This document shows positions 1 to 34,848 of a stretch of 34,848 nt of DNA, one piece after another (the first letter of the stretch is position 1; the number at the start of each line of letters is the position of its first letter). The notes beneath the pieces are model-generated. The model saw nothing but the letters and a program-made list of their open reading frames with translations. It was not told the DNA's origin and did not search any database. The position numbers and the translations under genes were made by a program. Location of the stretch: the NCBI GenBank assembly GCA_002728675.1, contig PBVL01000173.1, forward strand, positions 1 to 34,848, read 5' to 3'. Source of the DNA: Gammaproteobacteria bacterium (GTDB lineage Bacteria; Pseudomonadota; Gammaproteobacteria; Pseudomonadales; Azotimanducaceae).

Positions 1-881
1 AGCGTGCCACCGACCCTCGACGGAAGTATGAAGTTCGACAACGGGCTCGGCACGTTCGGCATCCGCTATCGCGTCGATGACTCTGCAATCCTGTATTTCC
101 GCGGTGCCCAGGGCCACCGCAACGGTGGCTTCGATGCCAACGCGCGTCTCACCGCGGCCTATGTACCCTTCGCCAACGAAGCCTCCAACAACTACGAGAT
201 CGGGCTCAGGAGCGACTGGTGGGACAACACGCTCCGGGTCAACCTCGTGACCTACCGGACCTGGCTCAAGGATCAGACCGGACTCGTTCGCGAAAACGTG
301 GGCGACGAGATCCACGTACTACGCAGGAACCTCATTGAAGTGGAATCGAGGGGTGTGGAACTCGAGGCGACGTACGCCCCCCATCCACAACTGCGGATCG
401 ACCTGATACTTGCGCACGGCAAGGCCCACCACACCCAGAATCAGGCACCCGATCTCGAGAATCCAGGGACATTTGTCGATCAGAGCGACCGGCGTGGGCA
501 CCGGCGGACAGCGCGACCTTGACCGCGCGCTACAGCTGGCCCTATGCGAGCGGGAACGTCACCGCGCTGGCGCGCTACAGATACCACTCGGACTACCAGA
601 ACAAACCGGCTCTCGCGCTCAGCAAGGTGTTCAACACGACAACGCTCGACGTCGCTGTCGCCTATCGCTGGAAAAACTGGACGTTCACGCTCTTCAGCAA
701 CAACGTCCTGGACAAGCGCTACCCCGTCAACGTGAACCGGGTGTTCGACTCGCAGTTCGTCAGCGAGCCGATGCCCGCACTTCCACTGGCGCCTGCCACG
801 TCACTGCCCGCGCCAACGGGTCTGCTGACGAACATGCATTACAACCAGGCGAAACACACGGGGCTCACCATTACCTGGTAG
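1..881 (+). pseudogene. TonB-dependent receptor, C-terminal part, 5' cut and frameshifted
   Basis: This is the end of an outer-membrane TonB-dependent receptor, which takes up a large substrate using energy passed on by TonB. Only the C-terminal beta-barrel is present, because the gene enters from the left edge. Visible barrel features are a GGFDAN-type strand motif, alternating polar/aromatic strands, an N-V-L-D-K-R-Y motif typical of the penultimate strands, and a terminal Trp. The frame changes near base 489: residues up to V-D-Q-S-D-R lie in frame 1, and the continuation PAWAPADSATLTARYSW lies in frame 3. One missing C in a CC(C) run would restore a 293-residue tail. Start codons near 519 belong to the downstream piece and are not real starts. 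The gene lies 62 bases upstream of two flavin oxidoreductases and probably shares their transcript. Substrate unknown. Family is certain; whether the break is real is not. Confidence 0.85.
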
Positions 882-943
882 CCTCTCTCACGGTAGGGCT
901 ACCTGCCGACACACCTGAACCGACTTTCGGGAGATCCTTCAAG

Positions 944-1990
944 ATGCAGACAGCAATTGGCATTGGCGGCGCAGCCTCCGGACGCAAGCGCGACTGGCAG
1001 GACAACGTCGACTTCGTGGCGGAGAGCGAAAAACTCGGTGCTGACTTCGTCTGGTCGGCCGAAGCGTGGGGGCAGGACGCAGTGGTCCCCCTCGCCTACC
1101 TCGCCGCGAAAACGTCCCGCATCAAACTGGGCACCGGCATCATGCAGATCAGTGCGCGGACCCCTTCCATGACCGCGATGACGGCCCTGACCCTCGCCGC
1201 TGTCTCGGACGACCGGTTTGTCCTGGGCCTCGGCGCAAGCGGTCCACAGGTTGTCGAGGGCCTGCAGGGTGTGCCCTTCAAGGCGCCGATCACCCGGATG
1301 CGGGAGACGATGGAGATCGTCCGCATGGCGTTCGCGGGCGACAAGATTCAGTACGACGGAAAGTACCATCAGTTGCCCCTGCCCGGCGGCGAAGGCAAGG
1401 CGTTGCGGCTCTCGCAGCCAGGCAACGACTCGATCGGCATCTACCTGGCAAGCCTCTCACCAAAGAGTCTCGAACTGACCGGCGCCATGGCGGACGGCTG
1501 GGTTGGAACGAGCTTCAGCCCGGACACGGGAGCACCCGTCATCCAGGCGATCGCCGATGCAGCAACGGCGGCGGGTCGTTCGATCGCCGACGTGGACCTT
1601 CAGGTGGGCGGCGGCGTCGCCTTTACGGACGATGTCGAAGCACTGATCGCTCCCCAGAAGGCCGGTATGGCATTCCAGCTTGGCGCCATGGGCTCAGCCG
1701 AGCACAATTTCTACAATGACGCGTTCAAGCGCCAGGGGTTCGAAGAGGATGCCACCGAGGTCCAGCGGTTGTGGATCGCGGGCAAACGCGAAGCCGCGAT
1801 CGACCGCGTACCCGACGACATGATCCTCAAGACCAACCTGTTCGGCACGGAGGACATGGTGCGCGATAGAATCCGTGCCTATCGTGACGTCGGGATCAAT
1901 ACACTGCGTCTGTCGCCAATGGGCGCGACGCTCGATGAGCGACTCGAAACACTCGGGCGCACCATCGAACTCGTCAGGGAAGCAAGCTGA
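944..1990 (+). CDS. LLM-class flavin-dependent oxidoreductase (first of three)
   Basis: A 348-residue protein of the luciferase-like monooxygenase superfamily (TIM-barrel enzymes using FMN or F420). Family signs are an N-terminal strand and helix followed by A-E-S-E-K-L-G-A-D-F-V-W, then A-K-T-S-R-I-K-L-G-T-G-I near residue 60, a segment around G-L-G-A-S-G-P near 100, and the C-terminal S-P-K-S-L-E-L-T-G-A-M-A-D-G-W signature common in F420-type members. The ATG at 944 is preceded by GGGAG at 929-933, about ten bases away, which decides the start; the frame is open further upstream but overlaps the receptor gene. A second LLM gene follows 53 bases later. Cofactor (FMN or F420) and substrate cannot be read from the sequence. 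Co-location with a TonB receptor suggests oxidation of an imported compound, which is inference. Confidence 0.9.
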   Translation: MQTAIGIGGAASGRKRDWQDNVDFVAESEKLGADFVWSAEAWGQDAVVPLAYLAAKTSRIKLGTGIMQISARTPSMTAMTALTLAAVSDDRFVLGLGASGPQVVEGLQGVPFKAPITRMRETMEIVRMAFAGDKIQYDGKYHQLPLPGGEGKALRLSQPGNDSIGIYLASLSPKSLELTGAMADGWVGTSFSPDTGAPVIQAIADAATAAGRSIADVDLQVGGGVAFTDDVEALIAPQKAGMAFQLGAMGSAEHNFYNDAFKRQGFEEDATEVQRLWIAGKREAAIDRVPDDMILKTNLFGTEDMVRDRIRAYRDVGINTLRLSPMGATLDERLETLGRTIELVREAS

Positions 1991-2043
1991 CTTCCGCTGA
2001 CACACCTGACCCACGCCCCCCTTTCTGACTGGAGTATAACGCC

Positions 2044-2955
2044 ATGCGTATGGGACTCATGATAGGAGCCTCTGACGGACCTGACGGCAGCCTGGCCGGG
2101 ATCATCAGGACAGCGCAGGATGCGGAAGCACGCGGCTTCGATGACCTGTGGATGGCGAACATCTTCGGGCTCGACGCCATCTCGACGCTCTCGCTCGTCG
2201 GTTCGCACACAAGCACGATTGGCCTTGGTACCGCGGTGACACCCACCTATCCACGACACCCGACCGCACTGGCCCAGCAGGCAATGACGGCCGGGGCTGC
2301 GGCACAGGGCCGGTTCCGGCTGGGGATTGGCCTGTCCCACAAGATCGTGATCGAGAACATGCTGGGCTTCTCCTACGACAAGCCCGCGCGGCACATGCGT
2401 GAATACCTCGAGGTGCTCGGGCCACTCATGCGCGGAGAGACCGTGTCCCATGCGGGCGAACAGTACAATGTGAACCTCACGTTGACTGTCCCCGATGCTG
2501 GCCATGTCCCCATCCTGGTCGCAGCGCTTGGCCCGCAGATGCTGAAGCTCACCGGCGAGCTCGCGGACGGTACCGTGACGTGGATGACCGGTCCCCGCAC
2601 CCTCGAGGACCATATCGTCCCATCGCTGAACACTGCCGCGGATTCCGCCGGGAAACCTGTGCCCACGGTCGCGGCCGGGTTTCCGATCGTCGTGACGAAC
2701 GACCCCAACGCCGCGCGGGAGCGCATCGGCAAGACACTCGCGGGCTACGGCCAATTGCCCTCCTACCGCGCCATGCTCGATCGCGAGGGGCTGGCCGGTC
2801 CGGGCGATATCGCGCTTGCGGGAGACGAGAACACCCTGCGCTCATCCCTGCAGCGTCTGAAGGACCTCGGTGTCACCCACTTCTGCGCGGCAATCGTGCC
2901 GACCGATGACGGCGCCTACGACCGCACGCTGGAATTCCTGTCAGGAGATTGGTAG
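2044..2955 (+). CDS. LLM-class flavin-dependent oxidoreductase (second of three)
   Basis: A 303-residue luciferase-like monooxygenase family protein of the methylene-tetrahydromethanopterin-reductase-like group. It starts with a short strand (MGLMIG), then D-A-E-A-R-G-F-D-D-L-W-M, followed by T-S-T-I-G-L-G-T-A-V-T-P and R-H-P-T-A-L-A-Q-Q near residues 57-80, an arrangement typical of the FMN/F420 barrel. The motif L-K-L-T-G-E-L-A-D-G-T-V lies in the C-terminal half. GGAG at 2031-2034 supports the ATG at 2044; an ATG two codons later is also possible. It differs from its neighbour at 944 in length and sequence, so the pair is not a recent duplication. The stop codon TAG overlaps the ribosome-binding site of the next gene, indicating one operon. 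Substrate unknown. Confidence 0.9.
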   Translation: MRMGLMIGASDGPDGSLAGIIRTAQDAEARGFDDLWMANIFGLDAISTLSLVGSHTSTIGLGTAVTPTYPRHPTALAQQAMTAGAAAQGRFRLGIGLSHKIVIENMLGFSYDKPARHMREYLEVLGPLMRGETVSHAGEQYNVNLTLTVPDAGHVPILVAALGPQMLKLTGELADGTVTWMTGPRTLEDHIVPSLNTAADSAGKPVPTVAAGFPIVVTNDPNAARERIGKTLAGYGQLPSYRAMLDREGLAGPGDIALAGDENTLRSSLQRLKDLGVTHFCAAIVPTDDGAYDRTLEFLSGDW

Positions 2956-2964
2956 GAGCGCACG

Positions 2965-3327
2965 ATGCTGTGTCCGAAATGTGTCCACGAGATGGAAACC
3001 GTCTCCGTCGAAGGCATCGAAATCGACCGATGCGCCCACTGTTTCGGCATCTGGTTCGACCGACTGGAGAAGGAAGACCTGCTAAAACTCAAGGGCGCCG
3101 AGTCGGTTGACGTCGGAGACGAGTTTGTTGGTGCCAGGTACGACCAGATTCAGCAGATCGACTGTCCCAAGTGCGGAACACCGGCGCTGCACGTCAACGT
3201 GCAGTAGCCAACCATCCGTTTTGAGAAGTGTCCGACCTGCGGCGGCTCGTTCTTCGACGCGGGCGAGTTCCGGGACTACCTCGAGGAAGAGATTATCGAG
3301 CAGTTCCAGGCGTTGCTGACCGACTAG
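2965..3327 (+). pseudogene. zf-TFIIB zinc-ribbon protein with an in-frame TAG at codon 81
   Basis: A small double zinc-ribbon protein (zf-TFIIB family; role poorly known, presumably nucleic acid or protein binding). The first knuckle is C3-x2-C6 ... C23-x2-C26, followed by G-I-W-F-D. The second begins with C67-P-K-C70. Codon 81 (3205-3207) is TAG. Past it the same frame continues without interruption as PTIRFEKCPTCGGSFFDAG and on to a TAG at 3325. That stretch supplies the second pair C89-x2-C92 and the G-x-F-F-D-A-G-E-F signature expected in this family. Stopping at codon 80 would leave half a zinc site. A single C-to-T change (CAG to TAG) explains it. Other genes here end in TAG, so TAG is a true stop in this organism. 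Options are a recent nonsense mutation, a base-call error or readthrough. AGGAG at the previous stop serves as ribosome-binding site. Confidence 0.8.
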
Positions 3328-3330
3328 GCC

Positions 3331-3350
3331 AGCCCGCGACGATGCGGGCT
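3331..3350. terminator. Hairpin between convergent genes
   Basis: AGCCCGC-GACGAT-GCGGGCT forms a perfect 7-bp stem with a six-base loop, exactly between the zinc-ribbon gene stop (3327, plus strand) and the stop of the minus-strand LLM gene (3350-3352). It lacks a clear T-run on either side. It may work as a weak bidirectional terminator or as a 3'-end stabilising hairpin. Confidence 0.5.
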
Positions 3351-4270
3351 CAGCGCCCCTCGAACGCGGGCAACACGTGATCGATGAAGAGGCGGGTCTG
3401 TTCGGTCATCTCCGACGCATTGCGCGCGATGGGCATGCACACGAATTTACTGCAACCGCCGGCAATGTACTCTTCAGCACGCGCGATCACCGCGTCCGCG
3501 TCCCCTGTCACCATGAATCGCGAGGGGTCCTTGCCGGTGCGGGCCTTCAGGCCGTCGGCGGTCTGTTTCGACGCGGAATCCTCACCGCTACCGATGCGGA
3601 ACGAGAACGTCGCGCCGTAGTGGTCTTCGTCAATTGAACGCCCGGTGTCTACCAGAGCGGCCTTGATACCGCGCACCATGACCGCCGCTTGTTCCGGCGT
3701 GTCGATGCCGCCCAGCCAGCCGGTGCCGTATCTGGCGGTCCGCTTAATCGCCACTTCGGAGGAGCCTCCGATCCAGAGGGGAATGTCCGGGTTCACGGGT
3801 CTGGGGGCAATGCTTGCCTCATCGTATTTGAAGAAGGTGCCGTCGAACGACACCGACTCTTCACTCCAGAGCCGCGAGACCAGTTCCAGCGCCTCGTTCG
3901 CCTTCCTGCCGCGTGCCTTGGTCGGTGTACCTGTCGCCGTATAGTCGCGGGAAACGGCACTGCCGATGCCAAACGCGGGCAGCAAACGGCCTTCCGAGAG
4001 TACGTCGATCGTCGCAAGCTGCTTTGCAGTCAGCAGCGGATCCCGCAGCGCAATCGACGCGACATTCATGCCGAAGCGCATGCGGTCGGTGGCTCCCGCG
4101 AGCGCGGCCATCGTGGCGATGCATTCCAGCATCGGCTCCGTGGAGACGAGCCGGTCCGTCTGCCAGATCGAGTCGACGTGACCCTTCTCACACTGCTCGA
4201 CCCACGCCCAATACTCACGCGCGGCGTCAAACGGATATCGGGAAGTCCCGAGGCCCAGACCAATCGTCAT
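3350..4270 (-). CDS. LLM-class flavin-dependent oxidoreductase (third of three)
   Basis: A 306-residue luciferase-like monooxygenase family protein. The N-terminus has a short strand G-L-G-L-G-T-S, then D-S-I-W-Q-T-D-R, matching the family's A-D-x-x-W-x-x-D pattern. R-D-P-L-L-T-A-K-Q-L-A-T-I-D lies near residue 80, followed by G-R-L-L-P-A-F-G-I-G. The I-P-L-W-I-G-G-S-S-E motif, typical of F420-dependent members, lies near residue 165. The ATG at 4270 is the first good start; the upstream ribosome-binding site is weak (GGTGA). It is 32 bases downstream of the MMPL exporter gene on the same strand and is probably cotranscribed with it. It is oriented toward, and not obviously derived from, the two LLM genes at 944-2955. 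Substrate and cofactor choice unknown. Confidence 0.9.
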   Translation of the reverse strand: MTIGLGLGTSRYPFDAAREYWAWVEQCEKGHVDSIWQTDRLVSTEPMLECIATMAALAGATDRMRFGMNVASIALRDPLLTAKQLATIDVLSEGRLLPAFGIGSAVSRDYTATGTPTKARGRKANEALELVSRLWSEESVSFDGTFFKYDEASIAPRPVNPDIPLWIGGSSEVAIKRTARYGTGWLGGIDTPEQAAVMVRGIKAALVDTGRSIDEDHYGATFSFRIGSGEDSASKQTADGLKARTGKDPSRFMVTGDADAVIARAEEYIAGGCSKFVCMPIARNASEMTEQTRLFIDHVLPAFEGR

Positions 4271-4302
4271 GTTGTCACCACGTAAGCGAGGAATCGCCCA
4301 GT

Positions 4303-6635
4303 CTAGTCGGGTGCTTTGCGGGTGTCACCGCCGTCGAGCAGCATCAGGAGCGGCGGCAACAGGAAGAAGTCCAGGACCACCGCGACGAGAATCGTGATTG
4401 CGGAAAGCGTCCCGAGTTGCTGGTTCGGCGAGAAGGATGAGCTTGCGAGTACAGCAAAGCCGGCCGCCAGGATGATTGTCGTCGATGAGAGCGCAGTCCC
4501 AACGTGTTCGAAGGTGTGCCGGATCGAATCTTCCGCCGACAGCGCCAGTTCGCGTCGGGCGCGACGATAAGTCGAAAGGAAATGCACCGTATCGTCGACG
4601 ATCAGGCCCATCGTGATCGACGTGATGACCGAGGCAATCATGCCAATCTCGCCAACGAGCATTGCCCAGATGCCGAGCGTAACCGCAGCGGGGAACAGGT
4701 TCGGCACGAGACTGAGAACACCGAGCTTCAGATTCCGCAGGGCCACCATCAGTACCAACGCGATCAGGCCAAACGCGAGCAGGGTACCCAGCAGCATGTT
4801 GCGGATCATGCGCTGCGACAGATAGGCGAACATGATCGAACTGCTGGCACCCTGGGTCCACATCGCCTCCGGCGCATGCTCGCGCAGCCATGCTTCAGCC
4901 TTGACCTTGATCCCTCGAATATCGCGTGAATGGATGTCATGCAGGGTCATTACGACCTTGGTCGCGGATTTGTCGGCGTCGATCTGGCTGTTCAGATCCA
5001 GCCCGTAAGGCAACGACATCTCGAACAGCAGCAGAAACTGCGCGGCGAGCGGGCGCGTGTCGGGGATGCGATACCAGTCGGGATCGTCACCGTGCATCGC
5101 GCGATTGAGGCGCTTCTGTACGTCGGAGAAGATGTAGACGTGCGCAACCTCCGACTGCTCGAGGCTCCAGGCGCGGAACGCGTCCAGTGTCGCCAGGTAG
5201 GCGGGCTCGGAAATGGAGCCCTCACCACCTCCTGACAGGGAGAATTCGAGCGTATAGGGGCCAGTCAGATGCTCGGTGGTGAAGTCGGTGTCGGCTCTCA
5301 GCGGCAAATCGTCGGGAAAATACTCGAGGAACGACTCACCGAGATCGTTGGTCGGCACGAGCGCGATCAGCATGATGGCCACGCCGCCGATGCCGACCAG
5401 AAACACCCGCGATCGGCCAATGACAACCTCGGCAAGCTGACACAGCAGGCGGCGTGCAACACCGCGTCGTCGCCCTTCGGCAAACGGGAGAATGAACCAG
5501 AGTGCCGGCAGCAGCGTCAGCGACAGCAGCCATGCCGCAAAAATACCGAATCCCGCCATGTTGCCCATGTCGGCCATCGGCGGAGAGCCGGAGGTGTTGA
5601 GTGACGTGAAGCCAATGATCGTCGTCAGACTGGTGACCGCGACCGGCTCGAACTTCTCCTTCAGCCCCTGCCGGATCGCCTGATCCTTGTCGAGGCCGTC
5701 CTCCATGTGCTGAAGGGCGGCGACAAAGATGTGCACCGAGTTGGCGAGCGCGAGCGTCAGCACCATCAGCGGTGCCATCGACGACGGTGACGTGAAGACG
5801 ATGCCAATCGCGGAACCGAGCCCGGCTGACGACATTGCCGCAAGGGACAGCAGCAGCACCGTCACCATCGTGGCGGGCACCGAGCGGAGCAGCACCGCCG
5901 TGAGCAGCACGATGAGCCCCAGCATCACCGGCATCAGCAGGGCCATGTCCTCCTCCATCGTGACGAGCATGGCGTGGTCGAACAGAACAAGCCCCGTGCG
6001 GGCAACGACGAGATCCGGGTACTTCGCCCCGAGTTCATCTTCGAGTGCCTGACTGAATTCAACGACTTCGGGTACAAACTCGTGTTTCGGGCCGGGCGGG
6101 AAGTGAATCGTCACCATGACGGCCGCGGTCTTGCCATCCGGGGAAATGAGGCGGTGGACGAGCGAGGGCTCCGCAATCGCAACCGCCAGACGGGCTTCGC
6201 GTTCGGCGGGGGACAGATCGGCAAACTCGACCAGGTCCGCGACGATCAGGTCGTCCTCTTGCGCAATCGTATGCTGGAAGTTGGTGACCGAGTCGACCCT
6301 CAGCGCGTGCGGCGTCAGCCAGGCCTGTTCGGTCGCGTCCAGCAACGCCCGCAGGGCATACCCTTCGAACATGGTGCCGGACGGACTGCGCAGGGCCAGC
6401 AGGTAGTAGTCGGCATTCGTATAGGTCGTCTCGAGCGCGTCGAGCGCAATCAGTTCCGGGTTGTCGTCATCGAAGAAGATCCGGTAGTCGGTCGTGATGA
6501 CCATCCGATCGAGCGTGGACGCAAGATACAGCGGACCGGCAAGCGCCAGCAGGACGACCGCGAAGCGCCAACGCTGTACGACATCGAGATACCGGTCGAG
6601 GATCGAGGCCTCCGGTCAGATGTTGGTCGCGCCAC
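4303..6635 (-). pseudogene. MMPL/RND-superfamily exporter, start obscured by an apparent one-base indel
   Basis: A large inner-membrane transporter of the RND superfamily (MMPL type), which usually moves lipids or hydrophobic compounds. It shows the two-fold repeat: a first membrane segment, a large periplasmic domain, and a cluster of five to six helices (around MPVMLGLIVLLTAVLL), then a second periplasmic domain and a second helix cluster containing G-L-I-V-D-D-T-V-H-F, a hallmark of the family. The first ATG in the open frame, at 6504, lies after the first membrane helix, so it is not the true start. Upstream codons encode EASILDRYLDVVQRWRFAVV in the same frame but have no ATG/GTG/TTG before the TGA at 6618. 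A GTG at 6635 in another frame gives M-A-R-P-T-S-D-R, and adding one G near 6612 joins it to E-A-S-I-L-D-R (about 777 residues). This would overlap the SDR gene by 20 bases. Confidence 0.82.
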
Positions 6636-7410
6636 CGTCGAGCGGCAGCACCACCCCGGAAAGATAGGAGCCGGCGCGCGATGACAGGAAGATGGTCAGC
6701 CCGGCCGCGTCCTCCACCGCCCCCCATCGCTTCATCGGAAAGCCGGCACGTACCTGCTCTTCCAGTTCCGGCGTCGCATAGAGCGGCGCGGTCATTTTCG
6801 ACTGGAACGGCCCAGGCGCGATGCAGTTGACGTTGATCTGCTCGTCCATCAGATCCCGCGCAAGTTGCGCTGTCAGTTGATTGAGGCCAGCTTTGGCCGC
6901 CACGTAGGAGTAGTTCCGGAGGCCTGACGGCTTCAGACCGTTCACGGACGAGACGTTGACGATCGAAGCGCGCTGCTCGGGTCTCGCCGCGGCACGGAGC
7001 AGTGGTAGCACTTTCTGGATGAGGAAGAACGGACCTTTGATATCGAGGTCCATGACCTTGTCCCAGGCCTTCTCCGAGAACTTGTCGATGTCCTCGCTCC
7101 AGGTGAGACCGGCGTTGTTAACGAGAATGTCGAGGCGCGACTCCCGGCCGGCAATCTCATCCGCGAGCTCCTGGCAGCCCGCAATCGTCGAGACGTCGCT
7201 CGGAATCGCGACACATTCACCAAACTCCGAGAGTGTCGATTCCGCCTCCTGGCAAGCTTCCGGTTTGCGCGACGCGACGTAAACCCGGGCGCCGCAGCGC
7301 ACCAGTCCTTCGGCGATCATGAGGCCGATCCCGCGCGTACCGCCCGTTACGAGGGCAACCTTCCCCCGAACCCCAAACAGATGTTCGTAGTAATCCGTTG
7401 CCAAAGTCAT
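6616..7410 (-). CDS. Short-chain dehydrogenase/reductase (SDR)
   Basis: A 264-residue classical SDR, an NAD(P)-dependent oxidoreductase acting on alcohols or ketones. The Rossmann glycine motif T-G-G-T-R-G-I-G lies at residues 22-29, N-N-A-G at 98-101, the catalytic Ser at 154/155 in V-N-V-S-S-V, and the catalytic Y169-x3-K173. The chain ends with the usual D-G-G near the C-terminus. An Arg soon after the second strand (A-S-R-K-P) suggests NADP(H) preference, an inference from family rules. The ATG at 7410 follows AGGAA. The gene lies 65 bases downstream of an acyl-CoA dehydrogenase-like gene and upstream of the MMPL exporter, fitting a catabolic operon for an acyl or alicyclic compound. The exact substrate cannot be told. 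Confidence 0.92.
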   Translation of the reverse strand: MTLATDYYEHLFGVRGKVALVTGGTRGIGLMIAEGLVRCGARVYVASRKPEACQEAESTLSEFGECVAIPSDVSTIAGCQELADEIAGRESRLDILVNNAGLTWSEDIDKFSEKAWDKVMDLDIKGPFFLIQKVLPLLRAAARPEQRASIVNVSSVNGLKPSGLRNYSYVAAKAGLNQLTAQLARDLMDEQINVNCIAPGPFQSKMTAPLYATPELEEQVRAGFPMKRWGAVEDAAGLTIFLSSRAGSYLSGVVLPLDGGATNI

Positions 7411-7475
7411 TTCCTGCCAACCGAAACAGCGCGCGCAAGCCTACCCCGTTTGCCCATGCCCTGCAGGCAGGCGCC

Positions 7476-8398
7476 TCAGATGTCGGGCAGAAGTTGGCGC
7501 AACGTCAGAGCGTCCAGCGCTGCTCTCCGCGCGGCCACGTCACGCGCCGCGCCGTGCACCGCGTCACAGGCGACTTCGGTTGCGAACTGCGCCGCGAGAC
7601 CGGCGCGATGCAGGTGTCCCGCGGATCGCGCGACGTCGACCAACAACGCCCGGGCGGCGTGCCGGCGCGCCTCGCGCAAACCCTCGGCAAACCGCCCGGC
7701 AAGACCAACAGCGACGGCCGCCGCAAGCACCCGGGCCCGCAAGCGTTCATCGGTCGTCGGTCCTGCATCGGTGTGTGCCTCCGGCACTGAGAGTTGTCCG
7801 GTGACGGGGCGCACCTCGGCCCAGCCGACCGCCGCAAGCGCGCGGCCACCCTCGGGAACTGCCGACAGGTGCCCGGTGGGCAGGACCGCAACCCGCGTCT
7901 CTCCAGTCGACGCGCCTGCCTCGGCAACCGCGAAGGGAAGGACGGCGACATCCGCCTCCTGCGCGCCCGATGCGCCGGACCAGTTACCCGTGATCCGATA
8001 CAGGCCTCCAACCCGTTCCCCCGACGCCTCGGGAATCAGGGCGCTGCACTGCGCCATGTACGGATGAGGAAACAGATCGAGCGCGGCACGTTCCGCAGGG
8101 CCAGCCCCGCGCCGCTTCCGGCAACGACAGCGCACGCAATGGCGGCATCCAGGGCGGCGAGGCGCTCGACGACATCCGCTTGTACCGCGAGCGACAGATC
8201 CAGCCCGTCCCAGTCGGCCGGCATCGTCATCCGGAAGAGACCAGCATCGGTCAAGAGCCCCAACGTATCCGCGTCCAGCCGCCGCGCGCGTTCGGCGCGC
8301 AGGCTCGCCTCCTCAATATGAGCCTCCAGCCCCTCAACGTTTCGCAGCAGCGCATCGAGGTCTGCCGGAGACTCCAGCCGAGGCTGTGCTCGTTCCAT
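7476..8398 (-). pseudogene. Acyl-CoA dehydrogenase-like flavoprotein, frameshifted
   Basis: An acyl-CoA dehydrogenase-fold protein, probably of the HsaA/DszC-like group that acts as a flavin-dependent monooxygenase or dehydrogenase. The N-terminal half has D-A-G-L-F-R-M-T-M-P-A-D-W-D-G, the usual entry to the helical domain. The middle part has G-L-Y-R-I-T-G-N-W-S-G-A-S-G, matching the family's G-G-Y-x-v-x-G-x-W-x-f-x-S-G. The two halves lie in different frames. The change is at 8084-8086, where V-P in one frame continues as A-L-D-L-F-P-H-P in the other, and one additional G/C in the run restores 307 residues. That is short for the family (about 380-400), mainly in the C-terminal helical bundle. 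ATG 8398 is preferred; a TTG at 8410 is possible. It is first in a minus-strand unit with SDR, MMPL and LLM genes. Confidence 0.75.
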
Positions 8399-8427
8399 AT
8401 GCTCGCTCAAACCAAGTCAACTCGTCG

Positions 8428-8450
8428 TGGCAGAGTCGGCAACACTGCCA
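8428..8450. promoter_or_regulatory. Inverted repeat in a divergent intergenic region, possible operator
   Basis: TGGCAG and CTGCCA form perfect 6-bp arms around an 11-base centre, and inner GT/AC bases can extend the symmetry past one A/A mismatch. It lies 30-50 bases upstream of the acyl-CoA dehydrogenase start (minus) and about 150 bases upstream of the epoxide hydrolase (plus). Size and position suit a TetR-type operator, but no such regulator is in the window. The function is inferred. Confidence 0.3.
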
Positions 8451-8602
8451 GAACCACCATCGCGACTTGCGCCCGCGAACGCTGAAACGACGAACGGCAG
8501 GAACCCCGTCGGCGGCCGCGCCTGTTTGCTCTGAGTACGGATTTCCTGGATATTCGCGGCGCAGCCCGCCGGTTCTCGCGCGCACCAAGGTAGGAGTCAG
8601 TC

Positions 8603-9739
8603 ATGCCAATCACCCCATTTCACATTGCCGTACCGGACAGTGATCTCACCGATCTGAAGACACGACTGTCCCTGACTCGGTTCCCCGATGCCGAAACGCC
8701 TGACGACTGGAGCCAGGGGATTCCGCTCGGCTACATGCAGGAGATTCGCGACTACTGGCTGAACGACTACGACTGGCGCTCACGGGAAGCGTTGCTGAAC
8801 CAGTTCGACCAGTTCACCACCGCCATCGAGGGCCTCGACTTTCACTTCATTCACGTCCGTTCGAGCGTCGAGGACGCTGCGCCGTTGCTGCTGACGCACG
8901 GTTGGCCGGGCTCCGTCGTGGAATTCCAGAAGGTCCTGCCGCTGCTCACCGAACCGCAGGCACACGGCGGCGACTCTGCAGATGCCTTCCACGTGGTCTG
9001 CCCCACGCTGCCCGGATTCGGCTTCTCGGGGAAACCCACCACGCCCGGCTGGAACATCGACCGGATCGCCGCCGCGTGGAACGCGCTGATGCTCGAAATT
9101 GGCTACGAGCAGTACTTCGCCCAGGGCGGCGACTGGGGCTCGGTCGTCACCGCCGCAATTGGCGCACAGAAGCTGGGCAACTGTCAGGGCATTCACATGA
9201 ACATGCCGGTGGTCGCGCCCGATCCCGATACGATGCAGGACCTGACGGAGCTCGAACAGGCCGCGCTTGCCGCCGCCAAGTTCTACCAGGATCACGACTC
9301 CGGCTACTCGAAGCAGCAAAGCACGAGGCCCCAGACGCTCGGGTACGGCCTGGCGGACTCTCCGATTGGCCAGGCAGCATGGATTCTGGAGAAGTTCTAC
9401 CAGTGGACCGACTGCAACGGGCACCCTGAGAACGTCCTGTCGCGGGACGAATTGCTGGACAACGTCATGCTCTACTGGCTCTGCGACGCGGGCGCATCGT
9501 CAGCGAGAATCTATTGGGAGAGTTTCAACGCCCCACGCGGCTCTGACGCGATCACCCTGCCCTCAGGATGCAGTATTTTCCCGAAAGAGATCTTCAAGAC
9601 GTCGCGCCGATGGGCGGAGAAGCGCTTCACCGACCTGCGCTATTTCAACGAACTCGACAAAGGTGGGCACTTCGCCGCGTTTGAACGTCCGGAAACGTTT
9701 ACGGAGGAGGTTCGCGCCTGCTTCCGCACCATGCGGTGA
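8603..9739 (+). CDS. Epoxide hydrolase (alpha/beta hydrolase, EHN type)
   Basis: A 378-residue soluble epoxide hydrolase, opening epoxides to vicinal diols by a covalent ester mechanism. The N-terminal EHN region (residues ~1-95, P-I-x-P-F-x-I-A-V-P-D-x-D-L-x-D-L-K-x-R-L) is followed by the alpha/beta hydrolase core. H-G-W-P-G-S at 99-104 supplies the oxyanion hole. D177 in G-G-D-W-G-S is the expected nucleophile and H356 in K-G-G-H-F-A-A-F-E the catalytic base. Tyrosines in the lid would activate the epoxide. AGGAG at 8592-8596 fixes the ATG at 8603. Length and motifs agree with the microsomal-type/EPHX-like bacterial family. It is transcribed divergently from the acyl-CoA dehydrogenase operon, which suggests a shared catabolic role. 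Confidence 0.93.
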   Translation: MPITPFHIAVPDSDLTDLKTRLSLTRFPDAETPDDWSQGIPLGYMQEIRDYWLNDYDWRSREALLNQFDQFTTAIEGLDFHFIHVRSSVEDAAPLLLTHGWPGSVVEFQKVLPLLTEPQAHGGDSADAFHVVCPTLPGFGFSGKPTTPGWNIDRIAAAWNALMLEIGYEQYFAQGGDWGSVVTAAIGAQKLGNCQGIHMNMPVVAPDPDTMQDLTELEQAALAAAKFYQDHDSGYSKQQSTRPQTLGYGLADSPIGQAAWILEKFYQWTDCNGHPENVLSRDELLDNVMLYWLCDAGASSARIYWESFNAPRGSDAITLPSGCSIFPKEIFKTSRRWAEKRFTDLRYFNELDKGGHFAAFERPETFTEEVRACFRTMR

Positions 9740-9838
9740 ATCGGAGCAAGCCCCCGCCGTCGCCAACACCTCATCGCAGAACGCGACCACCCTGTCCACG
9801 TCGCTGACGCCAGTCAAGACGAGATTGATGATGCCAAT
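9740..9838 (-). pseudogene. Possible N-terminal remnant of a VOC/glyoxalase-family gene
   Basis: Directly behind the selenoprotein stop, the minus strand reads GGAGGG (9847-9842) and then, from an ATT at 9838, I-N-L-V-L-T-G-V-S-D-V-D-R-V-V-A-F-C-D-E-V-L-A. This resembles the first strand and helix of vicinal-oxygen-chelate proteins (typically hxhxVsDhxRsxaFYdxvLa). Similarity fades after about 30 residues, where the epoxide hydrolase end on the other strand begins, and there is no standard start codon. It may be a truncated gene left by a rearrangement that joined this operon to the epoxide hydrolase. The stretch is short, so chance resemblance is possible. Confidence 0.35.
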
Positions 9839-9851
9839 CGACCCTCCGCGT

Positions 9852-10373
9852 TCACTGCGCCATCAGAAACCTGATGCCCTGCTCGTAGGCGTCCTGCGCC
9901 CGTTCCCTGATCTCGTCGAGTGAACGGGAGCCGATCGGGTGTTCAACCGAGGCGAACTGATAGTCGGGCACCCCCAGCACCTTGGCGATGTTCTTCGCCG
10001 TCGGTTCGAACGGGGTGGTGCAGATGACCAGCGCGGGTTTACCGAGCTGCTCGAACATTACGCCGTCGTGCAAACTGCACGTTGAACAGCTTCCTCAGTC
10101 CCCGACGGTCGTGATGAGGAACTCGCAGACCTCGGAGAGCTTCTGCAGATGCTCCGCCGGTGCGGGTCTGCCCGCATTGCGCTTGTCGATCAATTCGACA
10201 ACCTCACAGCCGTGCCGCTCGGCAAAAATGGCCGCAGTCTCCTGCGCCAACGTGTCGGCGTTCGCTTTGCCGTTGATCAGGATCCCGATCTTGCGACCTT
10301 CGAGGTAGGTCAACCGGGGCGCCTGGATTCTGGCGGAGCGGTTTGTGCCGCCCGCCGGGTTCACCAGTTCCAT
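9852..10373 (-). CDS. UGSC-family selenoprotein (TGA at codon 93 read as selenocysteine)
   Basis: A 173-residue protein of the UGSC (seleno)protein family; enzymatic role unknown, presumably redox. ATG 10373 follows GGGAG. The frame is open to TGA at 10097-10095 and continues without interruption to TGA at 9854-9852. Around the internal TGA the translation is F-L-I-T-T-V-G-D-Sec-G-S-C-S-T-C, where the family has either Sec or Cys in U/C-G-S-C. The chain then continues with L-H-D-G-V-M-F-E-Q-L-G-K-P. Upstream, G-R-K-I-G-I-L-I-N-G-K-A-N-A-D is a typical first strand and helix. Sec93, Cys96 and Cys99 form a potential redox centre. A hairpin begins 13 bases after the TGA. Calling this a pseudogene or two genes is unlikely, since the codon falls exactly on the family's Sec position. 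It lies 22 bases behind its partner gene. Sec use requires selABCD elsewhere in the genome, not visible here. Confidence 0.88.
10067..10081 (-). promoter_or_regulatory. SECIS-like hairpin downstream of the selenocysteine TGA
   Basis: On the minus strand CGTGCA-GTT-TGCACG forms a perfect 6-bp stem with a three-base loop (or 5 bp with a five-base loop), starting 13 bases after the in-frame TGA at 10097-10095. Bacterial SECIS elements, bound by SelB, lie at this distance. The E. coli fdhF apical stem-loop (UGCA-GGUC-UGCA) is similar, with G and U in the loop. Established knowledge sets position and loop preference; SelB binding here is inferred. Confidence 0.65.
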
Positions 10374-10395
10374 CGATGTCTCCCGTTGTCTGGAT

Positions 10396-11463
10396 TCATG
10401 TTCGCACCTCTGCATGCTGCATGATCGAAGCCCGCGTCCGGCTCCACGAGGTGATGAAGGCCGAATGGCCACCGGCAAGTCCACCGGCAACGGTCAGCAT
10501 GATGTCGTCCGGCGCGAGCCCGCGGTGCACGAACGACTCACCTTCCGGTCCGGTGTGGCCCGCGTTTAGCTGGGCTTCGTGTTCGCGCGGCACATACTTG
10601 CCGCACGCCTGCATGGCCGCAACGGGCTGACGCGCATGCATGAAGAGGTACTCGCGGGTATCGGCCTTGCTCCAGCCGGACCCGGCGACAATCTTTGCGT
10701 GTTCGGGTGAGAGCACCACCATCGACTGGCCAATCGTGATGCACCCGAGGTTTGCCATCGAGTCGGCAATACAATCGAGGATCGTTTCCGGGTTTGCGCC
10801 GCCGTGGTTCTCGACGTTGTTGAAGCTCGAACCCGCGTAGGTCACGACACAGCTCGCACCCTCTCCGTAACCGAGTTCAACCGGCAGAGGGTCCCAGGGG
10901 TTCACGTCAGCACGCTCGGCGAAACAGAAACTGTACTTGCCAGGGAAACCCTGGGTCGACTGATCCGACACGCCAGGAATCATTTCGAAGACGTTCATCA
11001 GGATCAGCCGGATGGCGCGACCGAGGGTTGCGTTGGCACGCGTGCCCGGCGCAAACGTCCCTGCACCGGAGTTCATGCCGATCGCCTCGACAACCGGTCC
11101 CGCGACCAGCAACACAGGAGTCGAGCCGCCGGTTGAAGCACTTGCCGCGTGGAAGTTGTAGTCGGGTTTGTCGAGAGCCTCCAGCGCAGCCACCAGGACC
11201 GGAAAGTACTCCGGCAGGCACCCGGCCATCACCGCATTGACCGCGGCGGCGAGCGCGGTACACGTATTGCCGGTCGTTGGGTGGGTATTCAGAACGTCCT
11301 CGGGCGCGTGCCCGGTGCCCGCCAACATCGCTTCGACCCTGGCACGTTCCGGAGGGACAACCGGCAGGCCGTCCGCCGCCCAGCCGATCTCATAACAGTG
11401 ATCAATCGCCGCGAGGACGTCACCATCAAACGTGGTGACAGCGCTGTTCGGCACCGTACTCAA
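10396..11463 (-). CDS. Conserved protein of unknown function, operon partner of the UGSC selenoprotein
   Basis: A 355-residue soluble protein with no signal peptide or membrane span. Start is TTG at 11463 with AGGGAG at 11475-11470, well placed; no ATG competes. Visible features are D-G-L-P-V-V-P-P at residues 31-38, N-A-V-M-A-G-C-L-P-E-Y-F-P-V-L at 76-90, and a Gly-rich A-S-A-S-T-G-G-S-T-P-V-L-L-V-A-G-P segment at 107-123. There are several cysteines (C68, C82, C180, C205, C231, C241, C287). I recall similar proteins lying next to UGSC-family genes, but no characterised function, and I do not assign one. Being 22 bases upstream of the selenoprotein it very likely forms an operon and perhaps a complex or two-enzyme pathway with it. 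The cysteines may exchange electrons with the Sec centre; this is inference. Confidence 0.8.
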   Translation of the reverse strand: MSTVPNSAVTTFDGDVLAAIDHCYEIGWAADGLPVVPPERARVEAMLAGTGHAPEDVLNTHPTTGNTCTALAAAVNAVMAGCLPEYFPVLVAALEALDKPDYNFHAASASTGGSTPVLLVAGPVVEAIGMNSGAGTFAPGTRANATLGRAIRLILMNVFEMIPGVSDQSTQGFPGKYSFCFAERADVNPWDPLPVELGYGEGASCVVTYAGSSFNNVENHGGANPETILDCIADSMANLGCITIGQSMVVLSPEHAKIVAGSGWSKADTREYLFMHARQPVAAMQACGKYVPREHEAQLNAGHTGPEGESFVHRGLAPDDIMLTVAGGLAGGHSAFITSWSRTRASIMQHAEVRT

Positions 11464-11479
11464 ATGAATCTCCCTGCGT

Positions 11480-11520
11480 GTTCAATCGGGGCGCATCTCG
11501 CCAGCCCGTTCCAATTGAAC
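11480..11520. promoter_or_regulatory. 7-bp inverted repeat in the leader of the selenoprotein operon
   Basis: GTTCAAT (11480-11486) and ATTGAAC (11514-11520) are perfect inverted arms separated by 27 bases, lying just upstream of the AGGGAG site and TTG start of the partner gene. The arms could form an operator or a leader stem. No regulator can be tied to them. Confidence 0.25.
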
Positions 11521-11550
11521 CACATGCCGGCCGACGTGACCTCTGTCCTG

Positions 11551-11568
11551 ACCGGGGGGTGTCCCGGT
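11551..11568 (-). terminator. Hairpin 12 bases after the M48 protease stop
   Basis: ACCGGG and CCCGGT pair around a six-base loop, directly downstream of the minus-strand protease stop at 11580. No T-run follows, so it may be a Rho-associated or weak terminator between the YjgN/M48 unit and the selenoprotein operon. Confidence 0.35.
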
Positions 11569-11579
11569 ATGCGACCAGA

Positions 11580-12614
11580 TCAGCGGTAGGCTTCGATCAG
11601 TTCGGCCCGGTCTTCCGCGGCCGGATGGGTTGCGAGATAACGCTGCAGCTTGCCCACGCTTCGTGATACACCCGAGTCTAGGCCGTCACCTTCGTCACCT
11701 TCACCGGTGTAGTGCCCTTCGAGACGCCGCATGATCCGTGCAAAGTGCTCCAGATCCTGACCTGCCGCCACCATGGACTCGAGCGCGTAGACGTCAGCCT
11801 CCCGTTCGAAGTCGCGCGAATAGGCCAGATCGACCAGCACCGCCGGCAGTCCGATCAATAGGTCGAACGAGCTCACGTCACCGGTGATGAGGAACACCAC
11901 AACCGCCACTCCGGAACTCTGGATGACCCTGCGGAGCAGATGCCTGTGATGCAGGTGTCCAACTTCGTGGTAGGCAACCGCAAGCAACTCCCCGTCGTGC
12001 TCCGCAAGTTCCACAATACCGTCGGTAAAGACGATCGATGCGTCCGGCAGCGCAAATGCGTTGGGCGGTCCCTTGCGGAAGTGAAGTTCGGCACCCGGAT
12101 GCAGCGCGAGCGCCGGCGCGACCAGATCGCGCACCCGCCGCTTCTCGAGCCCGGACAGTTCCGAGTCATCGAACATCACCGTATCGAGCACGTCCAGACT
12201 TCCGCCCGAGATGTCCTCCACGATCGCTCCCGGCAGCGACATCGCGATGCGCTCGGCCGCTCTCGGAATGCCGTCCAGCACGACCCAGACACTGAACCCG
12301 AGCGTGAACAGCGTTGCAACGACGATCAGGCCGAGGTGCCGTTCGAGCAGATCCAGCGCCAGCCCGGGTGATTCCGGGCCAAGCAGCTCGTCAACGCCGT
12401 CGTTGTCTTCGGTCGTGAAGAGGCTGCCGCTGGGGAAGGTGAACGTACGCGGCACCCGGCCCAGGCGCGACGACACCACCACATCATCAATCTCCGCGAC
12501 GTCGACTTCTGCGTCGTCATAGTCGCAGACGACCAGATCGTCACCTTCCGCGGTCAGATAGGCGGCGAATGTCCGTGAGGTGCGCCCGTCATTGAACTCG
12601 CCCTCTACGATCAC
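11580..12614 (-). CDS. Membrane-anchored M48-family zinc metallopeptidase
   Basis: A 344-residue protein with an N-terminal soluble beta-rich domain (1-90), one membrane helix (about 94-113), and an M48 peptidase domain. The zinc site is H-E-V-G-H at 216-220, with third ligand E270 in E-R-E-A-D; the intervening hydrophobic stretch (232-265) may dip into the membrane. The family includes HtpX and Ste24-like proteases that handle membrane or envelope proteins. The GTG start at 12614 overlaps the stop of the upstream YjgN-like gene as GTGA, which decides the start and indicates translational coupling. YjgN-like proteins and M48 peptidases with such N-terminal domains often occur together, as I recall. 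Substrate unknown. Confidence 0.88.
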   Translation of the reverse strand: MIVEGEFNDGRTSRTFAAYLTAEGDDLVVCDYDDAEVDVAEIDDVVVSSRLGRVPRTFTFPSGSLFTTEDNDGVDELLGPESPGLALDLLERHLGLIVVATLFTLGFSVWVVLDGIPRAAERIAMSLPGAIVEDISGGSLDVLDTVMFDDSELSGLEKRRVRDLVAPALALHPGAELHFRKGPPNAFALPDASIVFTDGIVELAEHDGELLAVAYHEVGHLHHRHLLRRVIQSSGVAVVVFLITGDVSSFDLLIGLPAVLVDLAYSRDFEREADVYALESMVAAGQDLEHFARIMRRLEGHYTGEGDEGDGLDSGVSRSVGKLQRYLATHPAAEDRAELIEAYR

Positions 12615-13651
12615 GCAAGCGATCCGATATCGAAGTCGAAGACTTCACCAAACTCCTCGCCCAGTGCGCTGACGGCCTCGCGCTCCGCCCGGACGAAGTC
12701 GTCGATGGAACCGACCGCGATGAACGTCATGTGGTCCGCGACATAGTGTGTCAGCCGGACCTTGGCTGCGGGCAGATAGAGCCCGAGCGTCACGATCGTC
12801 AGGAAGAACACGGTGGCGCAGGTCATGAAGTACCCGGGAAACTCCAGTTCGGCGTCGAGTTCATGCCGATCGAGACTGGAACTGTTGTAGTAGAGGTTGA
12901 TCATCATCATCCGGATGAGAACGATGGTCACACCGTAGCCGATCACTGGAATGATCAGCAGGACAGGATTCGGCTCACCCTGATCGGCCCCCGCTCCAAG
13001 TACGGCCAGCAGTGCTCCCGTGAGACCAAATCCGAGGATTGCGAAGAGGAAAATCTTGCCGTAGTCGAGGTACCCCGCATCGAAGGCAAACGATGTCGTC
13101 CCGTAGCTGCTGTTGTCGACGATGTACTCATTCATCCTGAGCACCGCATAGGGATACAGCAGGCCGAACGACAACATGCCAAGCAACGGCCAGACGTACA
13201 GCACCATGAACGCATCGCCGTATCCACCGTGGAATCGGAACTGAACATTGCGCCAGGCGCTCATCCGCGCGTTGAAGGCCAGCGAGCGCATCACCAGAAA
13301 CGGGATCGCGAAGAACAACAGGAAGGCAATGATCATCCCGACCGTGGGCGCGAAGTTGAGTGTCACCGAGTACAGGAGGAACACACCGACAGCGATCAGA
13401 CGCCCAATGAGGATCTGCATTGGCTGCGCCAGATACTGGAACGGCGAGCCCGCAAAGTACAGGTTCGAGTAGAAATAGCGCTTGGTGCGCACCTTGGCCC
13501 AGGCCGAGTAGACTCCGAGCGTCAGGATCGTCAACAGCAGATTGACGATCCAGATCTTGAAGAACTCGAACCCGTCGCCGCGAAATTCGAACGGATAGTT
13601 CGTGATGTCAGATGGCGGCAGATGGTCACCGGGTTCAGGCGAGTCGGTCAT
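12611..13651 (-). CDS. yjgN: YjgN family (DUF898) inner-membrane protein
   Basis: A 346-residue multi-pass membrane protein. The DUF898 signature is clear twice: F-E-F-R-G-D-G-F-E-F-F-K-I-W, then N-L-L-L-T-I-L-T-L-G-V-Y-S-A-W-A-K-V-R-T near residues 25-60, and a related T-I-V-T-L-G-L-Y-L-P-A-A-K-V-R close to the C-terminus, showing an internal repeat. About six or seven membrane helices lie between. ATG 13651 has AGGAG seven bases upstream; a longer open frame begins further up but has Arg/Cys-rich, non-membrane content and no ribosome-binding site, so it is rejected. The stop overlaps the M48 protease start. The function of YjgN is unknown; the pairing suggests an envelope quality-control or transport role. 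Confidence 0.88.
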   Translation of the reverse strand: MTDSPEPGDHLPPSDITNYPFEFRGDGFEFFKIWIVNLLLTILTLGVYSAWAKVRTKRYFYSNLYFAGSPFQYLAQPMQILIGRLIAVGVFLLYSVTLNFAPTVGMIIAFLLFFAIPFLVMRSLAFNARMSAWRNVQFRFHGGYGDAFMVLYVWPLLGMLSFGLLYPYAVLRMNEYIVDNSSYGTTSFAFDAGYLDYGKIFLFAILGFGLTGALLAVLGAGADQGEPNPVLLIIPVIGYGVTIVLIRMMMINLYYNSSSLDRHELDAELEFPGYFMTCATVFFLTIVTLGLYLPAAKVRLTHYVADHMTFIAVGSIDDFVRAEREAVSALGEEFGEVFDFDIGSLA

Positions 13652-14032
13652 GAGCAGGCTCCTCTGGCGATAGGTAGTGCCGCGGGCGGGCGAAACCCTC
13701 ACCTGATCGACCGACTCTGAGCCACCGGAACGATTGCCCCGCGACCGCACGCGGGAATTGCAGGCGCATGTACGCGCGGCCCGCCGAGCCCGTCTGCACG
13801 GTGGACACGGGTTCCACCCTCGTTGCCCATTGAACCACAAAGCGGTAGCCGGGCCGGACCCCTCGCGGAATCCCCGCAAAAAAATGGCGAGCCGTAGCGG
13901 CAGTTTGGGGACTGCCTGGCTCGCCTAGTCTTGGCTGGAAGGTGGGCGCCCCGCCCTGGGGACAGGCGGAACGCCGAAACTGAACTGACCGACGGCTCTA
14001 TGCCCCGGAACCGTCAGTCACCGAACGCCGGA
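13652..14032. other. 381-base intergenic stretch
   Basis: It lies between the YjgN start and the stop of the secreted-protein gene, both on the minus strand. It holds the intrinsic terminator at 13878-13925 and, nearer 13652-13870, the presumed YjgN promoter, of which no convincing -35/-10 pair is visible. I see no gene in it. Confidence 0.6.
13878..13925 (-). terminator. Intrinsic terminator of the small secreted-protein gene
   Basis: Read on the minus strand, an outer 8-bp stem (GGCGAGCC with GGCTCGCC) encloses an inner 6-bp stem (GGCAGT with ACTGCC) and a six-base loop, followed after CA by seven T. This is a textbook Rho-independent terminator, 108 bases past the stop at 14033, and it closes that transcript before the YjgN operon. 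Confidence 0.85.
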
Positions 14033-14368
14033 TCAGTTGCTGGCTGAGGCAACCGACCTCGTCTCGCCGAGGTCCGTGTTGCTCGCAACAACGCGCCGAC
14101 CGTTCAAACTGGTGTCGCACTGCTTCGTCACCCGGGTCCGTTGCCCATCAATCCAGGCCGTCCCGGCAATCTCGAAGACCCGTCCAGCGCCGGACTCGCC
14201 GCGCTTGTAGGTGCGTTCAAGCACGAGACCGCTGCCGCGCATTTCCTCTTCGAGTGCGTTCGCGCAGGCTTCGAAGCCACGCTGTTCGGCAAAACTTGCC
14301 GCGGCGGAGGGCAGGGCGACGGTGCTGAGACCGGCAACGACGAGGGCGACTGGAAGAAATCGTTTCAT
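14033..14368 (-). CDS. Small secreted protein of unknown function
   Basis: A 111-residue protein with a good signal peptide: K-R at residues 2-3, a hydrophobic core F-L-P-V-A-L-V-V-A-G-L, and a likely cleavage after A-L-P-S-A-A-A. The mature part (about 85 residues) has two cysteines, in F-E-A-C-A-N-A-L-E-E-E and K-Q-C-D-T, that may form a disulfide in the periplasm. The mature chain is charged and probably a small alpha/beta fold, with V-F-E-I-A-G-T-A-W-I-D-G resembling a beta hairpin. GGAG ahead of ATG 14368 fixes the start; a longer upstream reading lacks coding character. It is transcribed away from the adjacent OmpR/CadC-type regulator gene, and the phased repeats between them make it a plausible regulatory target. 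I do not recognise the family. Confidence 0.65.
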   Translation of the reverse strand: MKRFLPVALVVAGLSTVALPSAAASFAEQRGFEACANALEEEMRGSGLVLERTYKRGESGAGRVFEIAGTAWIDGQRTRVTKQCDTSLNGRRVVASNTDLGETRSVASASN

Positions 14369-14498
14369 TGGGCGCTCCGTGTGCATGACGGGGATCATGT
14401 TCCACGTCCCCGGGTCTGCCGTCCTTGCTGCGACGTGCGCTTTTTCTGGAGTCCTGGTGGTCAGGGGCACCGGACCTTCCCCGTGCCGGGGGGTTGTC

Positions 14499-14565
14499 CT
14501 GCCCCTTCCCTGCCCCAATGTCTGCCATATGGCTGCGTTCTGTCTGCCATTCGCCTGCCTGGTTG
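14499..14565. repeat. Six CTGC motifs phased at ~11 bp, probable operator array
   Basis: CTGC followed by C or G begins at 14499, 14510, 14522, 14533, 14544 and 14555, giving steps of 11, 12, 11, 11 and 11 bases, about one helical turn each. Within it the 10-mer TGTCTGCCAT occurs exactly twice (14519-14528 and 14541-14550), two turns apart. OmpR-type winged-helix proteins are known to bind head-to-tail direct repeats with this spacing, and a gene for such a protein starts 39 bases further on. Autoregulation and control of the divergent secreted-protein gene are inferred. Confidence 0.6.
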
Positions 14566-14603
14566 GTCCGTGTAGCGTTTGAACCAAAAACTGCGTCATA
14601 GAA

Positions 14604-15466
14604 GTGTCAGAACAACACCAGATCCTTATGTGTGTCATCGGAGAGTGGACGGTACGGCCTGAACTGGACCGACTCGAGAAGGGAGCAGAAACCCGGCACA
14701 TCGTGCCGCGTGCGACCGACATGCTGGTCTACATGGCGGAGCGGCAGGGCCAGCTCGTCACCAACGAGGAACTCCTGGACGCGTTCTGGCGCGGTGCCAT
14801 CTCCGGCGACAATGCGGTGCACAAGACCGTCGCAGGTCTGCGCCGGGCGCTTGGCGACGACCCGTCGCAACCCAGCTACATCCAAACCCATCCGAAGCGT
14901 GGCTATCGCCTGATCGCGCCGGCGCGGCCGGCCGCGGCGGCACCCCGCACCGCTCCGGTCGCGACATCGCACATCGTTGGCGTTCTGCCATTCGTGGCGC
15001 TCGAAGACGGCAACACGGAGCTGCATTCCTTCGCCCTGGGCCTCGCTGAAGAGCTGGTCAGCTGGCTCGGCGAGGCGGGCTTGTACAGGTGCTCGCAAGA
15101 ACGGTCACCTTTGGCCTCGCAACACCGTACGGGAATCCCGCTGCACTGGGATCGAAAGTAGGCTGCACGCACCTGCTGGAAGGCTCCGTGCGCAGGCACG
15201 GGAATCAGCTCCGGCTGACCGCACGTCTGGTCGACTGTGCCGCAGGCCAGCCGAGCTGGAGCAGGACGATCGACCGTTCAGTCGACAACCCCGTCGAGAG
15301 CCCGATCGAGAGCCAGGAAGCCCTCGCGCAGTCGCTCAGTCTCTCCCTCGGAGAGCACCTTGGCGCGGTCGAGCCCCTCCCGTTCGCGCCCACCCCCAAC
15401 CAAAGCTATCTGAAACACCTGTTTGACGAGTCGGAAGCGCCACTCTCCGATGAAGCGCCCGGCTGA
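14604..15466 (+). pseudogene. OmpR/CadC-type winged-helix transcriptional regulator, frameshifted
   Basis: The N-terminal ~105 residues form a trans_reg_C DNA-binding domain: R-A-T-D-M-L-V-Y-M-A-E-R-Q-G-Q-L-V-T-N-E-E-L, then a recognition-helix region D-N-A-V-H-K-T-V-A-G-L-R-R-A-L-G-D, and the wing Y-I-Q-T-H-P-K-R-G-Y-R-L. Unlike CadC no membrane helix follows. Instead an adenylate-cyclase/TolB-associated sensor-like domain begins (V-G-V-L-P-F-V-A-L-E-D, L-A-E-E-L-V-S-W-L), continuing into L-E-G-S-V-R-R-H-G-N-Q-L-R-L-T-A-R-L-V-D. The join needs a frame change at 15089: R in one frame meets V-L-A-R-T-V-T-F in the next, as if one G of GGG were lost. Restored length is 287 residues. Start is GTG 14604 or ATG 14628; neither has a strong ribosome-binding site. 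Confidence 0.75.
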
Positions 15467-15504
15467 CAGCCGCGCAGCGGCAGACGCGGCGGCGAAGGGC
15501 GCGT

Positions 15505-15513
15505 TGATATAAT
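15505..15513 (+). promoter_or_regulatory. Extended -10 promoter element
   Basis: TGATATAAT matches the extended -10 consensus TGnTATAAT exactly and stands out in GC-rich surroundings. It lies 29 bases before the GTG of the nitroreductase gene. No good -35 is seen, as is usual for extended -10 promoters. It probably drives the nitroreductase-trhO-prpF-like unit. Confidence 0.6.
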
Positions 15514-15542
15514 CGCGCCACCATCCGACACGGGAACCTGCC

Positions 15543-16214
15543 GTGGACCTCAACGAAGCCATGCGCACCACGTTCGCCGCGCGCCACTACACCGATGAGG
15601 CGGTCTCTGACGAGACGCTGTACCGCATTCTCGAGCACGCGCGGTTCGCTCCAAGCGGCGGCAACCGGCAGGGCTGGCGCGTCATTGTGGTTCGCGATCA
15701 GGAGACGCGTACCGGGCTGAAGCAGCTCATGCGTCCGACCGTGCAGCAATACATCGCACAGGTCTCGGCCGGCGAGGTGCCATTCAACACGATCCACCCG
15801 AGCGCCGTGCCTGCGGAAACGATCGCCGCAACACCGTCCCGCTTTCCGCTCATCGACCACCTCGAGTCGGCGCCGGTCGTCCTCGTCGTCTGCGTGGACC
15901 TCAGCCAGGTTACATCGTTCGATGCCGGACTCGAGCGGGTCGGTGTCATCTCTGGCGCGTCCGTCTATCCGTTTGTCTGGAACATCCTGCTAGCCGCCCG
16001 CGGCGAAGGCCTTGGCGGCGTCCTCACCACCTTCCTGGCCAACGCGGAAGACGAGGCCCGCGCACTGCTGGACCTTCCGGAGGAGTTTGCGGTCGCCTCG
16101 ATGGTCTGTCTGGGCAAGCCCGGAAAGCAGCTGACCCGCCTCTCGCGCAAACCGGTCGAGGACTTTGCACGGATCGACCGCTGGACGGGCGAACCGTTCG
16201 GACGGACGTCCTGA
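15543..16214 (+). CDS. Nitroreductase-family FMN oxidoreductase (first of two)
   Basis: A 223-residue member of the nitroreductase family, homodimeric FMN enzymes that reduce nitro compounds, quinones or other acceptors with NAD(P)H. R-T-T-F-A-A-R-H-Y lies near residues 8-16 (phosphate-binding Arg cluster), A-P-S-G-G-N-R-Q-G-W-R near 36-46 is the FMN-contacting segment, and the G-L-G-G-V-L-T-T region lies near 155-162. The start is GTG 15543, preceded by GGGAA and by a perfect extended -10 element. The stop at 16214 is one base before the trhO ATG, so the two genes are cotranscribed. The physiological substrate is unknown; the tRNA-modification neighbour gives no clear hint. Confidence 0.88.
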   Translation: MDLNEAMRTTFAARHYTDEAVSDETLYRILEHARFAPSGGNRQGWRVIVVRDQETRTGLKQLMRPTVQQYIAQVSAGEVPFNTIHPSAVPAETIAATPSRFPLIDHLESAPVVLVVCVDLSQVTSFDAGLERVGVISGASVYPFVWNILLAARGEGLGGVLTTFLANAEDEARALLDLPEEFAVASMVCLGKPGKQLTRLSRKPVEDFARIDRWTGEPFGRTS

Positions 16215-16215
16215 A

Positions 16216-17187
16216 ATGATCACGATCGCCGCCTTTTACCGCTTCGTGCCCTTGAGCGACGTCCCCGATCTGCAGGGGACGCTCGCGGACCAACTAAATG
16301 ACCATGGCCTGCGCGGAACGATTCTCGTCGCGCCCGAGGGAATCAACGGCACCATTGCGGGTGACCCCGCGGCGATCGAGCGGTTTTTCCGGGAACTCTG
16401 CACCGATCCGCGCTTCAGCGGAATGGAGATCAGGCGCTCGGTCGCGGACGCGGTACCCTTCCTGCGTGCCAAGGTGAAGAGCAAGCGGGAGATCGTGACG
16501 CTGGGCGAGGATGTCGACGCACAGCACGGCGGCGGTACCCGCGTCGCGCCGGAGGCCTGGAATGCGTTGATCGAGCAGCCGGACGTGCTGCTGATCGACA
16601 CACGGAACGATTATGAAGTCGCGGTCGGAACGTTCGAAGGTGCAACCAACCCGGGCACCGGCTCCTTCAGGGACTTTCCGGACTGGGCGCAGTCCCATCT
16701 CGCCGGGCGCGAACAGACACCGATCGCAATGTTCTGCACGGGCGGTATCCGCTGCGAGAAATCGACCGCATATCTCAGAGCGCAGGGCTTCGAGAACGTC
16801 TATCAGTTGGACGGTGGCATCCTGAACTACCTCACGACCGTGGATCCGGACGAGTCGAGGTGGCAGGGCGAGTGTTTCGTCTTCGACACCCGCGTCAGCG
16901 TCGGGGCGGACCTGCGGCCCGGCAGCTACGATCAGTGCCACGCATGCCGACACCCGATCGCGGCCGAAGACAAGGCAGACCCGCGCTATGTCCCGGGCGT
17001 CAGCTGCCCGCACTGCGCCGAGTCCACGAGTCCCGTGCAGAAAGTACGTTTCGCAGAGCGCCAGCAGCAGATGGAACTGGCCGAACATCGCGGCGAAGCC
17101 CACATGGGCACGGATGCAACGGAGACTGCCTCGCGCAATCGTGCATCGAAGGATGCACGCCGGGACGTGCCGCGGGGCGGACGTTGA
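16216..17187 (+). CDS. trhO: tRNA uridine(34) hydroxylase TrhO (YceA family, rhodanese fold)
   Basis: A 323-residue TrhO homologue. TrhO hydroxylates U34 of certain tRNAs with oxygen, an early step toward cmo5U. The N-terminal acylphosphatase-like domain has G-T-I-L-V-A-P-E-G-I-N-G-T-I-A-G at 34-49. The central rhodanese domain carries C174 in M-F-C-T-G-G-I-R-C-E-K-S, the conserved active-site loop. A C-terminal Cys-rich part, C-H-A-C then C-P-H-C, with the usual D-x-R-Y-x-x-G-V-S-C spacing, completes the family pattern. The tail beyond residue ~290 is charged and probably disordered. Start ATG 16216 is one base after the previous stop; the end overlaps the next start as TTGA. Confidence 0.95.
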   Translation: MITIAAFYRFVPLSDVPDLQGTLADQLNDHGLRGTILVAPEGINGTIAGDPAAIERFFRELCTDPRFSGMEIRRSVADAVPFLRAKVKSKREIVTLGEDVDAQHGGGTRVAPEAWNALIEQPDVLLIDTRNDYEVAVGTFEGATNPGTGSFRDFPDWAQSHLAGREQTPIAMFCTGGIRCEKSTAYLRAQGFENVYQLDGGILNYLTTVDPDESRWQGECFVFDTRVSVGADLRPGSYDQCHACRHPIAAEDKADPRYVPGVSCPHCAESTSPVQKVRFAERQQQMELAEHRGEAHMGTDATETASRNRASKDARRDVPRGGR

Positions 17188-18338
17188 GCGGCACGATTCG
17201 CGGCCGTTTCATGCGCGGCGGGACAAGCAAAGGCCTGTTCCTCGACCCTGTTCTGCTTCCCCCCGCAGGACCTGCCCGGGATACGCTCCTTGCGGGCCTC
17301 ATTGGCAGCCCCGACCCCTACGCCAGGCAGTTGGACGGTCTTGGGGGCGCGACTTCCAGTACGAGCAAGATCTGCCTGATTTCTGCCTCCCGGCGAGCGG
17401 ACGCGGACGTCGATTTCACGTTCGGTCACGTCGACATCGCCACCGGCGCCATCGACTACTCCGGCAACTGCGGCAACCTGTCCTCGGCCGTCGGTGTCTA
17501 TGCCGTCGAGGAAGCACTGGTGGCGCCGGTTGCGCCGATCACCACGGTCCGGGTCTGGCAAGCCAACCTCGGTCGGTTCATGGAGATCCATGTACCCGTC
17601 ACCGAGAGGGGCACGGTCCGGACAAGCGGCACGCGAGCCATCGCCGGCGTCCCCGGCACGGGCGCCGAGATTGCCGTCGACTTTCTGCGTCCCGGACATG
17701 ACGCGGCAGGCCACGTCCTCCCGCGCAACGAGCCCGTGACCCAACTCACGGACGGAGAAATCCTGATCGATGCATCACTCGTCGATGCCGGCAACGCGAC
17801 CGTCTTCATCCGTGCTGCGGATGTCGGACTTCGCGGCGACGAACTGCCGGCAGAAATCGAGGCGGATGACTCGCTCAAGCAGCGCCTGGAACGCCTGCGC
17901 GGTGCCGGCGCCGTGGCCATGGGCCTCGCGGACGATGCCGACTGGGTCACCGGGCATAAGCCAGCTACGCCGAAGATCGCTTTGGTTGCCCCGCCGCGCA
18001 ACTACGAGGCAAGCGACGGCTCGAAGATCAGCGCGACGCAGGTCGACATCGTTTCGAGGATCATGTCGATGGGTCTCGCGCACCACACTTATACAGGTAC
18101 GGGGGCCATCGCTCTCGCGGTCGCCTCCCGGGTGCCGGGTACGCTGGTCCACGACTGCCTTGCGCACAAACCCGCGGAGTCAGGCGATGTTCTGCAGATT
18201 GGTCATCCGGCAGGGGTGCTGCCAGCGAGCGCAGAAGTCGTCACGGGCGAGGACGCGCAACCGGTCGCGCTGCGCGCGCGGCTGTTTCGCACGGCGCGCA
18301 CGCTGATGGTCGGCGAGATCCCGACGCGACCTGACTGA
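17184..18338 (+). CDS. PrpF-like isomerase (2-methylaconitate isomerase/DUF453 family)
   Basis: A 384-residue protein with the diaminopimelate-epimerase-like fold of the PrpF family, which moves double bonds in methylaconitate-like acids. M-R-G-G-T-S-K-G lies at 10-17, the active-site lysine K62 in S-S-T-S-K, and Cys96 in G-N-C-G-N, both matching the catalytic Lys/Cys described for PrpF. Start is taken as TTG 17184, overlapping the trhO stop in TTGA, because it supplies the residues normally ahead of M-R-G-G-T-S-K; the ATG at 17211 would cut into the fold. No other propionate-catabolism gene (prpB/C/D, acnD) is adjacent, so the substrate may be a different tricarboxylate or oxalomesaconate-like acid. 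Confidence 0.88.
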   Translation: MSGTIRGRFMRGGTSKGLFLDPVLLPPAGPARDTLLAGLIGSPDPYARQLDGLGGATSSTSKICLISASRRADADVDFTFGHVDIATGAIDYSGNCGNLSSAVGVYAVEEALVAPVAPITTVRVWQANLGRFMEIHVPVTERGTVRTSGTRAIAGVPGTGAEIAVDFLRPGHDAAGHVLPRNEPVTQLTDGEILIDASLVDAGNATVFIRAADVGLRGDELPAEIEADDSLKQRLERLRGAGAVAMGLADDADWVTGHKPATPKIALVAPPRNYEASDGSKISATQVDIVSRIMSMGLAHHTYTGTGAIALAVASRVPGTLVHDCLAHKPAESGDVLQIGHPAGVLPASAEVVTGEDAQPVALRARLFRTARTLMVGEIPTRPD

Positions 18339-18342
18339 GCCG

Positions 18343-18783
18343 TCAGGCGATCTCCCACTGCAGCAGAGTCCACTTGGCGTCGCCGTCGGTGTGATTCTCG
18401 AACACAGCCCTGACTTCGGCCCCGTACTCCACCTGCTGATGCGGGTCGCCGAGCAGATTGCCGACCATGCGTACGTTGTCCGCATGCGGAATCTCGACCA
18501 GCACCACGATGTACGGCCCCTGATCCTTGAGCGCCGGATGGACCGGGTGCCACACCCGTTCGTAGCTGTAAATGCGGCCACTCGGCTCGACCCGTTCGAA
18601 CGCCACATCGTGACTGTGGCACTTGTGGCAGATCCATTCGGGCCCCCACTGCCAGGTCGAACAGTTGCCACAGTGCTGCAGCCGGATCTCCCCGGCCGCA
18701 AGCCCTTCCCAGAAAGGCGTGTCCAATCCGTCGACCATGGGGGCCGGGCGCGGCAATCCGTCCGCGAGATATCCGCTGCTCAT
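18343..18783 (-). CDS. DUF35 OB-fold/zinc-ribbon protein, partner of the thiolase-like protein
   Basis: A 146-residue acyl-CoA-associated protein: an N-terminal helix with F-W-E-G-L, a zinc ribbon C38-x2-C41 ... C52-x2-C55, and an OB-fold with S-G-R-I-Y-S-Y-E-R-V-W-H-P. Proteins like this (ChsH2 DUF35 domain and relatives) bind to thiolase-like partners such as Ltp2 aldolase or 3-ketothiolases and hold the acyl-CoA. The ATG at 18783 has GGAG eight bases away. Its start overlaps the stop of a 20-codon mini-ORF, and that begins at the thiolase stop, so the three are coupled. Converges with the PrpF-like gene, four bases away. Confidence 0.9.
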   Translation of the reverse strand: MSSGYLADGLPRPAPMVDGLDTPFWEGLAAGEIRLQHCGNCSTWQWGPEWICHKCHSHDVAFERVEPSGRIYSYERVWHPVHPALKDQGPYIVVLVEIPHADNVRMVGNLLGDPHQQVEYGAEVRAVFENHTDGDAKWTLLQWEIA

Positions 18784-18842
18784 TGCCTTGGCTCCGCTAC
18801 AAACACGCTGCTCATTCCCTCGACTCCAAACGCGCTGGTCAT
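18780..18842 (-). CDS. 20-residue mini-ORF coupling thiolase and DUF35 genes
   Basis: ATG at 18842 overlaps the thiolase stop (ATGA), and the TGA at 18782-18780 overlaps the DUF35 ATG (ATGA). The peptide is MTSAFGVEGMSSVFVAEPRQ, itself two imperfect copies of M-[TS]-S-[AV]-F-[GV]-[VA]-E. GGAG sites lie inside it. It probably hands ribosomes from one gene to the next; whether the peptide has a role is unknown. Confidence 0.4.
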   Translation of the reverse strand: MTSAFGVEGMSSVFVAEPRQ

Positions 18843-18871
18843 ACCGTCGACTCCGCACCAAAGATGCAGGA
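18784..18871 (-). repeat. Imperfect micro-duplication across the thiolase end and DUF35 start
   Basis: Successive blocks on the minus strand resemble each other: 18871-18843 (thiolase tail, ...TTTGGTGCGGAGTCGACGG), 18842-18816 (ATGACCAGCGCGTTTGGAG...) and 18815-18784 (ATGAGCAGCGTGTTTGTAG...), followed by the DUF35 start ATGAGCAGCGG. The blocks are 27-32 bases long. Slippage duplication of a coupling region is a simple explanation. Confidence 0.5.
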
Positions 18872-20020
18872 TGAAACCGGCGTCACCATCGGCCCTGACG
18901 CCACCTCCGACACTTCAACCGCGCCGACCTGGTTGGTGGATTCGCCCCAGATCTGCCGGATGGCCTCGATGTTGAGGCCCAGGCCGTGCATGTAACACTC
19001 AGCGAGGTTGCCGCCGCTCGTATTGATCGGCAACTTGCCGCCGTCAGCACTGAAGTTTTCGAGCGTGAAGAAGTCGTTGACCTCGTGCGGTTCGCAGAAG
19101 CCGTGCTCGACGATGCTCATCATCACGCCGCCGGTGAAGTTCTCGTAACACTGCAGTACGTCAACGTCCGAAGGTTTGACCCCCGCCATCTCGTACAGTC
19201 GCGGCGCGACGGTCGTGAAAGTCGACGTCGCGTAGAGCGGCGCGTTGTGCGAGCCCGCCCCCGCGCGATAATGCGAGCCCGATACGGCCGACAGCAGATA
19301 ACACGGAGGATGATCGAAGTCTTTGGCCCGCTCCGCCGAAACCAGAACGATCGCGGCGGCACCGTCATTCTCGAGGCAGCAGTCAAAGAGGTGAAACGGT
19401 TCGACGATCCAGCGTGACTCGTCGTATTTCTCCTCATCGAGTGGCCGCCCGTACATCACCGCACGCGGGTTGTTCTGCGCGTGCGCGTACGATGCGAGCG
19501 AGATTGCCCGCAGCGCCTCCTGGCGAACGCCGTTCTCGTACATGAAGCGGTTGACCTTCATGGCGAAGGACTGCGCGGGTGACATCAGCCCGTAAGGCGC
19601 CGTGTAGGCACCTTCTCCACGAATCTCGGGAATCCGGGCGCCCTGGCCAAACCGTCCGAACTGGCCCTGGGCCAGCGAACGAAACACCACGACACAGTCA
19701 GCCATGCCGGTCGCAATCGCGGCCGCCGCATTGCCCACCGCGCCGGAACCGCCGCCGCCACCGCCGCCCCACTGCATGTTGGCGAAACGCAGATCGTTGA
19801 TGCCCAGCGCGGCCGCCAGCTTGGATGGATCGTTGCGGTCGTTGCTGTAGGAAGCGAACCCGTCCACTTCCTTGGGTGAGATACCGGCGTTCTCGCACGC
19901 CGCAAGTATCGCCTTGAGCGCGAGGTCGAACTCGGCATCGGGAGACTGGCCGCGCTTGTAGTACGCGGTCTCCCCGACGCCGGCGACCGCCACGCGGCCT
20001 CGCAAGGTTCTGTCTGTCAT
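18839..20020 (-). CDS. Thiolase-superfamily protein lacking the nucleophilic Cys, Ltp2-like aldolase candidate
   Basis: A 393-residue protein of the lipid-transfer/SCP2-thiolase group. The N-terminal part has V-A-G-V-G-E-T-A-Y, and the place of the acyl-accepting Cys (usually C-A-S-G) reads W-G-G-G-G-G-G-G-S-G near residues 84-93, without Cys. Y292 in C-Y-E-N-F-T and Y343 in E-C-Y-M-H-G-L-G sit close to the two tyrosines reported as catalytic in Ltp2-type steroid side-chain aldolases (numbered 294 and 344, from memory). Together with the adjacent DUF35 gene this suggests a retro-aldolase rather than a thiolase. The H-G-L-G and N-T-S-G-G motifs near the C-terminus are present. ATG 20020 has a poor ribosome-binding site. 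Confidence 0.82.
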   Translation of the reverse strand: MTDRTLRGRVAVAGVGETAYYKRGQSPDAEFDLALKAILAACENAGISPKEVDGFASYSNDRNDPSKLAAALGINDLRFANMQWGGGGGGGSGAVGNAAAAIATGMADCVVVFRSLAQGQFGRFGQGARIPEIRGEGAYTAPYGLMSPAQSFAMKVNRFMYENGVRQEALRAISLASYAHAQNNPRAVMYGRPLDEEKYDESRWIVEPFHLFDCCLENDGAAAIVLVSAERAKDFDHPPCYLLSAVSGSHYRAGAGSHNAPLYATSTFTTVAPRLYEMAGVKPSDVDVLQCYENFTGGVMMSIVEHGFCEPHEVNDFFTLENFSADGGKLPINTSGGNLAECYMHGLGLNIEAIRQIWGESTNQVGAVEVSEVASGPMVTPVSSCIFGAESTV

Positions 20021-20101
20021 GACTGATCGACCCGAAACGGGCTCCGTTCTTTTTGTCGGTGTTTACTCTCAGGCGAGCGGCCTTGGACTGGCGGGGGCCG
20101 C

Positions 20102-20740
20102 CTACCAGGTGTCGTAGTGGATGATCGTGGACGGTGCCGGGCGCTTCGCGCGCTTGAAGTCCGTACCCTTGGTGTAGGCCACGGGAAGCAACGCAACCTG
20201 CATCACGTCGTCAGGAATACCGAGCAACTCGGCAACGTCCTTCTCATGCGCAAGATGCAGAGAGGTCAGACAGGAACCGAGCCCCCGGGCGCGCAGCGCA
20301 ATCTGGAAGCTCCAAACGGCCGGAAAGATCGACGCCATCATGGCCGCCATTCCCATGACGGGTGTCCCCTCGGGTGGCCGGCCCTGCAGACAGGGTATGA
20401 CATGGACCGGCACGTTCTGGAGGTTCTCCGCGAGGAACACCGCGGAGTCCAGGACCCGCACCGTCTGCGAGTCACCCGCATCCGCCGCCATCTTGCCCTG
20501 AGCTTCGAGATACGGACCCGCCATCTTGCGGTACGCGTCCGCAATGGCGTCACGTTTGGCCTGATCTTCGACCACGACCCAGCGCCAGGTCTGCGAGTTC
20601 GTGCCCGTCGGCGCCTGCTGCGACAGCGCCACGCAGTCCTCGATGATCTGCCGTGGAACCGGCTTGTCGAGGTCCAGTCGTTTACGCACCGAACGAGTCG
20701 TCGCGAGTAGCTCATCGGTCATCGCAAGATCGAATTCCAT
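20102..20740 (-). CDS. Nitroreductase-family FMN oxidoreductase (second of two)
   Basis: A 212-residue nitroreductase-family protein. T-T-R-S-V-R-K-R-L near residues 14-22 gives the FMN-phosphate Arg cluster, A-P-T-G-T-N-S-Q-T-W-R-W near 43-54 the FMN loop, and L-G-S-C-L-T-S-L-H the segment at about 155-163. Start ATG 20740 is set by a strong AAAGGAG six bases upstream; the longer reading has no such support. It is first in a unit with the thiolase-like and DUF35 genes (81-base gap) and may supply a redox step on the same substrate. Sequence differs widely from the nitroreductase at 15543. Confidence 0.88.
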   Translation of the reverse strand: MEFDLAMTDELLATTRSVRKRLDLDKPVPRQIIEDCVALSQQAPTGTNSQTWRWVVVEDQAKRDAIADAYRKMAGPYLEAQGKMAADAGDSQTVRVLDSAVFLAENLQNVPVHVIPCLQGRPPEGTPVMGMAAMMASIFPAVWSFQIALRARGLGSCLTSLHLAHEKDVAELLGIPDDVMQVALLPVAYTKGTDFKRAKRPAPSTIIHYDTW

Positions 20741-20866
20741 GCGTTCTCCTTTACGTTGGGCAGCCGTCCGGCGCGGACCGCGGCAGCATTGCATAAGCCA
20801 CATAACCTTGCAAAGATACCCGCGAGAAGTCACATCGATGCCGGCCGGCGAGGGCCAACGAGGCGC

Positions 20867-21697
20867 ATGAGCCAGTCAGAAGTCCGCGAGCGTTTTGCCA
20901 CGCTAGCCGCCAGTTCCAACGAGCAGATCGATCTTGCGGAAGCGGCGCTTCTGATTGCTGCCGAGACCACCGACGTCGACGTCGGCGCATACCTCGGGCA
21001 ACTCGACGGTCTCGCGAAGGCGTTCGAAGACAGCTACGACCCTGCCACGGCGCTCGGCGTTTCGGTATCGTCCCTTTCGGACTTTATCCATGTCCACGAG
21101 GGATTTGCCGGAAACGTCAAGAACTACTACGACCCGGAGAACAGCTACCTGAATCGCGTGATCGACACACGCAGGGGCATCCCGATATCGCTTGCACTGA
21201 TCCACATCAGCCTTGGCCAGCGCCTCGACCTGCCCGTCGGCGGAATCAACTTCCCGGGCCATTTCCTGGTGCGCTATGGCGGGGCCGACAAACACCTGAT
21301 CGTCGACCCGTTCTCGGGCCGCATGTTGTCCGAATCGGACTGCGCCAACCTGCTTCGCCAACTCTCGGGCAATCGCGTGAAACTCGAGCCGAGTCACTTC
21401 GAGTTTGCGCCCACAAAAGACATCCTGGCGCGCATGCTGGACAACCTGAAGCAGATCTTCTGGCGCGAGAAATCGTGGACCAACAGCCGCGCCTGCGTCG
21501 AGCGCCAGCTGCTGCTCCGCCCGCGCCAGAGCGAATATCTCATCCAGCTCGGCGCACTCTACGAGATGCAGGGCGAACCGCAGCAGGCCCAGAGCCTCTA
21601 CACCGACGTTCTTCAGTCATGTCAGGATGAGCAACTGCGTTCGGTCGCAAGCAAGCGGCTTCTGTCCCTCACGCCACGCGCACCGACCGTCCACTGA
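20867..21697 (+). CDS. sirB1: SirB1 family protein (transglutaminase-like fold with TPR)
   Basis: A 276-residue SirB1-type protein. The transglutaminase-like core has N-x-Y-Y-D-P-E-N-S-Y-L-N-R-V-I-D at 85-100, R-R-G-I-P-I-S-L at 102-109 and N-F-P-G-H-F-L-V near 128-135, the family's strongest signature. The usual catalytic Cys is not evident, as in other SirB1 proteins. A TPR-like C-terminal part (residues ~210-265, L-Y-E-M-Q-G-E-P-Q-Q-A) follows. In many gammaproteobacteria sirB1 sits after hemA-prfA-prmC; here it is alone. The ATG at 20867 is chosen because it is the conserved start; a longer reading lacks coding content. Function unknown. Confidence 0.9.
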   Translation: MSQSEVRERFATLAASSNEQIDLAEAALLIAAETTDVDVGAYLGQLDGLAKAFEDSYDPATALGVSVSSLSDFIHVHEGFAGNVKNYYDPENSYLNRVIDTRRGIPISLALIHISLGQRLDLPVGGINFPGHFLVRYGGADKHLIVDPFSGRMLSESDCANLLRQLSGNRVKLEPSHFEFAPTKDILARMLDNLKQIFWREKSWTNSRACVERQLLLRPRQSEYLIQLGALYEMQGEPQQAQSLYTDVLQSCQDEQLRSVASKRLLSLTPRAPTVH

Positions 21698-21717
21698 CGA
21701 GCCCTGGGCGCAGCGGA

Positions 21718-22755
21718 TCAGGCGAGCAGTTCCATCGCAGCCTGGGCACGCGCGATGACTCCGGCTTTGCGCCGGTCGAGGTCCATGTCTGCGCTGTCGC
21801 CCATGGCCCCCTCCAGATACCGTTTGTAGACACCCTGACCGATCGCGGCAAGGCGCCAGTGCGAGAACGCGCGATAGTACGGAATGTGCGTCAGGTCCCG
21901 GCCCGTCTCGTTCGCGTAGATGTCGCAGAGCGTCTCGCGGGACGGATAGCCGCCGACGGCTGTGGGTGCAATGTCCCCTTCGCCCGGCTCGATGACTTCC
22001 TCCATGCTCATCCAGTTGTTCAACAGGTAACCGACGTCGGCAAGCGGGTCACCGAGGGTGCACAGCTCCCAATCGAGGACAGCGGCGACACGGCCGTTGC
22101 AGACGATGAAGTTCCCCAGCCGGTAGTCACCGTGCACAATTGCCGCACCAACCTGATCCGGCATCCGTTCGGCCAGAATCCGGCCGGCTTCTTCCATCTC
22201 CGGAATCGGAAACGTCCGCGATGCCTCCCATTGACGGGCCCAGCGTTTGAGCTGCCGCGCGAGATACGCTTCGCGTCGCCCGAGGTCGCCAAGCCCGACC
22301 GTGTCCGGGTCCACCTTGTGCAGTTCGCAAAGGATTCTGATGACGTCGAGGCCAATCGAATGGCGATCGGCCTCGGGCACGTCGCGACCGATGATCGAGT
22401 CGTGCGGCACCAGACCGTCGACGAAACTCATGACGTAGAAGCTCGCGCCGTTGACTGCTGGGTCCACGCACAGGCCCCAGCAGGCCGGCACGGGCACGCT
22501 GCTCCGCGACATCGCCGCCACGATCCTGTGCTCCCGCGCCATGTCGTGGGCCGATTCGAGCACGTGGCCGAGCGGCGGTCGGCGCAGCACGTAGGCGTTG
22601 CCGGCCGCATCCGTACACCGGAAGGTGAGGTTGGAGCGCCCGCCGGCGATCAGCGTGAATGTCACCGGAGCGACCAACTCCGGTACGTGATCCGACAGCC
22701 ACGCCGTGACGCTGGCCTCATCAATGCCCTGGGGCACCATCGCTTTCTGTCCCAT
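21718..22755 (-). CDS. APH-fold phosphotransferase, ACAD10/11 kinase-like
   Basis: A 345-residue aminoglycoside-phosphotransferase-fold protein. The ATP-binding start has I-A-G-G-R-S-N-L-T-F at 36-45; the catalytic loop is H-G-D-Y-R-L-G-N at 208-215 and the metal-binding A-V-L-D-W-E at 225-230. This subfamily corresponds to the kinase domain of ACAD10/ACAD11, which phosphorylates 4-hydroxyacyl-CoAs before dehydration, so a role in hydroxy-acid breakdown is likely. ATG 22755 is used, with ATG 22740 as an alternative; ribosome-binding sites are weak for both. It faces the phytanoyl-CoA dioxygenase gene across a 118-base divergent region. Confidence 0.88.
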   Translation of the reverse strand: MGQKAMVPQGIDEASVTAWLSDHVPELVAPVTFTLIAGGRSNLTFRCTDAAGNAYVLRRPPLGHVLESAHDMAREHRIVAAMSRSSVPVPACWGLCVDPAVNGASFYVMSFVDGLVPHDSIIGRDVPEADRHSIGLDVIRILCELHKVDPDTVGLGDLGRREAYLARQLKRWARQWEASRTFPIPEMEEAGRILAERMPDQVGAAIVHGDYRLGNFIVCNGRVAAVLDWELCTLGDPLADVGYLLNNWMSMEEVIEPGEGDIAPTAVGGYPSRETLCDIYANETGRDLTHIPYYRAFSHWRLAAIGQGVYKRYLEGAMGDSADMDLDRRKAGVIARAQAAMELLA

Positions 22756-22873
22756 CAGTGTGTCCAACCGAGTCTGACAGCGCCCACTGACCAACACAAC
22801 GAAGCCTCCCGGGACACATCAACCGGACGGGCCGAAGTGACCTACAATGCCCGCAATAGTGAAGGGGAGCACC

Positions 22874-23632
22874 ATGCTCAACGACGCCCAGATCGCGCAA
22901 TATCACGAGGACGGCTACGTCGTTCCCGACTTCCGCCTGGACGCATCAACGGTCGAAGCGATCGCGGACCTGCACGCCAGGCTGCTCGTGCAGCACCCGG
23001 AGTTCGCCGACTACTGCCCCGCGCTGCTCGCGTACGAACTGGGCTTTCTCAACTACGCGCGGGATGCGCAGATTCTCGAGATGGTTGGTCAGCTAATTGG
23101 CGACGATTTTGCGCTCTGGAACTGCTCGTTCTTCGCCAAGCCTGCAGGCATCGGCAAGCGGGTCCCGTGGCACCAGGACGGCGAGTACTGGCCCATTCGT
23201 CCCCTGGCAACCTGCTCCGTCTGGCTAGCGATCGACCCATCCACCAGGGAGAACGGCTGTCTCGAAGTGATCCCCGGGAGCCACAAACGCGCGGCGCTGC
23301 TCGACCACGAACACAACGCGAGCAAGGAACTCGCCTTGCCCCTCGAACTGAAGGAAGGCGAGTACGATCCTGCCTCCGCGGTTGCGATCGAACTCGAACC
23401 GGGCCAGATCTCGCTACACGACGTATTCCTGTGTCACGGCTCGGAGCCCAATCGCTCGTCGGGCCCCCGTCGCGGGATGACCATGCGGTTCATGCCGACA
23501 AGCTCGGTCTACGACCGCTCGCTGCCGCACCACCGGCAGGGTGAATCACGACTGCATATGAGCAATCGCACCTTGTACCTCATGCGCGGGAAGGACCTGA
23601 GCGGCAGAAACGACTTCGCTATGCACTACTGA
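22874..23632 (+). CDS. Phytanoyl-CoA dioxygenase family protein (Fe(II)/2-oxoglutarate)
   Basis: A 252-residue PhyH-type oxygenase that hydroxylates a substrate using Fe(II), O2 and 2-oxoglutarate. H100 and D102 in W-H-Q-D-G-E-Y-W, plus the distal H188 in C-H-G-S, form the iron triad; R199/R200 can bind 2-oxoglutarate. The N-terminus, Y-H-E-D-G-Y-V-V, matches the family start, and P-G-S-H-K-R at 134-139 follows the central strand. GGGGAG six bases before ATG 22874 decides the start. A TACAAT at 22843-22848 could be its -10. The next gene converges on it. Substrate unknown. Confidence 0.92.
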   Translation: MLNDAQIAQYHEDGYVVPDFRLDASTVEAIADLHARLLVQHPEFADYCPALLAYELGFLNYARDAQILEMVGQLIGDDFALWNCSFFAKPAGIGKRVPWHQDGEYWPIRPLATCSVWLAIDPSTRENGCLEVIPGSHKRAALLDHEHNASKELALPLELKEGEYDPASAVAIELEPGQISLHDVFLCHGSEPNRSSGPRRGMTMRFMPTSSVYDRSLPHHRQGESRLHMSNRTLYLMRGKDLSGRNDFAMHY

Positions 23633-23654
23633 GCCGCGTCCCTTAGGCAATCTG

Positions 23655-24548
23655 TCAGTCCATGAGCGGCAGCCAATCGCCGACGGCAACCGTCGCCACG
23701 CGCCCGCCAACCCGGATACGCATCGCCCCTCCTTCGGCGCCCGCCTCGAGCCAGAGCGTCGAGGGCCGGCCAATCTCATAACCCTGCCCGATGGCGGCGC
23801 GGACCGGGCCTTCGCCCAGGTAGCTGTGCCGCAGGATGTAGCCAGCGAATGCACCGTTGGCGCTGCCGGTAGCGGGATCCTCCGTCACGCCGAGTTCGGG
23901 CGCAAACATGCGCGCCGCAACCTGCTGGTGCGCCTCGTAGGGTTCCCTGCATACGACGAGCACGTTCTTCGCTTCAGCCGCGGCGGAGAGGAACTCTCGG
24001 ATCGCGCTGTTGTCCGGTTCGATCCGGCGCAGCGCGGCCAGCGAGGTCAGCGGCACCACAACTGTCGCAAGTCCGGTCGAGACTTCCTGAACCGGCATCG
24101 ACGCGTCAACGTCGCCGGGTTCGAGGCCGAGTGCGCGTGCGGCCGCGGATCGGTCGAGCTCATCTCCATAGCTGCAAGGGTTCTGCTCCATCCAGGCCAC
24201 CACCCCCCCGGAGTCATCCGGGACGAAGCAAACAACAATTGGCCCGACGCCCAGGTTGAGTGTGATCGCAGATGCTTGCGGGTGCATGACCTCCCGCAGC
24301 AGGTGCGCGGTCCCAAGCGCCGGGTGGCCCGCAAACGGCAGTTCCTCGGCGGGAGTAAAGATCCGAACGTCAAACCCATCGGCAAGGCTGCCTCCTGTGA
24401 CAAACGTCGACTCCGCGAAGTTGAAGGCGCGGGCGATCCGCTGCATCTCGGCGCCGTCGATCTCGGCTGCCGACAGAAACGTGGCGAGCTGGTTGCCCGT
24501 GTATGGCGCCTCCGCGAACACGTCCGTGACGTGGTAGCGCGCGCTCAT
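23655..24548 (-). CDS. PhzF family isomerase/epimerase-like protein
   Basis: A 297-residue protein with the two-domain diaminopimelate-epimerase-like fold. V-F-A-E-A-P-Y-T-G-N-Q-L-A is the typical first segment. E46 in F-N-F-A-E-S-T-F matches the catalytic Glu of PhzF, and F-A-G-H-P-A-L-G at 72-79 is the conserved turn. E-D-P-A-T-G-S-A-N-G in the C-terminal half is the second signature. No other phenazine gene is nearby, so a general isomerase of amino-acid-like compounds is likelier. ATG 24548 overlaps the upstream dehydratase stop as ATGA, indicating coupling; the two may act on the same amino acid. Confidence 0.9.
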   Translation of the reverse strand: MSARYHVTDVFAEAPYTGNQLATFLSAAEIDGAEMQRIARAFNFAESTFVTGGSLADGFDVRIFTPAEELPFAGHPALGTAHLLREVMHPQASAITLNLGVGPIVVCFVPDDSGGVVAWMEQNPCSYGDELDRSAAARALGLEPGDVDASMPVQEVSTGLATVVVPLTSLAALRRIEPDNSAIREFLSAAAEAKNVLVVCREPYEAHQQVAARMFAPELGVTEDPATGSANGAFAGYILRHSYLGEGPVRAAIGQGYEIGRPSTLWLEAGAEGGAMRIRVGGRVATVAVGDWLPLMD

Positions 24549-25516
24549 GCCGGCCGCTCCGCGAGGGTCGCGAGTGCCCTGGCATAGAGCGGTGCCGCCA
24601 CATTGCCGCCCGTGACGACCGCCGCCACCTGCCGCCCGGCGTTGTCCTCACGCTCCAGGGCAACGGCCGCAACGGCCGCGGCGCCAGCTCCCTCAGCGAC
24701 GTTGTGCGTGTCCGAGTAGATCCAGCCCATAGCCCGCAGTACGTCGTCGTCCGACACCGCGACAATGTGGTGAACATTGTCCAGCACATGACCCAGCGCC
24801 GCCTCGTTGGGGATACGCACGGCGAGGCCGTCAGCGATGGTGCGCGCTTCGTTCGTCGTGCGTACGCCGCCCGCCTCGAAGGACTGCAGGTAGGCATTGG
24901 CGCCTTCGGCCACCACCCCGACGATCTCAACGTCGGGCGCAAGGGCGTTCCGCACCGCGGCGACGCCGCAGATCCCGGACCCTAGCCCGATCGGCACGTA
25001 GACCCTCTGAAGATCGGGGAGATGGCGAAACAGCTCCACCGCGTAGGTGCCGACGCCGCGGACGAGCGGCGCCGCGAAGGACGGCATGAGGTGCATCCCG
25101 CGCGCCTCCGCGAGCTCACGCGCAGCCTGAGCGGATTCATCGAAATCGGACCCTGCCACCACGAGCTCGACCCCGAGCGCGCGCATAGCCCGGTTCTTGT
25201 CCGGGCTGTTGCCTTTGGGAACGACAATCAGGGCCGGGGTGCCCGACGCTCTCGCCGCAAAACCGACACTTTGTCCGTAGTTGCCTCGCGTGGCCGCGAC
25301 AACACCATTCGCGCACAGGTCTCGGCATTCATCGAGATAGACGAGACCCCCACGCACCTTGAAGGAGCCCGTCTCGCAGTGATTTTCGTGCTTCAGCCAC
25401 AGCTCACAGTCAAGGCGTTCGGCGAGGAGTGGCCAGCAGATCTGCGGCGTCGCCGACAGGCGCCGGTAGACCAGATCTGCGGCCGCTTCAATTGCTTCGA
25501 GAGTGGGCAGCGACAC
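24545..25516 (-). CDS. PLP-dependent threonine/serine dehydratase-like enzyme
   Basis: A 323-residue fold-type II PLP enzyme. K53 in T-G-S-F-K-V-R-G is the Schiff-base lysine, A-T-R-G-N-Y-G-Q-S lies near 78-86 (substrate carboxylate loop), and the Gly-rich G-L-G-S-G-I-C-G phosphate cup near residue 175. The group includes catabolic threonine dehydratase, serine racemase and the hydroxyectoine-pathway EutB. No regulatory ACT domain follows, so a biosynthetic IlvA is unlikely. The start is GTG 25516, with GGGAG six bases upstream; longer readings run into Arg/Cys-rich non-conserved sequence. It is coupled to the PhzF-like gene downstream. Confidence 0.88.
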   Translation of the reverse strand: MSLPTLEAIEAAADLVYRRLSATPQICWPLLAERLDCELWLKHENHCETGSFKVRGGLVYLDECRDLCANGVVAATRGNYGQSVGFAARASGTPALIVVPKGNSPDKNRAMRALGVELVVAGSDFDESAQAARELAEARGMHLMPSFAAPLVRGVGTYAVELFRHLPDLQRVYVPIGLGSGICGVAAVRNALAPDVEIVGVVAEGANAYLQSFEAGGVRTTNEARTIADGLAVRIPNEAALGHVLDNVHHIVAVSDDDVLRAMGWIYSDTHNVAEGAGAAAVAAVALEREDNAGRQVAAVVTGGNVAAPLYARALATLAERPA

Positions 25517-25589
25517 GGTGTCTCCCAGCAGCACCAAAGCGCGACAATATCCAATCAGGGCACGGGAGATGCAAGGACAACAGGGATCC

Positions 25590-26815
25590 TCAGCGTAGCC
25601 AGCCCGTGAGCGCAACGTAGGGTTCATGCGGCGACACGAACAGGAACGAAGCATCTTCGGTCCCGATGACGTCTCGGTGGTGCAGAGTCGTCGCGCCAGA
25701 GAGCCCGTTGACGGTCATCCTGTCCCGGGAAATCACGACGCCGACCCGACGGCACCAGGCGCGTCGGCGCGTCCGGCGCGCCCACAACGGCGCCCGATGG
25801 AGAGATCCCGATCGCCGCTCCGGTCAGCGGCCAGACCCGCCCGGCATCGGCGCCGTCCCGGGCCACCAGGTACGGGGTCGTGTTGCCGTCCTTGTAGGAG
25901 GAGTAAATGTCCAGGAGCGCAAGCTCGACAGACGCAGCCCTGAATGGGTCCAGCATCCACGCTTCCCAGGCGCGCGGGGCCTTCTCACCAACACGTCTGA
26001 CCCCCCGCGTCAAACCAAGCGCCCGCGCAAGCGCAACCGGGTCGGTCCTGTACGGACTGCCAAGGTCGCCGAAAAGTCCATGCCTGCAGATGTAGTGCAG
26101 TGCAACCGCGCCGACATGGCAGTACTCGGCGCTCTCACGGTTCACGATGAGCGCGGAGCCCGGCTCCGGCCCATCGAGCCGGCAGCCCCACGCGCACCGT
26201 TCGACATCCAGGGTGAACGGCGCGAGCACCACAGAAATGTCGTCGCGTGTGAAGTGTTCCGAGACGGGAGGCAGGTCTGCGAGCCACTTGTCGCCGCGCA
26301 GAAACTCGCCGAACCGGGCTTGCGCCCTTGCGGCGCCGACGCGCCGACCGAAACAGCGTGCCGAGTCGTTCCGATACCGCGTCCGAGCTCGTCCCGGCGG
26401 CGGCAAGACGCCGGGCGTCTTCGCGAACCACGTCGCCCGCCGCGACATCCCGTGTCAGATACCCGCCGCCTGCCAGACGGGCCGAAACCGGGTCCGGCTG
26501 ATCACGGTCCGGGGCGGAGGCCGTACCGAGCGGATCTATCCCGAAAGGTCGCCTGATGAACGCCAATGATCTGGGAGCAAGACCGGCAGCAGCCACAAGA
26601 CCGGCAGCAGCCACGACGATGATTGCGAGCATGAGTCCCGGCAACGGCGAAAGCGTCGTGAACGCAAGCAATGCAATCAGGGCAGCTCCGGCGAGCCCGC
26701 AGGCGAATACGAGGCGCCTGCCTGACCCGCGACTCCGATTATCGGCGCGCGCGCCGGGACTGGCGAGCCCGTTTGCCGGCCCCTTGCCGTTTTCCGCATT
26801 GATACAGCGGTTCAT
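25590..26815 (-). pseudogene. Unrecognised two-helix membrane protein, frameshifted twice
   Basis: Joining three frames gives one 407-residue protein. The N-terminal ~40 residues are basic; two membrane helices follow (around residues 36-56 and 60-82, the second with the repeated V-A-A-A-G-L). A large cytoplasmic or periplasmic domain follows, with H-F-T-R-D-D-I-S-V-V-L, A-E-Y-C-H-V-G-A-V-A-L-H-Y-I-C, then a hydrophilic middle and a compact beta-rich end, I-S-R-D-R-M-T-V-N-G-L and S-P-H-E-P-Y-V-A-L-T-G-W. Frame changes are near 26335 and 25749, each behaving as one extra base; removing both leaves an exact codon count. I recognise no family. Start is ATG 26815 behind a G-run; GTG 26818 is possible. 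It lies 73 bases ahead of the dehydratase gene. Confidence 0.6.
26579..26614. repeat. Exact 18-bp tandem duplication inside the membrane-protein gene
   Basis: AAGACCGGCAGCAGCCAC occurs at 26579-26596 and again, identically, at 26597-26614. On the coding (minus) strand it gives V-A-A-A-G-L twice in the second membrane helix. The copies are in frame, so the duplication lengthens the helix by six residues without breaking it. Recent slippage is the likely cause. Confidence 0.85.
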
Positions 26816-26997
26816 CACACCCCCCCACAGCCGCGGATCTGATGTCCGCTGGTATCAGTCCTCGACGCGCGTCGCTGGCGCCTCAATGGCAAGTCTTTGC
26901 CACAGGCAACGGGCGGGCCTGCAGGTGCGCAGGCCTGTAAACTCCACGCCATGGTTGCCCGCGCGAGTCACCCCCACGCTTCGTCTCACTGGTTCTT

Positions 26998-28047
26998 GTG
27001 CGCACACCGGGGGATACCTCTCACCCGGCGGATGTCGCGGTGCTGACGACGCTCGGATCATTTGCGGTCGCGATCGCGGGAGCCATTGCCCTGATGGCGA
27101 TCGGTATCCGTAGCGGGCGCTGGCTCCCCCCACACCTGCGGATCGATGACAGCCCGCCCGTGGTCGAGACACCGCCGGAGGCGACCGACGAGTTGGATGC
27201 GTTCGTTGCCGGACTCGAGTCCCGTCAGGTGACGCTCATCCCCGAGGCCGCAGCGCGCATCACCTGGGCTGCGCCGGACCGCCCGGACCGAACGCCGATC
27301 GTATTTCTGTACCTGCACGGGTTCTCCGCGTCGCGCCTGGAATCGGCGCCGGTCTGTGCGCGGCTGGCCTCGCACTATGGCGCGAACCTCTTCGAAGCAC
27401 GGATTGCCGGCCACGGCTGCGGTGCCGGCGCACTGGGGGCGGCAAGCGCACGCGACTGGTTGCGCAGTACCCAGCAGGCCTGGGCGATCGCATCTGCTTT
27501 GGGTGACCGCGTCATCATTGTCTCGATGTCGAACGGTGCATCGCTCGCGACCTGGTTGCTGCGCGAACCGGACAACCGCGCCCGCACGCTGGCCCTCCTG
27601 ATGATGGCGCCCAACTTCCGGGTGAGATCCCGGGTTGCAGGGTTGCTGAGCCTGCCGCTCGCGCCTGTTTGGGTGCCGCGCCTGGTCGGCCGGCGGCGCG
27701 GCAGCACTCCCACCAACGAAGCGGCCAGCCGGATCTGGACACACAGCTATCCGGTCTCCGCACTCTTCCAGATGCAGACCATGGTCCACTGGCTGGCACG
27801 GCAGGATCTCTCGCGCATCGACGTGCCGCTCGCGCTCATGTACATGGAGAATGATCCGACCGTCGATCCGAATGCCGCCCGGTCAGGATTCAGACGGTGG
27901 GGTTCCAGCCACAAGGAACTCATGCCGGTCGAACCGGAGGGAGACGCCGTCGAGCACGTGTTCGTCGGCGATGCACTTGCGCCGCAACGCAACGATTGGG
28001 TTGTCACGACCTTCACCCGTTTCCTCGATCCGCTGGTACGTGCCTGA
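26998..28047 (+). CDS. Membrane-anchored alpha/beta hydrolase
   Basis: A 349-residue protein with one N-terminal membrane helix (about 14-37) and an alpha/beta-hydrolase domain. H-G-F-S-A-S-R at 107-113 provides the oxyanion hole, and the nucleophile elbow reads V-S-M-S-N-G-A with S178, a variant of G-x-S-x-G. An acid candidate is D in M-E-N-D-P-T-V-D and the histidine lies in E-H-V-F-V-G-D, giving a complete triad. It resembles monoglyceride-lipase/serine-aminopeptidase-like esterases. GTG 26998 has no ribosome-binding site and GTG 27040, behind GGCGG, is a reasonable alternative that keeps the helix. It is 41 bases upstream of the DUF5916 gene. Confidence 0.82.
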   Translation: MRTPGDTSHPADVAVLTTLGSFAVAIAGAIALMAIGIRSGRWLPPHLRIDDSPPVVETPPEATDELDAFVAGLESRQVTLIPEAAARITWAAPDRPDRTPIVFLYLHGFSASRLESAPVCARLASHYGANLFEARIAGHGCGAGALGAASARDWLRSTQQAWAIASALGDRVIIVSMSNGASLATWLLREPDNRARTLALLMMAPNFRVRSRVAGLLSLPLAPVWVPRLVGRRRGSTPTNEAASRIWTHSYPVSALFQMQTMVHWLARQDLSRIDVPLALMYMENDPTVDPNAARSGFRRWGSSHKELMPVEPEGDAVEHVFVGDALAPQRNDWVVTTFTRFLDPLVRA

Positions 28048-28088
28048 CACCTGATCTGCGACAAGCGCGAAAATTCTGTCCAAACGGT

Positions 28089-31000
28089 ATGATTGTTCGG
28101 CTGTATTACCGATTTCTCCCGCCCTTGGCCAAATTTCCACACTGCCGCAGGAGCCGTCTGACGCGCGACCTGGCCCACATTGTGGGCCTGGCATGTTGGG
28201 TCGCACTTGCCGTGCCCACGCAAACCGTCGCTGCCGCAACCCCGGCCGCCTCGATCGTGTATGGAAGTTTTTCGTCCTTCGAGGCCGCCGCTCGCGCCCG
28301 CGACACGTTTGAACGCGACCTGCTGGAACCCCTCGAGGTCCGCGACGTCTCCCACGACGGCCGGACGCTCTATCGGGTCACCGGCGTACTGTCCGCCGAT
28401 GTTGCCGGGTTGCGCACCCGCGTCGCCGAACTGAAGAACACGGGCCGACCCGGCTTGTGGCTCATGCATCAGGAGATGACGGACAGTGTCGCCCCTGCCC
28501 GCCCCGATGCACCCGGTTCACGCGGAGCGATCCGGGCAGCGGCACAGCGCACGCTGGCCTCGCTGGATCAGGCGACGGCGAGCAGCACTGCGCAGAGGGC
28601 AACGACCAGCAGCGCCGGACCGCGACCCCGGGCCGCCTCACGCGCCGCAGCGGCGCGAGCCACATCGCGTGACGCCGCAACAGACGCGCAGCCGCGCGAC
28701 GATCGAATGCAGACGTTCGGTGTCCTCCCAGGTCACACGACCCTGGCCCGGACCCGCGCCGACTCGCCACGATCCGCGTCGGCGGCCGGCTCCCCGCCCG
28801 ATACGCTGACGCTGCAGCCCACCCACACGGGCGTCGACGCGACAGAGGCGCCCATCGTGTTGCCGCGCTTCGATGACGTTGACATCAACATCGATGGCAA
28901 GTTGGACGAGTCGGTCTGGAGTCGTGTCCCGAGCTACAACAACATGTCCGTGATCGATCCCGACACCTTGCAGAAGCCGGTCCACGATACGCATATCCAC
29001 TTCCTTTACACCGACCGCGGACTCTACGTCGCCGTCCGGGCGGAGCAGCCCGCAGACAAGCTCGTGGCGCGCCTTTCGTCCCGCGACGACTCGATCAACC
29101 GGGACGGCGTTTCCCTCACCCTCGACAGTTCCGGTGAAGGACTCTACGGGCAATGGTTCGGCATCAACGTCGGTGGCTCCGTGATCGACGGGAAGGTGCT
29201 GCCGGAAGCGGAATTCAGCAGGCAGTGGGACGGTCCCTGGACGGGCAACGCGGTACCAACCGAATACGGCTACAGCGCAGAAATGTTTCTCCCCTGGTCG
29301 ATGATGTCAATGCCCGACGCGGGCGAAGCGCGTCGCATGGGCTTCTACATTTCACGCAAGGTTGCCTATCTGAACGAGCGCTGGGGCTGGCCTGCCCTGC
29401 CGCTCACCGCGTCGAGGTTCATGTCCGCGCTGCAGCCCGTCGAGTTGCGCGGCGTCAACCCGCGGCAGCAGATCACGCTGTATCCGTTCACCTCGGCTAC
29501 GTACGACGTGCTTGCGGACGATCCCGACTACCGCACCGGAGTGGACGTCTTCTGGCGGCCGTCTTCCAACCTGCAGTTCGCGGCGACACTCCTCCCCGAT
29601 TTCGGGACCGTCGAGTCCGACGACGTGGTTGTGAACCTGACGTCCTTCGAGACCTTCTTTCCGGAGAAACGCCTGTTCTTCCTAGAAGGCAGCGAGATTT
29701 TCGAAACGTCCCCCCGCAGCAACGTACTGGCAAGGCTCAGCAGCAGTTCGAGCAGCTCCGGCGGACGACAGACGGCAAGCGATTTCAATCCCACGCCGAC
29801 GACATTGCTCAACACACGGCGCATTGGTGGGCCGGCCGTCGATCCGGATCTGCCGGGCTCGATCGCGATCAACGATGTCGATCTGGGCAAGCCCACCGAT
29901 CTGCACGGCGCGGTCAAGCTGACCGGGCAGATGGGACCCGTGCGCTTCGGCGTCCTGGGCGCGTTCGAAGACGACCCGGAGTTTGTCGGTACGGACGTCT
30001 TGGGGAATGTCTATCAGATCGTGCAGGAAGGCCGTGAGTTCGGCGCCGTGCGATTCCTTTACGAATCGGTCACCGGCAGCCGCCAATCGCTCGGCTGGAT
30101 GAGTACCGCCGTGGTAGACGGCGCGGGAGACGCGTTTGTGCACGGTCTCGACGGCCACTACCTGTCGGAGTCGGGCGAGTGGAAGGTCGACGGCCAACTC
30201 ATCGCGAGCGACGCACACGGCGTCGAGGGCTACGGTGGATTTGGCGACATCGTCTATGTACCCAGGCGCGGCCATCGCCATCAGCTGACGCTCGACTACC
30301 TCGACGAGAATCTCAACGTCAACGACTTCGGCTTCATCCGGCGCAACGACGACATCACCGCTCGTTACAGCTTCTCGCATACGACGAGCGCGTGGCCGAT
30401 GTTCCGCAACGTGCGCTCGTCGATCAGCTACAACCACGGTATGAACCTGGACGGTCGCGGCACGCGGCTCGGACTGTTCCTGCGTTCGACGATGACGTTG
30501 CACAGCCTGAATTCAATCACAGCGGCGTTCATGTATTTCCCGAGAAAATGGGAAGATCGCAATACGCGTGGGAATGGCGACTACCGGGTCGAAGAGCGCT
30601 GGGGCACCGAAATCGCCTGGGGCACGAACACGGGCAAGCCCTTCAGCTACAGCATCGGTACCTCGGTGCAGCAGGAAGAACTTGGGGATCCCACGTACCA
30701 GCTCAACACGGGCTTCACGTACAAGCCGACCGATCGATTCAGCCTCGACTTCGATCTGAGCTACCGTCGCCGTCACAACTGGCTCGTGTATCAGGGCGGC
30801 AGGCGCGTGACCGCGTTCCACGCGGACGAGTGGAAGCCGAAGGTGGCACTGGACGTGTTCCTCTCCTCCAAACAGCAGCTCCGTTTCACGCTGCAGTGGG
30901 CCGGAATCAAGGCTGACGAGTCAGAGCTCTACCAGGTTCCAATCGGCGACGGCTACCTGATTCCCTATCTCCGCGATCCCGCGGATATGAGCATCGACGA

Positions 31001-31202
31001 CTTCACGCTCTCCCGGCTCACGACGCAGCTGCGCTACCGGTGGGAAATCGCGCCGCTCTCGGACCTTTTCGTCGTCTTCACGCGGGGCAGCAACGTCCCG
31101 GATCGGGTGGACGACTCGTTCGATCGACTCCTGCGCGATGCGCTGACAGATCCGGTGATCGACCTGTTCGTCGTCAAGTTGCGCTACCGCTTCGGCAACT
31201 GA
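28089..31202 (+). CDS. DUF5916 outer-membrane protein with CBM9-like and SPOR-like domains
   Basis: A 1037-residue exported protein. A signal peptide ends near residue 55 (L-A-C-W-V-A-L-A-V-P). A SPOR-like segment follows (about 60-130: I-V-Y-G-S-F-S-S-F-E-A-A-A, L-Y-R-V-T-G-V). Next is an Ala/Arg/Ser-rich linker, then a CBM9-like domain from about residue 258 (I-D-G-K-L-D-E-S-V-W), and from about residue 450 the DUF5916 region with F-L-P-D-F-G-T-V-E-S-D-D-style F-P-E-K-R-x-F-F-L-E-G and many amphipathic strands that suggest a beta-barrel ending in R-Y-R-F-G-N. DUF5916 proteins are often surface-associated partners in polymer or peptide use. The SPOR-like domain may tether it to denuded peptidoglycan at division sites. 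ATG 28089 is the first codon before the signal sequence; its ribosome-binding site is poor. Confidence 0.85.
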   Translation: MIVRLYYRFLPPLAKFPHCRRSRLTRDLAHIVGLACWVALAVPTQTVAAATPAASIVYGSFSSFEAAARARDTFERDLLEPLEVRDVSHDGRTLYRVTGVLSADVAGLRTRVAELKNTGRPGLWLMHQEMTDSVAPARPDAPGSRGAIRAAAQRTLASLDQATASSTAQRATTSSAGPRPRAASRAAAARATSRDAATDAQPRDDRMQTFGVLPGHTTLARTRADSPRSASAAGSPPDTLTLQPTHTGVDATEAPIVLPRFDDVDINIDGKLDESVWSRVPSYNNMSVIDPDTLQKPVHDTHIHFLYTDRGLYVAVRAEQPADKLVARLSSRDDSINRDGVSLTLDSSGEGLYGQWFGINVGGSVIDGKVLPEAEFSRQWDGPWTGNAVPTEYGYSAEMFLPWSMMSMPDAGEARRMGFYISRKVAYLNERWGWPALPLTASRFMSALQPVELRGVNPRQQITLYPFTSATYDVLADDPDYRTGVDVFWRPSSNLQFAATLLPDFGTVESDDVVVNLTSFETFFPEKRLFFLEGSEIFETSPRSNVLARLSSSSSSSGGRQTASDFNPTPTTLLNTRRIGGPAVDPDLPGSIAINDVDLGKPTDLHGAVKLTGQMGPVRFGVLGAFEDDPEFVGTDVLGNVYQIVQEGREFGAVRFLYESVTGSRQSLGWMSTAVVDGAGDAFVHGLDGHYLSESGEWKVDGQLIASDAHGVEGYGGFGDIVYVPRRGHRHQLTLDYLDENLNVNDFGFIRRNDDITARYSFSHTTSAWPMFRNVRSSISYNHGMNLDGRGTRLGLFLRSTMTLHSLNSITAAFMYFPRKWEDRNTRGNGDYRVEERWGTEIAWGTNTGKPFSYSIGTSVQQEELGDPTYQLNTGFTYKPTDRFSLDFDLSYRRRHNWLVYQGGRRVTAFHADEWKPKVALDVFLSSKQQLRFTLQWAGIKADESELYQVPIGDGYLIPYLRDPADMSIDDFTLSRLTTQLRYRWEIAPLSDLFVVFTRGSNVPDRVDDSFDRLLRDALTDPVIDLFVVKLRYRFGN

Positions 31203-31225
31203 CCGCCATATTGCCGACATGAGGC

Positions 31226-31966
31226 TCAGCAGTACGGCACGATGTACCAGAGTGGCGGATTGGCGTCGCCCGCAAAGCCCCGTTCCTGCACGCAGGTGAT
31301 GCTGCCCCACGCGTCGATCTTGCGCGGCGTCGTGTAGCCGCGCTTGTCCTTGTACCGGATCACCCCGGGCACCCGCGCGTACTGGCAGATCGCCCGAGGT
31401 CGACGCCATCGCGAGCCGTCGTCATCCCCTTCACTTGCCCCGAGCGCCAGATCGGCCGTTGAGAAACTGCGCGCGAATGCCGGTGCCTCAGGCAATTCTT
31501 TGGTCTGCAGCCACTCGCGGGCATTCTCGATCATGACCCGGGCGTGAGGACGCGGCGCCGGCGTTTTCGCGGGTGCCACTAAGGCCTCCTCGGGAACCTC
31601 GGCGGCGGTGGCTTCCTCGGCCGTCTCGGGAACGGGTTCCGGCAACCGGTAGGGTTCCGGCGCGGGTTCGGGAGCAGGCCGTGGCTCGAGCGCCTTCGTC
31701 TCGAGCCGCTCGAGGGTCACCAGCAGTGGTGGACTCCGGACGCTTTCCGGCCATCGCTGCCACGCGAGCCAAACGAGTTGCACGACCGCGACCGCCGTAA
31801 GCACCTGCCACAGTCGCCCATGCCGTACGCGTGGGGCCGGTACAGCGGGCTCCTCCGCGAGTGCCAGCACCACAGCCCGGAGCTGCGCTGATGGCGGCAC
31901 CTGTTCCGGATCGACATCGAACCGTGCGTGAGCATCGGTCAAAGCGTTTTCCTGGGGAATCGACAT
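31226..31966 (-). CDS. Single-span membrane protein with Pro/Glu-rich linker, unknown function
   Basis: A 246-residue protein: a cytoplasmic N-terminus of about 50 residues, one membrane helix (V-L-T-A-V-A-V-V-Q-L-V-W-L-A-W, near 55-69), a Pro/Glu/Ala-rich periplasmic linker (about 90-145) and a C-terminal domain of about 70 residues containing three cysteines (A-I-C-Q-Y, I-T-C-V-Q and the terminal P-Y-C). The layout recalls TonB-like or peptidoglycan-spanning proteins, but the C-terminal domain lacks a TonB signature, so I name no family. It converges on the DUF5916 gene and is divergent from the P-loop gene. The start at ATG 31966 has a weak ribosome-binding site. Confidence 0.65.
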   Translation of the reverse strand: MSIPQENALTDAHARFDVDPEQVPPSAQLRAVVLALAEEPAVPAPRVRHGRLWQVLTAVAVVQLVWLAWQRWPESVRSPPLLVTLERLETKALEPRPAPEPAPEPYRLPEPVPETAEEATAAEVPEEALVAPAKTPAPRPHARVMIENAREWLQTKELPEAPAFARSFSTADLALGASEGDDDGSRWRRPRAICQYARVPGVIRYKDKRGYTTPRKIDAWGSITCVQERGFAGDANPPLWYIVPYC

Positions 31967-32011
31967 GCGTCTTGGAAGATTGAAGATCGGTGTTCAGGCG
32001 TCAGCGCCGCA

Positions 32012-32539
32012 GTGACAGCACCTGTTCCGGTCATTCTCCTGAGCGGCCCAGTGGGCGTCGGCAAGACGTCCACTGGCGATGAACAGAGTGAAGTGCTCAT
32101 CGAACGTGACATCCCGCACACGTATCTGGTTTTAGACCAACTGACTTACACCCATCCCCGCCCGAAGGACGATCCCTGGGGCGATCGCCTCGCCCTTCGC
32201 CACCTCGAAGCGATCTGGCGTAACGCGCGGGCAGCGGGCACGCGCAATCTCGTCATCGCACAGGTTGTGGAGACGGGGGATTTCGTGGACGCGCTCTGTG
32301 CGGTGATCCCGGGCGCGGAGGCACAGGTGTTCCAGTTCCACGCGCCGCTGCCGACGCTTCACGAGCGGGTGCGAAAACGCGAAATCGGTTCCGGGCTCGA
32401 CTGGAACCTGAACCGGGCCGGGGAACTGCTTGCGATTCTGACGCGACCCGAGGCGCCGTGCGCAGCCCGGATCGACACGGACGGACCTACGGTGCGGGAG
32501 ATCGCCCTTGAGCTAGCGGACCGGGTCCACTGGCGCTGA
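32012..32539 (+). CDS. P-loop NTPase, small kinase-like protein
   Basis: A 175-residue protein with a Walker A motif G-P-V-G-V-G-K-T-S at residues 12-20. It then has I-P-H-T-Y-L-V-L-D-Q-L near 40-50 and H-P-R-P-K-D-D-P-W-G-D-R-L-A-L-R, a pattern seen in small bacterial P-loop proteins of the adenylate/gluconate-kinase-like group. The final helix carries charged residues and the protein ends at H-W-R. Substrate unknown. GTG 32012 is chosen because it begins right before the first strand and Walker A; a longer reading overlaps the divergent gene and has non-coding character. There is no clear ribosome-binding site. Confidence 0.7.
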   Translation: MTAPVPVILLSGPVGVGKTSTGDEQSEVLIERDIPHTYLVLDQLTYTHPRPKDDPWGDRLALRHLEAIWRNARAAGTRNLVIAQVVETGDFVDALCAVIPGAEAQVFQFHAPLPTLHERVRKREIGSGLDWNLNRAGELLAILTRPEAPCAARIDTDGPTVREIALELADRVHWR

Positions 32540-32661
32540 AGATGCCCGCGGCCCGTCAGCGCGCCGCACGCTGAACGGAATTGAGCGAGAATGCGCCCCT
32601 GAACGCTGCACCGCAGCGAAAATCGAAATTTGAGCCTTTTGGAAACTACAGGGAGCCCCCG

Positions 32662-33441
32662 ATGGCCTACGCCCAGATCAAAGTCGAACACCATGACAAG
32701 GTGGGCATCATCACCCTCAACGCACCCGAGGTCCTGAACGCGCTGTCTTCGGACATGGTCGCGGAGTTGTCGCAGGCGCTGGACGAGGTGCTTGCGAGCG
32801 ACGCCAGGTGCCTGCTGTTGACAGGCGAGGGGCGCGGATTCTGTGCGGGCGCCAATCTTCAGACCCGCGGCAAGGAAGGCGGACCGACGCCCGTTGGCTC
32901 TGTGCTCGAGACGCACTACCACCCGATCCTGAACCGTATCCGGCAGATGGACATCCCAATGGTGGCCGCGGTGAACGGGCCCGCGGTGGGCGTCGGCATG
33001 AGCTTTGCGGTCATCGCCGACATCGTGGTTGCGGCGAAGAGCGCCTACTTCCTGCAGGCCTTTGCGCGCATTGGCCTCGTGCCTGACGGGGGCGCCACGT
33101 ACTATCTGCCCCGCATGATCGGCTGGAGCCGGGCGCTGGAACTGTCGCTGCTCGCCGAGAAGCTGCCCGCGGAGAAGGCTGAGGACTGGGGCCTCGTGAA
33201 CCGGGTTGTGGACGACGCTGACCTCATGCCGGAAGCGCTTGCCATCGCAACCAAGCTTGCAAATGGACCCTACTCACTTGGCCTCATCCGCAAAGCCTAC
33301 TGGGAGTCCCAGCGCAATTCCTATGAAGGCCAACTGCAGCTCGAGGCGGACCTGCAACGTCAGGCGGGCTCATCGAAAGACAACCAGGAAGGTGTACTCG
33401 CCTTCCTCGAGAAGCGCGACGCGAAGTTCACCGGGGAGTGA
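32662..33441 (+). CDS. Enoyl-CoA hydratase/isomerase (crotonase family, PaaG-like)
   Basis: A 259-residue crotonase-fold enzyme acting on acyl-CoA thioesters. F-C-A-G-A-N-L at 60-66 and N-G-P-A-V-G-V-G at 105-112 form the oxyanion hole that holds the thioester. The acid position carries D142 in G-L-V-P-D-G-G instead of Glu, as in PaaG-type isomerases (ring 1,2-epoxyphenylacetyl-CoA isomerase and relatives), which suggests isomerase activity. The C-terminal helices and length are normal. AGGGAG at 32650-32655 sets ATG 32662; a TTG-started longer form is unlikely. No paa genes are adjacent, so the role in phenylacetate breakdown is not shown. Confidence 0.9.
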   Translation: MAYAQIKVEHHDKVGIITLNAPEVLNALSSDMVAELSQALDEVLASDARCLLLTGEGRGFCAGANLQTRGKEGGPTPVGSVLETHYHPILNRIRQMDIPMVAAVNGPAVGVGMSFAVIADIVVAAKSAYFLQAFARIGLVPDGGATYYLPRMIGWSRALELSLLAEKLPAEKAEDWGLVNRVVDDADLMPEALAIATKLANGPYSLGLIRKAYWESQRNSYEGQLQLEADLQRQAGSSKDNQEGVLAFLEKRDAKFTGE

Positions 33442-33518
33442 GACCCCGGCATGGTTGAGCACGAACCGACAGGGATCTAAACGACCCGATTCTGAGCGAA
33501 GACACCCTCGGTGATCTG

Positions 33519-34618
33519 ATGCAAAAGGAACTCATCGAGCGTTTGGCAGCGCGTTGGTCGGCGAGATCACCGTTCACCATTGCCAATGCTGCCTCAGCGC
33601 CGTTCTTCGGTACGGCTGGTAAGTGGGATCTGCCGCGCGGAGTCGAACCAAAACGCGAACTGCTGTATCTCGCTGTCGGGATTCCCGACGCGCACTCGCT
33701 CCCCCAAGCAGCGGTCATGGCGGCCGCGAACAAGGTCCCGTCGCCAACCAGGCGATGTCGCGCTGCGTTACGGGTTTGGTCAGGGACCAACGGGGCTCCG
33801 CGACTGGCTCGCGGTACGCCGCACGGAAACAGAGAGCTTCGAGGTCACGGGCGACTGGTTCCAGATGACCAATGGTTCCTCCGGCGCCATCGACCTCATC
33901 GTGCGCTCACTTGTGAATCCGGGAGACGTGATCATCGCGGAGAGCCCGACCTACATGGGCACACTGCACAACTTTCGCGGCGTAACAGGCGGACGTCCGT
34001 TTCGCGCCGATGGACCACGAGGGGCTCGATACGAATGCGCTCGGGCGTTTGCTGAACGATCTCGCACGGGAGAGAAAGCGGGTCCGGCTGATCTACACGA
34101 TCTCAGCGTTCCACAACCCAACGGGACTCACGCTGTCCGCTGCCCGGAGGGAAGCCCTGCTGGAGCTGGCGTACGAACACGACGCGATCGTGCTGGATGA
34201 TGAGGCCTACCGGGACCTCCATTTCGAGGCGCCGCCGCCACGCGCGCTCTCCGCCATGGCGGAAGGCTGGGGGGTGATCACCACCGGGACGTTCTCCAAG
34301 ACTGTCGCCACCGGCATCCGGGTCGACTGGATTCATGCGCGTCCGGAACTGCTCGGCCTGTTCGGGCGGATGCGCTTCGCGATGGGTCAAAACCAACTTG
34401 GCTTGCACATCGTCACCGAGTTCCTGCTGGATGGCGGCTTCGAGCCACACCTCGAGAAGGTGCGCGGCATCTACCAAAAGAAACGCGACTTACTGCACGC
34501 CGCCCTGAAGCAGGAAGTCAGCGACTTCATGGACTGGACGGAGTCTGAAGGCGGGGTCAACCATATTTTAGCCCCTCTACAGCCCTTTATTTCCGTTGGT
34601 TTCAAGGCATCTGAATGA
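33519..34618 (+). pseudogene. PLP-dependent aminotransferase (class I/II), frameshifted twice and 3'-altered
   Basis: A fold-type I aminotransferase of the 2-aminoadipate/MocR-domain group. Three frames join into one protein: L-A-V-G-I-P-D-A-H-S-L at the start, A-L-R-Y-G-F-G-Q-G-P-T-G-L-R after a shift near 33738, and P-M-D-H-E-G-L-D after a second shift near 33991. Active-site signs are A-F-H-N-P-T-G-L, V-L-D-D-E-A-Y, and the PLP lysine in G-T-F-S-K-T-V-A-T-G-I-R. Removing one base at each site gives 365 codons. The C-terminus departs from the family after E-S-E-G-G (about 34553): instead of the usual W-x-x-L-P region it reads V-N-H-I-L-A-P-L-Q and stops at 34618 in AT-richer sequence. So the gene is broken at its 3' end as well. 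Confidence 0.75.
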
Positions 34619-34848
34619 CCACATTGGCCATTTGTGTGACCAGTTTGTGTTACCAACAAATAGATTGGGCCTAAAGAACACAGCTAGCGTGACTGACACT
34701 CCATGAAGGTTCCTGAAACGCCTAGTCTCTTAAAGCGTAACGCGCCTCATAACCGGCATAGGCAATAAGAGCTCACGCCACTAACTGCCCAAGCCTTTAG
34801 ATTATTGGTTGGAATTGGCTCATGTCATTTGCTATGCGGGTAAATTCG
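34556..34848. other. AT-richer terminal segment with no recognisable gene
   Basis: From about 34556 to the right edge the base composition falls to roughly 46% G+C against about 64% elsewhere, and the aminotransferase homology ends at the same place. I see no conserved coding frame in it. It contains a close direct repeat (34631-34654). It may be a mobile-element end, a foreign segment or a chimeric join. Confidence 0.55.
34631..34654. repeat. Direct repeat TTTGTGTnACC, 13-bp period
   Basis: TTTGTGTGACC (34631-34641) and TTTGTGTTACC (34644-34654) differ at one base and are two bases apart. Short tandem repeats of this kind occur at recombinase or transposase binding sites, but a role here is speculative. 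Confidence 0.45.

Follow-up and report, generated by a model that had tools for sequence, protein, structure and literature searches.

The usual pairing of a UGSC-family selenoprotein gene with the same neighbour gene suggests a selenium-dependent enzyme

We analysed a stretch of 34,848 nucleotides (the window), which is contig C162 of a draft genome (G000; 91.45% complete, 7.57% contamination). Its minus strand carries a gene that is a new member of an already published family of selenoproteins, UGSC. We found that UGSC genes are usually paired with the same neighbour gene, here called the partner, which suggests that the two products form a selenium-dependent enzyme. To what was known of the family we add this partner gene, covariation in the SECIS-type RNA stem behind the selenocysteine (Sec) codon, a predicted fold and a kinship with PrdB-like proteins. 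The features discussed are collected in Table 1.

Table 1. Positions of the features discussed, in the window unless a locus or contig is named
Feature	Position	Strand	Remarks
UGSC-family selenoprotein gene	9852..10373	(-)	173 aa with Sec93; start ATG at 10373; stop TGA 9852-9854
TGA read as selenocysteine (Sec93)	10095..10097	(-)	TGA here in 84 aligned genes including the window's
Bacterial SECIS-type stem-loop	10067..10081	(-)	six pairs and three-base loop G-T-T in the window; starts 13 bases after the TGA
Partner gene	10396..11463	(-)	355 aa; upstream of UGSC, same strand; 22 bases from its stop codon to the UGSC start
SDR	6616-7410	(-)	downstream of UGSC, same strand
Luciferase-type oxidoreductase	3350-4270	(-)	downstream of UGSC, same strand
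PrdB-like gene, G000 contig C11	L126:2793-3746		UxxC
PrdB-like gene, G000 contig C97	L125:1312-2106		UxxD
PrdB-like gene, G000 contig C106	L123:683-1822		UxxC
PrdB-like gene, G000 contig C181	L124:817-1923		UxxC
Thioredoxin-partner fusion	L029:9437-10999		CPTC
Thioredoxin-partner fusion	L030:9160-10746		CPTC
Thioredoxin-partner fusion	L037:4785-6227		CETC
Thioredoxin-partner fusion	L120:2368-4797		CPTC

The in-frame TGA and its reading as selenocysteine

Read on the minus strand, the gene translates as MELV...ITTVGD-TGA-GSCSTCSLHD...FLMAQ, with a single internal TGA. An earlier note on this DNA had proposed a UGSC-family frame that continues across this TGA as V-G-D-Sec-G-S-C-S-T-C and looks family-like on both sides, and our translation agrees with it. 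The PF24696 (UGSC) profile covers residues 3-170 of the readthrough protein (E 6.6e-47, 160.3 bits against a cut-off of 25), whereas the NF041046 match only just passes (126.5 bits against 125). Because both profiles score above their cut-offs and U-G-S-C occupies residues 93-96 in register with the aligned family, the assignment to UGSC, with Sec at the position that names the family, holds. The protein is identical to its relative from locus L043 at 48 of 91 residues before the TGA and at 55 of 77 after it; both halves are thus conserved, and they are so in all seven relatives compared.

The same note called the selenoprotein hidden and expected gene callers to split it. The second point was seen on the Paracoccus ferrooxidans plasmid pFER4 (L145:4423-6080, L149), whose annotation breaks a Sec-form UGSC gene into two 'hypothetical proteins' flanking the TGA; the partner lies behind this gene, and selB follows on the plasmid 3.3 kb past the partner. 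P. versutus strains carry the Sec form as well. 'Hidden' is nevertheless too strong a word, as the family has a curated NCBI model (NF041046) and was in print by 2008 as the UGSC-containing protein of the GOS survey (PMC2398784).

Our UGSC sample comprises 90 matches in 89 regions (80 loci recruited with the partner, 8 further genome regions and the window). A TGA is present in 85 of the 90, in 84 of these at the Sec site; locus L038 was left out of the Sec-site set because its TGA sits elsewhere. A bacterial SECIS element is a stem-loop directly after the UGA with a G in its apical loop. The UGSC gene has both the stem-loop behind its TGA and the apical-loop G, and the first loop position is G in 79 of the 84 Sec-form genes. 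To examine the stem we used a gapless alignment of 36 bases from the TGA onward in these 84 genes, and counted pairs in a seven-pair stem with a three-base loop (columns 16-22 with 26-32) against 500 shuffles. In the window positions 10081-10076 pair with 10072-10067; the seventh, outermost pair is not formed there and forms in 39 of 76 distinct rows. Paired cells made up 89.5% of 532, compared with 80.6% in the shuffles, and 31 cells were changed on both sides, compared with 7.8. None of the 500 shuffles reached the covariation score, which dropped from 0.248 to at most 0.086 when the partner column was slid by 1-3. Two of the five stem measures were no better than the shuffles: the number of pairs with changes on both sides (3, reached by 167 of 500) and of further pair types (8, reached by 149 of 500). 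The stem is visible only in the alignment, as single-sequence RNA folding behind the window's TGA was not significant (z -0.89). RNAalifold, applied to this alignment, gave a weak consensus of four pairs (-0.56 kcal/mol). The synonymous codon for Val101 tracks the pairing: it is GTG in 27 of 27 sequences in which stem column 21 is C and GTC in 9 of 9 in which it is G, with one further sequence combining A and GTG. Selection thus works on the RNA and not on the protein alone.

Sec machinery is present in the same bin. The genes selA (558.7 bits) and selB (417.3 bits) are neighbours on contig C250, and there is a tRNA-Sec (70.7 bits; ARAGORN anticodon tca). The earlier note had proposed a look for selD as well; it was not found in the 91.45% complete bin, where the best match was ThiL (48.9 bits against a cut-off of 125). 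This absence says little, because an AIRS-domain search of the bin returned ThiL as its only gene and so missed purM as well, a gene present in nearly every bacterium, and because only 253 bases of contig C250 lie upstream of the selA match. With neither selD nor purM turning up, the bin seems to be without genes that it should have. The same genome holds five UGSC genes with one TGA in each, and four PF07355 (PrdB-like) genes whose Sec site is also an in-frame TGA, giving the motif UxxC in three and UxxD in the fourth. G139, a complete genome, carries two UGSC genes in the Sec form and has selA (561 bits), selD (431.9 bits) and tRNA-Sec (71.2 bits). In G143 and G277, where UGSC has Cys at this site, no selA scores above the cut-off, and the best RF01852 matches are tRNA-Ser by ARAGORN; G277 does carry selD (294.4 bits), and its UGSC gene is frame-shifted.

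Together these data bear on the simplest alternative, that the TGA is a true stop, as it is in translation table 11, and that the gene is broken or yields two pieces. The missing selD would fit such a stop. Against it stand the same-site TGA in aligned genes of many phyla with a covarying stem behind it, the conserved downstream half, and the presence of selA, selB and tRNA-Sec, and we regard a true stop as extremely improbable. Chance or a sequencing error is excluded in practice by the 84 Sec-site TGAs and the covarying RNA. A genome devoid of Sec machinery, which the earlier note had named as fatal to its reading, is not what the bin shows. Sequence, SECIS covariation and machinery thus make it almost certain that this TGA is read as Sec and that the gene encodes a real UGSC-family selenoprotein.

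In an alignment of 55 UGSC proteins neither Sec/Cys93 nor Gly94 varies, and at residue 96 there are 51 proteins with Cys and 4 with Ser; Lys36, Lys64, Ser95, Asp103, Phe122, His145 and Pro146 are nearly invariant. Of the 84 Sec-form genes, 81 encode Cys and 3 encode Ser at residue 96, whereas residue 99, whose codon falls within the SECIS stem, is divided among Cys (46), Trp (22), Gly (9), Ser (5) and Ala (2). A redox centre of Sec93, Cys96 and Cys99 had been suggested. Cys99 is correct for the window's sequence but is no feature of the family, and because it is not conserved the proposed centre shrinks to Sec93 and Cys96. Some relatives cannot perform Sec/Cys redox chemistry, given the Ser96 of three Sec-form genes and the Met at the Sec site of two fused proteins (see below).

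The partner gene and its surroundings

Neither Pfam nor NCBIfam holds a family that the partner matches above cut-off, and all 59 aligned partner members are without a match in either collection at E up to 0.01. Invariant residues of the partner include D31, C82, T111, R149 and E183. A sub-threshold Pfam row for SsdA_C in the window's partner (14.3 bits against 27, over 18 residues) was taken as chance in a search at E up to 10. When we searched 299 genomes of the phylum for UGSC, we found nine loci in 4 genomes (the window's genome 5, G139 2, G143 1 and G277 1), and a partner lay beside UGSC at all nine, each being either the window's own or a homologue 33-40% identical in the best segment. 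We also ran the search in reverse, probing GTDB genomes with the partner alignment alone. UGSC was found within the fetched stretch at 75 of the best 80 of at least 584 confirmed partner stretches; being the best of this number, these loci measure the pairing on nearer relatives. They span proteobacteria, Chloroflexi, Acidobacteria, Binatia, Rokubacteria, mycobacteria, Bacillus, Natrialba and others. The remaining five (L094, L099, L101, L103 and L104) had no UGSC in a search at E up to 1; on one side of the partner match the available DNA ends within 30 bases at L099 and L103 and within 185 bases at L094, but not so at L101 and L104.

Over the 89 regions, 89 of 90 UGSC matches share the strand of the nearest partner and the gap is at most 400 bases in 85; the partner comes first in 61 matches and UGSC in 28. 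The sole UGSC gene on the strand opposite its nearest partner (L046:7125-7637) may reflect an inversion or an assembly fault.

At the protein level the partner matched 24 plasmid records, in which any annotated feature under the match is a 'hypothetical protein'. In 14 plasmid stretches examined, five name a UGSC neighbour and another five, including two that have no gene tables, contain it without naming it; a motif scan covering part of the stretch revealed no UGSC on the Haladaptatus and Neorhizobium plasmids. On two plasmids, Sporomusa termitida pSPTER (L139:7281-9005) and Vibrio europaeus pVEu (L136:7344-9029), UGSC and the partner form a single chain, which by eye has Met at the Sec site in both. 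Genes for aconitase X and DUF126 lie near both fusions. The frequent pairing and the two single-chain fusions support the view that the partner, the usual companion of UGSC, is the second subunit of a putative two-subunit enzyme, and they speak for a physical complex.

Thioredoxin is linked to the pair at a minority of loci. In 4 of 89 regions the partner carries, on its N-terminal side, a fused thioredoxin-like CxxC domain, for which a profile was built from three of the four cases. Close to the pair there is a trxB-like gene in two regions (L036 and L037) and a thioredoxin gene in one (L075). Of 12 examined plasmid stretches with gene tables three have trxB, once with trxA: in Arthrobacter both genes immediately precede the pair, in Roseovarius sp. 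THAF8 trxB is directly downstream and in Variovorax it is upstream. UGSC is in the Cys form at four of the five trxB loci and in the Sec form in three of the four thioredoxin-partner fusions. In glycine reductase, NADPH supplies electrons that thioredoxin reductase and then thioredoxin pass on to GrdA and GrdB (PMC3091704). In Arthrobacter sp. ERGS1:01 the Cys-form UGSC (L135:9015-9830), which follows trxB, trxA and the partner, has a C-terminal extension that is NifU-like by eye.

Reading representative sequences to assign family names, we found as neighbours over the 89 regions CaiB-type CoA transferases (12), luciferase-type oxidoreductases (11), SDRs (10), acyl-CoA dehydrogenases (9) and TctC-type receptors (9). 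These neighbours point to CoA-linked catabolism of small carboxylic acids, and the UGSC-partner pair has the look of a module slotted into clusters of catabolic genes. UGSC is separated in the window from the downstream SDR and luciferase-type oxidoreductase by an epoxide-hydrolase-like gene on the opposite strand. Immediately upstream of the partner, on its strand, an M48 peptidase with DUF7092 stands beside a DUF898 protein (11580-13879), possibly as a separate operon. A promoter and terminator scan returned nothing above chance.

Predicted fold and kinship with PrdB-like proteins

AlphaFold, given 55 UGSC sequences, returned a model with pLDDT 93.3 and pTM 0.88, in which five strands alternate with five helices (E-H-E-H-E-H-E-H-E-H). 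Sec93 follows the third strand and lies between strand 85-91 and helix 94-108. The thioredoxin fold is defined by its strand order with a C-terminal beta hairpin, and the UGSC model, which is a prediction and not a solved structure, has no such hairpin. UGSC is hence predicted to be a five-stranded alpha/beta protein without the thioredoxin fold. This claim rests on the order of elements, not on match lists, although no thioredoxin was found among the 50 matches listed for UGSC in either Foldseek or VIA-align. The 2008 GOS survey had described the protein as 'likely Trx-like' (PMC2398784).

Both programs listed common alpha/beta folds for UGSC (flavodoxin, receiver domain, lumazine synthase), with a designed protein as the best VIA-align match (Z 10.9), and we drew no functional reading from them. 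The model of the partner reached pLDDT 91.0 and pTM 0.91. Foldseek matched it best to cyclic amide hydrolases and to class I fumarase, a subunit of which gave the top row (E 9.1e-5, TM 0.29), with VIA-align Z of at most 6.4; a TM of 0.29 is too weak to give the partner a function. Sequence searches of solved structures with UGSC, the partner and a PrdB-like protein gave no convincing relative (best E 0.28 to 2.2).

Using hhalign with nine PrdB-like (PF07355) proteins, a set that includes no clostridial PrdB or GrdB, we found that UGSC residues 73-150 align on the region around their Sec, with the two Sec positions in register (score 43.7, pair E 3.9e-6, probability 87%). The maximum score was 20.9 in 150 column shuffles, and a reversed template gave 17.9. 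When the Sec and Cys columns were masked the score was 35.2 and the probability fell from 87% to 58%; with the masked template cut to its catalytic half the score was 34.8, against at most 21.6 in its own 150 shuffles. Global mode gave a probability of 56.5% and a pair E of 1.6e-5. One PrdB-like protein also matches NF041046 over its Sec region (E 0.011). None of 55 UGSC members matches PF07355 (GRDB) at E up to 1, and UGSC is therefore not to be filed in that family. The profile alignment supports a distant relationship of UGSC to the Sec region of PrdB-like proteins, that is, of the D-proline/glycine reductase selenoprotein B family.

The four PrdB-like proteins of the window's genome score above the PF07355 cut-off (23-28.5 bits) and at 89-123 bits against TIGR04483 (PrdB), under its equivalog cut-off of 300. 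Two of them, from contigs C106 and C181, have an additional C-terminal stretch of roughly 190 aa. A PF09338 subunit (GrdE/PrdA-type, pyruvoyl proprotein) was not found in the 91% complete bin (best 10.7 bits, cut-off 22.2), and the chemistry of the Grd and Prd systems can thus not be transferred wholesale.

A putative two-subunit reductase and its alternatives

The earlier note left the redox centre as one of unknown use, which can now be narrowed because the gene is part of a two-gene module. Given the partner, the predicted fold, the PrdB-like kinship and the thioredoxin links together, the likeliest reading is a Sec reductase of two subunits fed by thioredoxin, and by analogy UGSC may work like PrdB/GrdB; we judge this statement as a whole to be probable. 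UGSC would be the Sec-bearing subunit and the partner the second subunit, which would bind a small organic acid or a derivative of one. The selenol of Sec93, at the start of its helix, would attack the bound substrate and bring about reductive bond cleavage, and the resulting Sec93-Cys96 selenenylsulfide would be reset by thioredoxin and thioredoxin reductase. The confinement of the thioredoxin link to a minority of loci, with Cys forms at four of the five trxB loci, speaks against such a reductase, as do the relatives incapable of Sec/Cys redox chemistry.

UGSC could instead be a general, thioredoxin-like thiol/selenol oxidoreductase or peroxidase, to which the partner would contribute only specificity or scaffolding. 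Its UxxC motif is typical of thiol oxidoreductases, and thioredoxin genes or domains do occur at some loci. The predicted order of elements, however, is without the beta hairpin of the thioredoxin fold, and a general peroxidase would need no dedicated partner, nor would it sit in varied catabolic clusters; we find this explanation unlikely. A non-reductive enzyme (an isomerase, lyase or hydrolase) that uses Sec/Cys as a nucleophile or acid-base group would explain why the fused forms with Met at the Sec site retain the rest of the protein. It would also suit the fumarase and cyclic amide hydrolase matches of the partner, the aconitase X and CoA lyases near some loci, and a PrpF gene 6-8 kb away in the window. 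Those fold matches are weak, though, and the retention of Cys96 beside Sec in nearly all Sec-form genes, together with the links to thioredoxin and its reductase, fits redox turnover better, so that a non-reductive role appears quite unlikely to us.

Returning to the thioredoxin-fed reductase, we tentatively put forward a broader version, which we hold possible with less confidence: UGSC and the partner would constitute an unrecognised, widespread two-subunit Sec reductase of the PrdB/GrdB superfamily beyond the Stickland anaerobes, with thioredoxin driving the breakage of a bond in a small carboxylic acid and several versions per genome (five here) serving different substrates. The lineages named for the pair are proteobacteria, SAR202 and other Chloroflexi, actinobacteria and haloarchaea. 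UGSC is among the more abundant selenoprotein families of aquatic metagenomes, with 255 Sec sequences in the GOS survey (PMC2398784), and a 2026 review counts it among selenoproteins whose functions 'remain largely uncharacterized' (PMC13188914). The open-access listings and passages searched contain no description of the partner, the predicted fold, the PrdB kinship or the thioredoxin fusion and neighbourhood. With a constant partner, a fold predicted to differ from that of thioredoxin and a tie to the Sec reductases that serve amino-acid fermentation, a redox protein of unknown role would become an enzyme open to testing. This could also, if the proposal is true, give one reason why many marine and soil bacteria retain the costly Sec machinery.

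Compared with the known UGSC family (PF24696/NF041046), the window's protein has the same profiles, the UGSC motif, Sec at the naming position and a length of about 170 aa, and shows no difference at the family level. The UGSC/Unknown_1 fusion selenoproteins of the GOS survey (PMC2398784) likewise join a UGSC domain to another conserved domain, and Unknown_1 may be a candidate for the partner family. From PrdB/GrdB the UGSC system differs in that UGSC is without a PF07355 match, in that no PF09338 subunit was found in the genome, and in having a different partner. Unlike Stickland fermenters, the hosts of UGSC include lineages generally regarded as aerobes. The system resembles PrdB, GrdB, GrdF and GrdH (PF07355, TIGR04483) in the profile similarity of UGSC to PrdB-like proteins, with Sec on Sec, and in the thioredoxin system at some loci. 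The resemblance extends to the placing of the active residues: PrdB of C. sticklandii has Sec152 of 242 and GrdB Sec350 of 436 (PMC3091704), and in these proteins, as in UGSC with Sec93 of 173, Sec is followed three residues later by Cys and lies 80-90 residues from the C-terminus.
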